Below are positions 1 through 64,000 of a DNA stretch of 64,000 bases, in pieces (position 1 is the first letter of the stretch; the number at the start of each line of letters is the position of its first letter). The position numbers and the translations under genes were made by a program. The notes beneath the pieces were generated by a model. That model worked only from the letters and a program-made list of their open reading frames with translations. It did not search any database and was not told the DNA's origin. The stretch comes from Olsenella sp. An188 (lineage in GTDB: Bacteria; Actinomycetota; Coriobacteriia; Coriobacteriales; Atopobiaceae), in NCBI RefSeq assembly GCF_002160255.1, contig NZ_NFKF01000009.1, forward strand, positions 1 to 64,000. The letters are read 5' to 3'.

Positions 1-162
1 GGCCGCCACGGGGGCAGCGGGGGCGGGCGCCGGCGCCGCCACGGGGGCCGCCGCGCCGCACTCGAGCTCGACGGCAGAGCCGTCGGACTCCTCGACGCGC
101 ACGCGGGTGAGGCCGTGGCTTCTCATGATGTCCGCGATCTGGGAGATCTTCTCAGAGTCCAT
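1..162 (-). CDS. accB: Acetyl-CoA carboxylase biotin carboxyl carrier protein, N-terminal part (cut by window edge)
   Basis: The first 54 codons are present and the frame runs off the left edge. The visible protein begins MDSEKISQIADIMRSHGL and continues into an Ala/Pro-rich linker (residues 37-54), the usual layout of BCCP before its C-terminal biotinyl domain. The biotinylated lysine itself lies outside the window. BCCP carries carboxybiotin between the carboxylase and carboxyltransferase subunits that make malonyl-CoA. The ATG lies one base downstream of the fabF stop, so it is the next gene of the fatty-acid operon. The protein ligase that would charge it, BirA, is encoded nearby on the opposite strand. 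Confidence 0.85.
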   Translation of the reverse strand, partial: MDSEKISQIADIMRSHGLTRVRVEESDGSAVELECGAAAPVAAPAPAPAAPVAA

Positions 163-163
163 G

Positions 164-1411
164 CTAGCTCCTCTCCACGGCGCGCAGCGCCAGCGCGGCG
201 TTGTGGCCGCCAAAGCCGAGGTTCGTGGAGAGAGCCCAGGTGAGCTGGCACTCCACCGCCTCGTTGGGCGTGTAGTCGAGGTCGCACTCCGGGTCGGGGG
301 TGCGGTAGTTGATCGTGGGCGGCACGACGCCGTTCTCGAGCGCCAGGGCGCAGGCCATGGCCTCAACGGCACCCGTGGCGCCGATCATGTGCCCGGTCAT
401 CGACTTGGTGGACGAGATGTGAGCGGCGCGGGCGGCCTCCTCGCCGAGGGCGCGCTTGAAGCCGAGCGTCTCGGAGGCGTCGTTGAGCTTGGTGGAGGTG
501 CCGTGCGCGTTGATGTAGAGGCCCTCCTCCGGCTTGACGCCGCCCTCCTCCACCGCCTGGCGGATGGCGCGCGCGATGCCGCCGGCCTCGGGGTCGGGGC
601 TCGTGATGTGGTGGGCGTCGTCGGTGTTGCCGTAGCCCACGACCTCGGCGTAGATGTGGGCGCCGCGAGCCACGGCGTGCTCCCACTCCTCGAGCACGAG
701 CACGCAGGCGCCCTCGCCCATCACGAAGCCGTTGCGGTCGGCGTCGAAGGGGCGGCAGGCCGTGGCGGGGTCGGGGTTGGTGGTGAGGGCGCGGCAGCTC
801 GTGAAGCCGGCGACGGACTCCGGCATGACGGCGGCCTCGGAGCCGCCGGCCAGGATCGCGTCCGCATAGCCGTGCTTGATGGCGCGGAAGGCCTCGCCCA
901 CGGCGTGGGCCGAGGTGGCGCAGGCGGTGACGACGGGCAGCGTGGGGCCGTAGGCCTTGTGACGGATAGCGATGTTGCCGGACGCCATGTTCGCGATCAT
1001 CATCGTGATCATGAACGGGGAGGCGCGGCGCGGGCCGCGCTCGGCGATGGTGTGGACGTTGTCGGCGAAGGCCTGGATGCCGCCCACGCCCGAGCCCACG
1101 TAGACGCCCAGCCGCTCGTGGTCCACCGCGCCCTCGGCGTCGAGGCCGGAGTCGGCCATGGCCTCGTCGGAGGCCACGAGCGCGTAGAGCACGTAGGGGT
1201 CCTGGTGCGCGGCGTCCTGCCTGCCGAGAAGCGCCACGGCGTCGAAGTCCTTGACCTCGGCGGCCACCTTGACCTTGAAGTTCTCGGTGTCGAAGTGGGT
1301 GATGGGGCCGATGCCGCACTTCCCCGCGACCATGGCCTCCCAGGTCTCCTTGGCGGTGTTGCCGAGCGGCGTCACCGCCCCGATGCCGGTGATTGCTACC
1401 CTGTGTTCCAT
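164..1411 (-). CDS. fabF: Beta-ketoacyl-ACP synthase II
   Basis: This condensing enzyme elongates acyl-ACP with malonyl-ACP in type II fatty-acid synthesis. The 415-residue product has the complete thiolase-fold triad: Cys164 in VVTACATSAHA, His303 in NAHGTSTKLN and His341 in KSMTGHMIGATG. The ATG at 1411 was chosen because a GGGAG Shine-Dalgarno sits five bases upstream and the protein then begins MEHRVAITGIGAVTPLG, the normal FabF start. An in-frame ATG 15 codons upstream would add an unusual tail. It lies between fabG and accB. The 90-base gap to fabG holds a palindrome (1425-1456) that recurs elsewhere in the window. Confidence 0.95.
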   Translation of the reverse strand: MEHRVAITGIGAVTPLGNTAKETWEAMVAGKCGIGPITHFDTENFKVKVAAEVKDFDAVALLGRQDAAHQDPYVLYALVASDEAMADSGLDAEGAVDHERLGVYVGSGVGGIQAFADNVHTIAERGPRRASPFMITMMIANMASGNIAIRHKAYGPTLPVVTACATSAHAVGEAFRAIKHGYADAILAGGSEAAVMPESVAGFTSCRALTTNPDPATACRPFDADRNGFVMGEGACVLVLEEWEHAVARGAHIYAEVVGYGNTDDAHHITSPDPEAGGIARAIRQAVEEGGVKPEEGLYINAHGTSTKLNDASETLGFKRALGEEAARAAHISSTKSMTGHMIGATGAVEAMACALALENGVVPPTINYRTPDPECDLDYTPNEAVECQLTWALSTNLGFGGHNAALALRAVERS

Positions 1412-1424
1412 CTCGTCTCCCAAC

Positions 1425-1456
1425 GATGACGCGAAGGGACGGTCCCCTCGCATCAT
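1425..1456. repeat. Palindromic element, copy 1 (fabG-fabF gap)
   Basis: The left half GATGACGCGAAGGGAC and right half GGTCCCCTCGCATCAT are near reverse complements, differing at about three of 16 positions. Related copies lie at 17227-17259 and 39183-39218. On the transcribed minus strand it would fold just ahead of the fabF ribosome-binding site. It may act as an attenuator or mRNA-stability hairpin inside the operon. No T-run follows. Confidence 0.55.
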
Positions 1457-1501
1457 TTTCTATTGGCCCAAGCGGGGACGACCCCCCTTCGGGCCAGCTG
1501 C

Positions 1502-2272
1502 TTACATCGCCATGCCGCCGTCGACGCGAATGACCTCGCCGGTCACGTACGAGGCGGCTTCGCTCACGAGGAAGCGGGCGACGGCGGCCACCTCGTCTGC
1601 GCTCGCGAGGCGGCCGAGCGGGATCTGCTTCTCGTAGCCCTCGCGAACCCCCTCGGCAAGCACCGCGGTCATGTCCGTCTCGACGAAGCCCGGGGCGATG
1701 GCGTTGACCGTCACGCCGCGCGGCGCGAGCTCGCGCGCCACGGACTTGGTCATGCCGATGAGGCCCGCCTTCGAGGCCGCGTAGTTGGCCTGGCCGGCGT
1801 TGCCCATGAGGCCCACGACCGAGGCCATGTTCACGACGCGGCCGCCGCGCTGGCGCATGAAGCCGCGGGTGAGGGCGCGCGTCATGTGGAAGGCGCCCTT
1901 GAGGTTGACGTCGATGACGCGGGCAAAGTCCTCGTCGCTCATGCGCACGAGCAGGCCGTCGCGCGTGACGCCCGCGTTGTTGACGAGCGCCCACACGGAG
2001 CCGAAGTCGGCGAGAACCGCGTCCACCGTTGCCTTGACGGCCTCGGCGTCCGAGACGTCGCAGCGGTAGGCGCGCGCGGTCGCGCCGGCGGCCTCGCAGG
2101 CGGCGACGGCCTCGGCGGCCGCGGCCTCGTTGCCCGCATAGACGAGCGCGAGGTCAAAGCCGTCGGCGGCGAGCCCCTCGGCGACGGCGCGCCCGATGCC
2201 GCGGGACGCGCCCGTCACGAGGGCCACGCGACGGCTGGCGTCGCGCTCAAGGGTTCCGGTCTTCTCGGCCAT
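1502..2272 (-). CDS. fabG: 3-oxoacyl-ACP reductase
   Basis: This NADPH-dependent short-chain dehydrogenase reduces 3-oxoacyl-ACP to 3-hydroxyacyl-ACP. The 256-residue protein shows the Rossmann motif TGASRGIG (20-27), NNAG (98-101), and the catalytic Ser151, Tyr164 and Lys168 in NYAASKAG. The C-terminal APGFVETDM segment is typical of FabG. Its ATG directly abuts the fabD stop, which indicates translational coupling. The first 14 residues are a short extension before the usual VALVTGAS core. Confidence 0.95.
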   Translation of the reverse strand: MAEKTGTLERDASRRVALVTGASRGIGRAVAEGLAADGFDLALVYAGNEAAAAEAVAACEAAGATARAYRCDVSDAEAVKATVDAVLADFGSVWALVNNAGVTRDGLLVRMSDEDFARVIDVNLKGAFHMTRALTRGFMRQRGGRVVNMASVVGLMGNAGQANYAASKAGLIGMTKSVARELAPRGVTVNAIAPGFVETDMTAVLAEGVREGYEKQIPLGRLASADEVAAVARFLVSEAASYVTGEVIRVDGGMAM

Positions 2273-3211
2273 CTAGTCCTCCTTGGCAGGGTCGAGCGCG
2301 GCGAGAACCGCCTCGAGCTGCTCGACGGTCTCGCACGGCAGCGCCGTGACGTTCTCGAGCGTGCGGGTCACGAGGCCCGTGAGCGTCTTGCCGGGCCCCA
2401 CCTCGACGAAGGTGTCCACGCCCATGGCCGCCATGGCCTCGAGGGTGCGGACCCACTGCACGGGGTTGGCCACCTGGCTGGCGAGAAGCGCCACGCGCGC
2501 CTCCTCGTCGGCCGGGTAGGCCTCGGCGGTGCGGTTGGCGATTACGGGGACGCCCGGCTCGGCCGGCGCGTGCCCGTCCGCGAGGTAGGCGGCCAGGCCG
2601 CGCTCCGCCTCGGCCATGAACGGGCTGTGGAAGGCGCCCGAGACGGCCACCTTCATCGCACGTCCCTTGGCCTCCTTCACGAGCGCGTCGAGCTTCTCGC
2701 ATGCCTCGGCCGTGCCGGCAACGACGGTCTGCAGCGGGCTGTTGTAGTTCACGGGCCAGGCGTCGCCCGCCTCGGCGGCCAGGCGCTCCACGGTGGGGGC
2801 GTCGAGCTTCACCACGGCGCGCATGGCGCCGGGGTTCTTCTCGGCGGCGTCCGCCATGAGCTCGGCGCGGTGGCACACGAGCTCGAAGCCCCGCTCGTCG
2901 CTGTAGGCGCCGGCAAACGTGAGGGCGGCGACCTCGCCCAGCGAGAAGCCCGCCACCACGTCCGGGCGCACGCCGCGGGCCTCGAGGGCGCGGGCGGCGG
3001 CGAGGTCGGCAGCAAAGACGCACGGCTGGGTGTTGATGGTCTGCGCCAGCTCCTCCTTGGTGCCGGAGAGGCACTGCTCGGTGGTGCCGGGGCGCACGGC
3101 GTCGGCCGCCTCGAAGACGGCACGCGCCGCGGGCTCGGACTCGATGAGGTCCGCGCACATGCCGGGGTGCTGGGCACCCTGGCCGGCGAAGAGGAACGCT
3201 ACCTTACCCAT
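2273..3211 (-). CDS. fabD: Malonyl-CoA:ACP transacylase
   Basis: This enzyme moves malonyl groups from CoA to ACP for the FabH and FabF condensations. The 312-residue protein starts MGKVAFLFAGQGAQHPGM. It has the nucleophile Ser90 in GFSLG and the catalytic His195 in SGAFHSPFM. The ATG lies 13 bases inside the end of fabK, so the two genes are translationally coupled. The open frame reaches further upstream, but only this start gives the family N-terminus. Confidence 0.95.
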   Translation of the reverse strand: MGKVAFLFAGQGAQHPGMCADLIESEPAARAVFEAADAVRPGTTEQCLSGTKEELAQTINTQPCVFAADLAAARALEARGVRPDVVAGFSLGEVAALTFAGAYSDERGFELVCHRAELMADAAEKNPGAMRAVVKLDAPTVERLAAEAGDAWPVNYNSPLQTVVAGTAEACEKLDALVKEAKGRAMKVAVSGAFHSPFMAEAERGLAAYLADGHAPAEPGVPVIANRTAEAYPADEEARVALLASQVANPVQWVRTLEAMAAMGVDTFVEVGPGKTLTGLVTRTLENVTALPCETVEQLEAVLAALDPAKED

Positions 3212-4143
3212 TGGTTCGCCCCCGCCAGGACCTTCTCGGCGCCGTTCACGAGGTCGTCCACGATCTCGAGCGCGCTCTGGCGCTCCTTCACCATGCCGGC
3301 GATCTGGCCGCACAGGAACGAGCCGTGCTCGTAGTCGCCCTCCTTGGCCGCCTTGCGCAGCGCGCCCGTGCCGAAGGCGTTGAGCTCGTCGACCGAGGCG
3401 CCCTCGGACTCCATCTTGAAGTAGGCGTTGGAGAACGGGTTCTTGAGGGCGCGCACGGGGTGGCCGGTGGAGCGGCCGGTGGCGCGGGTGGAGATGTCGT
3501 TGGCCTTGAGGACCATGTCCTTGTACTGGTCGGACACGGTGCACTCGTCGGCCACGAGGAAGCGCGTCCCCACCTGGACGCCCACGGCGCCGAGCATGAG
3601 GGCGGCGGCCACGCCGCGCCCGTCGGCGATGCCGCCGGCGGCGATCACGGGGATCTTCACGGCGTCGACGACCTGCGGCACGAGGGCCATCGTGGTGGTC
3701 TCGCCGATGTGGCCGCCGGACTCGGTGCCCTCTGCCACGACGGCGACGGCGCCGGCGCGGGCCACGAGCTTGGCCATCGCGACGGAGGCCACCACGGGGA
3801 TGACCTTGATGCCGGCCGCGTTCCAGGCCTTCATGTACTTCGTGGGGTTGCCGGCGCCCGTCACGACGACGGGCACGTGCTCGTCCACGACGACCTGGGC
3901 CACCTCGTCGGCGAACGGGCTCATGAGCATCACGTTCACGCCGAAGGGCTTGTCGGTCTTCTCGCGCAGCTCGTGAATCTGGTCGCGCAGCCAGTCGGCG
4001 TTGGCGTTCATGGCCGCGATGATGCCCAGGCCGCCAGCCTCGGAGACCGCCGCGGCCAGGGACGCGTCGGCGATCCAGGCCATCCCGCCCTGGAAGACGG
4101 GCTTCTCGATGCCGAGAAGGTCACAGATGGGGGTGCGCAGCAT
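3199..4143 (-). CDS. fabK: Enoyl-ACP reductase II (FMN-dependent)
   Basis: FabK performs the last reduction of each elongation cycle. It is an FMN TIM-barrel enzyme unrelated to FabI. The 314-residue protein begins MLRTPICDLLGIEKPVFQGG and carries the flavin-binding segments GGLGIIAAMNANADW, GTESGGHIGE and VIAAGGIADGRG expected of the nitronate monooxygenase/FabK family. FabK rather than FabI is inferred from its operon place between acpP and fabD, as in streptococci, and it predicts low triclosan sensitivity. Its ATG is two bases downstream of the acpP stop. Confidence 0.93.
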   Translation of the reverse strand: MLRTPICDLLGIEKPVFQGGMAWIADASLAAAVSEAGGLGIIAAMNANADWLRDQIHELREKTDKPFGVNVMLMSPFADEVAQVVVDEHVPVVVTGAGNPTKYMKAWNAAGIKVIPVVASVAMAKLVARAGAVAVVAEGTESGGHIGETTTMALVPQVVDAVKIPVIAAGGIADGRGVAAALMLGAVGVQVGTRFLVADECTVSDQYKDMVLKANDISTRATGRSTGHPVRALKNPFSNAYFKMESEGASVDELNAFGTGALRKAAKEGDYEHGSFLCGQIAGMVKERQSALEIVDDLVNGAEKVLAGANQWVR

Positions 4144-4145
4144 GA

Positions 4146-4382
4146 CTAGTTCTCCAGGAGGGAGTCGACCATCTCGACGAACTCGCCGATGGTGGCGGGG
4201 TTGGACTCGGCGTCGATCTCGATGCCGAACTCGTCCTCGCAGGCCATGACGGCCTCGACGGTGGCGAGGCTGTCGAGGCCGACCTCGGCGAGCGTGGTCT
4301 CGGGGGTCATCTCGACGTCGTCGAGGCCGCCCTGCTCGCGGACGATCGCGCACACGCGCTCAAAGGTGCTCTGGTCTGCCAT
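4146..4382 (-). CDS. acpP: Acyl carrier protein
   Basis: This 78-residue acidic protein carries growing acyl chains on 4'-phosphopantetheine. The prosthetic serine lies in the conserved GLDSLATVEAVM segment, at the start of helix II. The helix after it (EDEFGIEIDAES) is typical. A strong AGGAG ribosome-binding site precedes the ATG. The 76-base gap from fabH contains a hairpin (GCGCCC at 4405-4410 pairing with GGGCGC at 4414-4419). This could stabilise the abundant acpP message, an inference only. Confidence 0.95.
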   Translation of the reverse strand: MADQSTFERVCAIVREQGGLDDVEMTPETTLAEVGLDSLATVEAVMACEDEFGIEIDAESNPATIGEFVEMVDSLLEN

Positions 4383-4458
4383 GGTGGTTCTCCTTCTTTT
4401 CCATGCGCCCGGCGGGCGCTCCAATGGACGGTGGTCGATGGCCGGGGTCGGCTGCCGC

Positions 4459-5418
4459 CTAGCCCCAGTGCAGGAGCATGGCCCCGACGTCGAGGCCCGC
4501 CCCGAATCCAACGAGGGCAACGAGCTGGCCCGCCTCGAGCTCGCCCGCGCGGGCGAGGCGGTCGAGGGCGAGCGGGATGCACGCGCTCGAGATGTTGCCC
4601 GTCTCCGAGAGGGCTCGGGCGACCTTGGCGTCGTCGATGCCGAGGCGCGCCACCCCCGAGGAGAGAATGCGCTCGTTGGCCTGGTGGAACACGAAGTGGT
4701 CGATGTCGTCGATCGCGACGTGGGCCTCCTCGCAGAGGGTGCGCACGGAGTCGACGATCGCGTTGACGCCAAACTTGAAGACGCGGCGCCCCTCCATGGA
4801 GAGGACGCTCGCGGCACGCTCGGTCTCGTCGTAGGGGGACGAGCCGGCGATGCCCGGGACGTGGAGGATCTCCACGGCGGGCTCGGTGGTGAGGCTCGTG
4901 GCAAGCGGGCTCTCGCCGCCCGCGGCCAGGACCGCCGCGGCGGCGCCGTCGCCGAACAGGACGCACGTGGCGCGGTCCTGCCAGTCGACCACGCGGCTCA
5001 TCTTCTCCGCGGCGACCACGAGCACGCGCTCGGCGCGCCCGCGCGCGAACCAGCCGTCAGCGACGTCGAGCGCGAAGACGAAGCCCGCGCAGGCGGCGGA
5101 GACGTCGAAGGCCGGGCACGAGGCGCCGAGGCCCTCGGCGACCGCGCAGGCCTGAGCCGGGATGAGGTGGTCGCCGCTCGTGGTCGAGCAGATGATGAGG
5201 TCGAGCTGGCCGGGCGTCACGCCGGACGCGTCGAGCGCGCGGCGGCACGCCTCGAGGGAGAGGTCGTCGAGGGTCTCCGTGGTGCAGATGCGCCGGCTCG
5301 CGATGCCGGTGCGCGGGAAGATCCACTCGTCGGAGGTGTCCAGAAACTCGGAGAGGTCGTCGTTGGTGACCGAGCGTGCCGGAAGCGCCGACCCCGTGCC
5401 CAGTATGCGGAATCCCAA
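4459..5418 (-). CDS. fabH: Beta-ketoacyl-ACP synthase III
   Basis: FabH starts fatty-acid synthesis by condensing acetyl-CoA or branched acyl-CoA with malonyl-ACP. The 319-residue protein has the active Cys110 in SAACAGF, the His of FHQANERIL and the Asn of ETGNISSA. The start is a TTG: the reading MGFRILGTGSALP matches the FabH N-terminus and GGAAGG lies upstream, and there is no ATG nearby. It is the first gene of the operon. The putative promoter region with a 16-base dyad (5441-5456) lies directly upstream. Confidence 0.93.
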   Translation of the reverse strand: MGFRILGTGSALPARSVTNDDLSEFLDTSDEWIFPRTGIASRRICTTETLDDLSLEACRRALDASGVTPGQLDLIICSTTSGDHLIPAQACAVAEGLGASCPAFDVSAACAGFVFALDVADGWFARGRAERVLVVAAEKMSRVVDWQDRATCVLFGDGAAAAVLAAGGESPLATSLTTEPAVEILHVPGIAGSSPYDETERAASVLSMEGRRVFKFGVNAIVDSVRTLCEEAHVAIDDIDHFVFHQANERILSSGVARLGIDDAKVARALSETGNISSACIPLALDRLARAGELEAGQLVALVGFGAGLDVGAMLLHWG

Positions 5419-5440
5419 CCTGCCCGCCTTCCGTCGTGGT

Positions 5441-5456
5441 TGTTAACGAGTCAACA
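5441..5456 (-). promoter_or_regulatory. Imperfect dyad ahead of fabH (candidate operator)
   Basis: TGTTAACGAGTCAACA reads as seven-base arms (TGTTAAC and GTCAACA, six of seven matching) around two bases. It lies 23-38 bases upstream of the fabH TTG and beside a minus-strand TTGACT. FASII operons of low-GC relatives are controlled by FabT or FapR at this place, but this sequence does not match those consensus sites. An operator role is therefore a guess. Confidence 0.3.
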
Positions 5457-5598
5457 TCTCTTAGGTAGGCTAGTCAATGTGCGCGCGCTGAAGGCGTTCT
5501 TTCTTCAGCTTCTCCATTTTGCCACGATGTCTCCACATGGGGAATGCTCTCTGTGGCCCATACGGTGGGCGGCGCATCGGCGGGGCGCACGGCACGCC

Positions 5599-5832
5599 GC
5601 TTAAAGATCCGGGGTTATGGCAGCATGCGTTGCGACGACGCTTAAAGATCCGGGGTTGTGGCAGCCCCGTCCCCTCCCCGTGACGACCTGGCGATAAGAA
5701 CGCCCAGGTAGTGGCCACTCCCCGAGGTTCTTCTCGCCGCATGGGGGCGCTCTGGGAGCGCCCGCCCTGCCACAACCCCGGATTTCTAAGCAACTTGGAA
5801 CGGCCGATTGCCATAACCCCGGATTGTTAAGC
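5599..5832. repeat. 41-base-period repeat array 1 (four units, facing blocks)
   Basis: Most of the 490-base fabH-birA gap is this array. Units start GCTTAAAGATCC and end GGGGTTRTGGCAG. They lie forward at 5599-5623 and 5640-5664, and reverse-complemented at 5767-5791 and 5808-5832. The step within each pair is exactly 41 bases. The 102 bases between the pairs hold GGTTCTTCTCGCC (5726-5738) and a perfect eight-base hairpin (5745-5752 with 5756-5763). Here the forward units read TTAAAGAT where the other arrays read TTAACAAT. No gene is seen. Confidence 0.85.
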
Positions 5833-5908
5833 AACAGGCGGGGCTTCACCGGCGCGCATGCCGCACAACCTCCCTAGAATGGACCAATATCGCCACGAGA
5901 GGAGGGCT

Positions 5909-6658
5909 ATGCGGCATCTGCCCATCAAGACGCTCGACGAGGTCGACTCCACCAACGACGTTGCGCTCGCCGCCGGTCGCGACGGCGCGCCGCACGGGTG
6001 GGCCGTCGCGGCGCGGCGCCAGACAGCCGGGCGCGGGCGGCGCGGCCACGTCTGGGAGTCGCCGGAGGGAAACCTCTACCTCTCGGTTCTGCTGCGCCCC
6101 CAGGTGGCGCCGACGCGCCTCCCGGGGCTCGCCGCAGCCTGCGGACTCGGCGTGCTCGACGGCCTGAAGGCGCTCGGCGTTGCAAACGAGGCCCAGCTCA
6201 AGTGGCCCAACGACCTGCTCGCGCGCGGGCGCAAGCTCGCGGGGATCCTCGTGGAGGTCGGACGCGACGGGCGGGGCGGGGCCTTCGCCGTCTGCGGGGT
6301 CGGCGTCAACGTCGGGGGCGCCCCGCGCGACCTGGGAGCGATCGCGCTTGCCGAGCTGGCCGCCGGGGCCGCGCCTTCCTTCACGTCCCTTGCGGAGGCG
6401 CTGCGCGGCGGCGTGGTCGCGCGCGTGGGGTCCTGGGCCTCCTCGGGCGGTGACCGCCCGCTCGACGGAGTCCGCGAGGCCTACCTGGAGCGGCTCGCCT
6501 GGCGGGGCGAGGAGGTCGTGGCCCGGTCGCCGGACGGCTCCGAGCTCGCGCGCGGCACACTCGAGACCGTGGACGCCTGGGGCCGCGCGGTTCTTCTCGC
6601 CCCGGACGGGATCCGGGTGCCCGTCTCGGCCGAGCAGGCCTCCCTGCGCCCCGCGTGA
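5909..6658 (+). CDS. birA: Biotin--[acetyl-CoA-carboxylase] ligase, monofunctional
   Basis: BirA adenylates biotin and transfers it to the lysine of AccB. The 249-residue protein has the biotin/AMP loop GRGRRGHVWESPEGN (about residues 37-51), the KWPNDLL motif, and a short C-terminal SH3-like domain ending in VPVSAEQASLRP. It lacks the N-terminal helix-turn-helix of the E. coli repressor form, so it should not regulate biotin genes directly. An AGGAGG ribosome-binding site six bases ahead sets the ATG at 5909. It diverges from the FASII operon encoding its substrate. The stretch VLLAP near the end is encoded by a copy of the GGTTCTTCTCGCC word (6589-6601). Confidence 0.93.
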   Translation: MRHLPIKTLDEVDSTNDVALAAGRDGAPHGWAVAARRQTAGRGRRGHVWESPEGNLYLSVLLRPQVAPTRLPGLAAACGLGVLDGLKALGVANEAQLKWPNDLLARGRKLAGILVEVGRDGRGGAFAVCGVGVNVGGAPRDLGAIALAELAAGAAPSFTSLAEALRGGVVARVGSWASSGGDRPLDGVREAYLERLAWRGEEVVARSPDGSELARGTLETVDAWGRAVLLAPDGIRVPVSAEQASLRPA

Positions 6659-6691
6659 CAGTTAGGGCAGGGCAAGCCACCCCAACTGCGA

Positions 6692-6723
6692 CGGGCGCCG
6701 ACCCCCGAGGGAGCCGGCGCCCG
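6692..6723. terminator. Hairpin between convergent birA and rpoC
   Basis: CGGGCGCCG (6692-6700) pairs perfectly with CGGCGCCCG (6715-6723). It lies between the birA stop and the rpoC stop. It has no T-run on either strand, so it could be a bidirectional barrier or a processing signal rather than a classical intrinsic terminator. Confidence 0.5.
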
Positions 6724-6747
6724 GTCAAGCGCTTCTAGCGAGAAGGG

Positions 6748-11172
<4,425 letters not shown>

Positions 11173-11177
11173 AGTCG

Positions 11178-14696
<3,519 letters not shown>

Positions 14697-14748
14697 CAGG
14701 CTTTTCCTCCTTCAAAAGGGTGGAAGGCGGCAATTGTCGCAACGTAAT

Positions 14749-14777
14749 AATCTACCGAAACCCCCATCACCGGTCAA
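14749..14777 (-). promoter_or_regulatory. Probable promoter of rpoBC
   Basis: On the minus strand TTGACC (14772-14777) and TAGATT (14749-14754) are separated by exactly 17 bases, close to the sigma-A consensus. Transcription would start near 14742, leaving a leader of about 45 bases with AAGGAGG before the rpoB GTG. Confidence 0.65.
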
Positions 14778-14848
14778 TGAAAAGTCTTGACTTGCACCCC
14801 GTTTTCGGGTAAATACGCCACTCCAACTCTGCTACCTGCGCAAACGCC

Positions 14849-15098
14849 GGCGAGAAGAACCTCAGATTATGTAGGTTCGGTGTGGTGCGTCCCGCCGCTC
14901 ACGGCCGTGCGTGCCCCCGGTCGTCGTGCTGCGGCCGCACTCAACGCCCGCACCCAACAGGTGCGTGCTCCGGCGCGTGACGAGGCCGCACTCCGCGGCA
15001 GGGCGCGAGAGGGTGCCCGCACCCAGGTTCTTCTCGCCCCCTGCGCGACCGCACCTCTCAAGTGCGGGCCTCAAGTGCGTGCGCCGGCGAGAAGAACC
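14849..15098. repeat. GTGCGGG/CCCGCAC block bounded by GGCGAGAAGAACC words
   Basis: This takes up most of the 495-base rplL-rpoB gap. CCCGCAC occurs at 14947-14953 and 15016-15022, and the inverse GTGCGGG at 15062-15068, with many looser GTGCG or CGCAC neighbours. Three GGCGAGAAGAACC words mark it: one at each edge (14849-14861 and 15086-15098) and one inverted in the middle (15026-15038). It is a diverged relative of the blocks at 29461-29680 and 31051-31290. For example GCCCGCACCCAACAGGTGCG here matches GCCCGCACCCACCAGGTGCG there. No coding sequence is supported. Confidence 0.7.
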
Positions 15099-15120
15099 TC
15101 CCCTCGGTCCTCCCCGCCAA

Positions 15121-15154
15121 CAGAAAAAGGGGTCGGACCCGAAGGTCCGACCCC
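15121..15154 (-). terminator. Intrinsic terminator after rplL
   Basis: GGGGTCGGACC (15129-15139) and GGTCCGACCCC (15144-15154) form a perfect 11-base stem with a CGAA loop. On the minus strand it is followed by CCTTTTT-type sequence, a good T-run, 38 bases past the rplL stop. It should end most rplJL transcripts before rpoB. Confidence 0.85.
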
Positions 15155-15191
15155 CGAAGGTGCGCTGTGCGCGTGACCCTGGTAAGCGAAC

Positions 15192-15572
15192 TTACTTGAG
15201 GGTGACGGTGGCGCCGGCCTCCTCGAGCTGCTTCTTGGCGGCCTCGGCGTCCTCCTTCTTGGCGCCCTCGAGGACGGCCTTGGGGGCACCCTCGACGACC
15301 TCCTTGGCCTCCTTGAGGCCAAGGCTGGTCAGAGCGCGGACGACCTTGATGACGGCGATCTTGTTGTCGCCGAAGCCCTCGAGCACGACGTCGAAGTTGG
15401 TCTTCTCCTCCTCCTCGGCGGCAGCGGCGGCCGGAGCGGCGGCCACGGCGGCAACGGGGGCGGCGGCGGACACGCCGAAGGTGTCCTCGATAGCCTTCAC
15501 GAGCTCGGAGGCCTCAAGAAGGGTCATCTCCTTGAGGGCGTCAATGATCTCCTCGGTGGTAAGCTTGGCCAT
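15192..15572 (-). CDS. rplL: Ribosomal protein L7/L12
   Basis: This 126-residue stalk protein recruits translation factors. It has the N-terminal dimerisation part ([20 protein letters not shown]), an Ala/Glu-rich hinge (about 36-58) and the conserved C-terminal domain containing [20 protein letters not shown]. The ATG at 15572 has AAAGGA upstream. It is cotranscribed with rplJ. A strong terminator follows. Confidence 0.97.
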
Positions 15573-15668
15573 TTTAGTTTCCTTTCGGTCCCGTGCGGCG
15601 AGCACGGATTGCTTGTCTTCGTTCGGGGCGCGTGCCCCGGGGTGCGCGGACGGTGCCGCGCGTGGCTG

Positions 15669-16190
15669 CTAGGCAGCCTGCTTCTGCTCCGACACGGCGC
15701 TGACGGTGCGGGCGAGGCCCGACGGGACCTCGTTGACGCACACGGCGATGCCGCGGGCGAAGCCGCTGATGAGGCCAGCGATCTGACCCATGAGCTGCTC
15801 GCGGTTGGGCAGGTCGGCGTAGGCCTTGGCCTCATCGGCCGTGAGGGCCTTGCCGTCTGCGATGGCGCCCACGAACTCCATCTTCTTCAGCTTCTCGGAC
15901 TGCTCCTTGATGACCTTGGCGGCATCGACGGGGTCCTTCTCGAAGAAGACGTACGCGCAGGTGCCCGCGAGGGCGTCATCGAGCGTCGGCATGCCGGCGT
16001 TCTCCAGGGCGAGCTTGACGATGTTGTTCTTGTACACCTTCATCTCGGCACCCGCCTCGCGCAGGGCGCGGCGGACCTCCTGGGTCTCCTTGACGGAGAG
16101 GCCGCGGTAGTCGACGACAAAGACGCCCTGGGAGGCCTCGAGCGAGCTCGCGACCTTCTCCAGCATCTCGACGTTGGACTTGGATGGCAT
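15669..16190 (-). CDS. rplJ: Ribosomal protein L10
   Basis: This 173-residue protein anchors L7/L12 dimers at the base of the ribosomal stalk. It starts MPSKSNVEMLEKVASSLEAS, and the conserved DYRGLSVKETQEVRR and YKNNIVKLA segments follow. The C-terminal helix that binds L12 is present. GGGAGG lies eight bases upstream of the ATG. An L10-leader RNA and its own promoter precede it, so L10(L12) probably represses its own synthesis. Confidence 0.96.
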   Translation of the reverse strand: MPSKSNVEMLEKVASSLEASQGVFVVDYRGLSVKETQEVRRALREAGAEMKVYKNNIVKLALENAGMPTLDDALAGTCAYVFFEKDPVDAAKVIKEQSEKLKKMEFVGAIADGKALTADEAKAYADLPNREQLMGQIAGLISGFARGIAVCVNEVPSGLARTVSAVSEQKQAA

Positions 16191-16258
16191 GTTCTTGCAC
16201 CTCCCTTGCATGCGGTCTGGCACGAGCCGCCAACGCTGGCGGGCCTTCCGCATGAGAA

Positions 16259-16410
16259 GACCCCGCTTGGCGCAGCCAAAGCGGGGTCCTCGAAGATGCT
16301 ATCTCTGAGACCACCTCGGCAGGCGGGTTTCCCCTTTGAGCCTTGCGGCACCGGCTGTCTTTGGCAGCGGACGTGCGATGTTCACTACACACGAGACGGG
16401 CGTCTCGCGC
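16259..16410 (-). ncRNA. Ribosomal protein L10 leader (autoregulatory mRNA element)
   Basis: Between the predicted rplJ start site (about 16410) and the gene, the minus strand has the conserved features of bacterial L10 leaders. A segment AAAGACAGCCGGTGCCGC leads into CTGCCGAGGTGG (core 16311-16362), the L10-binding kink-turn region. A strong hairpin follows (GACCCCGCTTGGC at 16259-16271 against GCCAAAGCGGGGTC ending 16287), which can act as an attenuator. Recognition is by motif and position. A covariance-model search would settle it. Confidence 0.75.
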
Positions 16411-16443
16411 TCGGTCATTCTGACACGAGGCAAGACGCCCGTC
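16395..16443. repeat. Perfect 11-base inverted repeat across the rplJ promoter
   Basis: GACGGGCGTCT (16395-16405) and AGACGCCCGTC (16433-16443) are exact reverse complements 27 bases apart. The right arm overlaps the -35 box and the left arm lies just past the start site, so it could be an operator. Read from rplA it could instead be a weak terminator hairpin. Confidence 0.5.
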
Positions 16444-16445
16444 AA
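16417..16445 (-). promoter_or_regulatory. Probable promoter of rplJL
   Basis: On the minus strand TTGACG (16440-16445) and CAGAAT (16417-16422) are 17 bases apart. The start site would be near 16410, immediately before the L10 leader. A copy of GGCGAGAAGGAC (16464-16475) lies just upstream, overlapping the end of rplA. Confidence 0.55.
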
Positions 16446-16474
16446 GCGCTCTTCACAAAATCTGGCGAGAAGGA

Positions 16475-17182
16475 CTAGTCCTCCATGAGGTTGCGGGTCT
16501 TGGAGGAGTCGACCTTGATGCCAGGGCCCATCGTGGTGGAGATCACGACGGACTTGACGTACTTGCCCTTGGCGCTCGACGGCTTGACGCGGAGCAGCTC
16601 GTTGATGAGCGCGCCGTAGTTCTCGACGAGCTTCTGGGTGTCGAAGGACACCTTGCCCATCGGGACGTGGCAGATGCCGTAGCGGTCGGCGCGGTACTCG
16701 ACGCGGCCGGCCTTGAGCTCGCCGACCATCTTGGCGACGTCCATGGTCACGGTGCCGAGCTTGGGGTTGGGCATGAGGCCGCGGGGGCCGAGGATCTTGC
16801 CGAGGCGGCCGACCTTGCCCATCATGTTGGGCGTGGCGATGGCGGCGTCGAAGTTCAGCTCGCCGGCCTGGATCTGGGCGACGAGGTCATCGGAGCCGAT
16901 GACGTCGGCGCCGGCGGCCTCGGCCTCGCGGGCCTTCTCGCCCTCGGCGAAGACGGCGACGCGGACGGTCTTGCCGGTGCCGTGGGGCAGGGAGATGGAG
17001 CCGCGGACGTTCTGGTCGGCCTTGCGGGTGTCGACGCCGAGACGGACGGCGACCTCGACGGTCTCGTCAAACTTGGCGGGGGCGAGCTCCTTGGCGAGCT
17101 CCATGGCCTCCTTCGGCGAGTAGAGCTTGGAGCTCTCGACCTTGGCGGCGGCGGCCTTGTAGTTCTTTCCGTGCTTGGGCAT
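16475..17182 (-). CDS. rplA: Ribosomal protein L1
   Basis: This 235-residue protein forms the mobile L1 stalk that releases E-site tRNA. It starts [20 protein letters not shown] and contains [20 protein letters not shown], the L1 signature, and the C-terminal [16 protein letters not shown]. The ATG at 17182 has AGGAGG upstream. It follows rplK, and the gap holds a strong palindrome (17227-17259). Confidence 0.97.
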
Positions 17183-17226
17183 TGTGTTACCTCCTGTGGT
17201 CAGCGGGCCTGCGCCCTCCCACATCG

Positions 17227-17259
17227 GATGACGCGAGGGGACAGCCCCCCTCGCGTCAC
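17227..17259. repeat. Palindromic element, copy 2 (rplK-rplA gap)
   Basis: TGACGCGAGGGG (17229-17240) and CCCCTCGCGTCA (17247-17258) form a perfect 12-base stem around six bases. It belongs to the same family as 1425-1456 and 39183-39218. It lies between two cotranscribed ribosomal genes, where a hairpin could modulate read-through or mRNA decay. Confidence 0.6.
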
Positions 17260-17270
17260 TCTAACGACTG

Positions 17271-17699
17271 TTACTCGGCGATGGTGACGCCCATAGAGCG
17301 GGCGGTGCCGGCGACGATCTTCTTGGCGGCCTCGATGTCGTTGGCGTTGAGGTCCGGCATCTTGATCTCGGCGATCTTGGTCAGCTGCTCCTGAGTGAGC
17401 TGGCCCACCTTGTCGCGCTGGGGCACGCCGGAGCCGCTCTTGAGGCCGAGCTCCTTCTTGATGAGCTGGGCCGCGGGCGGGGTCTTGCAGACGAAGTCGA
17501 AGGTGCGGTCCTCGTAGACCGTGATCTCGACGGGGATGATGTCGCCGGCCTTGTCCTGCGTGGCGGCGTTGAACGCCTGGCAGAACTGCATGATGTTGAC
17601 CTGGGCGGCACCGAGGGCAGGGCCGACGGGAGGCGCCGGGTTGGCGGCGCCGGCCGGGATCTGAAGCTTGATGAAGTGGACGACCTTCTTCTTGGCCAT
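17271..17699 (-). CDS. rplK: Ribosomal protein L11
   Basis: The 142-residue protein of the GTPase-associated centre binds 23S rRNA and is the partner of RelA activation and thiopeptide binding. It carries the N-terminal [19 protein letters not shown] proline-rich region and the C-terminal rRNA-binding domain ending [12 protein letters not shown], the family signature. The ATG has AGGAG nine bases upstream. The order nusG-rplK-rplA is standard. Confidence 0.97.
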
Positions 17700-17791
17700 G
17701 GTGGTTCTCCTTGAAAGCAGACTCGTGGGACTATCTAGGCGCCGCACCCGAGAAGCAATCCTCACCGATTCGGGCGGGCGGGAACTCCTCC

Positions 17792-18340
17792 TTAGGCGAT
17801 GACCGTGACCTGGTCGAGCGTGAGCTCGACGGGGGTCTCGCGGCCGAAGATCATGAGCATGACCTTGATCTTGCCGGACTCGGCGCTGACCTCGGAGACG
17901 ATGCCGTCGAAGTCGGCGAGCGGGCCGGAGAGGACGCGCACGGACTGGCCGGGCTCGATGTTGGTGGAGGTGCGCTTGGGCACGGAGACCGCGGCGCCCC
18001 GGACGCCCGAGCGGCGCATAATCTTGTCGAACTCGCTGCGGCGCAGCGGGGAGGGCTTGCCGTCGGGGCCGACGAAGCCGGTCACGCCGGGGGTGTTGCG
18101 CACGAAGGACCAGGTGTCGTCGTTGCCCTCCATGCGGACGAGGACGTAGCTCGGCAGGACCTTGGACTCCTTGGTCTCGCGCTTGCCGCCGTCCTTGATC
18201 TCCGTGACCTCCTCGGTCGGGATCTGGATGTCGGCAATCTGGTCCTGCATGCCCATCATCTCGATGCGGTGCTCGAGGTCGGCCTTGACCTTGTTCTCGT
18301 AGCCGGAGTAGGTGTGGATGACGTACCAGCGCTTAGCCAT
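17792..18340 (-). CDS. nusG: Transcription termination/antitermination factor NusG
   Basis: This 182-residue elongation factor bridges RNA polymerase with Rho or ribosomes. The NGN domain ([19 protein letters not shown], then LPSYVLVRM and [11 protein letters not shown]) is followed by the C-terminal KOW domain ([15 protein letters not shown]). The length is close to E. coli NusG, without the long N-terminal extension of many actinobacteria. It lies three bases after secE, so the two are coupled. Confidence 0.96.
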
Positions 18341-18343
18341 GTT

Positions 18344-18721
18344 CTACCCCCTCAGGCCCGTGAAGCCCACGAGCGCGGCGACGATGCCGGAGTCAACGAG
18401 CCAGATGACCACGCCGAAGATGACGAGCATGATGACGATGGCGACGGAGTAGGTCTTGAGCTCGTCCTTGGAGGGCCAGACCACGCGGCGCATCTCGGAG
18501 CGAACGTCTCCGAGGTAGTTGGCGAGGCGACGGAAGACGCCGGGCTTCTTGTCCTTGTTCTTCTCCGCCTTTGCAGCGGCCTTGGCCTCCTTGGCAGCCT
18601 TCTTCTCCTGGGACGCCCTCTCCTCGGGGGTGACGGATGCGGCCTGGGCCGCCTCGACGCGGGCGCGCTCCTCTGCGCGCGCCTTGCGGGCGCTCCTCTT
18701 GTTACGGTCCTTGTTCGCCAT
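18344..18721 (-). CDS. secE: Preprotein translocase subunit SecE
   Basis: The 125-residue protein has a long Lys/Ala/Glu-rich cytosolic extension (1-58), the amphipathic GDVRSEMRRVVWPSKDELK helix that is the SecE hallmark, and one membrane segment (about residues 92-114, VAIVIMLVIFGVVIWL). It clamps the SecY channel. It precedes nusG in the usual pair. The tRNA-Trp gene is just upstream. Confidence 0.95.
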   Translation of the reverse strand: MANKDRNKRSARKARAEERARVEAAQAASVTPEERASQEKKAAKEAKAAAKAEKNKDKKPGVFRRLANYLGDVRSEMRRVVWPSKDELKTYSVAIVIMLVIFGVVIWLVDSGIVAALVGFTGLRG

Positions 18722-18758
18722 CCCTTGACTCCTCTAGAAGTCGTCCCTTACATGGAAA

Positions 18759-18784
18759 CCGGCTAACCCCGAAGGGATAGCCGG
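18759..18784 (-). terminator. Hairpin between tRNA-Trp and secE
   Basis: CCGGCTA-A-CCC and GGG-A-TAGCCGG (18759-18769 and 18774-18784) form an 11-base stem with one mismatch and a CGAA loop, followed on the minus strand by GTTTCC. It probably ends or processes the tRNA-Trp transcript, with partial read-through into secE. Confidence 0.6.
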
Positions 18785-18794
18785 TGGTGAGATC

Positions 18795-18870
18795 TGGCAG
18801 GCCAGGAAGGACTCGAACCCTCAACAAACGGTTTTGGAGACCGCCGCTCTACCATTGGAGCTACTGGCCT
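18795..18870 (-). tRNA. tRNA-Trp (CCA)
   Basis: The minus strand folds as a cloverleaf: acceptor AGGCCAG with CTGGCCT, discriminator G and an encoded CCA. The anticodon loop CTCCAAA gives CCA, and the T-arm is GGGTTCGAGTCC. It lies between rpmG and secE, a common place for tRNA-Trp. Confidence 0.96.
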
Positions 18871-18887
18871 GTGTGGAAGCCCACCTG

Positions 18888-19037
18888 TTAGCGGGTCTCC
18901 CTGTGAACGGTGTGCTTGCGGCACCACGGGCAGTACTTCTTCAACTCCATGCGATCGGGGTTGTTGGACTTGTTCTTGTCCGTGGTGTAGTTGCGGCGCT
19001 TGCACTCAGTGCACGCGAGGGTAACCAGAGTACGCAT
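18888..19037 (-). CDS. rpmG: Ribosomal protein L33
   Basis: This small 49-residue zinc-ribbon protein of the large subunit reads [19 protein letters not shown] and ends with [17 protein letters not shown]. The two CxxC pairs (CTEC and CPWC) make it the zinc-binding C+ form. The gene lies in the tuf-rpmG-tRNA-Trp-secE-nusG series, which confirms the call. A ribosome-binding site (AGGAGG) precedes the ATG at 19037. Confidence 0.95.
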
Positions 19038-19103
19038 GAATCAGATCCTCCTGAAAATACTTCTCGTTGGAGGGAGTTTCCCTCGAACGTGGCGCGGTGG
19101 TAT

Positions 19104-19133
19104 ACGCTACCATCCCTCCCCGACTTCTGTCAA
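19104..19133 (-). promoter_or_regulatory. Probable promoter of rpmG-tRNA-Trp-secE-nusG
   Basis: On the minus strand a consensus TTGACA (19128-19133) is followed, after 18 bases, by TAGCGT (19104-19109). The start site would be near 19097, about 60 bases ahead of rpmG. Confidence 0.55.
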
Positions 19134-19212
19134 GACTCGACGGGGAACAGCGCGGCTCTCACAAAATGCACAAGAGCCTGGGGTACGAGTCGTGCCCATG
19201 AGGCGCTCGGAA

Positions 19213-19244
19213 GAAAAAGGGCCCGGCACTCAAGTGCCGGGCCC
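19213..19244 (-). terminator. Intrinsic terminator after tuf
   Basis: GGGCCCGGCACT (19219-19230) and AGTGCCGGGCCC (19233-19244) make a perfect 12-base stem. On the minus strand a run of five T follows, about 20 bases past the tuf stop. It separates tuf from rpmG. Confidence 0.9.
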
Positions 19245-19265
19245 GACGAGTCACTGGGTTGTCAG

Positions 19266-20471
19266 CTACTCGATGATGGTGGAGACGCGGCCGTCGCCGA
19301 CGGTGTGGCCACCCTCGCGGATAGCGAACTTGTCGCCCTCCTCCATGGCGATGCCGTGGATGAGCTCGCAGGTGACGGTCACGTGGTCGCCCGGCATGGC
19401 CATCTCGACCTTGGTGCCGTTGGAGTCGGTGAGAGCGGAGATGTCACCGGTGATGTCCGTGGTGCGGAAGTAGAACTGCGGACGGTAGCCGGCGAAGAAC
19501 GGCGTGTGACGGCCGCCCTCCTCCTTGGTGAGGACGTAGATCTCGCCGGTGAACTTCTTGTGCGGCTCGACCGAACCCGGCTTGCAGATGACCTGGCCGC
19601 GCTCGATGTCCTCGCGCTTGATGCCGCGGAGGAGCAGGCCGACGTTGTCGCCAGCCTCGCAGAAGTCCATGGTCTTGCGGAACATCTCGATGCCGGTGAC
19701 GACGGAGCTCTGCTTCTCGCGGATGCCGACGATCTCGACCGGCTCGTTGAGCTTGAGCTGACCACGCTCGACACGACCGGTGGCGACGGTGCCGCGGCCG
19801 GAGATGGTCATGACGTCCTCGATGGCCATGAGGAACGGCTTGTCGTTGTCACGCGGCGGGGTCGGGATGTACTCGTCGACGGCGTGCATGAGCTCGATGA
19901 TGGAGTCAACCCACTTCTGCTCGCCGTTGAGGGCGCCGAGGCCGGAGCCACGGATGATCGGCAGGTCGTCTCCGGGGAAGCCGTACTCGGAGAGGAGGTC
20001 ACGGGTCTCCATCTCGACGAGGTCGATGAGCTCCTCGTCGTCAACCATGTCGCACTTGTTGAGGAAGACGATGATGTAGGGGACGCCGACCTGACGGGCG
20101 AGAAGGATGTGCTCGCGGGTCTGGGCCATGGGGCCGTCGGTGGCGGCGATGACGAGGATGGCGCCGTCCATCTGAGCCGCGCCGGAGATCATGTTCTTGA
20201 TGTAGTCGGCGTGGCCGGGGCAGTCGACGTGGGCGTAGTGACGCTCCCAGGTCTCGTACTCGATGTGGGCAACGTTGATGGTGATGCCGCGCTGACGCTC
20301 CTCGGGGGCCTTGTCGATGTTCTCGAAGGCGGTGTAGTCGGCCTTGCAGCCCTCGGTCTCAGAGAGGACCTTGGTGATGGCCGCGGTCGTCGTGGTCTTG
20401 CCGTGGTCGACGTGACCAATCGTACCGATGTTTACGTGGGGCTTAGAACGATCGAACTTCTCCTTGGCCAT
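19266..20471 (-). CDS. tuf: Elongation factor Tu
   Basis: This 401-residue GTPase delivers aminoacyl-tRNA to the ribosome. It has the P-loop [24 protein letters not shown] (G3), NKCD (G4), and the C-terminal beta-barrel domains with [20 protein letters not shown]. The ATG at 20471 has AAAGGAGG upstream. It lies downstream of four tRNA genes, as tufB does in E. coli. Only one tuf copy is visible in the window. Confidence 0.97.
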
Positions 20472-20535
20472 GTGCCATCCTCCTTTGGACTAACCTGTTC
20501 GGCCATCCCGTCGTGCTAACGCGTTCTTATGCTAA

Positions 20536-20553
20536 GCGGCGCCGAAGCGCCGC
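20536..20553 (-). terminator. Hairpin between the tRNA cluster and tuf
   Basis: GCGGCGC (20536-20542) and GCGCCGC (20547-20553) form a perfect stem with a CGAA loop ten bases past tRNA-Met. Only a weak TTAGCATAAG follows, so it may be a tRNA-processing or partial-termination signal, with tuf read-through possible. Confidence 0.5.
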
Positions 20554-20562
20554 CAAGAACTC

Positions 20563-20639
20563 TGGTACCGGTGACTGGACTCGAACCAGTGACATCGCGG
20601 GTATGAGCCGCGTGCTCTAACCAACTGAGCTACACCGGC
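20563..20639 (-). tRNA. tRNA-Met (CAT), probably elongator
   Basis: A complete cloverleaf with acceptor GCCGGTG/CACCGGT (first pair G-U), discriminator A and encoded CCA. The anticodon arm CGCGG-CTCATAC-CCGCG gives CAT. The anticodon stem lacks the three G-C pairs of initiator tRNA, so it is called elongator. A tRNA-Ile read through lysidine cannot be excluded by eye. Confidence 0.9.
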
Positions 20640-20667
20640 GTGGTGCCGTACGACTGAAGGCGGAAAG

Positions 20668-20743
20668 TGGAGCCCGCGACCGGATTTGAACCGGTGACCT
20701 CTTCGTTACCAACGAAGTGCTCTACCGACTGAGCTACACGGGC
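20668..20743 (-). tRNA. tRNA-Thr (GGT)
   Basis: Acceptor GCCCGTG with CGCGGGC, discriminator T and encoded CCA. The anticodon arm CTTCG-TTGGTAA-CGAAG gives GGT, and the T-arm is CCGGTTCAAATCCGG. It sits between tRNA-Tyr and tRNA-Met. Confidence 0.95.
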
Positions 20744-20746
20744 AGA

Positions 20747-20830
20747 TGGTGGGGATGCTTGGACTCGAACCAAGGAACCCAGAGGGAGCGGATTTACAGT
20801 CCGCCGCAGTTGCCGCTGTGCCACATCCCC
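20747..20830 (-). tRNA. tRNA-Tyr (GTA)
   Basis: An 84-base class II tRNA with a long variable arm. The acceptor is GGGGATG/CATCCCC with discriminator A and encoded CCA. The anticodon arm GCGGA-CTGTAAA-TCCGC gives GTA. Only three bases separate it from tRNA-Thr. Confidence 0.95.
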
Positions 20831-21002
20831 ATTCCGTTTTCAGCCACCCTGCGGAGCACGCTCTCCCCCGCAAAGCGGAAGATAGATTACGACGCGCGCA
20901 AGAACTTGTCAACGTATACCCCGCAGCCGGGCGTATCCATACTCACGAGACGCACACATCCGCAGGTAGGGGCCAGAGTATGCGGGAGTCGACAAACGCA
21001 GC

Positions 21003-21029
21003 GAGGCCGCGGCGGGAAGCCACGGCCTC
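21003..21029 (-). terminator. Hairpin after tRNA-Thr (TGT)
   Basis: GAGGCCG-C-GGC and GCC-A-CGGCCTC (21003-21013 and 21019-21029) form an 11-base stem with one mismatch, 12 bases beyond the tRNA 3' end. No T-run follows. The rest of the 210-base gap to tRNA-Tyr shows nothing else I can name. Confidence 0.4.
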
Positions 21030-21040
21030 GAAAGTTTCTC

Positions 21041-21115
21041 TGGAGCCGGCAGAGGGAGTCGAACCCCCAACCCACGGTTTACAAAACCGTTGCTCTGCCA
21101 TTGAGCCATGCCGGC
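21041..21115 (-). tRNA. tRNA-Thr (TGT)
   Basis: Acceptor GCCGGCA/TGCCGGC, discriminator T and encoded CCA. The anticodon arm ACGGT-TTTGTAA-ACCGT gives TGT. It is the first tRNA of the group ahead of tuf, as thrU is ahead of tufB in E. coli. Confidence 0.95.
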
Positions 21116-21154
21116 ATGCCCGTACATGATAGCAGGCCGGGCCCCAAAAGGGGA

Positions 21155-21694
21155 CTAGCCGCGCAGCATGCGCCAGAGCTTCTCGCGTGCGACGGGGTCG
21201 ATGCGGTCCTCCAGGCGCATGTGCTGGGTCTGGCGCTCGGCGTTCTCGCGCTCGTACTCCACGGCCAGGGCGTCCATGTTGGTCACCAGCACGTCGCTGG
21301 AGACGCGCGTCACCGGCACGCCGCCCACCGTGGCGCGGATGGTGTTGTCCGAGGTCACCACCGTCACGGCCTTGGGCGCCAGCCGCGCCTCCGTGACCAG
21401 GCGCTCGATCACCGTGTCCGCCGACTCCCCCGCCGGCGAGAAGACCATGCGCACGCCCGCCTTGGAGAGGGCCGGCCGCTCCGGGGAGACGTTGCCGGCG
21501 GCGTCGAAGACGACGACCGGCTCGTAGCGCCCCTTGGCGTAGGCCGCCACGTCCGCCACCAGCAGGTCGCGCGCCTGCTCGAAGGGGTCCCCCTCCGCCG
21601 TCTCGTCCATGCGGGCCAGGTAGCGCGCCGACTTGTAGATCACGTTGTACCCGTCCACGACAAGCAGCTCGCGCGGCGCGCCCGCGCTAGGCAC
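21155..21694 (-). CDS. NYN-domain endoribonuclease, YacP/Rae1 family
   Basis: The 179-residue protein has the PIN-like NYN start ELLVVDGYNVIYKSARYL and the acidic residues of VVVFDAAGN, ADTVIERL and VTSDN that form the nuclease site. In Bacillus the homologue Rae1 (YacP) cuts mRNA in the ribosomal A site, and its gene also follows the rlmB homologue. The start is taken as the GTG at 21694. It overlaps the rlmB stop by eight bases and has GAGG upstream. Cotranslation with rlmB is likely. Confidence 0.85.
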   Translation of the reverse strand: MPSAGAPRELLVVDGYNVIYKSARYLARMDETAEGDPFEQARDLLVADVAAYAKGRYEPVVVFDAAGNVSPERPALSKAGVRMVFSPAGESADTVIERLVTEARLAPKAVTVVTSDNTIRATVGGVPVTRVSSDVLVTNMDALAVEYERENAERQTQHMRLEDRIDPVAREKLWRMLRG

Positions 21695-22598
21695 CGGCCT
21701 CGCCGCCCATCTCCTGGCGCCGCAGCCACTCGTAGCAGAGCACCGTCGTGGCCTGGGCGACGTTGAGCGACTCCACGCGCCCGCGCTGCGGCAGCCTGCA
21801 CGCAAAGTCGCACTTCTCGGCGACGAGGCGTGAGATTCCCTCGCCCTCCGAGCCCATCACGAGCGCGAGGCGGCCGCCCATGGGCGCGTGCCACACGTCC
21901 TGCTCGGCGTGCTCGGTGGCGGCGCAGGCCCAGAAGCCCGCCTGCTGGAGCCGCTCGATCGCACGGGCGAGGTTGGGCACCTGCGCTATGGGCAGGTGCA
22001 TGACGGCGCCCGCGGAGGTCTTGTACGCGCCCACGCCCACCGAGGCCGAGCGAGCCTTGGCGACCACCACACCCGCCGCGCCCACGACCTCGGCCGTGCG
22101 CACGATGGCGCCGAAGTTGCCCTGGTCGGTCACGTGGTCGAGCACCACGACGAGCGCGCCGGCAGGTCCCGCGGCCGCGATCACGTCGTCGAGCTCCGCG
22201 TAGGCGAAGGGGCGCGTCCGCACCATCACGCCCTGATGGGCGCCGTGGCTCGAGAGGGCGTCGAGCCGGGAGCGCGGCACGCGCTCCACGGGGACGCCGG
22301 CGTCCTCGAGGCGCGCGGCCAGCCGCTCGAGCGCCTGGTCACGCTCGCCGGAGCGCTCCTGGACGAGCGCCGAGCGCAGCGGCATCCCGCAGGAGAGCGC
22401 CTCCTCCACCGCGCGGCGCCCCTCGACGAGGTCGCCGCGGTCGCGCGCGTCGCGGCGCTGGGCGCCGGGGCGAGGCGCGGGCGGGCGGTTCTTCTCGGCA
22501 CGCCTGCCCTTGCCCTGGACGGGACGGACGGGACGCGCCCCCTTGCCCTTGCCTCCCCGGACGTCACGCCCGGGCGTCCTGGACTGACCCTTCGCCAT
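21687..22598 (-). CDS. rlmB: 23S rRNA 2'-O-methyltransferase, TrmH/RlmB family (SPOUT)
   Basis: The 303-residue protein begins with a Lys/Arg-rich disordered tail (about 1-55). A substrate-binding domain follows, and then the knotted SPOUT domain with its three motifs DQGNFGAIVRTAE, GSEGEGIS and ESLNVAQA. The family uses SAM to methylate ribose in rRNA or tRNA. RlmB-like specificity is inferred from gene context next to cysS, as in Bacillus. The ATG has AAGGAG upstream and lies three bases after the cysS stop. Confidence 0.9.
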   Translation of the reverse strand: MAKGQSRTPGRDVRGGKGKGARPVRPVQGKGRRAEKNRPPAPRPGAQRRDARDRGDLVEGRRAVEEALSCGMPLRSALVQERSGERDQALERLAARLEDAGVPVERVPRSRLDALSSHGAHQGVMVRTRPFAYAELDDVIAAAGPAGALVVVLDHVTDQGNFGAIVRTAEVVGAAGVVVAKARSASVGVGAYKTSAGAVMHLPIAQVPNLARAIERLQQAGFWACAATEHAEQDVWHAPMGGRLALVMGSEGEGISRLVAEKCDFACRLPQRGRVESLNVAQATTVLCYEWLRRQEMGGEAGA

Positions 22599-22601
22599 GG
22601 C

Positions 22602-24080
22602 CTACTCCTTGCGGTGCAGGCGCGCGCCCGCGGCCGTGTCCTCCACCACGAGCCCGAGCACGGTGATGCCGTCTCGGATGGCGTCGGCCACGCCCCAGTT
22701 CTTGGCGGCACGGGCCTCCTGGCGGGCGGCCAGGAGCGCGTCGGCCGCGTCGGAGGCGGAGTCCCCCTCGTAGCCGGCGTGCTCGCGCGCGAGGTCGACG
22801 AGGGCGACGGGCAGGTCGTCGTCGCCGGCGGAGCGCGAGAGCTCGATGCCCATCACGGCGGCGAGCTCGCCGAGCATGTCCGCGGCGCGCAGGCACACGG
22901 CGGTCGAGGTGTCGTCGGCAGCCTCCGCCAGGTAGGTGTTGCAGGCAGTCACCAGCGAGAAGATCGCGGCGAGGCCGCCGGCGGTGTTGAAGTCGTCGTC
23001 CATCTGGCCGCAGAACTCCTCGCGCGCGGCGTCGATGGCGCGCCCGAGCGCGCGGTCGGCGTCGTTGAGCTCGCCGTCCTGCGGGGAGCGCTCGGCGGCC
23101 CAGCGCAGGTTGCGCGCGCAGGTCTGCAGGCGCTCGAGCGTGCCGGCCACGCCCTCGAGGCGCTCGAAGGAGAAGTCGAGCGGGGCGCGGTAGTGGGTCT
23201 GCAGCATGAGCAGGCGCACGGCGCCGGCCGGGTACTTGTCGAGCACCTCCTTGAGCGTGTAGAAGTTGCCGAGGCTCTTGGACATCTTCTCGCCGTCCAC
23301 GCGCAGCATGCCCGTGTGCATCCAGGTGTTGGCGAGCGCGGTGTCCCAGGCGCACATGGCCTGGGCGGTCTCGTTCTCGTGGTGGGGGAAGACGAGGTCG
23401 GCTCCGCCGCCGTGAATGTCGATCGGGGTGCCCAGGTAGCGGTGGATCATCGCGCAGCACTCGGTGTGCCAGCCGGGGCGGCCGTCGCCCCACGGCGAGG
23501 GCCAGCTCGGCTCGCCGGGCTTGGCGGCCTTCCAGAGGGCAAAGTCAAACGGGTCGCGCTTCTCGTCGTTGACCCCCACGCGCTCGCCGGCGCGCATCTG
23601 GTCGAGGTCGCGCCCGGAGAGGATGCCGTAGCTCGTGTCGGAGCGCACGGAGAAGTAGACGTCGCCGGAGGGCACCGGATAGGCGTGGCCGGCGTCGATC
23701 AGGCGCACGATCATCTCCTGCATGGCCTCGATCTCGTGCGTGGCGCGCGGGCGGATGTCCGGGTCGAGCACGCCGAAGCGGTGCATCTGCTCGATGAAGG
23801 CGTTGGAGCACTCCTCGGCCACCTCGGCGGCCGTGCGCCCGGTCTCGTTGGCGCGGTTGATGATCTTGTCGTCCACGTCGGTGAGGTTCTGGGCAAAGGT
23901 GACCTGGTAGCCCTTGTACATGAGGTAGCGGCGGATCACGTCGAACGCGAGGAAGGTGCGCGCGTTGCCGATGTGGATCTGGTCGTAGACGGTGGGGCCG
24001 CAGACGTACATGCGAATCTTGCCGGGCTCGATGGGGACGAGCTCCTCCTTCTTGTGCGTCTGGGTGTTGTAGACGAGCAT
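22602..24080 (-). CDS. cysS: Cysteinyl-tRNA synthetase
   Basis: The 492-residue class I synthetase charges tRNA-Cys. It has MYVCGPTVYDQIHIGNART (the zinc-ligand Cys and the HIGH motif), GWHTECCAMIHRYLG with further zinc ligands, and the KMSKS loop in GEKMSKSLGNF. The ATG at 24080 has AAGGAG upstream and gives the family N-terminus MLVYNTQTHKKEELVP. It lies between ispF and rlmB. Confidence 0.96.
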   Translation of the reverse strand: MLVYNTQTHKKEELVPIEPGKIRMYVCGPTVYDQIHIGNARTFLAFDVIRRYLMYKGYQVTFAQNLTDVDDKIINRANETGRTAAEVAEECSNAFIEQMHRFGVLDPDIRPRATHEIEAMQEMIVRLIDAGHAYPVPSGDVYFSVRSDTSYGILSGRDLDQMRAGERVGVNDEKRDPFDFALWKAAKPGEPSWPSPWGDGRPGWHTECCAMIHRYLGTPIDIHGGGADLVFPHHENETAQAMCAWDTALANTWMHTGMLRVDGEKMSKSLGNFYTLKEVLDKYPAGAVRLLMLQTHYRAPLDFSFERLEGVAGTLERLQTCARNLRWAAERSPQDGELNDADRALGRAIDAAREEFCGQMDDDFNTAGGLAAIFSLVTACNTYLAEAADDTSTAVCLRAADMLGELAAVMGIELSRSAGDDDLPVALVDLAREHAGYEGDSASDAADALLAARQEARAAKNWGVADAIRDGITVLGLVVEDTAAGARLHRKE

Positions 24081-24124
24081 GGGTGCTCCTTGGCTCTGTC
24101 GGAGTTTGCTTGCGTTGTCCGAAC

Positions 24125-24130
24125 AGTATA
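24125..24130 (-). promoter_or_regulatory. Candidate -10 box of cysS
   Basis: The minus strand reads TATACT 45 bases ahead of the cysS ATG. No good -35 is visible. The copy of GGCGAGAAGAACG (24143-24155) occupies that place, with GAGAAG 16 bases upstream of the -10. Confidence 0.4.
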
Positions 24131-24186
24131 CGCCGGGCACCACGTTCTTCTCGCCCGCGGCCCGACGGCGCGACCAAAGTTGAGTT

Positions 24187-24224
24187 TTGCTCGTGCATAA
24201 GTCGATGTTTGGGCGAGAAGGACC
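24187..24224. repeat. 17-base repeated word beside GGCGAGAAGGACC, copy 1
   Basis: TTGCTCGTGCATAAGTC (24187-24203) occurs exactly, inverted, at 35525-35541. In both places a GGCGAGAAG word follows within about ten bases (here 24212-24224). It lies between cysS and ispF. Function unknown. Confidence 0.55.
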
Positions 24225-24238
24225 TCGGGCGGCGCGCC

Positions 24239-24721
24239 CTACGCGTCCGCGCGCTCGAGCAGCGCCACGGCCCAGGCGGCGATGCCCTCCTCGCGGCCCA
24301 CGAAGCCGAGGCGCTCGGTGGTGGTGGCCTTCACGCCCACGGAGTCGGTCGGCACGCCGAGGGCGGCGGCCATGTTGGCGCGCATCTCCTCGCGATGGGG
24401 CGCGAGCTTGGGCGCCTGCGCGGCGATCGTGCAGTCCACGTCCACCACGCGCCAGCCGCGGCTGCGCACCAGGCCCGCGACCTCGCGCATGAGGCCGAGC
24501 GAGTCCGCACCCTCGTAGGCGGGGTCGGTGTCCGGGAAGAGCTTGCCGATGTCGCCCGCGCGCAGGGCGCCGAGCACCGCGTCCATCACGGCGTGCGCGA
24601 CCACGTCGGCGTCGGAGTGGCCGGCCAGCCCGCGCTCGCACGGCACGTGGACGCCGCCCAGCACGAGGGGCCGTCCCTCCGCGAACGCGTGAACGTCAAA
24701 GCCGTGTCCTATGCGCAGCAT
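24239..24721 (-). CDS. ispF: 2-C-methyl-D-erythritol 2,4-cyclodiphosphate synthase
   Basis: IspF makes the cyclodiphosphate of the MEP isoprenoid pathway. The 160-residue trimeric enzyme shows the metal ligands in GHGFDVHAF (Asp and His), the GGVHVP strand, [15 protein letters not shown] with the third His, and the C-terminal [19 protein letters not shown] signature. It lies 33 bases after ispD in the same direction, with ispE elsewhere in the window. Confidence 0.96.
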
Positions 24722-24754
24722 GCGAGTCCCTTTCCTGGCCGGCGCCCCGGCCGG

Positions 24755-25549
24755 TCACGTGAGCAGGCGCCGCTCGAGCGTGGCCTCGGCGATCGCGAGG
24801 TCCTCCGGAACGGTCACCTTGATGTTGTCGCGCGAGCACTCGACCACGCGGACGCGCCCGCCGAGGCGCTCCACCAGGGAGGCGTCGTCGGTGCCCTCGT
24901 ACTCCTCGCGCGCCGCGGCGCGGTGCGCGGCCACGAGCTTTGCCGAGCGAAAGACCTGCGGGGTCTGCGCGGCCCAGTAGAACGACCGGTCGGGCGTGGC
25001 GACGATCATGTCGCCCTCGACCAGCTTGAGCGTGTCGATCGAGCGGGCCGCCAGGATCGCGCCCGCGAGCGTGCCGTCCTCGCGCACGGTCGCCACCGCG
25101 CGCTCGATCATCTCGGTCTCGACGAGCGGGCGGGCCGCATCGTGGACCGCCACGAACTCGAGGTCGCGCGGCAGCGCGGAGAGCCCCGAGCGCACGGACT
25201 CCTGGCGCGTGGCCCCGGACGGGGCGAGCGCGAGCGGCTTGGCGAGCGTGAGCGGGGAGAGCACGTCCTTCTCGACCTTCGCCGCGCGCTCGGGCGCGCA
25301 GACGATCACGATCCGTGCCACGGACGGGGCCCGGTCGAACGCCATGACCGACCAGCTCAGCATCGGCAGGCCGCAGAGCTCGACGAACTGCTTGCCGCGC
25401 GGGTCGCCGAAGCGCTCCCCCGATCCGCCCGCCACGATGATCGCGCACGTGTCGGCGGCGGGCGCCTCGTGCCCGACGCGCTCCGCGCAGGCGCAGGGGC
25501 AGGGCCTCGACGCACCCGAGGTGCGCGGGCCGCGCGACCGCGGGCCCAT
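24755..25549 (-). CDS. ispD: 2-C-methyl-D-erythritol 4-phosphate cytidylyltransferase
   Basis: IspD activates MEP with CTP. The 264-residue protein has the nucleotide loop AIIVAGGSGERFGDPRGKQF, HDAARPLV, and AAQTPQVF. About 35 residues precede the domain, with several cysteines (PCPCACAE), so the exact start is less certain. The ATG at 25549 overlaps the disA stop as TGATG with a GGGGGAG site, which favours it. A later start near the domain is possible. Confidence 0.92.
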   Translation of the reverse strand: MGPRSRGPRTSGASRPCPCACAERVGHEAPAADTCAIIVAGGSGERFGDPRGKQFVELCGLPMLSWSVMAFDRAPSVARIVIVCAPERAAKVEKDVLSPLTLAKPLALAPSGATRQESVRSGLSALPRDLEFVAVHDAARPLVETEMIERAVATVREDGTLAGAILAARSIDTLKLVEGDMIVATPDRSFYWAAQTPQVFRSAKLVAAHRAAAREEYEGTDDASLVERLGGRVRVVECSRDNIKVTVPEDLAIAEATLERRLLT

Positions 25550-26622
25550 CACTCCCCCTTGCCCCACATGCGGTGCAGGCTGTTGGCGAGCACCCCGGGG
25601 TTCTTGACGCCGATCTCGCCGAGGCGCGACGGGTCGTCGTCCACGGCCTCGAGGACCTCCTGGAGCGAGCCGTACTCGTCGACGATCTTGTCGGCCATGC
25701 CGTCGCGCACCACCGGGACGCGCGAGAGCGTGCGCAGGCCGAGCGGGGTCATGATGGAGTCCTCGCCGCGCTCGTCGGTGTAGCCGAGGATCTTGGCCGC
25801 GAACTTGGCGGAGTGCAGCTGCGTGTTGGCGGTGTCGTGCAGGCGCTTGCGGATGGCGCGCGCCGCCTCCTCGGAGGAGTCGGCCGCGTAGTCGCGGATC
25901 ATGAGGGTGTAGGCCTCGTCCATGCCCGCCAGGTACTCCTCGCGCTGCATCTGGGTGGTCTTCCCCTCGCGGCCGAGCTGGATGATGCAGTCGTCCAGCT
26001 CCTCCCCGGCGGTCATGAGCACCTCGAAGAGGTAGAGGATGTCCGCCACGTCCCCGAGCGTGACCACGTTGTCGAGCTCGAGGCTCGTGAGGTGCAGCAG
26101 GCGCCGGTCGAGCTGGGAGCGGGTGTTCTGCATGGCCACGGTGAGCTGGCTCACCAGGGCGAGCAGGTCGGTGACGCTCTTGAGCTCGTAGCCCTTCCCG
26201 TCAACGTAGACGCTCACCACCGAGCGCCGGGACGAGACCGAGATGACCATCGCCTTGGTCAGCAGGCTCATGCGCGCTGCGGTGCGGTGGCGCATGCCCG
26301 TCTCTGAGGTGGGCAGCGACGGGTCTGGGTTGAGGTGGTAGTTGGCGCGCAGGATCTTGGTGAGGTCGCGGTCGACCACCACGGCGCCGTCCATCTTGCA
26401 CAGCTCGAAGAGGCGGTTGGAGGTGAAGGAGACGTCGAGCCTGAAGCCGTCGTCGCCTGCGGCGAGCACGTTCTCGGTGTCGCCGACGCAGATGAGCGCG
26501 CCCAGGTGCCCGGCGATGATCATGTCCAGGGCAAGGCGCAGCGGGGTCCCGGGGGCGGTCTTCCTGATGGCGTCCTCGAAGCGCTGCTCGCGCTCGGTGG
26601 CACCGTTCTCGAGCTGGGTCAT
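25549..26622 (-). CDS. disA: Diadenylate cyclase / DNA integrity scanning protein DisA
   Basis: DisA scans DNA for branched structures and makes cyclic di-AMP. The 357-residue protein has the DAC domain with DGA (78-80) and RHR in GMRHRTAA (111-113), a helical spine, and a C-terminal HhH DNA-binding region (SLQEVLEAVDDDPSRLGEIG). The ATG at 26622 has GGAGG upstream. As in Bacillus it lies between clpC and ispD. RadA, its usual neighbour, is not here. Confidence 0.95.
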   Translation of the reverse strand: MTQLENGATEREQRFEDAIRKTAPGTPLRLALDMIIAGHLGALICVGDTENVLAAGDDGFRLDVSFTSNRLFELCKMDGAVVVDRDLTKILRANYHLNPDPSLPTSETGMRHRTAARMSLLTKAMVISVSSRRSVVSVYVDGKGYELKSVTDLLALVSQLTVAMQNTRSQLDRRLLHLTSLELDNVVTLGDVADILYLFEVLMTAGEELDDCIIQLGREGKTTQMQREEYLAGMDEAYTLMIRDYAADSSEEAARAIRKRLHDTANTQLHSAKFAAKILGYTDERGEDSIMTPLGLRTLSRVPVVRDGMADKIVDEYGSLQEVLEAVDDDPSRLGEIGVKNPGVLANSLHRMWGKGE

Positions 26623-26640
26623 GGCGCACCTCCGTTGCGT

Positions 26641-26664
26641 GCCGGCCCGCAGGAGCGGGCCGGC
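26641..26664 (-). other. Strong hairpin in the disA leader
   Basis: GCCGGCCCGC (26641-26650) and GCGGGCCGGC (26655-26664) form a perfect ten-base GC stem with an AGGA loop. It lies between the predicted -10 and the ribosome-binding site of disA. It may stabilise or attenuate the disA message. No T-run follows. Confidence 0.5.
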
Positions 26665-26680
26665 GTCTCTCACACCTTCG

Positions 26681-26715
26681 AGTATAGCCGCAGGGGCGCG
26701 GCGAGAAGAACCGCG
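26681..26715 (-). promoter_or_regulatory. Candidate disA promoter, and hairpin holding GGCGAGAAGAACC
   Basis: The minus strand has TATACT (26681-26686) about 60 bases ahead of disA. Just upstream, CGCGG (26697-26701) and CCGCG (26711-26715) pair around CGAGAAGAA, which is part of the recurring word (26700-26712). The hairpin could also end clpC transcripts, whose stop is at 26731. Confidence 0.4.
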
Positions 26716-26730
26716 GCGCGGGGCCCGGCG

Positions 26731-29322
<2,592 letters not shown>

Positions 29323-29354
29323 GTAAGGGGGTTCCTTCCCGTGGTGGTTTCGCA

Positions 29355-29360
29355 ATTATA
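29355..29360 (-). promoter_or_regulatory. Candidate -10 box of clpC
   Basis: A consensus TATAAT on the minus strand lies 33 bases ahead of the clpC ATG. No clear -35, CIRCE or CtsR operator is visible upstream. Confidence 0.5.
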
Positions 29361-29460
29361 GTTTGTACCCACCTTGCGCGCCGGGCAAACGCCTTAAGTG
29401 ACGCAGTGTTTCTCTTGCGCGACGGGCGAGCCTGCGCGGGCCGGCCGCGCGTGCGCGTGG

Positions 29461-29680
29461 GGCCCGCACCGGGGGCCCGCACCGCACCTGGTGCCCGCAC
29501 TGGGGGCCCGCACCCACCAGGTGCGGGCCTCCCTTCGCCCTCGGCGGGCACTCGGCGTCGTCGCGCGGGCGCGGCACCGCACTCGCCGCCGCCGGCCCCT
29601 CGCACCGACCGCACCCCTCGAGTGCGGGCAAGAGGTGCGGGCGAGGGGTGCCCGCGCGAGGGGCTACGACGCGGGAAGCG
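29461..29680. repeat. Left arm of a 220-base inverted repeat around the nuclease-like gene
   Basis: CCCGCAC occurs four times in one orientation (29463, 29476, 29494, 29507) and GTGCGGG three times inverted (29521, 29622, 29635), stepped by 13 or 18 bases. As a whole it is about 90 % identical, inverted, to 31051-31290. The best stretch, about 110 bases ending GCGGGAAGCG at 29680, differs at only a few positions. The rest of the 599-base clpC-gene gap holds two GGCGAGAAG words (29713-29725 and 29762-29774 inverted) and no other gene. Confidence 0.85.
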
Positions 29681-29921
29681 CGGTGGCGCGGAGCTCCAAC
29701 ACGGGAGGCACGGGCGAGAAGGACCTCGCACTTGTGTCTCCTTTGCGAAGAAAGGCCGCGAGGTCCTTCTCGCCAGGTCATGGGCACTCGGCTGGGACAG
29801 GGTCGTCGAGCGGCCCGTCTTTCCGGCCGGCGGAGATTCGCGTAAGGCTGCCGAAAGCCTGGTGGAAGAGATCTGCAAGCCTCTGCGGCCACACTTCCCA
29901 CACCCGACCTCGGAGGCAGCC

Positions 29922-31028
29922 ATGGACGTCTTTCTTGCTGGCACGGATTCCCTCAAGCTTACACGCCTCGCGCGGCGCGACCCCGAGCTCCTGCTCGTCC
30001 CCGCAGGTGACGCGCACCTCACGCGACGCCCGGCGCCACCGGACCTGCGCGCCCTCAGGACCTGTCTGCCCGAGATCATGAGCGGCTTCTCCCCCGCCGC
30101 ACCGCTCGAGCTCGACTTCTTCACGCGGTCCTCGAGAAGCGAGTCGCGCTCGCTCTCCTCCCGCGCGCTTCTCGCCACCCTGCCCGAGGACGCCTTCCTC
30201 GAGGTCCTCCATTCCGACGGGGACCCGTGGGCCGATCTTGGCGACGAGACCTGCCGGCTATTCGTCGAGTCGCCAGGGCTCAACCTCGTTCGCATGGAGC
30301 AGAACCTCAGAATGATGGTCGAGCGCGGGGCGCTCAGCCCAAACGCGGCGCTCTTCAGGCTGCTCACCTTTCCCATGGAGGCATGCGGCTCGTACGTGCG
30401 CGACCCGGCCGACCCGGCTTTTGGCACCTGCCTCTTCGAGCTCGAACCCATCGCGACCCCAGAGCGCATCCTCGCCTTGCTCGACGAGGTGTCCGGCATA
30501 CGCGGGCTGCGCAACGCCCGGCTCGCCGCGGGCCTCTCGCAGTCCGGGTCGGGCTCGCCGGAGGAGACCCTGCTCTCGTTTGCCTTTAAGCTGGCGACGC
30601 ACCTCGGCGGCATCGAGTCGCCCGCGTTCCTGGAGAACGAGCCCATCGCATGGCCGTGCGAGGACCTCCCGTTCGTGGAGCACACGACGATGCGACCTGA
30701 CTTCCACTGGCCCGGGCACAGGACCGCGGCCGAATACAACGGCCGGGTGCACGTGAGCGAGGCGGCCTTTGAGGAGGACCAGCGGCGCATCCGCGACTAT
30801 CAAAGCTGTGGAATCTCCGCATATCCGGCGAGCTACAAGAACGTCCGCAACATCGCGGCCCTAAACAGCTACCTCGCGTGCGTGGCGCACTCGCTCGCAC
30901 GGCGGGAGGGGCCCGGCTATGAGTCGCACGTGCGATGGGCGCTCGCGGACGAGGGGTCCACGCACATGCGCACGGTTCTTCTCAGCCAGATGCTTCCGGC
31001 GGTCCCGAGCGAGAAGCCCTCCTGGTAG
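29922..31028 (+). CDS. Putative Vsr/DUF559-like (PD-(D/E)XK) nuclease-fold protein, copy A
   Basis: This 368-residue protein of unknown function starts at an ATG with GGAGG just upstream. Its C-terminal part (about 205-325) looks like the Vsr/DUF559 nuclease fold: SPEE (212-215), RPDFHWPGH with Asp260, AAEYNGRVH with Glu271, and EEDQRRIRDYQSCGI. These match the usual E..D..ExxG core. The N-terminal half resembles the region before such domains in AbiEi-like proteins, with a conserved ESP...L pattern (116-160). It is paralogous to 58471-59568, sharing PERILALL/PDRVLAHL and GSGSPEET/VRSGSPRET. It is the only gene inside the long inverted repeat. Nuclease activity is inference. Confidence 0.6.
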   Translation: MDVFLAGTDSLKLTRLARRDPELLLVPAGDAHLTRRPAPPDLRALRTCLPEIMSGFSPAAPLELDFFTRSSRSESRSLSSRALLATLPEDAFLEVLHSDGDPWADLGDETCRLFVESPGLNLVRMEQNLRMMVERGALSPNAALFRLLTFPMEACGSYVRDPADPAFGTCLFELEPIATPERILALLDEVSGIRGLRNARLAAGLSQSGSGSPEETLLSFAFKLATHLGGIESPAFLENEPIAWPCEDLPFVEHTTMRPDFHWPGHRTAAEYNGRVHVSEAAFEEDQRRIRDYQSCGISAYPASYKNVRNIAALNSYLACVAHSLARREGPGYESHVRWALADEGSTHMRTVLLSQMLPAVPSEKPSW

Positions 31029-31050
31029 GCGCGCGCACGCCCGGGACTGG

Positions 31051-31290
31051 CGCTTCCCGCGTCGGAGCCCCTCGCGCGGGCACCTCTCGCCCGCACCTCT
31101 TGCCCGCACCCGAGGGGTGCGGTCGGTGCGAGGGGCCGGCGGCGGCAAGTGCGGTGCCGCGCCCGCGCGGCGGCGCCGAGTGCCCGCCGGGGACGAGGGG
31201 AGGCCCGCACCTGGTGGGTGCGGGCCTCCAGTGCGGGCCATGGGTGCGGTGCGGGCCTCAGGTGCGGTGCGGGCACCAGGTGCGGGCCGT
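31051..31290. repeat. Right arm of the inverted repeat around the nuclease-like gene
   Basis: The reverse complement matches 29461-29680. CCCGCAC occurs at 31090, 31103 and 31204, then GTGCGGG at 31218, 31231, 31249, 31267 and 31280. It holds one more copy of an 18-base unit than the left arm. A GGCGAGAAGAACG word (31297-31309) ends it, just before the lysS stop. It takes up most of the 301-base gap and no gene is seen. Confidence 0.85.
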
Positions 31291-31329
31291 GCCTCTGGCG
31301 AGAAGAACGTGGAATCGGGGGCCGCTCCC

Positions 31330-33564
31330 CTACTTGCCGAAGGTGTCGCGGTCCGGCGCGATCGCCTTCATCGCGTCGATCGTGCGCGAGAAGAGCTCGT
31401 CGAGCTCCCAGCCGCAGAGCTCGGCCCCCTTGCGGATGACCTCGCGGTCGCAGCCGGCGGCGAAGCGCTTGTCCTTGAACTTCTTCTTGAGCGACTTGAC
31501 CTCGAAGTCCATGACGGACTTGCTCGGGCGCATGATCACGGCCGCCCCGATGAGCCCGGTGAGCTCGTCCACCGCAAAGAGGACCTTCTCCATGGGCAGC
31601 TCGGGCGCCGGGAGGTCGGGGTTGTTGTCCGAGTTGTGGGACTGCACCGCGCGCACGAGCGCGTCGCTGCCGCCGGCCGCGCGCAGCCACTCGGCCGCGT
31701 AGACGGTGTGGCCCACCGGGTCGTCGCCGTGCTCCTCCCAGTCGAGGTCGTGCAGGATGCCCACGACCTCCCAGAAGTCGGCGTTCTCGGGGTCCATCTC
31801 GAGCGCGAACTGGCGCAGCACGCCGCCCACCGTGGCACCGTGCTCGAGGTGGAACTCCTCCTTGTTGTGCTCGGCGAGAAGCGCCAGCGCGGCCTCGCGG
31901 CCAAGTCCCGCGTCGAGCGCGGCGGGAGCCTCGACGACGGCGGCCGTGACCTTCTCGGCGTCGGCGGCGATGTCGTCCACCGAGGCGGCCGCGTTGTCCG
32001 TCACCGCGCCCTCGACCTGCGCCTGAATGTCCGCGCGGGTCACGGTCTCGGGCTTCATGGCCGGGAAGAGCAGCACGTCGCGGATGGCGGCCTGGTCGCA
32101 GAAGAGCATCACCATGCGGTCGATGCCGTAGCCGATGCCGCCCGCCGGGGGCATGCCGTACTCGAGCGCGCGCACGTAGTCGTAGTCGTAGCCCATGGCC
32201 TCGTCGTCGCCCAGGCCCTTGGCGGCCACCTGCTCGGCGAAGCGGCCCGCCTGATCGACGGGGTCGTTGAGCTCGGAGAACGCGTTGGCGTACTCGTGGC
32301 CGGCGATGACGAGCTCAAAGCGGTCGGTGAGGCGCGGGTCCTCCGCCTTGCGCTTGGAGAGCGGGGACACCTCCTCGGGGTAGTCGCAGACGAAGGTGGG
32401 GTTGACGATGGTCTTCTCGCCAAGCTCGTCGTAGAGCTCAAAGAGGAGCTTGCCGGCGCCCCAGCTCGGCTGGACCTCAATGCCGTTCTTCTCGCAGAGC
32501 TCGCGCAGGTGCTCGATCGGCGTGTCCATGTCCACGTGCTCGCCCACGCACTCGGAGGCAATCTCGGAGAGCGGACGGCTCGCCCAGGTGCCGGAGAGGT
32601 CGATCTCCTGGCCCTGGTAGGTGATGACCTCGTGGCCCTCCTCGCAGCCGCAGACCTCGCGCGCGATGGTCTTGAACAGGCCCTCGGAGAGGCGCTTCAT
32701 GCCCTCGAGGTCGGAGTAGGCGCAGTAGGCCTCCATCGAGGTGAACTCGGGGTTGTGCGTGAGGTCCATGCCCTCGTTGCGGAAGTTGCGGCCGATCTCG
32801 AAGACGCGCTCCATGCCGCCCACGATGAGGCGCTTGAGCGGCAGCTCGGTGGCGATGCGCAGGTAGAAGTCACGGTCGAGCGCGTTGAAGTGGGTCACGA
32901 AGGGCTTGGCGTTGGCGCCGCCGAGGATGGCGTGCATCATCGGCGTCTCGACCTCCATGTAGCCGTCGGCCTCCATGTAGCGGCGGATGAGGCTGACGAT
33001 CTGGCTGCGCTTGCGGAAGACGTCGCGCACCTCGGGGTTCATGATGAGGTCCACGTAGCGCTGGCGGTAGCGCACCTCGCGGTCGGTGAGGCCGTGGAAC
33101 TTCTCGGGCAGCGGGCGCAGGGACTTGGAGAGCACCGTCAGCGAGGTCGGCGAGACGGAGAGCTGCCCGCGGCGCGTGCGCAGCACGGCGCCGGTGGCGC
33201 CGAGGATGTCGCCGAGGTCGAGCTGGCTAAGAAGCTCCCAGCCCTTCTCGCCCAGGACGTCATGGCGGCAGAAGAGCTGGATCTGGCCGCTCACGTCCTC
33301 GAGCACGATGAAGGCCGCCTTGCCCTGCTTGCGGAAGGCGCGGATGCGGCCGGCGACGCTCACCACGTCCTCGGTGTCCGTGCCGTCGGGCAGCTCGGCG
33401 TAGCGCTCCTCGAGCTCGGCAGCATGCGCCGTGACCTCGGCGTGGATGGGATAGGGGTTCACGCCGGCGTCGAGAAGCGCCTGGCGGCGCGCGCGGCGCA
33501 TCGTGCGCTCGTCGGTTGCGGTTGCGGCGCCCTGGGCGCTCGCGGCGTTGGTCTCCTGGGCCAT
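31330..33564 (-). CDS. lysS: Lysyl-tRNA synthetase fused to a C-terminal HD-domain protein
   Basis: Residues 1-505 are a complete class II LysRS: OB-fold anticodon domain (about 65-150), motif 2 in FEIGRNFRNEGMDLTHNPEFT and motif 3 in GGIGYGIDRMVM. The synthetase normally ends near LLFPAMKPE. Here the frame continues through an Ala-rich linker (506-555) into an HD phosphohydrolase-like domain (556-744) with HNKEEFHLEHG and the metal pair GILHDLD (His605, Asp606). Such HD proteins are usually separate. The frame is continuous, so the fusion is real in this sequence. The ATG at 33564, with GGAGAG just upstream, is preferred to one five codons earlier. Confidence 0.93.
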   Translation of the reverse strand: MAQETNAASAQGAATATDERTMRRARRQALLDAGVNPYPIHAEVTAHAAELEERYAELPDGTDTEDVVSVAGRIRAFRKQGKAAFIVLEDVSGQIQLFCRHDVLGEKGWELLSQLDLGDILGATGAVLRTRRGQLSVSPTSLTVLSKSLRPLPEKFHGLTDREVRYRQRYVDLIMNPEVRDVFRKRSQIVSLIRRYMEADGYMEVETPMMHAILGGANAKPFVTHFNALDRDFYLRIATELPLKRLIVGGMERVFEIGRNFRNEGMDLTHNPEFTSMEAYCAYSDLEGMKRLSEGLFKTIAREVCGCEEGHEVITYQGQEIDLSGTWASRPLSEIASECVGEHVDMDTPIEHLRELCEKNGIEVQPSWGAGKLLFELYDELGEKTIVNPTFVCDYPEEVSPLSKRKAEDPRLTDRFELVIAGHEYANAFSELNDPVDQAGRFAEQVAAKGLGDDEAMGYDYDYVRALEYGMPPAGGIGYGIDRMVMLFCDQAAIRDVLLFPAMKPETVTRADIQAQVEGAVTDNAAASVDDIAADAEKVTAAVVEAPAALDAGLGREAALALLAEHNKEEFHLEHGATVGGVLRQFALEMDPENADFWEVVGILHDLDWEEHGDDPVGHTVYAAEWLRAAGGSDALVRAVQSHNSDNNPDLPAPELPMEKVLFAVDELTGLIGAAVIMRPSKSVMDFEVKSLKKKFKDKRFAAGCDREVIRKGAELCGWELDELFSRTIDAMKAIAPDRDTFGK

Positions 33565-33588
33565 TGTCTCTCCTGTCATCTCACAGAT

Positions 33589-33624
33589 GCGCCCCGTACC
33601 TGCGGCTCTGCAGACACGGGGCGC
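33589..33624 (-). terminator. Hairpin between greA and lysS
   Basis: GCGCCCCGT (33589-33597) and ACGGGGCGC (33616-33624) form a perfect nine-base stem. The T-run is weak. It could attenuate read-through from greA into lysS. Confidence 0.45.
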
Positions 33625-33648
33625 CTCGCTTGCTTTGGGTAAGGAAGT

Positions 33649-34128
33649 CTAGCGGGAGATCCCCGTGATGGTGTACTTCCTCGTCTTGCCGGAGGGCGCG
33701 ACGACCTCGATCTCGTCGCCCTTCTTGTGGCCCACGAGGGCGCTGCCCACGGGGGACTCGTTGGAGATCTTGTGCTCGAGCGAGTTGGTCTCGGTGGTGC
33801 CCACGATGGTGAACGTGGACTTCTTGCCGTGCTCGTCCTCGAGCTCCACCGTGGTGCCGATGGAGACGGTGAGGGCGTGGCCGGAGCCCGCCTCGACGAC
33901 GGTCGCCATCGAGAGGATCTGGCGGATCTCGTTCACGCGCGCGGCGTTGCGAGCCTCCTCCTCCTTGGCGGCGTCATACTCGGAGTTCTCGGAGAGGTCG
34001 CCGAAGCCGCGGGCCTCCTTGATGCGCTCGACGATCTCGTCGTGCTTCTCGCCCTCGCGGTAGGCAAGCTCGTCGACGAGGCGCTGGCGGCCCTCGGCGG
34101 TGAGCTCGATCTTCTTGGTGCTGTCCAT
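33649..34128 (-). CDS. greA: Transcription elongation factor GreA
   Basis: GreA rescues backtracked RNA polymerase by stimulating transcript cleavage. The 159-residue protein has the N-terminal coiled coil with the acidic tip (GFGDLSENSEYDAAKEEEA) and the C-terminal FKBP-like domain (ISNESPVGSALVGHKKGDEIEV). It lies just upstream of lysS, a pairing common in actinobacteria. Confidence 0.95.
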   Translation of the reverse strand: MDSTKKIELTAEGRQRLVDELAYREGEKHDEIVERIKEARGFGDLSENSEYDAAKEEEARNAARVNEIRQILSMATVVEAGSGHALTVSIGTTVELEDEHGKKSTFTIVGTTETNSLEHKISNESPVGSALVGHKKGDEIEVVAPSGKTRKYTITGISR

Positions 34129-34155
34129 GTGCTGCCCCCTACCTCACGCGTGCCG

Positions 34156-34479
34156 CTAGTTGAGCTTGTTGCCGCACTTGGAGCAGAACTCGGCGTCGGC
34201 CGCGTTCTTGGCACCGCACTTGGAGCAGAACACGGAGTCGGAGGAAGCCTGCTCGGGAGCGTCGGCGTCGTCCTCGTCCTCGATGACCTCGACGTCGTCG
34301 TGAGACTCGATCGGGGACTCGGCGTCCTTCTCGTCCTTGCCCTCTTCCATGCCCTCGCGGACGTTCTTGACGGTCTTGCCAAGGGCGGAGCCGATCTTGG
34401 GGAGGTTCTTGGGCCCAAAGATGATCAGCACGATGACGACGATGATGACGAGCTCAGGGATGCCCATGCCAAGAAACAT
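34156..34479 (-). CDS. tatA: TatA/E-type twin-arginine translocase subunit with C-terminal zinc ribbon
   Basis: This 107-residue membrane protein has the TatA N-terminus MFLGMGIPELVIIVVIVLII (membrane helix), the FGPKNLPKIGSALGKTVKNV amphipathic helix with the hallmark FG, and an acidic tail. It then ends in CSKCGAKNAADAEFCSKCG, a four-cysteine zinc ribbon that TatA does not normally carry. TatA forms the export pore for folded proteins. No tatC is seen nearby. It lies 27 bases before greA. Confidence 0.88.
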   Translation of the reverse strand: MFLGMGIPELVIIVVIVLIIFGPKNLPKIGSALGKTVKNVREGMEEGKDEKDAESPIESHDDVEVIEDEDDADAPEQASSDSVFCSKCGAKNAADAEFCSKCGNKLN

Positions 34480-34621
34480 GATGAGATGTCCTTCCGGTGC
34501 GATGTCGAAGATGGGCCCCTAGGCCCAATACAGCATCAGCTAGTATAGCCGACGTTGCGCGTTACTCACAATCTCTAAAACGCGAGAAACACGGTTTCTT
34601 GCCCGAAGCCCGGGAGGTCCC

Positions 34622-35470
34622 GTGACCGAGCTCATCATCGCCCTTCTCGTCCTGACCGTGGTGTGCACCGCCGTCCTGGCCGCCATGCCGTGGCTGCTGC
34701 GCCGCCGCGGGGTCGACATGCTGCGCACCAAGTTCGGCCTCACCCTCGTGTTTGACTCGCAGAACGCCGACGGGACGCCGGTGCGCCTGCTCAACGTCAA
34801 CGGGACCTTCCAGAGCGGCTGCTACGTGCCCGAGGACCTGCGCTTTGAGCTCGCGTGCGTCTACCACCGGGAGATGGCCGAGGTCATCGAGGGCATGGTG
34901 GCCGCGCGCGGGGCGAGCCGCGAGCGGCCGCTGCGCGTGATGGTGATGGGCGGGGGCGGCTACTCGCTGCCCAAGTACCTGGCCGCCTACGTCCCCGCGG
35001 CGCGCGTGGATGTGGTGGAGATCGACCCGGCGATCACCCGCCTCGCCCGCGAGAGCTTCTTCCTCGACGAGTGCCTCGAGCGGACCGGGGCGGAGCGCGA
35101 GGGGCGCCTGCGCCTCGTGACGGGCGACGCCTGGGAGTTCGTGCGCGGCGCGACCGAGCCCTACGACGTGATCGTGAACGACGCGTTCTCCGGGAAGCGC
35201 CCGCTCGGCCCGCTCACCACCGACGAGGGCGCGCGCGTGATCCGCGAGCACCTGGCCGAGGGGGGCGTGTACCTCGCCAACGTGCGCTGCGCCTGCGAGG
35301 GGCGCCGCGCGCGGACCCTGCGCGAGGTGGAGGAGGCCTTTGGCCGCGAGTTCGCGCGCGTGGCCTACGTGCCGGAGTGGCCCGACGCTCCCGAGAAGCC
35401 CGGCAACAACGCCTTCGTGGCCACCGACGCGCCGGTGGCGCTGCCCGAGGGCGCCGTCGTGGTGCGCTAG
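34622..35470 (+). CDS. Spermidine synthase-like protein with N-terminal membrane segment
   Basis: The 282-residue protein starts at a GTG with GGGAGG upstream. A membrane segment or signal anchor (about 4-25, IIALLVLTVVCTAVLAAM) precedes a Rossmann methyltransferase-like domain. This has VMVMGGGGYSLPKYLA, VDVVEIDPAI (the acidic ribose ligand) and YDVIVNDAFSG, as in polyamine aminopropyltransferases. Membrane-linked relatives of this family often have unknown substrates, so spermidine synthesis is not assured. It is divergent from tatA. Confidence 0.75.
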   Translation: MTELIIALLVLTVVCTAVLAAMPWLLRRRGVDMLRTKFGLTLVFDSQNADGTPVRLLNVNGTFQSGCYVPEDLRFELACVYHREMAEVIEGMVAARGASRERPLRVMVMGGGGYSLPKYLAAYVPAARVDVVEIDPAITRLARESFFLDECLERTGAEREGRLRLVTGDAWEFVRGATEPYDVIVNDAFSGKRPLGPLTTDEGARVIREHLAEGGVYLANVRCACEGRRARTLREVEEAFGREFARVAYVPEWPDAPEKPGNNAFVATDAPVALPEGAVVVR

Positions 35471-35488
35471 GGGCGCGCGGCTCGCCGG

Positions 35489-35541
35489 GGTTCTTCTCGC
35501 CGGGCTCTTCTCGCCGCGAAGTCTGACTTATGCACGAGCAA
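35489..35541. repeat. Tandem GGCGAGAAG words plus 17-base repeated word, copy 2
   Basis: GGTTCTTCTCGCC (35489-35501) and GGCTCTTCTCGCC (35503-35515) lie in tandem. GACTTATGCACGAGCAA (35525-35541) follows, the inverted copy of 24187-24203. The block lies between the convergent spermidine synthase-like gene and glycerate kinase, where a terminator would be expected. Confidence 0.6.
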
Positions 35542-35598
35542 CGACACGGCGGGCACATTTTGCGCCCGGCCCGATAGATTCGTGGAAGGTTCGCCGGC

Positions 35599-36741
35599 CT
35601 AGCCGAGGCGCGCGCCCAGGGCAAGCAGCGAGAAGAGCCTCTCCGCCGCAAGCTCGTAGAGCTCGGACGCGCGCGCCAGCGCCTCCTCCAGCGGCATGGG
35701 GTCGATCGCCGCGGGCACGATCGCCGCGAGCCCCGGCACGCGCGCGGCGTCGGCGTCCATGCCGCCCACCACGGCAACGCAGGGCACCCCGGCGCGCTCG
35801 CACGCCGCCGCCACCCCGGCAACCACCTTGCCGCGCGCGGTCTGGGCGTCCGCGTGGCCCTCGCCCGTGACGCAGAGGTCGGCGCCGGCAAGGGTCGTCG
35901 AGAAGCCCGTGAGCTCGAGCACGCGTCCGACCCCGCTCTCCGCGCGGGCGCCGAGAAACGCCATCGCCGCCGCGCCGAGGCCGCCCGCCGCGCCGGCGCC
36001 GGGCACGTCGAAGTCCCGGCCGAACGTCTCCTCGAGCACGCGCGCGTAGCGGCGCATCCCCGCGTCCAGCTCGGCCACCTCGTCGGGGCTCGCGCCCTTC
36101 TGCGGCCCAAAGACCACGCTCGCGCCGTCCGGCCCCGTGAGCGGGCTGTCCACGTCGCACATGAGGTGGAAGGCGGTGTCGCGCACGCGCGCGTCCAGCC
36201 CCGAGAGGTCGAGGCGCGCCACGAGCGCGAGGTCGGCGCCGCGACCGGAGAGCTCGCGGCCGCCCGCGTCAAGGAACCGGGCGCCGAGCGCCGACATGCA
36301 GCCCATGCCGCCGTCGTTGGTCGCGCTGCCGCCGATGGCGAGCGTCACGTCGCGCGCCCCCGCATCGAGCGCGGCGCGGACAAGCTCGCCGGTGCCGTAG
36401 GTGCTCGTGAGAAGAGGGTTCTTCTCGCCCGGGGCGAGAAGGGTCAGCCCGGAGGCGGCGGCCATCTCGATGACGGCGCGTCCGCCCGGGAGCAGGCCGT
36501 ACGCCGCGTCCACGGGCCGGCCCAGCGGGTCGCTCACGCGGGCGCGGCGCAGCTCCCCGCCGCAGGCCTCCACGAGCGCGGCGACCGTTCCCTCGCCGCC
36601 GTCGGCCATGGGGACGCGCACGCACTCGCAGCCCGGGAAGTGCCGCCTCGCCGCGGCCTCGAGCAGCCGGGCCGCCTCGGCCGAGGAGAGCGTCCCCTTG
36701 AGCGAGTCCGACGCAAAGACGAATCGCGGTGCCGCGTTCAC
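35599..36741 (-). CDS. Glycerate kinase (GarK/GlxK family)
   Basis: The 380-residue enzyme phosphorylates D-glycerate, giving 2- or 3-phosphoglycerate. It shows FVFASDSLKGTLSSAEAA at the start, VRVPMADGGEGT, LAIGGSATNDGGMGC and the LCVTGEGHADAQTARGK signature of the type 1 family. GTG at 36741 has GGGGAGG upstream. The segment TLLAPGEKNP is encoded by an inverted pair of GGCGAGAAG words (36417-36445), so the repeat lies inside a working gene. Confidence 0.9.
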   Translation of the reverse strand: MNAAPRFVFASDSLKGTLSSAEAARLLEAAARRHFPGCECVRVPMADGGEGTVAALVEACGGELRRARVSDPLGRPVDAAYGLLPGGRAVIEMAAASGLTLLAPGEKNPLLTSTYGTGELVRAALDAGARDVTLAIGGSATNDGGMGCMSALGARFLDAGGRELSGRGADLALVARLDLSGLDARVRDTAFHLMCDVDSPLTGPDGASVVFGPQKGASPDEVAELDAGMRRYARVLEETFGRDFDVPGAGAAGGLGAAAMAFLGARAESGVGRVLELTGFSTTLAGADLCVTGEGHADAQTARGKVVAGVAAACERAGVPCVAVVGGMDADAARVPGLAAIVPAAIDPMPLEEALARASELYELAAERLFSLLALGARLG

Positions 36742-36810
36742 GTGAGCCTCCCCTGCTCGCCGACTGCCCACATTGTAGGCCCGGCGCAACGCACGCAAAA
36801 GGGCGCGGAC

Positions 36811-36816
36811 TATACT
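36811..36816 (+). promoter_or_regulatory. Candidate -10 box of the HAD gene at 36846
   Basis: TATACT lies 35 bases ahead of the GTG of the plus-strand HAD gene, in the gap divergent from glycerate kinase. No clear -35 is seen. Confidence 0.4.
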
Positions 36817-36845
36817 GGTTCGCGCAAAAAGGACACGCAAGGCAG

Positions 36846-37700
36846 GTGGTCTCCCTGATAAAGCTCTTTGCCAGCGACCTCGACGGAACGCTCTTCAACG
36901 TGCTGCACGAGACGGACCGCGCCATCCTCTCGCGGCTCGGCCGCGTCCTCGAGGGCGGTCGCCACGTGGCGCTCGCCACCGGGCGGGCGGTGCACCATGC
37001 GCGCGAGCTCGGGTTTGGCGAGCTGCCGATCGAGACGGTGAGCGGCAACGGGGCCTTCGTCCGCGACGCCCGGGGGTCCCTGCTGCGCGACGTCCCGATC
37101 GACCCCGCCACCCTCGAGGAGCTTCTCGCCGCCTTTCCCGGCTGCTGCTTCAGCTGCATAGACTCCGAGCTCACGCTCGTCCGGGGTTCCCGGGAGCAGT
37201 TCGCCGCCGGCTACCTGCCGTCGCAGGGCCCCGTGGGGCGCCTCGTGGCATGGCGGCAGCGAAGGCGCCCCTCCCCGCCCGACCAGCGCTTTGACCAGGG
37301 GGACGTCGACGTGCTGGCGCGACGGGTGTGCAAGGTCAACTGCCGCACCCCCGACCCCGGCGAGCGGCGCGAGCTCGACGCGTTTGTCGCCGAGCACGCG
37401 AGCACGCTCGTGAACGCGTCCTTTGACGGCGAGCTCTTCGAGCTCACGGACGCGAGCGTCAACAAGGGGGAGGCCGTCGCGTGGCTGGCCGGGTGGCTCG
37501 GCATCGGAGAGGACGAGGTGGCGGTCTACGGGGACGGCGGCAACGACCTCGCCATGCTCGCGCGCTTCTCGCACGCCTACGCCACGCGCGGCGCCAGCGA
37601 CTCGGCAAAGCGGGCCGCCGGCCACGTCATCGGCAGCTGCGCGCTGCATGCGGTCCCACGCCACATGCTCGCCACCGCTCGGCGCGAGGGCGCGGTCTAG
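36846..37700 (+). CDS. HAD-superfamily phosphatase, Cof type
   Basis: The 284-residue protein has HAD motif I ASDLDGTLF with both aspartates, the threonine loop LATGRAVHHA (motif II), and motif IV GDGGNDLAML. Between them is a large cap domain of the Cof/YbiV type that dephosphorylates sugar phosphates or flavin precursors. The substrate cannot be told. The GTG at 36846 is chosen because the -10 box makes any earlier start unlikely, though the ribosome-binding site (AAGG) is weak. Confidence 0.82.
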   Translation: MVSLIKLFASDLDGTLFNVLHETDRAILSRLGRVLEGGRHVALATGRAVHHARELGFGELPIETVSGNGAFVRDARGSLLRDVPIDPATLEELLAAFPGCCFSCIDSELTLVRGSREQFAAGYLPSQGPVGRLVAWRQRRRPSPPDQRFDQGDVDVLARRVCKVNCRTPDPGERRELDAFVAEHASTLVNASFDGELFELTDASVNKGEAVAWLAGWLGIGEDEVAVYGDGGNDLAMLARFSHAYATRGASDSAKRAAGHVIGSCALHAVPRHMLATARREGAV

Positions 37701-37725
37701 CCACAGGGTGCCGCAAGGACACAAA

Positions 37726-37757
37726 ACGGGCCGCCGAGAAGAACCTCGACGGCCCGT
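37726..37757 (-). terminator. Terminator of tRNA-Pro with the GAGAAGAAC word in its loop
   Basis: ACGGGCCG (37726-37733) and CGGCCCGT (37750-37757) pair, and CGAG (37735-37738) pairs with CTCG (37745-37748) inside. On the minus strand CCCGTTTTGT follows, giving a T-run. The apex is a copy of GCCGAGAAGAACC (37733-37745). Confidence 0.75.
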
Positions 37758-37766
37758 GCGTCTACG

Positions 37767-37843
<77 letters not shown>

Positions 37844-37858
37844 TAGCGAGGGAGTATT

Positions 37859-38740
37859 CTAGCAGACTTCCTCCGGCAAACCAACTGTTTTTGTTGACCA
37901 GGCGCGCCAGCCCCGCTCGCGAGTCGCGCGCGCGGCCACGGCCTCCGCTGCGGCGACGCTCTCACAGAGGGCAAACGAGCACGTCCCGGAGCCCGTGACC
38001 TGCGCCCCCGTCACACCGTCCTGGGCTCGCAGCCAGGCCTCGACCTCGCCGGCCTCCGGGCAGAGGGCGCAGGCGGCGGGTGCGAGGTTGTTGTGAAGGC
38101 CCGCCGCGACGCGCGCCGCGTCGGACGCCTCGAGCGCCTCGCAGAGGGAGTCGTAGGGTGCGGGGTCGGTGCCGGTACGGTCGAACTCGGCGTAGGCCTC
38201 CACGGTCGAGCCGCCCTCGGCGCCGGGCATCACGAGCGCGACCGGGATCTCAATCGTGGGAAACGTGCGCTCCCGGACGTCGCCCGCGCCGGTGCAGAGC
38301 GAGGGCGTGGGGTCGAGGAAGAAGGCGACGTCGGCGCCGACGCGGCGGGCGACCGACACCACGCGCTCGTCGAGCGCGTCGACGCCCCAGCGTGCGGCGA
38401 GCGCGCGCAGCGTCGCGCCCGCGTCGGCAGACGAGCCTCCCAGCCCCGCGCGCTCGGGGATGCTGGCCCTCACGCTCACGCGCACCGAGGGCCTCGTGCC
38501 GAGCTCTTCGGCAAGCATGCTCGCCGCCCTCCACACGCCGCTTCTCTGCGGCTCGATGCCGAGGGGCGGGTCAAAGGCCACCTCGAGCGAGGGGGCATCC
38601 TCCACGCTCACCACGTCGAAGAGCCCCACCGGAACCATCACGGAGTCGACGCGGTGGTAGCCCCGCGCGTCCTTCTCGCGGTGAACGCCCAGGTGGAGGT
38701 TGACCTTGCAGGGGGTCGTGACGACCGTGGGAGAGGCCAT
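37859..38740 (-). CDS. ispE: 4-diphosphocytidyl-2-C-methyl-D-erythritol kinase
   Basis: This GHMP kinase of the MEP pathway is the step between IspD and IspF. The 293-residue protein has the N-terminal PCKVNLHLGVHREKDARGYH and the ATP loop IPERAGLGGSSADAGATLRA. The third motif is VTGSGTCSFAL, where the family has GSG(A/S)T. It is separate from the ispDF pair and follows veg by 12 bases. Confidence 0.93.
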   Translation of the reverse strand: MASPTVVTTPCKVNLHLGVHREKDARGYHRVDSVMVPVGLFDVVSVEDAPSLEVAFDPPLGIEPQRSGVWRAASMLAEELGTRPSVRVSVRASIPERAGLGGSSADAGATLRALAARWGVDALDERVVSVARRVGADVAFFLDPTPSLCTGAGDVRERTFPTIEIPVALVMPGAEGGSTVEAYAEFDRTGTDPAPYDSLCEALEASDAARVAAGLHNNLAPAACALCPEAGEVEAWLRAQDGVTGAQVTGSGTCSFALCESVAAAEAVAARATRERGWRAWSTKTVGLPEEVC

Positions 38741-38752
38741 GCCGGGGGCCGG

Positions 38753-39049
38753 CTACTCGCCGGCGGGCTCGACGAAGTCGAAGAGGCGCTCACCGGACTC
38801 GATGTCGAAGAGCTCGACGGTTCCGGTGAGGACGTCGACGTACTGGTACGACTGGCGTGCCGTGCGCCCGCGACGCTCCTCGACCTCGACGACGAACAGC
38901 GACGGGTGCGCGTGCACGAGCGTGCCGGTGCGCTCTACGATGCGCGAACGACCCATGTTAGCCTTGACCTTGAGGCGCTTGCCCTCGAGCTCGTGAAGCT
39001 GCTCTCGAATCTCGTCAACGCGGTTGACGGGAGGAATCTCGTTGTCCAT
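38753..39049 (-). CDS. veg: Veg family protein
   Basis: The 98-residue protein reads MDNEIPPVNRVDEIREQLHE, then GKRLKVKANMGRSRIVERTG and the beta strands of the DUF1021/Veg family. In Bacillus Veg stimulates biofilm gene expression, and its gene also lies next to ispE (yabH). The matching context strengthens the call. The ATG at 39049 has GGAGG upstream. Confidence 0.88.
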   Translation of the reverse strand: MDNEIPPVNRVDEIREQLHELEGKRLKVKANMGRSRIVERTGTLVHAHPSLFVVEVEERRGRTARQSYQYVDVLTGTVELFDIESGERLFDFVEPAGE

Positions 39050-39182
39050 ATGAACCTCCGCACGCCCGGACGGGCGAAATAGCCAAAATGCCGCAAATTT
39101 CATCATATGCCGCAATCGAAAGCTCGGCAATCGCGGAGTCAAGGCGTCACGATAAGACCATCCCCCCGGGAATGTTGACCAC

Positions 39183-39218
39183 GGGATGACGAGAAGCGCC
39201 TGTCCCCCGCATCATCCC
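39183..39218. repeat. Palindromic element, copy 3 (veg-prolidase gap)
   Basis: Outer arms GGGATGA (39183-39189) and TCATCCC (39212-39218) enclose CGAGAAGCGCC and GTCCCCCGCA. The inverted strand GATGATGCGGGGGAC matches copy 1 (1425-1456), whose arm reads ATGATGCGAGGGGAC. This copy has an inserted GAGAAGCGCC word. Confidence 0.5.
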
Positions 39219-39260
39219 GCGTCTGCTACACTGCCCGCAGGACCGGACGAGGGGAGCAGG

Positions 39261-40334
39261 ATGGACGAGTCGCGTCTTTCGAGGGTGAGGGCCAACCTGG
39301 CCGACCGGGGCCTTTCGCAGGCGCTCGTGGTCGACCCGCTCTCGATCTGGTGGCTGTGCGGCTACCACACCGAGCCCTACGAGCGCTTCCTCGCGCTGCT
39401 CGTGCGCGCCGAGGGCGAGCCCGTGCTCTTTGCAAACCAGCTCTTCCCCGACCCCTCCGGGTGCGGGGCGCGCGTGGTGGGCTTCTCCGACACCGACGAC
39501 CCCGTCGCCCTGGTCTGCGAGCACACCGACCGCACGCGCCCCCTCGGCGTGGACAAGGACCTCGCCGCCCGGTGGCTCGTGCCGCTCATGGAGTCGGGCG
39601 CGGCCAGCTCCTTCGTGCTCGCCTCGTACGCGGTTGACGACGCCCGCTCCGTCAAGGACGCGCGCGAGCGCGAGCTCATGCGCGCGGCGTCGGCCACAAA
39701 CGACGAGGCCATGACCTGGCTCGTCGACCAGGTCCGCCCGGGCGTCACCGAGCGCCAGATCGCCGACGCCCTGCTCGGCGAGTACCGCCGCCTCGGCGCG
39801 CAGGACCACTCCTTCTCCCCCATCGTGAGCTTCGGGGACCATGCGGCGGACCCGCACCACGAGCCCGACGACACCCCGCTCTCGTCCGGCGACATGGTCC
39901 TCTTTGACGTGGGCTGCAAGCGCGACTGGTACTGCTCGGACATGACGCGCACCTTCTTCACCGCCGAGCCCACGGCACACCAGCGCGCCGTCTACGACGC
40001 GGTGCTGCGCGCCAACGAAGCGGCCGAGAAGATCGTGCGCCCCGGCGTGACGTTCGCGCAGATCGACCGCGCTGCGCGGGGCGTGATCGAGGACGCGGGC
40101 TGGGGCGCGGCCTTCACGCACCGCCTGGGCCACCAGATCGGGCTCGTGGACCACGAGCCCGGGGACGTCTCCGCCACCCACGACGAGCCCGTCCGTCCCG
40201 GCCAGTGCTTCTCCATCGAGCCCGGCATCTACCTGCCCGGCGACATGGGCGTGCGCATCGAGGACCTCGTCATCGTCACCGAGGACGGCTGCGAGGTCCT
40301 CAACCGCTACCCGAAGGGCCTTACGGTTCTGTAG
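39261..40334 (+). CDS. Xaa-Pro dipeptidase/aminopeptidase (M24 family)
   Basis: The 357-residue metallopeptidase cleaves peptides with proline in the second position. The N-terminal creatinase-like domain (1-130) is followed by the pita-bread domain with all five metal ligands: Asp216 and Asp227 in DVGCKRDWYCSDMTRTF, His291 in GHQIG, Glu320 in SIEPGIY and Glu334. No signal peptide, so it is cytosolic. The ATG at 39261 has GGGGAG upstream. It could be called pepQ or pepP. Confidence 0.88.
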   Translation: MDESRLSRVRANLADRGLSQALVVDPLSIWWLCGYHTEPYERFLALLVRAEGEPVLFANQLFPDPSGCGARVVGFSDTDDPVALVCEHTDRTRPLGVDKDLAARWLVPLMESGAASSFVLASYAVDDARSVKDARERELMRAASATNDEAMTWLVDQVRPGVTERQIADALLGEYRRLGAQDHSFSPIVSFGDHAADPHHEPDDTPLSSGDMVLFDVGCKRDWYCSDMTRTFFTAEPTAHQRAVYDAVLRANEAAEKIVRPGVTFAQIDRAARGVIEDAGWGAAFTHRLGHQIGLVDHEPGDVSATHDEPVRPGQCFSIEPGIYLPGDMGVRIEDLVIVTEDGCEVLNRYPKGLTVL

Positions 40335-40387
40335 CAGCGGGCGTGCCGGCGATTGCCTCCGTGCGCATGGGAGGCGTTGCAGCCACA

Positions 40388-40494
40388 GGGGCCGGCGGGA
40401 ACCTCCGCGCGCAGTTTTGCAGCGACGGGGCGAGAAGATAGTTCTTCTCGCCCCGTCGCGAAACTGTTTGAGCACGGAGGCTCCCGCCGGCCCC
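40388..40494. terminator. Long hairpin between convergent prolidase and nagB
   Basis: About 47 bases per arm pair with few mismatches. GGGGCCGGCGGGAACCTCCG on the left pairs with CGGAGG, TCCCGCCGGCCCC on the right. The centre is perfect: GACGGGGCGAGAA (40424-40436) with TTCTCGCCCCGTC (40445-40457). The apex is thus an inverted pair of the GGCGAGAAG word. It should work as a bidirectional transcription barrier. Confidence 0.75.
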
Positions 40495-40511
40495 GCCGCT
40501 TCCGAAAAGGA

Positions 40512-41246
40512 CTACTCGGTCGGGCAGAGCGAGAGCGCGGCCTCGTCGGCGACCACCACGCAGTTGGTGTGCAGCTGCAGGATGGAGGCGGGGCAGCTCG
40601 GCGTGACGGGGCCGAAGCACATGTCGCGGACGGCCTGGGCCTTGGCCTCGCCGTTGGCGATCACGAGGATCTGGCGCGCGTACATGATGGTCTGGGTGCC
40701 CATGGTGTAGGCCTGGCGCGGGACGTCCTCGATGCGGTCGAACAGGCGGCTGTTGGCCTGGATGGTGGACTCGGTCAGGTCGACGCAGTGGGTGCCCTTG
40801 GAGAAGTGGTCGTCGGGCTCGTTGAATCCGATGTGGCCGTTGTTGCCGATGCCAAGGAGCTGCAGGTCGGGATAGCCGGCGGCGGCGACCATGCGGTCGT
40901 ACTCGGCGCAGGCAGCGTCGGCGTCGGGGTTGGCGCCGTCGGGCACGTGGGTGTTGGCCAGGTCGATGTTGACGTGATCAAAGAGGTTCTCGCGCATGAA
41001 GTAGTGGTAGCTCTGCGGGTCGTCGTGGGAAAGGCCGCGATACTCGTCAAGGTTGTAGGTGCGGACCTGCGAGAAGTCGCAGTCGCCCTTGTGGTTCCAC
41101 TCGATGAGCTGCTTGTAGGTGCCAACGGGCGTGGAGCCGGTGGCCAGGCCCAGCACGCAGTCGGGCTTGAGGATGACCTGCGCCGAGATGATGTTGGCCG
41201 CCTTGCGGCTCATGTCGGCGTAGTCCTTGGCGCGCAGAATCTTCAT
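40512..41246 (-). CDS. nagB: Glucosamine-6-phosphate deaminase
   Basis: NagB converts glucosamine-6-phosphate to fructose-6-phosphate and ammonia, for amino-sugar catabolism. The 244-residue protein has LGLATGSTPVGTYKQL (phosphate loop), TYNLDEYRGL with the catalytic Asp67, and LGIGNNGHIGFNEP with His138. The length fits the short Gram-positive form without the allosteric C-terminus of E. coli NagB. No nagA is next to it. The 274-base upstream gap shows a GGCGGGC/GCCCGCC hairpin and nothing else I can name. Confidence 0.94.
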   Translation of the reverse strand: MKILRAKDYADMSRKAANIISAQVILKPDCVLGLATGSTPVGTYKQLIEWNHKGDCDFSQVRTYNLDEYRGLSHDDPQSYHYFMRENLFDHVNIDLANTHVPDGANPDADAACAEYDRMVAAAGYPDLQLLGIGNNGHIGFNEPDDHFSKGTHCVDLTESTIQANSRLFDRIEDVPRQAYTMGTQTIMYARQILVIANGEAKAQAVRDMCFGPVTPSCPASILQLHTNCVVVADEAALSLCPTE

Positions 41247-41520
41247 GGTGCGTCCCTTCTAACAGCGGCGGGCCTCCCCGCCCGCCGTGCGGCCCCATCG
41301 GCCGCGGCCAATGTGACTGCGACCACCAGGGCGAGGTCGCGCAAAGCTATGAGAAGGACTCGCCGCGTCGAGGCCCCTGCCCGTCCACAGCGACCTGAGG
41401 CGCACCGCCCCAGACGCTTTGATGATGCCACCGCGGGGTGCCTCCGGCCAGACGCATTCCGCGAACGGCGAGAAGCGCCCCGCGGCGTGACGGCTTTTGG
41501 GGGCAGGCGGCTCCCGGCGG

Positions 41521-42144
41521 CTACAGCTTGGACGCCAGGTCCTCCAGCGCGTGGAAGCGGTGCGAGATCTGGTTCTTCTCGTCCAGCGTGAGCTCGGCCA
41601 TGGTCTTGCCGGGGGTCTCGGCGGGAAGGAACAGCGGGTCGTAGCCAAAGCCGTGGCTGCCGCGCGGGACATGCCCGACCACGCCCTCGCAGTCGCCGTC
41701 GCCGCGCAGGACCTCGTCGCCGCGCACGAGCACCACGCTCGAGTGGAAGCGGGCGGTGCGGGCCTCGTCGGCGACGCCATCCATCTCCCGCATGAGCCTC
41801 TCGTTGTTGGCGGCGTCGTTGCCGTGCTCGCCCGCCCAGCGCGCGGAGTAGATGCCCGGCGCGCCATCGAGGGCGTCGACGCACAGGCCCGAGTCGTCCG
41901 CCACGGCCATGGCAAGGCCGGTCTGCGCCTGGGCCGCGCGCGCCTTGATGAGGGCGTTGTCAAAGAAGGTCTGCCCGTCCTCGACCGGGTCGGGGAAGTC
42001 CCCGAGCTCGCCGAGGGCCACGAAGCGCACGCCGGGCATCGCCGGCGCGAGGATCGCCTCGATCTCCACGACCTTGTGCGCGTTGCCCGTCGCGACGACC
42101 ACGGTGCGCGCGGGGTCGAGCTCGCTGATGCTGAGGTGTGCCAT
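41521..42144 (-). CDS. rdgB: dITP/XTP pyrophosphatase (Ham1/RdgB)
   Basis: The 207-residue house-cleaning enzyme removes deaminated purine triphosphates. It shows VVVATGNAHKVVEIEAIL (substrate loop), DDSGLCVDALDGAPGIYSAR with the catalytic Asp, and the C-terminal HGFGYDPLFLP and ISHRFHALE signatures. It follows rph by 24 bases, the same pairing as in Bacillus. Confidence 0.95.
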   Translation of the reverse strand: MAHLSISELDPARTVVVATGNAHKVVEIEAILAPAMPGVRFVALGELGDFPDPVEDGQTFFDNALIKARAAQAQTGLAMAVADDSGLCVDALDGAPGIYSARWAGEHGNDAANNERLMREMDGVADEARTARFHSSVVLVRGDEVLRGDGDCEGVVGHVPRGSHGFGYDPLFLPAETPGKTMAELTLDEKNQISHRFHALEDLASKL

Positions 42145-42168
42145 GTCCTTCTCCCCTCGATTCGGTTT

Positions 42169-42897
42169 CTACAGCCGGTAGCCCGTCGCCTCGCGCTGCA
42201 GCTCGCACAGGCGCGCCACGCCCGCCTGCCCCAGGTCGAGCAGGGCGTCGAGCTGGGCGCGGTCGAGCGTGGAGCGCTCGCCGGTGCCCTGCACCTCCAC
42301 GATCCGGCCGTCGCCGGTGCCCACGAGGTTGAGGTCGACCTCGGCGTGGCTGTCCTCGGGATAGTCCAGGTCGAGCAGGGCGATGCCGCCCACGATGCCC
42401 GCGGAGACGGCCGCCACCTGGCCGGTGAGCGGGAGCCGCGGCAGGCGGCCCCGCTCGACGAGGCTCGAGAGCGCGCCGTGCAGCGCCACCCACGCGCCCG
42501 TGACCGAGGCCGTGCGCGTGCCGCCGTCGGCCTGGATGACGTCGCAGTCGAGCGTGATCGTCACCTCGCCGAGGCGGTCGAGCCGCACGACGGAGCGCAG
42601 GCTTCGCCCGATGAGGCGCTCGATCTCCATGGAGCGGCCCTTGCGCCCGCGGTACTCGCGCGGGGTACGGCGACTGCCGGAGGCCGGCAGCATCGCGTAC
42701 TCGGCCGTGACCCAGCCGGCGTGCGCGCCCTTGCGCCAGGCGGGCACGCCCTCCTCCACGCTCGCCGCGCAGAGCACGCGCGTGTCGCCGAACTCGGCGA
42801 GGCACGAGCCGGCGGCGTTCTTCAGCACGCCCGGGGTGAGCGTGACCTGCCGCATCTCGTCCGCCGCGCGGCCCGACGGCCTCGCACCACCTGCCAT
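42169..42897 (-). CDS. rph: Ribonuclease PH
   Basis: This phosphorolytic 3'-5' exonuclease trims tRNA precursors. The 242-residue protein has RPSGRAADEMRQVTLTPGVL, CAASVEEGVPAW, the phosphate-site TPREYRGRKGRSMEIERLIG, and DCDVIQADGGTRTASVTGA. The start ATG at 42897 has GGGGAG upstream. An in-frame codon seven residues earlier lacks such a site. A long inverted repeat (42939-43026) lies upstream. Confidence 0.95.
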   Translation of the reverse strand: MAGGARPSGRAADEMRQVTLTPGVLKNAAGSCLAEFGDTRVLCAASVEEGVPAWRKGAHAGWVTAEYAMLPASGSRRTPREYRGRKGRSMEIERLIGRSLRSVVRLDRLGEVTITLDCDVIQADGGTRTASVTGAWVALHGALSSLVERGRLPRLPLTGQVAAVSAGIVGGIALLDLDYPEDSHAEVDLNLVGTGDGRIVEVQGTGERSTLDRAQLDALLDLGQAGVARLCELQREATGYRL

Positions 42898-42938
42898 GAT
42901 GTCCACTCCCCTCTCCAAGGCCCGTGACCGGTGACCTC

Positions 42939-43026
42939 GGGAAATTAATCCACATTTGGGCAGCCGCTCCCAAAGCCCAACTGGGGTTTTGTCGCCATCA
43001 CAAAGCCAAATGTGGATTATTTCCCC
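42939..43026. repeat. Long inverted repeat between rph and tRNA-Val
   Basis: The left arm (42939-42959) reads GGGAAATTAATCCACATTTGG. The right arm (43006-43025) is its reverse complement with one base missing. Inside, CCAAAGCCC and GGGGTTTTG can pair too. The A+T-rich arms are unlike the surrounding DNA. It could be a rph promoter-region hairpin or a small non-autonomous element. No gene is seen. Confidence 0.65.
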
Positions 43027-43063
43027 ATGACCTCGAGACGAGCGCCCCGGACGCCCAAAGAGA

Positions 43064-43094
43064 GCGGCGCCGCCCCTGCCTGAAGCGGCGCCGC
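43064..43094 (-). terminator. Terminator of tRNA-Val
   Basis: GCGGCGCCGC occurs as a perfect inverted repeat at 43064-43073 and 43085-43094, nine bases past the tRNA 3' end. CTCTCTTT follows on the minus strand. Confidence 0.7.
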
Positions 43095-43102
43095 GGCGTT
43101 TG

Positions 43103-43178
43103 TGGTGGGCGATGACGGGTTCGAACCGCCGACCTTGTGCGTGTAAGGCACCTGCGCTAGCCGCTGCGCCAATCGCCC
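43103..43178 (-). tRNA. tRNA-Val (TAC)
   Basis: Acceptor GGGCGAT/ATCGCCC, discriminator A, encoded CCA. The anticodon loop CTTACAC gives TAC, and the T-arm is GGCGGTTCGAACCCGTC. The outer pair of the anticodon stem is mismatched (G with A), otherwise the cloverleaf is complete. Confidence 0.9.
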
Positions 43179-43239
43179 GAGTGGCACGAGTCTACCACGT
43201 CCGCAGACACGCCCGGTCGCAGGACGTATACTAGGCCCC

Positions 43240-44775
43240 ATGAATACGACGACACTCGCCTCGCTGGCCGCGCTCCTCGATGAGCAGGGCCTGCTTGCAG
43301 GCACTCACAACCTCACGGCCGAGGCGGGCGCGACGCCCGTCACCGGCGCCGACTGCGACTCGCGCGTCGCCCGCGCGGGGCACGTCTTCGTGTGCAAGGG
43401 CGCGGCGTTCAGGCCCGCCTACCTCACGAGCGCGCTCGAGCTCGGCGCCGTCGCCTACCTCTGCGACGAGGCGCACGCCGCCGAGCTCGCCGAGACGGCG
43501 CCCGCCGCGCCTGCCCTCGTCGCGAGCGACCTGCGCCGCGCGATGGCGCACGTCTCGGCCGAGGCCTGGGGCCACCCCGACCGCGACGTGCGCGTCGTGG
43601 GCATCACGGGCACCAAGGGCAAGTCGACGGTCTCCTACATGCTGCGCGCCATCCTCGACGGCGACGAGGTCGGCTCGGGCACCGCCGTCATCGGCTCCAT
43701 CGACACCTACGACGGGGTCGAGCACTTCGAGAGCCACAACACCACGCCGGAGTCGCCCGACCTCTGGCGCCACATCGCCAACACGCGCGACTCGGGCCTG
43801 CCCGTCCTCGACATGGAGGTCTCGAGCCAGGCGCTCAAGTACGACCGCGTGGTCGGCCTCGACCTCGACGTGGCGTGTTTCCTCAACATCGGCCGCGACC
43901 ACATCTCCCCCGTCGAGCACCCTAGCTTCGAGGACTACTTCGAGAGCAAGCTGCGCATCTTCGACCAGGCGAGAAGCGCCGTGGTGAACATGGACTGCGA
44001 CCATGCCGACGTGATCGCCGCGCGGGCCGCGCGCTGCCCGCGCGCGCTGCGCTTCTCGGCGGAGGGGGCGGACGGCGCGGACGTGTGGGCGTCCGAGGTG
44101 CGCTCCGAGCTCGGCCGCGTGAGCTTCGTCGCGCACACCCCCAGCTGGGAGGCAACGATCACCCTCGCGATGCCCGGGCTCTTCAACGTCGACAACGCCC
44201 TCGCCGCGATCGCCGTGTGCGAGCTGCTCGGCATCGACGCGAAGCGCGTAGTCGCCGGCCTCGCGCGCGCCAAGACGCCCGGGCGCATGGAGCTCATCGG
44301 CGAGCCGGGCGACCGAGTCGTCGCGCTCGTGGACTACGCCCACAACAAGCTCTCCTACCAGAGGTTCTTCTCGTCCGTGACCAAGGAGTTCCCGGGACAT
44401 CGCATCATCGTGGTCATGGGCGCGCCCGGCGGCAAGGCCTACGAGCGCCGCACGGAGCTGCCGCAGGAGGCGGCCAAGTGGGCCGACCACCTCATCTACA
44501 CCGAGGAGGACCCCGCGCACGACCCGGTGGAGGAGATCTGCGCCCAGATGGTCGCGGCAACGCCCGCGGGAACCTCCCACGAGGTCATCTACGACCGCGA
44601 GGCCGCCATCCGCCGTGCTGTCGAGCTGGGCTTTGAGGGCGAGGGGCCCGCGCTCGTGTGCCTGCTCGCCAAGGGGGACGAGACCCGCCAGCACGTGGGC
44701 GACGAGTTCGTCCCCTGCCGCACCGACGGCGAGGTCTTCCTCGAGGCAGCCGAGAAGTACGCGCAGCGGCCCTAA
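43240..44775 (+). CDS. murE: UDP-N-acetylmuramyl-tripeptide synthetase (MurE ligase)
   Basis: MurE adds the third amino acid of the peptidoglycan stem. The 511-residue protein has ADCDSRVARAGHVFVCKG in the UMP domain, the ATP loop GITGTKGKST (121-130), and the carbamylated-lysine region. The C-terminal domain has TEEDPAHDPVEEI where meso-diaminopimelate enzymes have DNPR. This suggests L-lysine (or another amino acid) rather than mDAP. It stands alone, away from a division cluster. The ATG at 43240 is six codons ahead of the conserved part. Confidence 0.88.
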   Translation: MNTTTLASLAALLDEQGLLAGTHNLTAEAGATPVTGADCDSRVARAGHVFVCKGAAFRPAYLTSALELGAVAYLCDEAHAAELAETAPAAPALVASDLRRAMAHVSAEAWGHPDRDVRVVGITGTKGKSTVSYMLRAILDGDEVGSGTAVIGSIDTYDGVEHFESHNTTPESPDLWRHIANTRDSGLPVLDMEVSSQALKYDRVVGLDLDVACFLNIGRDHISPVEHPSFEDYFESKLRIFDQARSAVVNMDCDHADVIAARAARCPRALRFSAEGADGADVWASEVRSELGRVSFVAHTPSWEATITLAMPGLFNVDNALAAIAVCELLGIDAKRVVAGLARAKTPGRMELIGEPGDRVVALVDYAHNKLSYQRFFSSVTKEFPGHRIIVVMGAPGGKAYERRTELPQEAAKWADHLIYTEEDPAHDPVEEICAQMVAATPAGTSHEVIYDREAAIRRAVELGFEGEGPALVCLLAKGDETRQHVGDEFVPCRTDGEVFLEAAEKYAQRP

Positions 44776-44806
44776 GGGGGCCACCCCCCTCTAGGGTCCG
44801 CATCCC

Positions 44807-45637
44807 CTAGATCAGGCCGAAGTGCTCCAGGCCCGTGACCACGCCGTCGTCCGCGGCGGAGTCCGTCACGTAGTCCGCGCGCGCCTTGACGCCGGGCAGC
44901 GCGTTGCCCATGGCGACGAAGGTCTCGACGTGATCGGCCATGGAGAGGTCGTTCTCCGAGTCGCCGAAGGCGAAGGTGCGCTCGCGGCCGTGGCCGAGGC
45001 GCTCGAGCGCGACGTCGATCGCGGTCCCCTTGTCCACGCCGACGAGCGAGAACTCGTAGGTGCTGTACTGCAGGTCGCAGACCGTGAAGTACCGCTCGCA
45101 GAACTCGCGGACGGGCGCGATGTCGTCCAGCGTGACGTCGCTCACGCAGAACTTGCAGAAGCTGTGGCGGCCGATCGCGCGCTCGACCCCCGCGAGGTCG
45201 TGCGCGAGCTCTGAGCTCGCGAAGCTTGCCGGGGCACCGTCCGGGCGCAGCTCGAGGTTGCACTCGACGCCCTCGAACGTCACGCTGACCCCGGCCTCGA
45301 CGAAGCGCCGTGCGACCTCCATGAGCAGGTCGTTCTCGACGACGGCGTTGCGCACGACCTCGTCGCCCACGCGCACGTAGGCGCCCGCGCCCGCGATGAC
45401 GCCGTCGGGGCCGAGGTCCAGCAGCGTGTCCGGGATGAAGGGCACGTGGCGACCCGTGCAGATGAAGGTGCGGTGCCCCGCCGCGCGCATGCGCCGAAAC
45501 GCCCCGTACACGCCGTCGGTCGGCCGAGGCCTGGAGAAGACCGCGTCGGCGCCCGACGTGCGTGCCTTCTCCATGTCGTGCCACACCAGCGTCCCATCGA
45601 CGTCAAAGAACGCGACCGCGCCGCCCTTCTCGCCCAT
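44807..45637 (-). CDS. HAD-superfamily phosphatase, Cof type
   Basis: The 276-residue protein has motif I AFFDVDGTLV, motif II ICTGRHV, and motif IV FAFGDSENDLSMA, with a cap domain between (about 90-195) that contains CKFCVSDVTLDD. Substrate unknown, probably a sugar phosphate. The ATG at 45637 has GGGAGG upstream. The open frame extends further but has no better start. It is distinct from the HAD gene at 36846. Confidence 0.82.
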   Translation of the reverse strand: MGEKGGAVAFFDVDGTLVWHDMEKARTSGADAVFSRPRPTDGVYGAFRRMRAAGHRTFICTGRHVPFIPDTLLDLGPDGVIAGAGAYVRVGDEVVRNAVVENDLLMEVARRFVEAGVSVTFEGVECNLELRPDGAPASFASSELAHDLAGVERAIGRHSFCKFCVSDVTLDDIAPVREFCERYFTVCDLQYSTYEFSLVGVDKGTAIDVALERLGHGRERTFAFGDSENDLSMADHVETFVAMGNALPGVKARADYVTDSAADDGVVTGLEHFGLI

Positions 45638-45706
45638 GAGCCCTCCCTCTCGTCTGTGCCTGACGCGCCATTGTAGCGGACCCGTGTAAGGGAACCGACA
45701 GGAAAA

Positions 45707-45732
45707 GGGCCGGGACGCAGAGGTCCCGGCCC
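45707..45732 (-). terminator. Intrinsic terminator after the iron alcohol dehydrogenase
   Basis: GGGCCGGGAC (45707-45716) and GTCCCGGCCC (45723-45732) form a perfect ten-base stem. CTTTTCC follows on the minus strand. It lies 34 bases past the stop. Confidence 0.85.
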
Positions 45733-45765
45733 TCGAGTCGTGCGATGCTCGCGCGAGCGGCTGGA

Positions 45766-46980
45766 CTAGAAGTCCACGTCCACGTCGTTGTAGACGCACT
45801 CGAGGAGCTTCTCCATCTCCTCGGGCGTGGGCTGGCGCGGGTTGGAGCCGGTGCAGGCGTCGCCGATGGCGTCGACGGCGATGCGGCTCTTCTTCTCCTC
45901 GAACTCGGCGTAGTCGATGACGGACTCGTCGGCCTTGACGCCGCCCTTGCCGTAGTTCTTGATGCCCTGCGGGATGTCGATCTTGTCGTTGAGGTCGCGG
46001 ATCATCTGGACGAGAGCGGCAACGAGCTCGTCCTCGGTCTCGCCGGCGAGGTGGAAGACCTCCTTGGCGATGTAGGCGTAGCGGCTCTTGGCGCGGGCGT
46101 CCTTGGAGTTGAACTGGATGACCTTGCCGAGGTACATGGCGTTGGCGCAGCCGTGGATGATGTGGTCACCGGTGAAGGCGGCGCCGGTCTTGTGCGCCAT
46201 GGAGTGCACGATGCCGAGCAGGCCGCTCGAGAAGGCGATGCCGGCGATGCACTGGGCGTCGTGCATGTGCTGACGGGCCTCCTTGTCGCCGGCGTAGCTC
46301 TTGGGGAGCCACTCGACGATCTCGCGCATGGCGTAGAGGGCGTTGGCGTCGGTGTAGGCGGAGCCGGCGGTGGAGACGTAGGCCTCGATGGAGTGGGTCA
46401 GGGCGTCCATGCCGGTGTGCGCGCAGAGCTTGGCGGGCATGGTGTAGGTGAGCTCGGGGTCGACGATGGCCACGTCAGGCGTGATCTCGAAGTCGGCGAT
46501 CGGGAACTTGATACCCTTGGAGTAGTCGGTGATGATCGAGAAGGCCGTGACCTCGGTGGCGGTGCCGGAGGTGGAGGAGATGGCGCAGAAGTGGGCCTTG
46601 GTGCGCAGCTTGGGCAGGCCGAAGACCTTGCACATGTCCTCGAAGGTGGTCTCGGGGTACTCGTACTTGATCCACATGGCCTTGGCCGCGTCGATGGGGC
46701 TGCCGCCGCCGATGGCGATGATCCAGTCGGGCTGGAACTCGGACATCACGGCCGCGCCGTTCATGACGGTCTCGACGGACGGGTCGGACTCGACACCCTC
46801 GATGAGCTTGACCTCGAAGCCGGCCTCCTTGAGGTCGTTCTCGACGTCCTGCAGGAAGCCGCCGCGACGCATGGAGCCGCCGCCGGTGACGATGACGGCG
46901 CGCTCGCCCTTGAGGTTCTTCACCTCGTGGCGGGCACCCTCGCCAAAGTACAGGTCACGCGGGTTGGTGAAACGTCCCAT
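45766..46980 (-). CDS. Iron-containing alcohol dehydrogenase
   Basis: The 404-residue group III alcohol dehydrogenase probably reduces aldehydes to alcohols for NADH reoxidation. It has the NAD-binding GGGSPIDAAKAMW, SSTSGTATEVTAF, and the metal ligands in HTGMDALTHSIEAY and SMAHKTGAAF followed by HG. The ATG at 46980 begins MGRFTNPRDLYFGEG. Upstream, 299 bases hold a candidate -10 TATACT (47106-47111) and an A+T-richer stretch. Expression may be strong, since a good terminator also follows. Substrate not resolved. Confidence 0.9.
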   Translation of the reverse strand: MGRFTNPRDLYFGEGARHEVKNLKGERAVIVTGGGSMRRGGFLQDVENDLKEAGFEVKLIEGVESDPSVETVMNGAAVMSEFQPDWIIAIGGGSPIDAAKAMWIKYEYPETTFEDMCKVFGLPKLRTKAHFCAISSTSGTATEVTAFSIITDYSKGIKFPIADFEITPDVAIVDPELTYTMPAKLCAHTGMDALTHSIEAYVSTAGSAYTDANALYAMREIVEWLPKSYAGDKEARQHMHDAQCIAGIAFSSGLLGIVHSMAHKTGAAFTGDHIIHGCANAMYLGKVIQFNSKDARAKSRYAYIAKEVFHLAGETEDELVAALVQMIRDLNDKIDIPQGIKNYGKGGVKADESVIDYAEFEEKKSRIAVDAIGDACTGSNPRQPTPEEMEKLLECVYNDVDVDF

Positions 46981-47105
46981 AACACACTCCTCCAATTCAT
47001 TTGCCGCCGCCACCGCGACGGATCGCAAGCGGGGGCATCTCCCCCGCCTTTTGCCGAAACGAGAAGTACCGCGGCCGCGCGAGGTCCCGCCGCACGGTCG
47101 GCTAC

Positions 47106-47111
47106 AGTATA
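47106..47111 (-). promoter_or_regulatory. Candidate -10 box of the iron alcohol dehydrogenase
   Basis: The minus strand reads TATACT 126 bases ahead of the gene, preceded by GGGGATTTCGC. No clear -35 is visible, and the leader would be long. Confidence 0.4.
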
Positions 47112-47279
47112 GCGAAATCCCCTCGCGCCATTTGGGGGTTTTCCGGCGTCCGGCGAGCGGCAAATATAGGCGTTTACGTGGTGTTTTCTGGCGGGCGAGC
47201 GGCAGGCGCGCAGCGCTGGGCCGCCGAGCCGAGCCGCGCGGGCGCTTCTCGGCTACCATAGGCAGAGAGGGGAGGAGAG

Positions 47280-48326
47280 ATGGCACACGATCCAAGGCGC
47301 GAGGACTACCAGAGGCTGAGCCTGCGCTACGCGCTCGAGCTCGACGGGGACGACCCGTTCGCCGCCTCGCGCGCCTTCGCCACCTTCGGGCGGCGCTTCG
47401 CCCAGAACCGCGACTCGCTCCCCCAGTCCGACGCCGACCGCGCCTTCCACCTCGTCACCCTCGCGACGGAGGCCATCGACTACCGGCTGCCGTTTGCCAC
47501 CGACGCCCAGGCCGAGGAGCTCATCTCCCGCGGCCGGGCGCTTCTCGACGAGGCGCTCTCCCTCGACGCGTCCTGCTGGGACGCGCTGCGCATGCGCTCG
47601 TCCGCCCAGACCTCCTCGATCGACGAGCGCTACTGGTTCCTCGCCGGGCGCGTCGACGAGGTCCAGGCCTCCTGCGAGGAGGAGCGCGAGCGCGTCATCG
47701 AGGCGCTCGGGGGCGAGCGGGGCACGCTCGGGGCCACGATCTCCATGCGCCCCTACTGGCGCTGGCTCGCCTCCATGGCCGAGCAGGCGCTCATCTGCGG
47801 CCGCAACCACGACGCCGTCGCTGCGGCCGAGCGGCTGCTCGCGTCCGACCCGCGCGACCTCTCGGACGTGCGCTTCACGCTCGCCTACGCCCTCGCCAAG
47901 CTCGAGGACGAGGAGGGGCTCGCCGACCTGCGCCGCCGCTACGCGACCATCTCCCCGCTCCGCGCCGCCGACGACGCCTGGATAACGCTCGCCGAGGTCG
48001 CGCTCGCCCACAAGCGCTGCGACTTCTCCGCGGCGCGCGAGGGCCTCTCGCACCTGCTTGCGACCTATCCCAAGTGCGGGTTTGCGCTCATCCGCCAGAG
48101 CGAGCTGCCCGACGGGGAGTTCGCCCGCCTGCGCGTGCAGCCCTACGGCGAGGACGAGATCATCATCGCCGTGAGCGAGGGCATCGTCTTGCTGCAGGAG
48201 GGCAGCGACCGCTCCGGCCGCGGCGTGCTCGGGTCGTGGGTCGCCAAGGCCGTCTCCGAGCTCGACCCGACCGCGGCGGACGAGGCCTCCCGGATCTCCG
48301 GGGGCGAGGGGGTGACGCGGCAGTGA
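47280..48326 (+). CDS. Tetratricopeptide-like protein of unknown function (first of a pair)
   Basis: I do not recognise this 348-residue protein. It is largely helical, rich in Ala, Leu, Arg and Glu. Repeated helix pairs such as AEELISRGRALLDEALSLDAS and AAAERLLASDPRDLSDVRFTLAYALAKLEDE fit tetratricopeptide-type units. No signal peptide or membrane segment is seen. The ATG has a strong GGAGGAG site. The last bases overlap the GTG of the next gene, so the two are translated together and probably act together. Confidence 0.65.
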   Translation: MAHDPRREDYQRLSLRYALELDGDDPFAASRAFATFGRRFAQNRDSLPQSDADRAFHLVTLATEAIDYRLPFATDAQAEELISRGRALLDEALSLDASCWDALRMRSSAQTSSIDERYWFLAGRVDEVQASCEEERERVIEALGGERGTLGATISMRPYWRWLASMAEQALICGRNHDAVAAAERLLASDPRDLSDVRFTLAYALAKLEDEEGLADLRRRYATISPLRAADDAWITLAEVALAHKRCDFSAAREGLSHLLATYPKCGFALIRQSELPDGEFARLRVQPYGEDEIIIAVSEGIVLLQEGSDRSGRGVLGSWVAKAVSELDPTAADEASRISGGEGVTRQ

Positions 48327-49279
48327 GGGCGTGGGACGAGCTGGTGACGCGCTGCGCCGAGCGCCGGCGCGCCGAGATGGGGGGCCTGTCCGACCAGGCG
48401 TTCGAGGAGCTGCTCATCGCCGTGCGCGAGAACCCCGCCGCGTTTGCCGAGGCGGCCCCCGAGCGCGCGCTGCTCGTGCTCGCGCGCGCCCTCGACGCCT
48501 ACCGCGAGAGCCGCTCCCACGACGACCTTCTCGACGACGAGGCCTTCGAGGCCGAGCGGGCCCGCCGCCTCGAGGCCCTGCGCGCCGAGTGCGAGCGTGC
48601 GCTGGCTGAGGACGAGCGCTGCCTCGACGCGCGGCTGGTCTCCCTTCTCGCCGCCGACCTCGAGCCCGACCCGCTGCTCGAGGGGCTGCTCTCGCTCGAT
48701 CGCGAGTTTGCCCGCGAGCTGCCCTCCGGCGACGCCTGGGAGGACGTCTCCTGCCGCCCCCACCTGCGCCTTCGTGCCGCGGTGGCCCGCACCTGCGTGG
48801 AGTCGTCGCGCTTTCGCATGGCGCAGAGCGCGGCGCTCTCCGTCATGGACGCGTCTCCCTCCGACCCGCTCGGGGCGCGCCACACCCACATGCTCGCGTG
48901 CGCCCGGCTCGAGGACGAGCCCGCCTTCGACGCCGTGCTCGCGCGCTTCTCGCACCGCGAGAGCGCCTGGTCGCACCTCGCGCGCGTCCTTCTGCTCTAC
49001 AAGCTCGACCGCATGCCTGCCGCACGCCGGGCGCTGCACGGCCTCGACGAGCTGTGCGTCGGCGGGGCCTACGCGCTGCTGCGTCCCACCTTCGTCGAGA
49101 TCTACCTCCCCGACCGCCCCGAGGCGAGCGTCTGCGGACTCGCGGAGTGCATGATGGCCGTGCGCGAGGCGGAGCCCATCATCGCGGACGTGCCGGACTT
49201 CATCAACTGGTGCCAGGGGTTTGACTGGCTCGCGGCCTCCGGGGCGCGCTTCGCCGAGAAGAACGACCTGGAGTGGTAG
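48323..49279 (+). CDS. Tetratricopeptide-like protein of unknown function (second of a pair)
   Basis: This 318-residue protein begins at a GTG that overlaps the previous stop as GTGA. It is helical and Ala/Arg/Leu-rich. Units such as FRMAQSAALSVMDASPSDPLGARHTHMLACARLEDE resemble those of its partner (47280-48326), so the two may have arisen by duplication. No catalytic motif is evident. The open frame extends far upstream across the first gene, but that is an antisense or shadow artefact. Confidence 0.6.
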   Translation: MRAWDELVTRCAERRRAEMGGLSDQAFEELLIAVRENPAAFAEAAPERALLVLARALDAYRESRSHDDLLDDEAFEAERARRLEALRAECERALAEDERCLDARLVSLLAADLEPDPLLEGLLSLDREFARELPSGDAWEDVSCRPHLRLRAAVARTCVESSRFRMAQSAALSVMDASPSDPLGARHTHMLACARLEDEPAFDAVLARFSHRESAWSHLARVLLLYKLDRMPAARRALHGLDELCVGGAYALLRPTFVEIYLPDRPEASVCGLAECMMAVREAEPIIADVPDFINWCQGFDWLAASGARFAEKNDLEW

Positions 49280-49312
49280 CGTCCCACACGGTTCTTCTCG
49301 CCCCATGAAAAC

Positions 49313-49340
49313 GCCCGGACCGCGCAGGCGCGATCCGGGC
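49313..49340 (-). terminator. Terminator of tRNA-Glu
   Basis: GCCCGGACCGCG (49313-49324) and CGCGATCCGGGC (49329-49340) form a 12-base stem with one mismatch. GTTTTCATGG follows on the minus strand. A GGTTCTTCTCGCC word (49290-49302) lies just beyond. Confidence 0.75.
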
Positions 49341-49350
49341 AGGCAGCTCG

Positions 49351-49426
49351 TGGTGCCCCCAACGGGAGTCGAACCCGTGTTACAGCCTTGAAAGGGCCGT
49401 GTCCTAGGCCACTAGACGATGGGGAC
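49351..49426 (-). tRNA. tRNA-Glu (TTC)
   Basis: Acceptor GTCCCCA/TGGGGGC, discriminator A, encoded CCA. The anticodon arm CGGCC-CTTTCAA-GGCTG gives TTC, and the T-arm is CGGGTTCGACTCCCG. Confidence 0.95.
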
Positions 49427-49513
49427 GCGCGGTTAAGTATACCAGAGGCGCAGACGGCTCGCGCCCCGCCGGGAGGCCCTGCGCGCCATGGGGGCGCGCC
49501 GGCGAGAAGTACA

Positions 49514-49598
49514 TGGTAGGGGCGGTGGGACTCGAACCCACAATCCTTTCGGCCGCGGATTTTAAGTCCGCTGCGTATGCCAGTTCCGCCACGCCCCC
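49514..49598 (-). tRNA. tRNA-Leu (TAA)
   Basis: A class II tRNA with a long variable arm (GGCCGAAAGGATT). Acceptor GGGGGCG/CGCCCCT, discriminator A, encoded CCA. The anticodon arm GCGGA-CTTAAAA-TCCGC gives TAA. A GGCGAGAAGTACA word abuts its 3' end. Confidence 0.95.
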
Positions 49599-49637
49599 AC
49601 GTGACTACACATCCTAGCGCAAGCGCGGGCGGGCCGC

Positions 49638-50648
49638 TCAGCGCAGCGGCCGCATCGTCGGCTTCCAGCCGACGGGGGACTCCGTGCCCGAGAGCGTCGC
49701 CGCGGCGGCGAGCGCGAGGCCGAAGAGCAGGTCGGACTCGCTGGCCGTGAGCGACTCGAACCCCGTCTGGCGCATCAGCTCCGACACCGCCACCGCGCCG
49801 CCGAGCATGACCGGGGCGCGCTTGGCCTGCAGGCCCGGCAGCGCGGCGCGTTCCTCGACCGTCAGGGCGGCGAGCCGCGCCTCGAGGGCCTCGACCCGCT
49901 CGCGCGGGAGCGCGCAGAGGTGGACCTTCGAGGAGTCGTACGGCTCCAGGCCCTTGTCGATCGCGACGAGGCTCGTCACCGTGCCGCCGCACACCACGAG
50001 CAGCTCCGGCGCGTCCGCGGCCGCCCTCCCCGACCCGGCTGCCCAGAGGCCACCCTCCTCCACGACCGGCGCGAAGGCGTGGGCGGCGAAGGCGTGGGCG
50101 GCGGCCAGATCGTCTTTGGGCGCAGGGCCCTCCGAGGCGAGGAACTTCTCGGTCACGCGGCGGCACCCAACGTCAACGGAGCGAACGAAGGCCAGCTCAA
50201 ACGTGCCGTCCTCGCCCAGCGAACCGCACGCGAGCTCGGTGGAGCCGCCGCCGTTGTCGGCCACGAGGAGGCGCCGGCCGCGAAAGTCCTGGGCCACGCC
50301 GAGGAAGGTCAGCGCGCCCTCCACCTCGCCGGGGATGATGAGCGGGTCGAGGCCGAGCGAGTCGAGCGCGGCACCCAGCTCGCGGGCGTTCTCCGCGTCG
50401 CGCGCGGCGCTCGTGAGCGTGCAGCATGCCGCGACGGCCCCCGCCTCGCGGGCGGAGTCCACGTAGCCGCGCGCGCAGGCGAAGACGCGCTCCATGGCCT
50501 CCTGCCTGAGGCGGCCCGTGGCGTCCACCCCCTCGCCGAGGTTGCAGATCTCCGAGTGCTTGGCCAGGCGCACCACGCGGCCGCCCTCGACGTCCGCGAC
50601 GGCAAGCCGCGCGGTGACGGTACCGATGTCGATGCAGGCAAGACGCAT
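49638..50648 (-). CDS. ppx: Exopolyphosphatase / guanosine pentaphosphatase (Ppx/GppA family)
   Basis: The 336-residue ASKHA-fold phosphatase hydrolyses polyphosphate or pppGpp. It has CIDIGTVTARLAVAD (phosphate 1 loop), IIPGEVEGALTFLGV with the catalytic Glu, VADNGGGSTELACG (phosphate 2 loop), and VVCGGTVTSLVAID. It has only the N-terminal catalytic domains (no HD domain), the length of short actinobacterial Ppx proteins. It follows the DivIC-like gene by three bases. Confidence 0.88.
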   Translation of the reverse strand: MRLACIDIGTVTARLAVADVEGGRVVRLAKHSEICNLGEGVDATGRLRQEAMERVFACARGYVDSAREAGAVAACCTLTSAARDAENARELGAALDSLGLDPLIIPGEVEGALTFLGVAQDFRGRRLLVADNGGGSTELACGSLGEDGTFELAFVRSVDVGCRRVTEKFLASEGPAPKDDLAAAHAFAAHAFAPVVEEGGLWAAGSGRAAADAPELLVVCGGTVTSLVAIDKGLEPYDSSKVHLCALPRERVEALEARLAALTVEERAALPGLQAKRAPVMLGGAVAVSELMRQTGFESLTASESDLLFGLALAAAATLSGTESPVGWKPTMRPLR

Positions 50649-50651
50649 GGG

Positions 50652-51212
50652 TCAGTCCCCCTCGTAGCCAAAGATGAAGTCCGTGACGCCCAGGTACCAG
50701 GGCTCGGCAGGCGCCTGCTCCGCGGGCTCGTCGGAGGAGTCGTCGCCCTCGGTGAGCCCGTCCACCACCACGCTCTTCTCGCCCTCCTCGACGTAGCCCC
50801 TGCGGCGGGCCTCGTCCTTGATGCCCTCCTCGGTCGTGAGGTTGTCAATGTCCCCCTGGACCTCCTCGTTGGCCTGGGTGAGCTCGGAGAGGGTCTGGGA
50901 GCGGGCGGACTCGAGGCGCCACTGGCGGTAGAGGTCGCAGGAGGGGCCGTAGAGGGCCGCCACCACGACGAGAAGCGCGACGGCCACGATGATCGGCACG
51001 CGGAAGCGGGCGAGAAGCCCCGCGGCGTCGAGGTTGGAGACGCGCTCGCGCAGGGCGGACGCGCCGCCCGGCGACGGCGCGCGGCGGGTGGTGCGGTCCT
51101 CCCGCACGGTGCCCCGGGGCGGACGGTCGGGCCTTGCGGCGCGGCGGCGGGTCGGGCCGGCCTCGGCGCGCGGGCGGGACGTGGGTACGCGACGTGTGGC
51201 TGTCTTGCTCAT
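50652..51212 (-). CDS. Septum formation initiator, FtsB/DivIC family
   Basis: The 186-residue bitopic protein has an Arg/Pro-rich cytosolic tail (1-70), one membrane helix (about 73-89, PIIVAVALLVVVAALYG), a coiled coil (SARSQTLSELTQANEEVQGDI), and EGIKDEARRRGYVEEGE, the DivIC/FtsB motif. FtsB/DivIC works with FtsL and FtsQ to activate septal wall synthesis. It sits between mazG and ppx, as divIC lies near mazG in Bacillus. Confidence 0.85.
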   Translation of the reverse strand: MSKTATRRVPTSRPRAEAGPTRRRAARPDRPPRGTVREDRTTRRAPSPGGASALRERVSNLDAAGLLARFRVPIIVAVALLVVVAALYGPSCDLYRQWRLESARSQTLSELTQANEEVQGDIDNLTTEEGIKDEARRRGYVEEGEKSVVVDGLTEGDDSSDEPAEQAPAEPWYLGVTDFIFGYEGD

Positions 51213-51314
51213 GCCGGCTTCGTTTCTGGGTCGTTTTGGCAGGCTCGAGACGTCACGCGTGGGCGCGGCGCCTCCCCCTCTTTATACCAGACGCCCCGGC
51301 GCGCGGCGGCAGCG

Positions 51315-52166
51315 TCAGGCCTTCTCCTCCGCCTTAGCACGTTCCCAGAGCTCGTTGAGGAGGTCGTCGCCGAGCGACTCCGCCTCGAGCCCGCGCTCGC
51401 GCGCGAGCTCCTCGACGCGCGACCAGCGGCGCCTGAACTTGCGGTTTGCCCCCGCGAGCGCCTCCTCGGCGTCGATGCCCTCCCAGCGCGCGACGTTCAC
51501 CAGCGAGAAGAGCAGGTCGCCAAACTCCGCGGCGCGCTCCGGGCTGCCGGGGGCCTCGCGCTCGAACTCCGCGCGCTCCTCGGCGACCTTGTCCCACACG
51601 CCCTCGACCGAGCGCCACTCGAAGCCCGCCTTGGCGGCGCGCTTGGAGATCTTCTGGCACTGCATGAGCGCGGGCAGGCTGCGCGGCACGGAGTCGAGAA
51701 GCCCCTGGGGCCGCTCGTCCTCCCCCGCGGCAGCGCGCTCGGCGGCCTTGACGTCGTCCCAGATGTCGACGACCTCGCCGCCGTCGGACGCGGCGGCGTG
51801 CTCGCCAAAGACGTGCGGGTGGCGGCGAACGAGCTTCTCGTTGAGGCCGCGGACCACGTCGTCGATGGTGAAGGCCCCGTCGTCCGCGGCGATCTGCGCG
51901 TGCAGGACCACCTGCTCCAGGACGTCGCCGAGCTCCTCGACGAGGTGGGCGGTGTCGTCGGCCTCGATGGCCTCCACCGCCTCGTAGGCCTCCTCGACCA
52001 TGTTCTTGGTGATGGAGCGGTGCGTCTGCTCGCGGTCCCACGGGCAGCCGTCCGGCTGGCGCAGGCGCCACATCGTGCGCACGAGGCGGTCGAACTCGGG
52101 GTGCGTCGTGGGCGCGCCGGGACGGGCTGCGGTCTGCGCGTCCACGCGGTCTGCGGCTTGCGACAT
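51315..52166 (-). CDS. mazG: Nucleoside triphosphate pyrophosphohydrolase MazG
   Basis: The 283-residue protein has MazG motifs: PDGCPWDREQTHRSITKNMVEEAYE with the metal-binding Glu pairs, ELGDVLEQVVLHAQI, and a second half with ERAAEFGDLLFSLVNVARWE. Two tandem MazG domains in one protein are the E. coli type. It hydrolyses all NTPs and dNTPs. It is downstream of the CobW-like gene. A GGTTCTTCTCGCC word lies just upstream (52182-52194). Confidence 0.93.
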   Translation of the reverse strand: MSQAADRVDAQTAARPGAPTTHPEFDRLVRTMWRLRQPDGCPWDREQTHRSITKNMVEEAYEAVEAIEADDTAHLVEELGDVLEQVVLHAQIAADDGAFTIDDVVRGLNEKLVRRHPHVFGEHAAASDGGEVVDIWDDVKAAERAAAGEDERPQGLLDSVPRSLPALMQCQKISKRAAKAGFEWRSVEGVWDKVAEERAEFEREAPGSPERAAEFGDLLFSLVNVARWEGIDAEEALAGANRKFRRRWSRVEELARERGLEAESLGDDLLNELWERAKAEEKA

Positions 52167-52214
52167 GGGGCTCCTCTCGTCGGTTCTTCTCGCCCGATTC
52201 TAGCGCCGCGAGGC

Positions 52215-53246
52215 TCAGTCGTGGTGGTGGTGACCGTGGTGGTCGTGGTGGTGCGCGCCCCGGTAGTCGAGCGAGTCGTCCTCACCCGCGTCCGCGCGCC
52301 CCGCGGCAACGGCGTCGCGCACCAGCGGCAGCAGCGTCTCGCGCAGCCAGGGCCGGCGCACCTCGGGGCCTATGAACACGCCGAGCGCGCCCTTCTCGCC
52401 GTCCTCGGACGGCTCCGCGCCCGTCACCGACCACGCACGGTCCACCACGTCGAAGCGCAGCCACTGGCCGCCGCACGGCAGCGACCCCTTGGCCCGCACC
52501 ACCTCGCCGAACACGCCCGCGACCAGCGCGTCCAGGAACCACAGCAGGTGGTTCTCGGTGGGAAGCGAGATTCCCGCCAGAGACAGGCTCTCAAAATCGT
52601 CCTCGGCCGCGGCGCCACCGGTCGCAGCGGGCGCCGAGCTCGCCGCGCGCCCCGGGTCCAGGTCGCGCTCCAGCAGCTCGACGAACCACTCGTCCGGCAG
52701 CTCGTCGTACGGCACGTCGACGATGCGCGCGTCCGGGTTCTTCTCGGCAACCCACGCCCGTGCCGCCTCGACCTGGCCCGCGCCCGCGTGCTGGACCTTG
52801 GAGAGCACCACCACCGGCGCGGTGGCGACCTGATCCAGGTAGATGTCCCCGAAGCGCTCGCGCTGGCGCTCCCAGGCCACCGCGTCCACGATGACCAGCG
52901 GCTGCAGCAGGGAGATTCGCTCGTAGCTCACCTGGTCGACGTTGTCCAGCACGCTCGAGAGCCGGGCCACGCCCGTGGGCTCCACGACGAGGTACTCCGG
53001 GTCGAGCGTGTTGGCGATGGTGAGCACGGAGGCGGCAAAGTCCTGCCTGCCCGAGCAGCAGATGCAGTTTTCGGTGGACTCCCACACGGAGAGCTCGTCG
53101 GTCTGCGAGAGGACCTTGGCGTCGATGTCCGCCTGGCCGTACTCGTTCTCGTACACCACGAAGTCGCGCCCCGTGCGGCGCGCGAGTTCCTGGATGAACG
53201 TCGTCTTTCCCGCCCCGAGGAACCCCGAGACAACCAGCACCCGCAT
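52215..53246 (-). CDS. CobW/G3E-family GTPase (metallochaperone-like) with His-rich tail
   Basis: The 343-residue protein has Walker A GFLGAGKTT (8-16), ENEYGQADID (switch), the metal-binding CICC (61-64), VVEPTGVA (Walker B-like), and the guanine-binding SKVQHAG where NKxD is usual. The C-terminal CobW_C domain ends in HHHDHHGHHHHD, a zinc- or nickel-binding tail. The family hands metals to enzymes. The gene immediately downstream of the zinc alcohol dehydrogenase suggests that enzyme as a client, but this is inference. Confidence 0.85.
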   Translation of the reverse strand: MRVLVVSGFLGAGKTTFIQELARRTGRDFVVYENEYGQADIDAKVLSQTDELSVWESTENCICCSGRQDFAASVLTIANTLDPEYLVVEPTGVARLSSVLDNVDQVSYERISLLQPLVIVDAVAWERQRERFGDIYLDQVATAPVVVLSKVQHAGAGQVEAARAWVAEKNPDARIVDVPYDELPDEWFVELLERDLDPGRAASSAPAATGGAAAEDDFESLSLAGISLPTENHLLWFLDALVAGVFGEVVRAKGSLPCGGQWLRFDVVDRAWSVTGAEPSEDGEKGALGVFIGPEVRRPWLRETLLPLVRDAVAAGRADAGEDDSLDYRGAHHHDHHGHHHHD

Positions 53247-53265
53247 CAGATGTCCTCTCGTAAAA

Positions 53266-53293
53266 GGGCGGGGGCCGAGAAGGACCCCCGCCC
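53266..53293 (-). terminator. Terminator of the zinc alcohol dehydrogenase with the GAGAAG word in its loop
   Basis: GGGCGGGGG (53266-53274) and CCCCCGCCC (53285-53293) form a perfect nine-base stem with the loop CCGAGAAGGA. On the minus strand TTTTACG follows, so transcription should end here before the CobW gene. Confidence 0.85.
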
Positions 53294-53321
53294 GCAGCTC
53301 AGACGTGTCCGCCAGCCGAGA

Positions 53322-54383
53322 CTAGCCCTCGATCCTGACGACCGGCTTGATGAGGTCACGCGGCTTGTCGCGCATCATGAACAGGGCCTCCTCGAGGTGG
53401 TCCCACCCGTCGAAGACGTGGCTCACGAGGTGGTGCACGTCAAGGCGACCGGAGCTCACGAGGCTGCCGAGCTTCTCCATGCGCAGGCGGCCGCCGGGCA
53501 TGAGGCCGCCGTTGATCTCCTTGTGGCCCATGCCGACGCCCCACTCCACGCGCGGGATGGTGACGAAGTCGCCGCCGCCGAGGTAGTTGACGTTGCCGAT
53601 CTTGCCGCCGGGCTTGAGGACCTTGACGGCGTCCTCGAAGGTCTCGACGCCGCCGCCGGCAACGATGACCTTGTCGACGCCCTTGCCGTCGGTCATGGCC
53701 AGCACCTGGTCGGCGATGGGGCCGTCCTTGTAGGAGATGAACTCGTCGGCGCCGTACTTCTTCGCCGCCTCGACGCACACCGGGCGGGTGCCCACGGCGA
53801 GGATGCGGGAGGCGCCGCGCATGGAGGCGCCGGCCACGCTCATGAGGCCCACGGGGCCGATGCCGATGACGAGCACGGAGTCGCCGAACTGCACGTCGGC
53901 GAGCTCGACGCCGTGGAAGCCCGTGGGGACCATGTCGGAGAGCATGCATGCGTCGACCGGGTCGATGTTCTCGGGCAGGTGGGCGAGGTTGCCGTCGGCG
54001 TCGTTGACGTGGAAGAACTCGGAGAAGACGCCGTCCTTGAAGTTGGAGAACTTCCAGCCGGCGAGCATGCCGCCGGAGTGCATGGAGTAGCCGGCCTGGG
54101 CCTCGAGGGAGTTCCAGTCGGGCGTGATGGCCGGGATGAGGACGCGGTCGCCGGGCTTGAAGTCACGGACGAGCTCGCCGACCTCGACGACCTCGCCACA
54201 GGCCTCGTGGCCCAAGATCATGTTGTGGCGCTCGCCGATGGCGCCCTCCCACAGCGTGTGGACGTCGGACGTGCAGATGGCAACCGCCAGCGGCTTGACC
54301 AGCGCGTCCATCGGTCCGATGGCCGGAACCTCCTTCTCGATCCAGCCGGACTCGCCGATCTTGAGCATTGCGTAACCCTTCAT
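53322..54383 (-). CDS. adh: NADP-dependent secondary alcohol dehydrogenase (zinc, medium-chain)
   Basis: The 353-residue protein aligns along its length with the clostridial/Thermoanaerobacter secondary alcohol dehydrogenases that interconvert acetone or 2-butanone and their alcohols. It starts MKGYAMLKIGESGWIEKE. The single catalytic zinc ligands Cys37, His59 and Asp150 and neighbouring Glu60 are at the family positions. The NADP contacts Gly198, Thr199 (Ser in the reference), Arg200 and Tyr218 are conserved, indicating NADP. The structural-zinc cysteines are absent, as in that family. The ATG at 54383 has GAAGGGAAG upstream. Confidence 0.93.
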   Translation of the reverse strand: MKGYAMLKIGESGWIEKEVPAIGPMDALVKPLAVAICTSDVHTLWEGAIGERHNMILGHEACGEVVEVGELVRDFKPGDRVLIPAITPDWNSLEAQAGYSMHSGGMLAGWKFSNFKDGVFSEFFHVNDADGNLAHLPENIDPVDACMLSDMVPTGFHGVELADVQFGDSVLVIGIGPVGLMSVAGASMRGASRILAVGTRPVCVEAAKKYGADEFISYKDGPIADQVLAMTDGKGVDKVIVAGGGVETFEDAVKVLKPGGKIGNVNYLGGGDFVTIPRVEWGVGMGHKEINGGLMPGGRLRMEKLGSLVSSGRLDVHHLVSHVFDGWDHLEEALFMMRDKPRDLIKPVVRIEG

Positions 54384-54507
54384 AGGCGCACTTCCCTTCG
54401 GTCGGTGGTTCACACGCTGCCCCTGTGGCAACCCAACTCACTTAGGGTCCCCGAAACAGCGTCGAAACATAACCGGAGGCGCGGCGGGCGGTCGGCGATA
54501 GACCGCA

Positions 54508-54810
54508 AGCGGCGAGAAGAGCCTCTCGACCGCTTAACAATCTGGGGTTATGGCAGAGAGCGCTGCCAGACTGCTTAACAATCCGGGGTTGTGGCAACGG
54601 CCCGTCTCAGGCTGCTTAACAATTCCGGGCTGTGGCAGGGCGCGGACCAACGATTGCTTAGCAATTCCGGGTTATGGCACGCCAGAGACGGCTTTGAGGT
54701 TCTTCTCGCCAGGCGATCAGTGCCACAACCCCGGATTTCTAAGCGCTCCACCGCCCCCGATTGCCATAACCCGGATTTACTAAGCCTCACCGCAAGCGGC
54801 GAGAAGAACG
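54508..54810. repeat. 41-base-period repeat array 2 (six units, facing blocks)
   Basis: This takes up most of the 488-base adh-mfd gap. Four forward units (54532-54556, 54573-54597, 54614-54638, 54656-54680) start GCTTAACAAT and end GTTRTGGCAN, stepped by 41, 41 and 42. Two reverse units (54720-54744, 54761-54785) are stepped by 41. Spacers of 16-17 bases are unrelated. Between the blocks lies GGTTCTTCTCGCC (54698-54710). GGCGAGAAG words flank both ends (54511-54523 and 54798-54810). The left one is inside a hairpin, AAGCGGCGAG with CTCGACCGCTT. The unit is itself a weak dyad around CCGGGG. Confidence 0.88.
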
Positions 54811-54871
54811 TGCGACTTTCGGACGGTCCGCGCCTGCAGACCGTCCGCAAGCCGCACGCACTTCTCGCCTG

Positions 54872-57800
54872 CTACTCGTCCGCCTCGTCGTCGCCGCCGA
54901 CCTGCTCGAGCACGCCGAGCGCGGCCGGCATGACCTCCTCCTCGGTGCGGTGGAACGGGTAGGCCACCTTCTTCGTCTTGGGGTACACCACGCCGCCGCG
55001 CCCCTTGAGCTCGAGCGCCACCGCGCGCGGGACAACGAGCCCCTGGTAGACCAGACGCCCCGCCGCCAGGGACACGCTCGCGCACCCCAGGCGCTGCGCG
55101 CGGATCCGCACGCGGGCGCGGTCGAAGAGGTTGCGCCCCGCGAGCGGCAGCGCCCCGTAGCGCTCCTCGCACTCGCGCTGCACGGCGTCCACCTCGGCCA
55201 GGTCCACCGCCGCGGCGAGCTGCCGGTACACGAGCACGCGACGGTCCACGTCCGGCAGGTACTCCTCGGCCAGGAAGAAGTCGGCCGGGAGGTTGATGGT
55301 GACCTCGGCCTGATCCACGTCGCGCGTCTCGCCGCGGGCCTCGGCCACGGCCTCGCCGAGCATCTGCGTGAAGAGGTCAAAGCCCACGCTGGAGAGGTTG
55401 CCGTGCTGCTCGGCGCCCATGAGCGAGCCGGCGCCACGAATCTCGAGGTCGCGCATCGCGATCTTCATGCCACTGCCGAGGTCCTGGTACTCGTTGATGG
55501 CCGTAAGGCGGTCGGTGGCCTCGGGCGTGAGCGGCAGCTCGGCCGGGAACATGAAGTAGGCGTAGGCCTGGGTGCGGCCGCGCCCCACGCGCCCCTTGAG
55601 CTGGTAGAGCTGCGCCAGGCCCAGGCGCTGGGAGTCCTCGATGATGAGCGTGTTGGTGTGCGGGTTGTCGATGCCGCTCTCGATGATCGTCGTGGCCACC
55701 AGCACGTCGATCTCGTGCTCCTGGAAGCGCAGCATGACGTCCTCGACCTCGCGCGCGCTCATCTTGCCGTGCGCCACGCCCACGCGGGCCTCCGGCGCCG
55801 CCTCCATGACGCGGCTCACGGCGTCGTCGATCGTGTGGACGCGGTTGGACACGTAGTAGACCTGTCCGCGCCGCGCGAGCTCCTCGCGAATCGCCGCGCT
55901 CACGACGTCCGGGTCCCACTCGCCCACCGTGACCTTGACCGGGAGGCGCCCCGGCGGCGGCGTCATGATGAGGCTCATGTCGCGCACGCCGCTCATGGCC
56001 ATCTGCATCGTGCGCGGGATGGGCGTGGCCGAGAGCGTGAGCACGTCCACCTGCTCGCGCATGTTCTTGAGCTGCTCCTTGTGCTGCACGCCAAAGCGCT
56101 GCTCCTCGTCGATGATAACGAGCCCCAGGTCGTAGGGGTTGACGTCAGCAGAGAGCAGGCGGTGCGTGCCAATGAGCACGTCCACCGATCCGTCCGCGAA
56201 GCCCTCGAGCGCGCGACGCTGCTGCGCCGGCGTCACAAAGCGCGAGAGCACGGCCACCTTGAGGTCAAACGGCGCAAACCGCGAGAAGAACGTCTCGAAG
56301 TGCTGCTGCGCCAGGATGGTCGTGGGGCACAGCACCATCACCTGCTTGGCGTCCTGGCAGCACTTGAACGCCGCCCGCAGCGCGACCTCCGTCTTGCCAA
56401 AGCCCACGTCTCCGCAGAGCAGCCGGTCCATGGGCCTTCTCGCCTCCATGTCGGCCTTGATGTCGGCGATGGCGGAGCGCTGGTCGGGCGTGAGCTCGTA
56501 GCGGAAGCTCGACTCCATCTCCTGCTGGACCGGCGTGTCGGGCGAGAAGGCAAACCCCGGGACCGAGGAGCGGCGCGTATAGAGGTCCACGAGGTCGAAG
56601 GCGAGCTTCTTCGCGGACTTGCGCGCCTTGTTCGTAGCCCGGCTCCAGTCCGCGGTGTTGAGGCGCGTGAGGCGCGGGCTGCTGCCGTCCGGGCCCACGT
56701 AGCGCGTGAGGCGGTCGACCTGCTCGAGCGGCACGAAGAGCTTGTCCTCGCCGGCGTACTCCAGCAGGAAGTAGTCGCGCTCGCGCCCCGCGACCTCCTG
56801 GCGCACGATCGCCGAGAAGAGCGCGATACCGTGCGTCGCGTGGACCACGTAGTCGCCCGGCTTGAACGGGAAGGTCACGCTCGTGGGGTCCACGCGGCGT
56901 GCACGGCGCCGGGCCTTTGCGGTGCGGGAGCTGAGATCGGAGACCGAGAGGACGGCCAGGCTCGCGCCCGGCACCTCGATGCCCGCGGGGACGGGGGCGT
57001 CGGTGAAGGTGACCTGTCCGCGCGCGAGGGGCGGTACCTGCGGGTCGTTGTTCTCGGCCGCCGTGCCCAGCGACTCAACGAAGGGGATGTTCTCGTCGGA
57101 GAGGCGCAGCTCGAGCGCCTCGCGCGCGCCGCGGTCCGGGACCGCGAAGAGCACGGCCGAGCGGTCGCGCACGAGCTGGCGCACGCGCCCGACGAGCTTT
57201 GTGTCGGAGCCCGCGATCTGGGGCTGGCGCACGGCGAGCTCGGCCGTGGACGCACCGGTGCCCGCGCGCAGCATGGACGAGAAGGACAGGCGCTGCTGGC
57301 TGCCAAAGTCCATCTCGCGCGGCGAGGTGTAGAGCCCCTCGAGCGAGACGCGGGCCGCGTTGGCCGCGGAGAGGACCTCGTCGGCCTCGCGCATGCAGTC
57401 GTCGAAGAGGGCTCGTGGCTCGGCGAGCACCACGAGCGCGCCAGCGCAGAGGTGCTCGAGCGGCGAGGCGGTGGCGCCGTAGAGCTGCGGGAGGTAGCGC
57501 TCGAGCGCGGGGGCTGCGGCACGCTGGCGAATGAGCTCCAGGTCGGCGGCCACCTTGGTGCTCTCCTGGGCCTCCTTGAACAGCGCCCGCTCGGCGCGGG
57601 CGACGGTCTCGTCCGTGAGGGCGAGCTCGCGGCACGGCGAGACCGTCACCTCGCTCAGCTCGCCGATGGTCTGCCCCGTCGAGGGGACCATCCGGCGCAC
57701 GCGGTCGATCTCGTCGCCAAAGAACTCGATCCGCACGGGCGCGGTCGCCTGCGCGGGGAAGACGTCGACGGAGTCCCCGTGCACGTGGAAGGTGCCGGGC

Positions 57801-58309
57801 GCGTCCACGTCGCCGGCGTCGTTGTAGCCCATGCCCACGAGCAGCGCGGGAACGTCCTCGAAGGGGACCTCCTCGCCCACGCAGAAGGTGCTCGAGGCGA
57901 AGTAGCCGCTGCCCTTGGGCGGAACGCGACGCAGCAGGGCGTGGGCTGACGCCACGATCACGCAGCCCTCCCCGGCCGCAAGGCGCGCGACGGAGCGGCA
58001 CCGTGCGCCGACGACGGCGTCGTCGGGGGCGGTATCTGCCCAGGGCCGGTCACGACGGTCGGGGTAGCGGCCCACCACGTCCTGCCCGAGCCACGCCGCG
58101 AGGGCGCGCGCCGTGCGGTCCGCCGCCTCCTCGCCGGAGACCACGAGCAGGCAGGGACGCGGGTTCGCCGCCCAGAGGGCCGCGAGGACGAGCGGGCGGG
58201 CGGACTGCGCCACGGCAAGCGAGGCGTCGCGGCCGGCATCGAGCTCCCGCACGAGCGGGCTGAGCTCCGGGCACGAGAGCAGCTGGCGAGAAACGCGATC
58301 GATGAGCAT
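54872..58309 (-). CDS. mfd: Transcription-repair coupling factor
   Basis: Mfd removes stalled RNA polymerase and recruits UvrA. The 1145-residue protein has the UvrB-homology N-terminus, the RNA-polymerase interaction domain (DYVVHATHGIALF and DYFLLEYAGEDKLFVP), and RecG-like helicase motifs: the GDVGFGKTEVALRAAF Walker A, LVIIDEEQRFGV (DEEQ), LTLSATPIPRTM and GRVGRGRTQAYAYF. The C-terminal TRCF domain follows. It follows the repeat array and precedes the second nuclease-like gene in the opposite reading order. Confidence 0.96.
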   Translation of the reverse strand: MLIDRVSRQLLSCPELSPLVRELDAGRDASLAVAQSARPLVLAALWAANPRPCLLVVSGEEAADRTARALAAWLGQDVVGRYPDRRDRPWADTAPDDAVVGARCRSVARLAAGEGCVIVASAHALLRRVPPKGSGYFASSTFCVGEEVPFEDVPALLVGMGYNDAGDVDAPGTFHVHGDSVDVFPAQATAPVRIEFFGDEIDRVRRMVPSTGQTIGELSEVTVSPCRELALTDETVARAERALFKEAQESTKVAADLELIRQRAAAPALERYLPQLYGATASPLEHLCAGALVVLAEPRALFDDCMREADEVLSAANAARVSLEGLYTSPREMDFGSQQRLSFSSMLRAGTGASTAELAVRQPQIAGSDTKLVGRVRQLVRDRSAVLFAVPDRGAREALELRLSDENIPFVESLGTAAENNDPQVPPLARGQVTFTDAPVPAGIEVPGASLAVLSVSDLSSRTAKARRRARRVDPTSVTFPFKPGDYVVHATHGIALFSAIVRQEVAGRERDYFLLEYAGEDKLFVPLEQVDRLTRYVGPDGSSPRLTRLNTADWSRATNKARKSAKKLAFDLVDLYTRRSSVPGFAFSPDTPVQQEMESSFRYELTPDQRSAIADIKADMEARRPMDRLLCGDVGFGKTEVALRAAFKCCQDAKQVMVLCPTTILAQQHFETFFSRFAPFDLKVAVLSRFVTPAQQRRALEGFADGSVDVLIGTHRLLSADVNPYDLGLVIIDEEQRFGVQHKEQLKNMREQVDVLTLSATPIPRTMQMAMSGVRDMSLIMTPPPGRLPVKVTVGEWDPDVVSAAIREELARRGQVYYVSNRVHTIDDAVSRVMEAAPEARVGVAHGKMSAREVEDVMLRFQEHEIDVLVATTIIESGIDNPHTNTLIIEDSQRLGLAQLYQLKGRVGRGRTQAYAYFMFPAELPLTPEATDRLTAINEYQDLGSGMKIAMRDLEIRGAGSLMGAEQHGNLSSVGFDLFTQMLGEAVAEARGETRDVDQAEVTINLPADFFLAEEYLPDVDRRVLVYRQLAAAVDLAEVDAVQRECEERYGALPLAGRNLFDRARVRIRAQRLGCASVSLAAGRLVYQGLVVPRAVALELKGRGGVVYPKTKKVAYPFHRTEEEVMPAALGVLEQVGGDDEADE

Positions 58310-58470
58310 GGGGGTCCTCTACACAGATGGGCGCCGGCCCCGGCAGGCGGGGTCGGTGCGCGAAAGTCGGTTCTTCTCGCCCCATTGTACCCGGGGCGAG
58401 CTCGTTGGGCGCAGGCTGCTCACAAAATCCGGGCCGAACCGTCCGGGCCTGGCGAGAAGGGTGCCCGCCA

Positions 58471-59568
58471 TCACGCGCCATACGCCTCAAGCGGGACCAG
58501 CTCGCACGTCCCCTCGCCCGCGGAGCGCATCGCCGCCCGGGCGCGCTCCCGCTTCCGACCGAGCCAGCTGACTCCGTCGATGTGCTCGAGCTCGCGGTAG
58601 AGCTCCTCCCGCCGCTCGCGTCGCTCCCGCGCCGACGCACGGGTCAGCCCCACGCGCGGGTAGCCGAGCTCGCCACGGATCTTCTCCACCAGGGCGTCCA
58701 TGTAGTCGAGGTCGTCGTACTGCTCACGGCGCACCAGGTACTCGCTGACCCCCAGCGCCTTGAGCTCGTTGGTACGGGCCACGTCCTGCACCATGCGGGC
58801 CGGCAGCTCGTGCTTCCTCCCCAGGTACTCGACGGCCACCGCCTCGCTTCCGTCCGGCGACCCGATCAAGATGTCCGGCCGGCGAACGCCGGAGCGCGGG
58901 CACTCGCCAAGCCTGCGCACCGCAAGCCCCTCGTTCATCGAGAGCAGGTTGAGGTGCCACCCGCCCAGCGCCGGCCTGAGCGAGAGGCGCAGCGCGAGCT
59001 TGGTCTCCCGCGGAGACCCGGAGCGCACGCATGCCCGGCCCAGCGCGCGGCGCACCCGATCGACGCCGTGGCGCCCGCCCAGTCGCGCGAGGTGCGCGAG
59101 CACGCGATCCGGGGTCGTGAGGGGCTCGTCGCGCTGGAACATCCCCTCGTCCTGGCACGGGTCGATGGCGTAGAGGCCCAGGAGCTCGGAGAGCAGACAG
59201 GTGAGCTCGAGGTCCGTGAGCCGACTCGCCATCTGGACGGGCAGGTGCTCGGGGGACGTGCAGAGCAGCCCCTCGCCCAGGTCGACGGCCGACCCCTCCG
59301 GCAGGGGCCCGGCCTGCAGGTGTGCGCGGACGTCGCATGAGCGCGTGCGGCCACGCCCGTCCGCAACCAGCACGTCGATCGGCCGGGGCAGGCTTCCGAG
59401 CAGCGTCCCCGGGGCGAGGAGCTCCTCGAGCTCGCGGCCGGAAGGAGGGCGTGGCGGCACGTGCGCGACGCAGCGCTCGCCCCGTGCGAGCCGCCCCCGC
59501 AGGTCCCACCTGCGGAGCACCTCAAGTGCGGTGGTATGTGAAACGAAGGCATCCATGAGCCCGAGCAT
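58471..59568 (-). CDS. Putative Vsr/DUF559-like nuclease-fold protein, copy B
   Basis: This 365-residue protein is paralogous to copy A (29922-31028). The N-terminus MDAFVSHTTALEVLRRWDLR resembles AbiEi-type proteins, with CTSPEHLPVQMASRLTDLELTCLLSELLGLYAI as their typical middle. The C-terminal nuclease-like domain has SGSPRETK (Glu188), RRPDILIG (Asp232), AVEYLGRKH (Glu247) and VQDVARTNELKALGV. The ATG at 59568 is used, and one at 59556 is as likely. It sits just downstream of repeat array 3, with 250 featureless bases between (59569-59819). Antitoxin, nuclease or other role is unproven. Confidence 0.58.
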   Translation of the reverse strand: MLGLMDAFVSHTTALEVLRRWDLRGRLARGERCVAHVPPRPPSGRELEELLAPGTLLGSLPRPIDVLVADGRGRTRSCDVRAHLQAGPLPEGSAVDLGEGLLCTSPEHLPVQMASRLTDLELTCLLSELLGLYAIDPCQDEGMFQRDEPLTTPDRVLAHLARLGGRHGVDRVRRALGRACVRSGSPRETKLALRLSLRPALGGWHLNLLSMNEGLAVRRLGECPRSGVRRPDILIGSPDGSEAVAVEYLGRKHELPARMVQDVARTNELKALGVSEYLVRREQYDDLDYMDALVEKIRGELGYPRVGLTRASARERRERREELYRELEHIDGVSWLGRKRERARAAMRSAGEGTCELVPLEAYGA

Positions 59569-59819
59569 AGCCCCCGGCAGGAAGGCGCGCGCTCGACAGC
59601 CTTCCAGCCGACTTACCGTAGTCTTCCACGAAACTTCAAGAGGCCCCGTTTGCCCAGCTCGCCTCTCTCTGCCGCGCAGCCCTCCTCAGAACGGACATCA
59701 AATCCAGCCGCCCGCCCGGAAAATGCGACCTCCCGACCGGACGACCCGGCCCGCACGTCACTCCGTCCCTGCCGGCATGTCCTGACACGTCCCGCGCGGT
59801 CTTCTCGCCGCGGAGGCGT

Positions 59820-60073
59820 GCTTAACAATTCCGGGTTGTGGCAAAGTTCAACGTTTTTCTGCTTAACAATCCGGGGTTGTCCCCCTCTCGCCAGGCGAGA
59901 AGAACCCCTGGGTGGTGCCATAACCCCGGATTGTTAAGCATTTCGGGCAAGCGACGGATGCCGTCACTGCCATAACCCGGTTTTCTTAAGCGGCGAGAAG
60001 AGCCGCGTTGCCATAACCCGGAATTGTTAAGCGCACCGGGACCGTCCGTTGCCATAACCCCGGATTGTTAAGC
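59820..60073. repeat. 41-base-period repeat array 3 (six units, facing blocks)
   Basis: Forward units lie at 59820-59844 and 59861-59880 (the second loses its last five bases to CCCCC). Reverse units are at 59915-59939, 59967-59991, 60008-60032 and 60049-60073. The steps are 41, then 52, 41 and 41. GGCGAGAAGAACC (59894-59906) lies between the blocks and another word (59992-60004), in a GCGGC/GCCGC hairpin, follows the fourth unit. The remaining 84 bases to the stop of the GH13-GH77 gene show nothing else. It is in the gap (59569-60157) between that gene and nuclease-like copy B. Confidence 0.87.
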
Positions 60074-60157
60074 GCGGACGGGGAGGCGGGCGCGGGCGAG
60101 CGCCGCGGCGAGGCGTGCGTGGGCGGGCGTCGCCTCGCCGCGACGCCCGCCGGGGCG

Positions 60158-63100
60158 CTACAGAATCCTTCCGCCCTGCTCGGCAAGCTCGGCGAGGCGG
60201 CCAGCCGCGGCTGCGACCTCCTCCTCGGTGGCCTGCCAGGTCCAGTTGCCGTCGGCAACGCCCGGCACGTTCATGCGCGCCTCGTCGCCCAGGGAAAGGA
60301 TGTCCTGCAGCGGGACAATCGCCAGCGCGGCGTCTGAGGCGAGCGCTCGGGCCATGATGCCGTCGGCGAGCGCCACGGCCTCGTCGCGGCCGAGGCCGTA
60401 GCGCGACTCGCAGAAGCCCACGAGCGTCTGGTTGTCATGGGTCCCGGTGTAGACCACGGTCTCGGGTCGCGGAACGTAGCTCTCGCGGACGTCGCCGTCG
60501 TAGAACTGGGCCACGTCCATGCCCGGGAACCCCGAGGCAGCCACGAGCGCGCGGACCGCGGGCGTGATGGCGCCGAGGTCCTCCGCGATGAAGGGCAGCG
60601 GGCCAAACTGGTCGTAGGCGGCGCGGAAGAGGTCGAGGCCCGGCCCGAAGGAGTAGGCGCCGTCGGCCGCGGTGCCGCCCGCGGGAATGGCGTAGAACGA
60701 CGAGAACCCGATAAAGTGGTCCAGGCGCACGTAGTCGTAGAGCGCCAGAGCGCGGCTGAAGCGACGCAGCCACCAGCCGAAGTTCTGCTCGCGCAGGATG
60801 TCCCAGCGGTAGGTCGGGTTGCCCCAGAGCTGGCCCTCCGGCGCGAACGCGTCGGGCGGCGCCCCGGCCATGCGGCGCGGGCGCCCGTCCTCGTCGAGGT
60901 CGAAGATGTCCGGCTCGCTCCACACGTCGGCGGAGTCGACCGAGACGAACATCGGCATGTCGCCGATGATCTTCACGCCCCGCTCGTGCGCGTAGCCGAG
61001 AAGGTCCTCCCACTCCAGCTGGAACTGGTACTGGAGGCGCCGCTCGTCCTCGACGGCACGGGCCAGGCGCGGATGGCCCGCGAGGCGCGGCGTGAAGGTG
61101 CGGTAGACGCCCGGCCACTCCTGCCAGGGCTTCTCGCCGAGAAGCGCCTTCACCGCGCGGAAGGTGGCGTAGGGCGTGAGCCAGTAGTCGTTCTCGTGGC
61201 AGAACTCGAGGTAGTCGGGGTCGGTGCCGATCTTCTCGAGCGCGGCGAGGGTCTCCTCGGCGCCACGCTCGAGAAGACCCACGTCCCCGGCGAACGCGGA
61301 GAGGCCCGCGTAGGGGGATCCGTAGGCGTCGGGCGGGTTGACCGGGAGCACCTGCCAGTACTTCTGACCGCCGGCGGCGAGCCAGTCCACGAAGCGACGC
61401 GCCGGGGCGCCGAGGGTGCCCGGTCGCCCGTCGTTGGGAATCGAGGTCACGTGACACAGGACGCCCATGCCGCGCTCCGGCACGAGCTGCATGCGCCTCT
61501 CGTCGTGGAAGTGCAGCACGGAGGTGCCGAGCGGCCACATGAAGACCTCGACCTGGCCGTGACTCACGTGAGCCGGCCGTCCAGAGACCACGTCGGTCAC
61601 GAGCCGCTCGCCCGTCGGCACCTTGACGGTGTGGGCGCGCTCGAGGCTGGCGTTCACGAGGACGCAGACGCTCTCGCCCTCGCCGCGGCGCCAGAAGCCA
61701 AAGACGTCCTCTCCGGACGAGAAGGGCTCGAACTCGCCGTCCACCAGGACCGGGAGCATCTTGCGCAGCGCGATGGCGTTGCGGTATATCGCGGTGCAGT
61801 CGGCGTGACCGCCCTCCCACGGGAAGCTCGCGCGGTTATAGGGGTCGCGGAAGCCCTCGACGCCGCGCTCGTCCCCGTAGTAGACGCAGGGGACGCCCGG
61901 GAGCGTCATCTGGAGCAGCGCCATCACCCACAGGCGCGCCTTCGCGAGCCCGACCTGGTTGTCGGAGAGGCGGTAGGACGCGCGCTCCTCCTCGGAGAGC
62001 GAGTCGGGGTCGGGCGCGCCGCCGAGCACCGTGAACAGGCGCTCGCGGTCGTGGCTGCCCAGGAGGTTGAGGGCGGAGTAGAAGTTGTCGCGCGGGTAGT
62101 TCTCTCGCAGCTGCTCGAGGCGCGCGGCCAGCTCGGAGGCGCCGATGTCGCCGCGTATGAAGGCGAGAAGCCCCGTGCGCACGGGGTAGTTCATCGTGGC
62201 GTCGAGCTCCCTGCCCTGGAAGTACTGGCGCAGCTTGCCGTAGGCGAGCTTGTTGGAGGCGTCCTCCCAGACCTCGCCGATCAGCACCCCGTCGGGCTTC
62301 TCCGTGAGAAGCGCCTGCTTGATCTGCGCGATGAACTCGTCCGTGAGCTCGTCGGCCACGTCGAGGCGCCAGCCGCGGGCGCCGGAGCGCAGCCAGTGGC
62401 GGATGACGCCCTGACGGCCGCAGACGAGCTCGTGGAACTCCTCGCAGTCCGAGCGCACGCTCGGGAGGTTCTGGTCTCCCCACCAGCCGGCGTAGGTCCC
62501 GTCGTCGTTGAAGGTGAACCAGTCGCGGTAGCGGGAGCCCTCTCCCTGCCAGGCGCCCGGCTCGCGGTAGGTGCCGAAGCGGTTGAAGTAGCGCGAGTCG
62601 GCGCCCACGTGGTTGAAGACGCCGTCCAGGATGACCGAGATGCCGTGCTCCTCGGCGTCGACGCACAGGGCGCGGAAGCTCTCCTCGTCGCCAAGCATCG
62701 GGTCTATGCGCAGGTAGTCGGCCGTGTCATAGCGATGGTTGCTCGCCGCCTCGAAGACGGGGTTGAGATAGATCGCGGTCACGCCCAGGTCCTCGAGGTA
62801 GCCGAGCTTCTCGCGGATGCCCTCGAGGGTGCCCCCGTAGAAGTCCCAGCGCTCGATGCCGCCCTCCTCGGTCCGCGCGTAGGAGGGCGGGGTGTCCCAG
62901 TCCTCGAGCACCGCGCGGCCCGGGCCGCCCTTGCGGCGGATTGCCAGCGAGGCCGCGGCGCGCTCCTCCCAGTCCGCCCCGCGCGCAAAGCGGTCGGGGA
63001 AGATCTGGTAGACGACGCCCTCGCGGTACCACCGCGGCTGCCGGGCGCGCGGCGTGTAGACCGTGATCTGAAACGACGGCGGGTCGCCGTAGGCGAAGGT

Positions 63101-63415
63101 GCCCTCGCCCGTGGTCCACCCCTCGCGCGCGCCGTAGCGCCACACCGAGCCGTCGGAGGCCTCGATGTCAAAGCTGTACCACACCACACCGGTCTCGGCA
63201 GGCTTGTAGCTTGCCGAGAAGCGCAGGTAGTCACCCATGCGGGAGCCTCGCATCTCGATGAGCTCCTCGCCGTGGGCGTCCGTCCAGACGCGCAGCGTGC
63301 AGAAGACGACGTCGTCGCCCCACACGTCGATACTCAGCGAAACGGTGCCGCCCAGCTGGACGGCACCGAATGGGGTTCTGTACTCGGACTCTGATGTAAC
63401 GTGACGAGCCTTCAA
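60158..63415 (-). CDS. Bifunctional alpha-glucan enzyme: GH13 neopullulanase-type domain fused to GH77 4-alpha-glucanotransferase
   Basis: The 1085-residue protein joins two glycosidase families. Residues about 1-120 are an N-terminal beta domain as in cyclomaltodextrinases. The GH13 barrel (130-560) has its catalytic residues Asp352 in RLDVADEL, Glu381 in IGEVWED and Asp456 in GSHDRERL. A C-terminal beta domain (570-637) leads to the GH77 (MalQ) domain from RGMGVLCHVTSIPNDG (648 on), with Asp899 in RLDHFIGF, Glu945 in IAEDLG and Asp994 in TGTHDNQT. All six are present, so both sites should work. It starts at TTG, three bases after the glgA stop, with no good ATG alternative. It acts in the cytosol, on glycogen or imported maltodextrin. 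Confidence 0.92.
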   Translation of the reverse strand: MKARHVTSESEYRTPFGAVQLGGTVSLSIDVWGDDVVFCTLRVWTDAHGEELIEMRGSRMGDYLRFSASYKPAETGVVWYSFDIEASDGSVWRYGAREGWTTGEGTFAYGDPPSFQITVYTPRARQPRWYREGVVYQIFPDRFARGADWEERAAASLAIRRKGGPGRAVLEDWDTPPSYARTEEGGIERWDFYGGTLEGIREKLGYLEDLGVTAIYLNPVFEAASNHRYDTADYLRIDPMLGDEESFRALCVDAEEHGISVILDGVFNHVGADSRYFNRFGTYREPGAWQGEGSRYRDWFTFNDDGTYAGWWGDQNLPSVRSDCEEFHELVCGRQGVIRHWLRSGARGWRLDVADELTDEFIAQIKQALLTEKPDGVLIGEVWEDASNKLAYGKLRQYFQGRELDATMNYPVRTGLLAFIRGDIGASELAARLEQLRENYPRDNFYSALNLLGSHDRERLFTVLGGAPDPDSLSEEERASYRLSDNQVGLAKARLWVMALLQMTLPGVPCVYYGDERGVEGFRDPYNRASFPWEGGHADCTAIYRNAIALRKMLPVLVDGEFEPFSSGEDVFGFWRRGEGESVCVLVNASLERAHTVKVPTGERLVTDVVSGRPAHVSHGQVEVFMWPLGTSVLHFHDERRMQLVPERGMGVLCHVTSIPNDGRPGTLGAPARRFVDWLAAGGQKYWQVLPVNPPDAYGSPYAGLSAFAGDVGLLERGAEETLAALEKIGTDPDYLEFCHENDYWLTPYATFRAVKALLGEKPWQEWPGVYRTFTPRLAGHPRLARAVEDERRLQYQFQLEWEDLLGYAHERGVKIIGDMPMFVSVDSADVWSEPDIFDLDEDGRPRRMAGAPPDAFAPEGQLWGNPTYRWDILREQNFGWWLRRFSRALALYDYVRLDHFIGFSSFYAIPAGGTAADGAYSFGPGLDLFRAAYDQFGPLPFIAEDLGAITPAVRALVAASGFPGMDVAQFYDGDVRESYVPRPETVVYTGTHDNQTLVGFCESRYGLGRDEAVALADGIMARALASDAALAIVPLQDILSLGDEARMNVPGVADGNWTWQATEEEVAAAAGRLAELAEQGGRIL

Positions 63416-63418
63416 GCG

Positions 63419-64000
63419 CTACCTGTCTCTCCGTTTGTTGTACCTGATGATCTCCGGGTGAAGACCATGGTAGATGTCCATGTAGTCGTTTGCGGCGCGA
63501 CGCCAGCTGAAGTCTGTCGCCATGGCCTGAAGCATGAGCTTAGTCCAAGCGTCACGGTCCGTCCAGAAGATCTCGCAGGCGCCGAGGAGGGTGTCGGCCA
63601 TCTCGTCGGCGTTCATGTTGGCGAACGAGAAGCCCGTGCCCTCGCCCGTGTACTTGTTGTACGCCACGACGGAGTCGCGCAGGCCACCCGTCTCGCGCAC
63701 CACCGGAAGGGTGCCGTAGCGCATGGCAATCATCTGCGAGAGGCCGCACGGCTCGAACTCCGACGGCATGAGGAGCAGGTCGCCGCCGGCGTACATGCGG
63801 TGGGAGAGCGCGTTGTCAAAGGCGATGCGCGCGCACATCTGGTCGCCGTACTTGGCGTCGAAGTAGCGGAAGGCGTCCTCGTGGTCCTTGTCGCCGGTGC
63901 CGAGAATCGCCACCTGGACGCCGCGCTGCATGAGGTGCTCCATCGCGTAGCGCACGAGGCCGAGGCCCTTCTGGTCCGTGAGGCGGCCGATGGAGACGAC
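63419..64000 (-). CDS. glgA: Glycogen synthase, C-terminal part (cut by window edge)
   Basis: The frame runs in from the right edge. The 193 visible residues contain VSIGRLTDQKGLGLVRYAME, LLLMPSEFEPCGLSQMIAMR with the GT5 nucleotide-binding Glu, and RETGGLRDSVVAYN. They end near RYNKRRDR. This is the ADP-glucose-type glycogen synthase rather than a trehalose or sucrose enzyme, judging by EPCGLSQM. It is upstream in the same operon as the GH13-GH77 fusion, consistent with glycogen metabolism. Confidence 0.88.
   Translation of the reverse strand, partial: VVSIGRLTDQKGLGLVRYAMEHLMQRGVQVAILGTGDKDHEDAFRYFDAKYGDQMCARIAFDNALSHRMYAGGDLLLMPSEFEPCGLSQMIAMRYGTLPVVRETGGLRDSVVAYNKYTGEGTGFSFANMNADEMADTLLGACEIFWTDRDAWTKLMLQAMATDFSWRRAANDYMDIYHGLHPEIIRYNKRRDR

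Follow-up and report, generated by a model that had tools for sequence, protein, structure and literature searches.

A predicted Vsr-type nuclease gene enclosed by inverted arrays of a dispersed palindromic word: a candidate repeat-associated cassette at the clpC-lysS junction of Olsenella sp. An188

Among domesticated enzymes linked with a population of tiny repeats in the genome of a bacterium, the RAYT-REPIN partnership is the best known. As set out in parts of PMC3116915 and PMC3733652, a single-copy enzyme lies beside its own cluster of palindromic repeats and several such pairs occur per genome; the repeats are extragenic, are mostly arranged as inverted doublets and diverge together with the enzyme. 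In the same passages RAYTs figure as HUH tyrosine transposases. The TIRtrons described in part of PMC3733652 consist of the gene of a tyrosine transposase, or TIRYT, flanked by inverted repeats from a moderately abundant genomic repeat family. The EDxHD type of nuclease is named in PMC3943268, the relevant passage of which places the phage-encoded I-Bth0305I among group I intron homing endonucleases. In the open-access PMC literature we found neither a DUF559- or Vsr-like gene described as the partner of REP-like repeats nor any account of repeats of Olsenella.

The present work concerns a stretch of 64,000 nucleotides from Olsenella sp. An188 (contig NZ_NFKF01000009.1, positions 1 to 64,000), referred to here as the window. 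An initial annotation of this stretch, made without database searches, had pointed to a lone plus-strand gene which separates the minus-strand genes clpC and lysS and is enclosed by inverted repeats of about 90% identity, built of GTGCGGG/CCCGCAC words and without an evident target-site duplication. These observations were borne out (Table 1). The two arms, 218 nt each with a spacing of 1368 nt, are 93% complementary; 202 of 218 positions are identical when one arm is inverted, the longest exact run being 36, and BLAST of arm against arm gave an E value of 4.7e-88, with a score of 268 bits for the locus. GTGCGG/CCGCAC words crowd both arms, and an internal hairpin of 13-14 bp lies inside each. 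A simple tandem-repeat artefact was dismissed, since the similarity of the arms continues through non-word sequence. Near the outer arm ends no target-site duplication was found, the longest common string being 8 GC-rich bases and compatible with chance, and an insertion sequence of the target-site-duplicating kind was rejected. The inverted GAGGTCCTTCTCGCC pair between the left arm and the gene folds as RNA with -43.7 kcal/mol (z -3.34). An Rfam scan of the window returned tRNAs only. The neighbouring LysS comprises 749 aa; its C-terminal HD domain reaches the Pfam cut-off, and 30 of the 31 Thermophilibacter/Olsenella genomes have the C-terminal 200 aa.

Table 1. Positions in the window of the cassette, its neighbours and related repeat elements.
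Feature	Coordinates	Strand	Basis or remark
Dispersed W2 element, order ++--	5603..5828	.	
Dispersed element, GTGCGG word type	14935..15072	.	9 word matches
clpC, left neighbour	26731..29355	-	ORF and conserved junction
Left inverted arm	29464..29681	+	array of GTGCGGGC word
Inverted pair of GAGGTCCTTCTCGCC, a genome-wide motif; perfect over 17 bp, upstream of gene	29713..29774	+	
Nuclease-like gene, 368 aa	29922..31028	+	AbiEi-like N-half and Vsr/EDxHD-like C-half (predicted)
Right inverted arm	31050..31267	-	word array extends to about 31290
lysS, right neighbour, C-terminal HD domain	31330..33579	-	ORF and conserved junction
Dispersed inverted pair of W6, word beside family member at C13:50 kb	42943..43022	.	
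Dispersed W2 element, order ++++-	54536..54740	.	
Second nuclease-family gene, 365 aa	58471..59568	-	profile matches
W2 array (AACAATCCGGGGTTATGGCA), 6 copies, upstream of second gene	59824..60069	.	

The ATG start codon of the enclosed gene at 29922 is preceded by GGAGG, and orthologues start at the same place or a few codons away. Named relatives of the protein are titled Thermophilibacter, Olsenella or Atopobiaceae. Searches of the 368-aa protein against Pfam, NCBIfam, PHROGs and PADLOC gave no match. Among 22 aligned relatives, none matched a Pfam family, DUF559 (PF04480) and MTES_1575 (PF18741) included, at E 0.1, and a single one matched PADLOC weakly (E 0.035); two family members of the own genome are weakly similar to MTES_1575 and one weakly to DUF559. 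Sequence comparison with solved structures produced three matches at E 0.42 to 0.73, of which two are coat proteins and one is an enzyme of a racemase family. A structure model was built on 29 sequences (mean pLDDT 91.4), and the first 205 residues were also modelled alone (pLDDT 91.9). Foldseek against the PDB returned nothing below E 0.37 for the full protein and nothing below 0.7 for the N-half; the Vsr-like and AbiEi chains were ranked only in a second look by VIA. There, residues 212-327 align with the catalytic domain of I-Bth0305I (3r3p, Z 9.4, 95 residues, rmsd 2.6 Å), and 102 residues align with Vsr (1cw0, Z 8.5, 2.9 Å); two mitochondrial ribosome chains fit the C-half about as well as Vsr (Z 8.8 and 8.3). 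For the N-half, AbiEi ranked first (6y8q, Z 6.2, 122 residues, 4.3 Å), a weak match below the level of trust advised for the tool, followed by Rv2827c (Z 4.5). E215, D260, H277 and D286 are invariant in the 22 aligned relatives, 16 of which lie at the clpC-lysS junction, and in the seven family members of the own genome. These four residues fit the EDxHD type, to which they may correspond one by one. H254 and H277 are the only invariant histidines in the 22 relatives, and an HxH pair is absent. Of the Vsr/DUF559-like protein proposed in the initial annotation, the Vsr-like part is thus supported by the predicted fold and conserved residues, and the Pfam search of the 22 relatives returned no DUF559.

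TnsA (1t0f) also appears among the fold matches of the C-half with Z 6.0, and relatives of the protein are found at other loci, as would be expected if the locus were a transposon that moves as a unit, with a Vsr/TnsA-like transposase and the arms as its ends. We regard this as very improbable: besides the missing target-site duplication, there is one close copy of the gene in its own genome (plus six paralogues at 27-35% identity), the gene recurs at the same junction, and the arms vary in length and have no fixed ends.

To follow the junction across the genus, 31 Thermophilibacter/Olsenella genomes, one per species, were compared. The junction could be assessed in 28 of them, G016 and G022 being excluded by contig ends and G026 because LysS gave no match. 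The gene is present at the clpC-lysS junction in 16 of the 28 genomes, absent in nine and replaced by another gene in three. It has the orientation of the window in nine genomes (G000, G001, G006, G007, G011, G014, G017, G021 and G029) and the inverted one in seven (G008, G009, G013, G020, G024, G025 and G030). At the nine gene-free junctions there is a spacer alone, of 136-449 bp, which carries dyad elements too. In G012, G027 and G028 (L112, L115, L124) the junction holds a gene which we interpret from its sequence as that of an acyltransferase-like membrane protein. The arms, the gene, both orientations and the gene-free sites are thus established as patterns that exist between species. The initial annotation had taken the segment for a possibly flippable unit and had proposed a search of relatives for empty sites and for both orientations; both were found, the idea of a flippable unit is supported between species, and the gene with its arms is not a fixed feature of this place.

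Parsimony requires at least two changes of orientation on the ClpC+LysS tree and three on the gene tree; therefore, to judge from these trees, the gene has flipped in place more than once within the genus, between species. For junction occupancy the minimum is four changes on the ClpC+LysS tree. This species tree rests on fragments of ClpC and LysS, its bootstrap values have not settled, and many forks remain open. Orientation is uniform within the close clades G013/G024/G030, G008/G009 and G011/G017/G021. Since clades agree in orientation and the arms measure about 220 nt or less, misassembly was rejected as an explanation for the occurrence of both orientations. The presence of both orientations across species could also suggest a phase-variation switch, in which the cassette inverts within a population and the gene is read, or not read, by read-through from lysS. 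The gene does oppose the direction of lysS in the window, and arms of 218 nt with 93% likeness and an exact run of 36 nt could recombine. Close clades are nevertheless constant in orientation, just two to three changes are needed overall, and the arms of the seven inverted members are only 64-75% alike. A switch of this kind was rejected as the main reading, and we hold it to be highly unlikely.

Furthermore, the arms were compared between species. We relied on comparisons of spacers only, because comparisons of flanks with unmasked neighbour genes were spoiled by coding matches. An inverted match of spacer against spacer was found at all 16 occupied sites (64-95% identity over 48-220 nt). With spacers only, fifteen of these sites score higher than any of 192 pairings of genomes that differ in word class (maximum 46.8 bits); the arms of G020, with 31.1 bits, are not distinct. 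The best-scoring upstream flank of another species matches the window arm with 62% over 268 nt. As the two window arms are 93% alike, they have, as far as such similarities tell, recently been duplicated or homogenised. In eleven members, namely the seven inverted ones together with G006, G007, G014 and G029, the arms are merely 64-75% alike, and homogenisation would thus be episodic.

Five lineage-specific arm words were distinguished: GTGCGGG, GTGYCGG, GTGYAT, GTGCAC and GTGCCCT. The word class changes four times on the gene tree, which is the minimum for five classes, as against seven times on the species tree; for G007 the automatic label was GTGCGGG (3 vs 2 counts), and this genome was grouped with G029 in the arm comparison. 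Several genomes illustrate the difference between the two trees. G025 falls with G008/G009 by ClpC+LysS (98/98), not by the gene, and its word is GTGYCGG. Species markers place G020 with G000/G006 (93/92), the gene places it with G008/G009 (100/99), whose GTGYAT word it shares. G014 is the sister of G007 by species markers (100/99), and G007 pairs with G029 by the gene (100/100). That the word class goes with the gene is an established pattern, and on these trees the arm word appears to follow the gene lineage rather than the species.

The dispersal of the words was assessed by pattern counts. The palindrome CCCGCACYNNNNNRGTGCGGG has 13 sites in its own genome, two in the arms and 11 elsewhere, as compared to 0-2 in the 30 other genomes and 0-1 for the reversed control. 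GCCAGGTGTATYC, the word of G008/G009, occurs in 35 copies in G008 and 13 in G009, three of each at the junction, and in at most four copies elsewhere, with up to nine for the reversed control. GCCGRCACTYATRAGTGYCGGC, with up to two mismatches, is commonest in G014 (29, vs 4 in its species sister G007); this pattern also accepts the GCCCGC form, so that the counts for GTGCGGG genomes are mixed. Most of the sites counted lie apart from the cassette. Palindromes resembling GCCGRCACTYATRAGTGYCGGC also occur in many species of the genus as pairs set at a constant distance, either 101 or 114 bp, e.g. at G011 C9:16685/16786, G016 C5:17107/17208 and C11:106893/107007 of the own genome. The palindrome pattern was adopted as the dispersal test after the 9-mer AGTGCGGGC had proved uninformative: alone, it was not enriched within 464 kb sampled from the own genome (24 vs 35 for the control). 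A blind BLAST matrix of arms against samples of nine genomes gave no clear diagonal (2.6 vs 2.5 sites per 100 kb at 30 bits, 0.86 vs 0.43 at 34 bits); elements are too rare in the 100-kb samples, where counts of word classes are likewise too sparse. Within these limits, the genome-specific dispersal of the tested words is established. The arms belong to a dispersed repeat family, which, like the further family members and the REPIN/RAYT parallel described below, is absent from the initial annotation. The idea put forward there that the repeats are recognition sites is favoured, since the arm word differs from one gene lineage to another and recurs throughout its own genome.

A further motif, GCGAGGTCCTTCTCGC, was seen in or beside many word elements. 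With up to three mismatches it has 1016 copies in the own genome (reversed control 126), among them 24213, 26701, 35485, 37734, 54512 and 54694 of the window, and in samples from nine genomes of the genus its core TTCTTCTCGCC reaches 7-22 copies per 100 kb (vs 0-1). An uptake sequence, or another signal acting across the genome, is a possible role of this motif.

By profile search at E 1e-20, seven members of the nuclease family are present in the own genome, i.e. six more besides the cassette gene, and each is adjoined by a different palindromic word. Several gene-word pairs within one genome are thus established. For the second nuclease-family gene of the window this word is W2, which adjoins it on one side only. 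The own genome contains 40 copies of W2, the 30 other genomes 0-2. In the 464-kb sample we counted 31 matches for W2 (15 of them in the window), 18 for W4, four for W6, four at two places for W7 and two for W3, each with a control of 0; W5, tentatively assigned to one paralogue, showed no enrichment there (3 vs control 4). All W2 and W4 clusters with more than one site are ordered plus then minus, and 29 of 31 sites of W2 and 13 of 18 of W4 fall outside called genes. Three of the seven members have long inverted repeats that span the gene, as does P0002, a further gene of the own genome (C15, L196:2504-3610); the other members have one-sided or weakly two-sided words. Seven genomes of the genus yielded 7-13 profile matches to the family each, and the family is present in 95 of 120 genomes and 51 of 67 genera of the order.

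P0002 carries word arrays of seven and eight copies on its two sides. It matched AbiEi in PADLOC (6.6e-6), the nuclease-family profiles did not match it, and its nuclease end is our interpretation of the sequence. At its junction, with neighbours judged from sequence, other relatives of the 368-aa protein occur in G003, G007, G012 and G014, the one in G003 opposite in direction to the three others. The PADLOC match of P0002, the weak AbiEi match of the cassette N-half, the patchy presence of the gene and its exchange between species would all suit a defence or toxin-antitoxin nuclease, a possibility raised in the initial annotation. The words would then be operators, their dispersed copies self-markers or decoys, and an AbiEi-like autoregulation would explain the flanking repeats. 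The cassette gene, however, stands alone between clpC and lysS and has no partner gene, PADLOC did not recognise its protein and gave one weak match among the 22 relatives, and arms of 200 nt on both sides together with scattered doublets are more than an operator requires. We therefore consider a defence function distinctly unlikely.

The association of gene and repeats was finally examined in unselected genes. In samples of nine genomes, 284 genes were called with a crude gene caller, and four of them had an inverted match of at least 40 bits from flank to flank. Three of the four are nuclease-family or AbiEi-like genes (in G006, in G014 and P0002 of the own genome); the fourth encodes an RHS-repeat/zinc-ribbon protein (G017 L235:4626-6383) with an inverted repeat of 85 bp and 88%. 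A second test required a word score above 90 with at least two copies on each side. Of 30 homologues of the second gene, which share 39-100% identity within the genus, 19 passed; two of the 30 loci lie at contig ends (L240, which passes, and L266, with 113 bases on one side, which fails). Two of 283 called genes passed as well, one family member and P0002, and none of the 278 unrelated genes did. Only one of the four family members that had entered the control set by chance passed; two-sided arrays are thus common in the nuclease family, not universal. Outside the genus none of 23 loci passed, five of them with flanks shortened by contig ends; L275, L283 and L291 have two word copies on each side at lower scores.

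These controls bear on the reading in which the gene is a bystander. The words would be ordinary REP-like repeats, acting as terminator, nucleoid or supercoiling sites, and the gene would occupy a permissive spacer and be flipped passively by RecA. Such repeats are indeed present in many spacers without a nuclease gene, one-sided arrays adjoin other genes, dyad elements occur at gene-free junctions and the arm palindromes give very stable RNA hairpins. This reading does not account for two-sided arrays at 19 of 30 family homologues and none of 278 unrelated genes, for a word class that tracks the gene lineage and not the species, or for the fact that the three words counted across the genus are nearly restricted to genomes that hold the corresponding cassette. 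On balance, we judge it unlikely.

The reading we prefer, to which we give a probability of about 0.55, is that of a repeat-associated nuclease cassette, a RAYT/REPIN-like partnership in which a Vsr-type nuclease takes the place of the HUH transposase. The cassette would consist of one gene, for a protein whose N-half is AbiEi-like and whose C-half is a nuclease of the Vsr type (EDxHD), inside inverted arrays of a lineage-paired word (GTGCGGGC). We suppose that the protein binds its own word and nicks or cuts there. Repair from another copy would then spread word doublets to new intergenic sites, and could also copy the cassette into homologous clpC-lysS junctions of related strains or replace the cassettes there. 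The arms would serve as homology blocks, recombination between them keeping them alike and flipping the gene; such inversion may also take place within a strain.

Only tentatively would we extend this to an independent class of REP-like replicators in the Atopobiaceae, in which each AbiEi-like/Vsr-type nuclease spreads and maintains its own palindromic words, the code drifts as restriction-enzyme specificity does and cassettes are swapped between species at fixed junctions. If true, a second, Vsr-type solution would mean that such arrangements arise repeatedly, the palindromic intergenic repeats of these Atopobiaceae would have an origin, and many natural enzyme-word pairs per genome, their homologues and words already known, would be at hand for decoding how such nucleases read DNA.

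When set beside the known systems, the cassette protein, with an extra N-half, flanking repeat arrays and no Pfam match, differs from Vsr and from DUF559/MTES_1575. I-Bth0305I is the best structural match of its C-half, and the E, D, H, D set is conserved; I-Bth0305I differs in being a phage-encoded member of the group I intron homing endonucleases. We know of no dispersed cognate words for I-Bth0305I. AbiEi, the antitoxin of a type IV toxin-antitoxin system, is weakly matched by the N-half; the cassette has no partner toxin gene and adds a nuclease half. The cassette resembles the TIRtrons in its inverted flanking repeats drawn from a genomic repeat family, and its protein is not a tyrosine transposase like the TIRYTs. 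Likewise, with no conserved HxH and a Vsr/EDxHD-like predicted fold, the enzyme is not a RAYT, and in contrast to REPIN-RAYT systems its arms are long arrays and the enclosed gene has flipped between species. In other respects the likeness to REPIN-RAYT is close: a single close copy of the gene in its own genome with word arrays on both sides, the W1 palindrome at 13 sites, dispersed, extragenic and mostly inverted doublets of W2 and W4, several different pairs of enzyme and repeat within its genome, and a repeat class which co-diverges with the enzyme (four changes on the gene tree vs seven on the species tree). By this analogy, the cassette protein probably works like a RAYT, i.e. it would bind, cut and so copy its own words.
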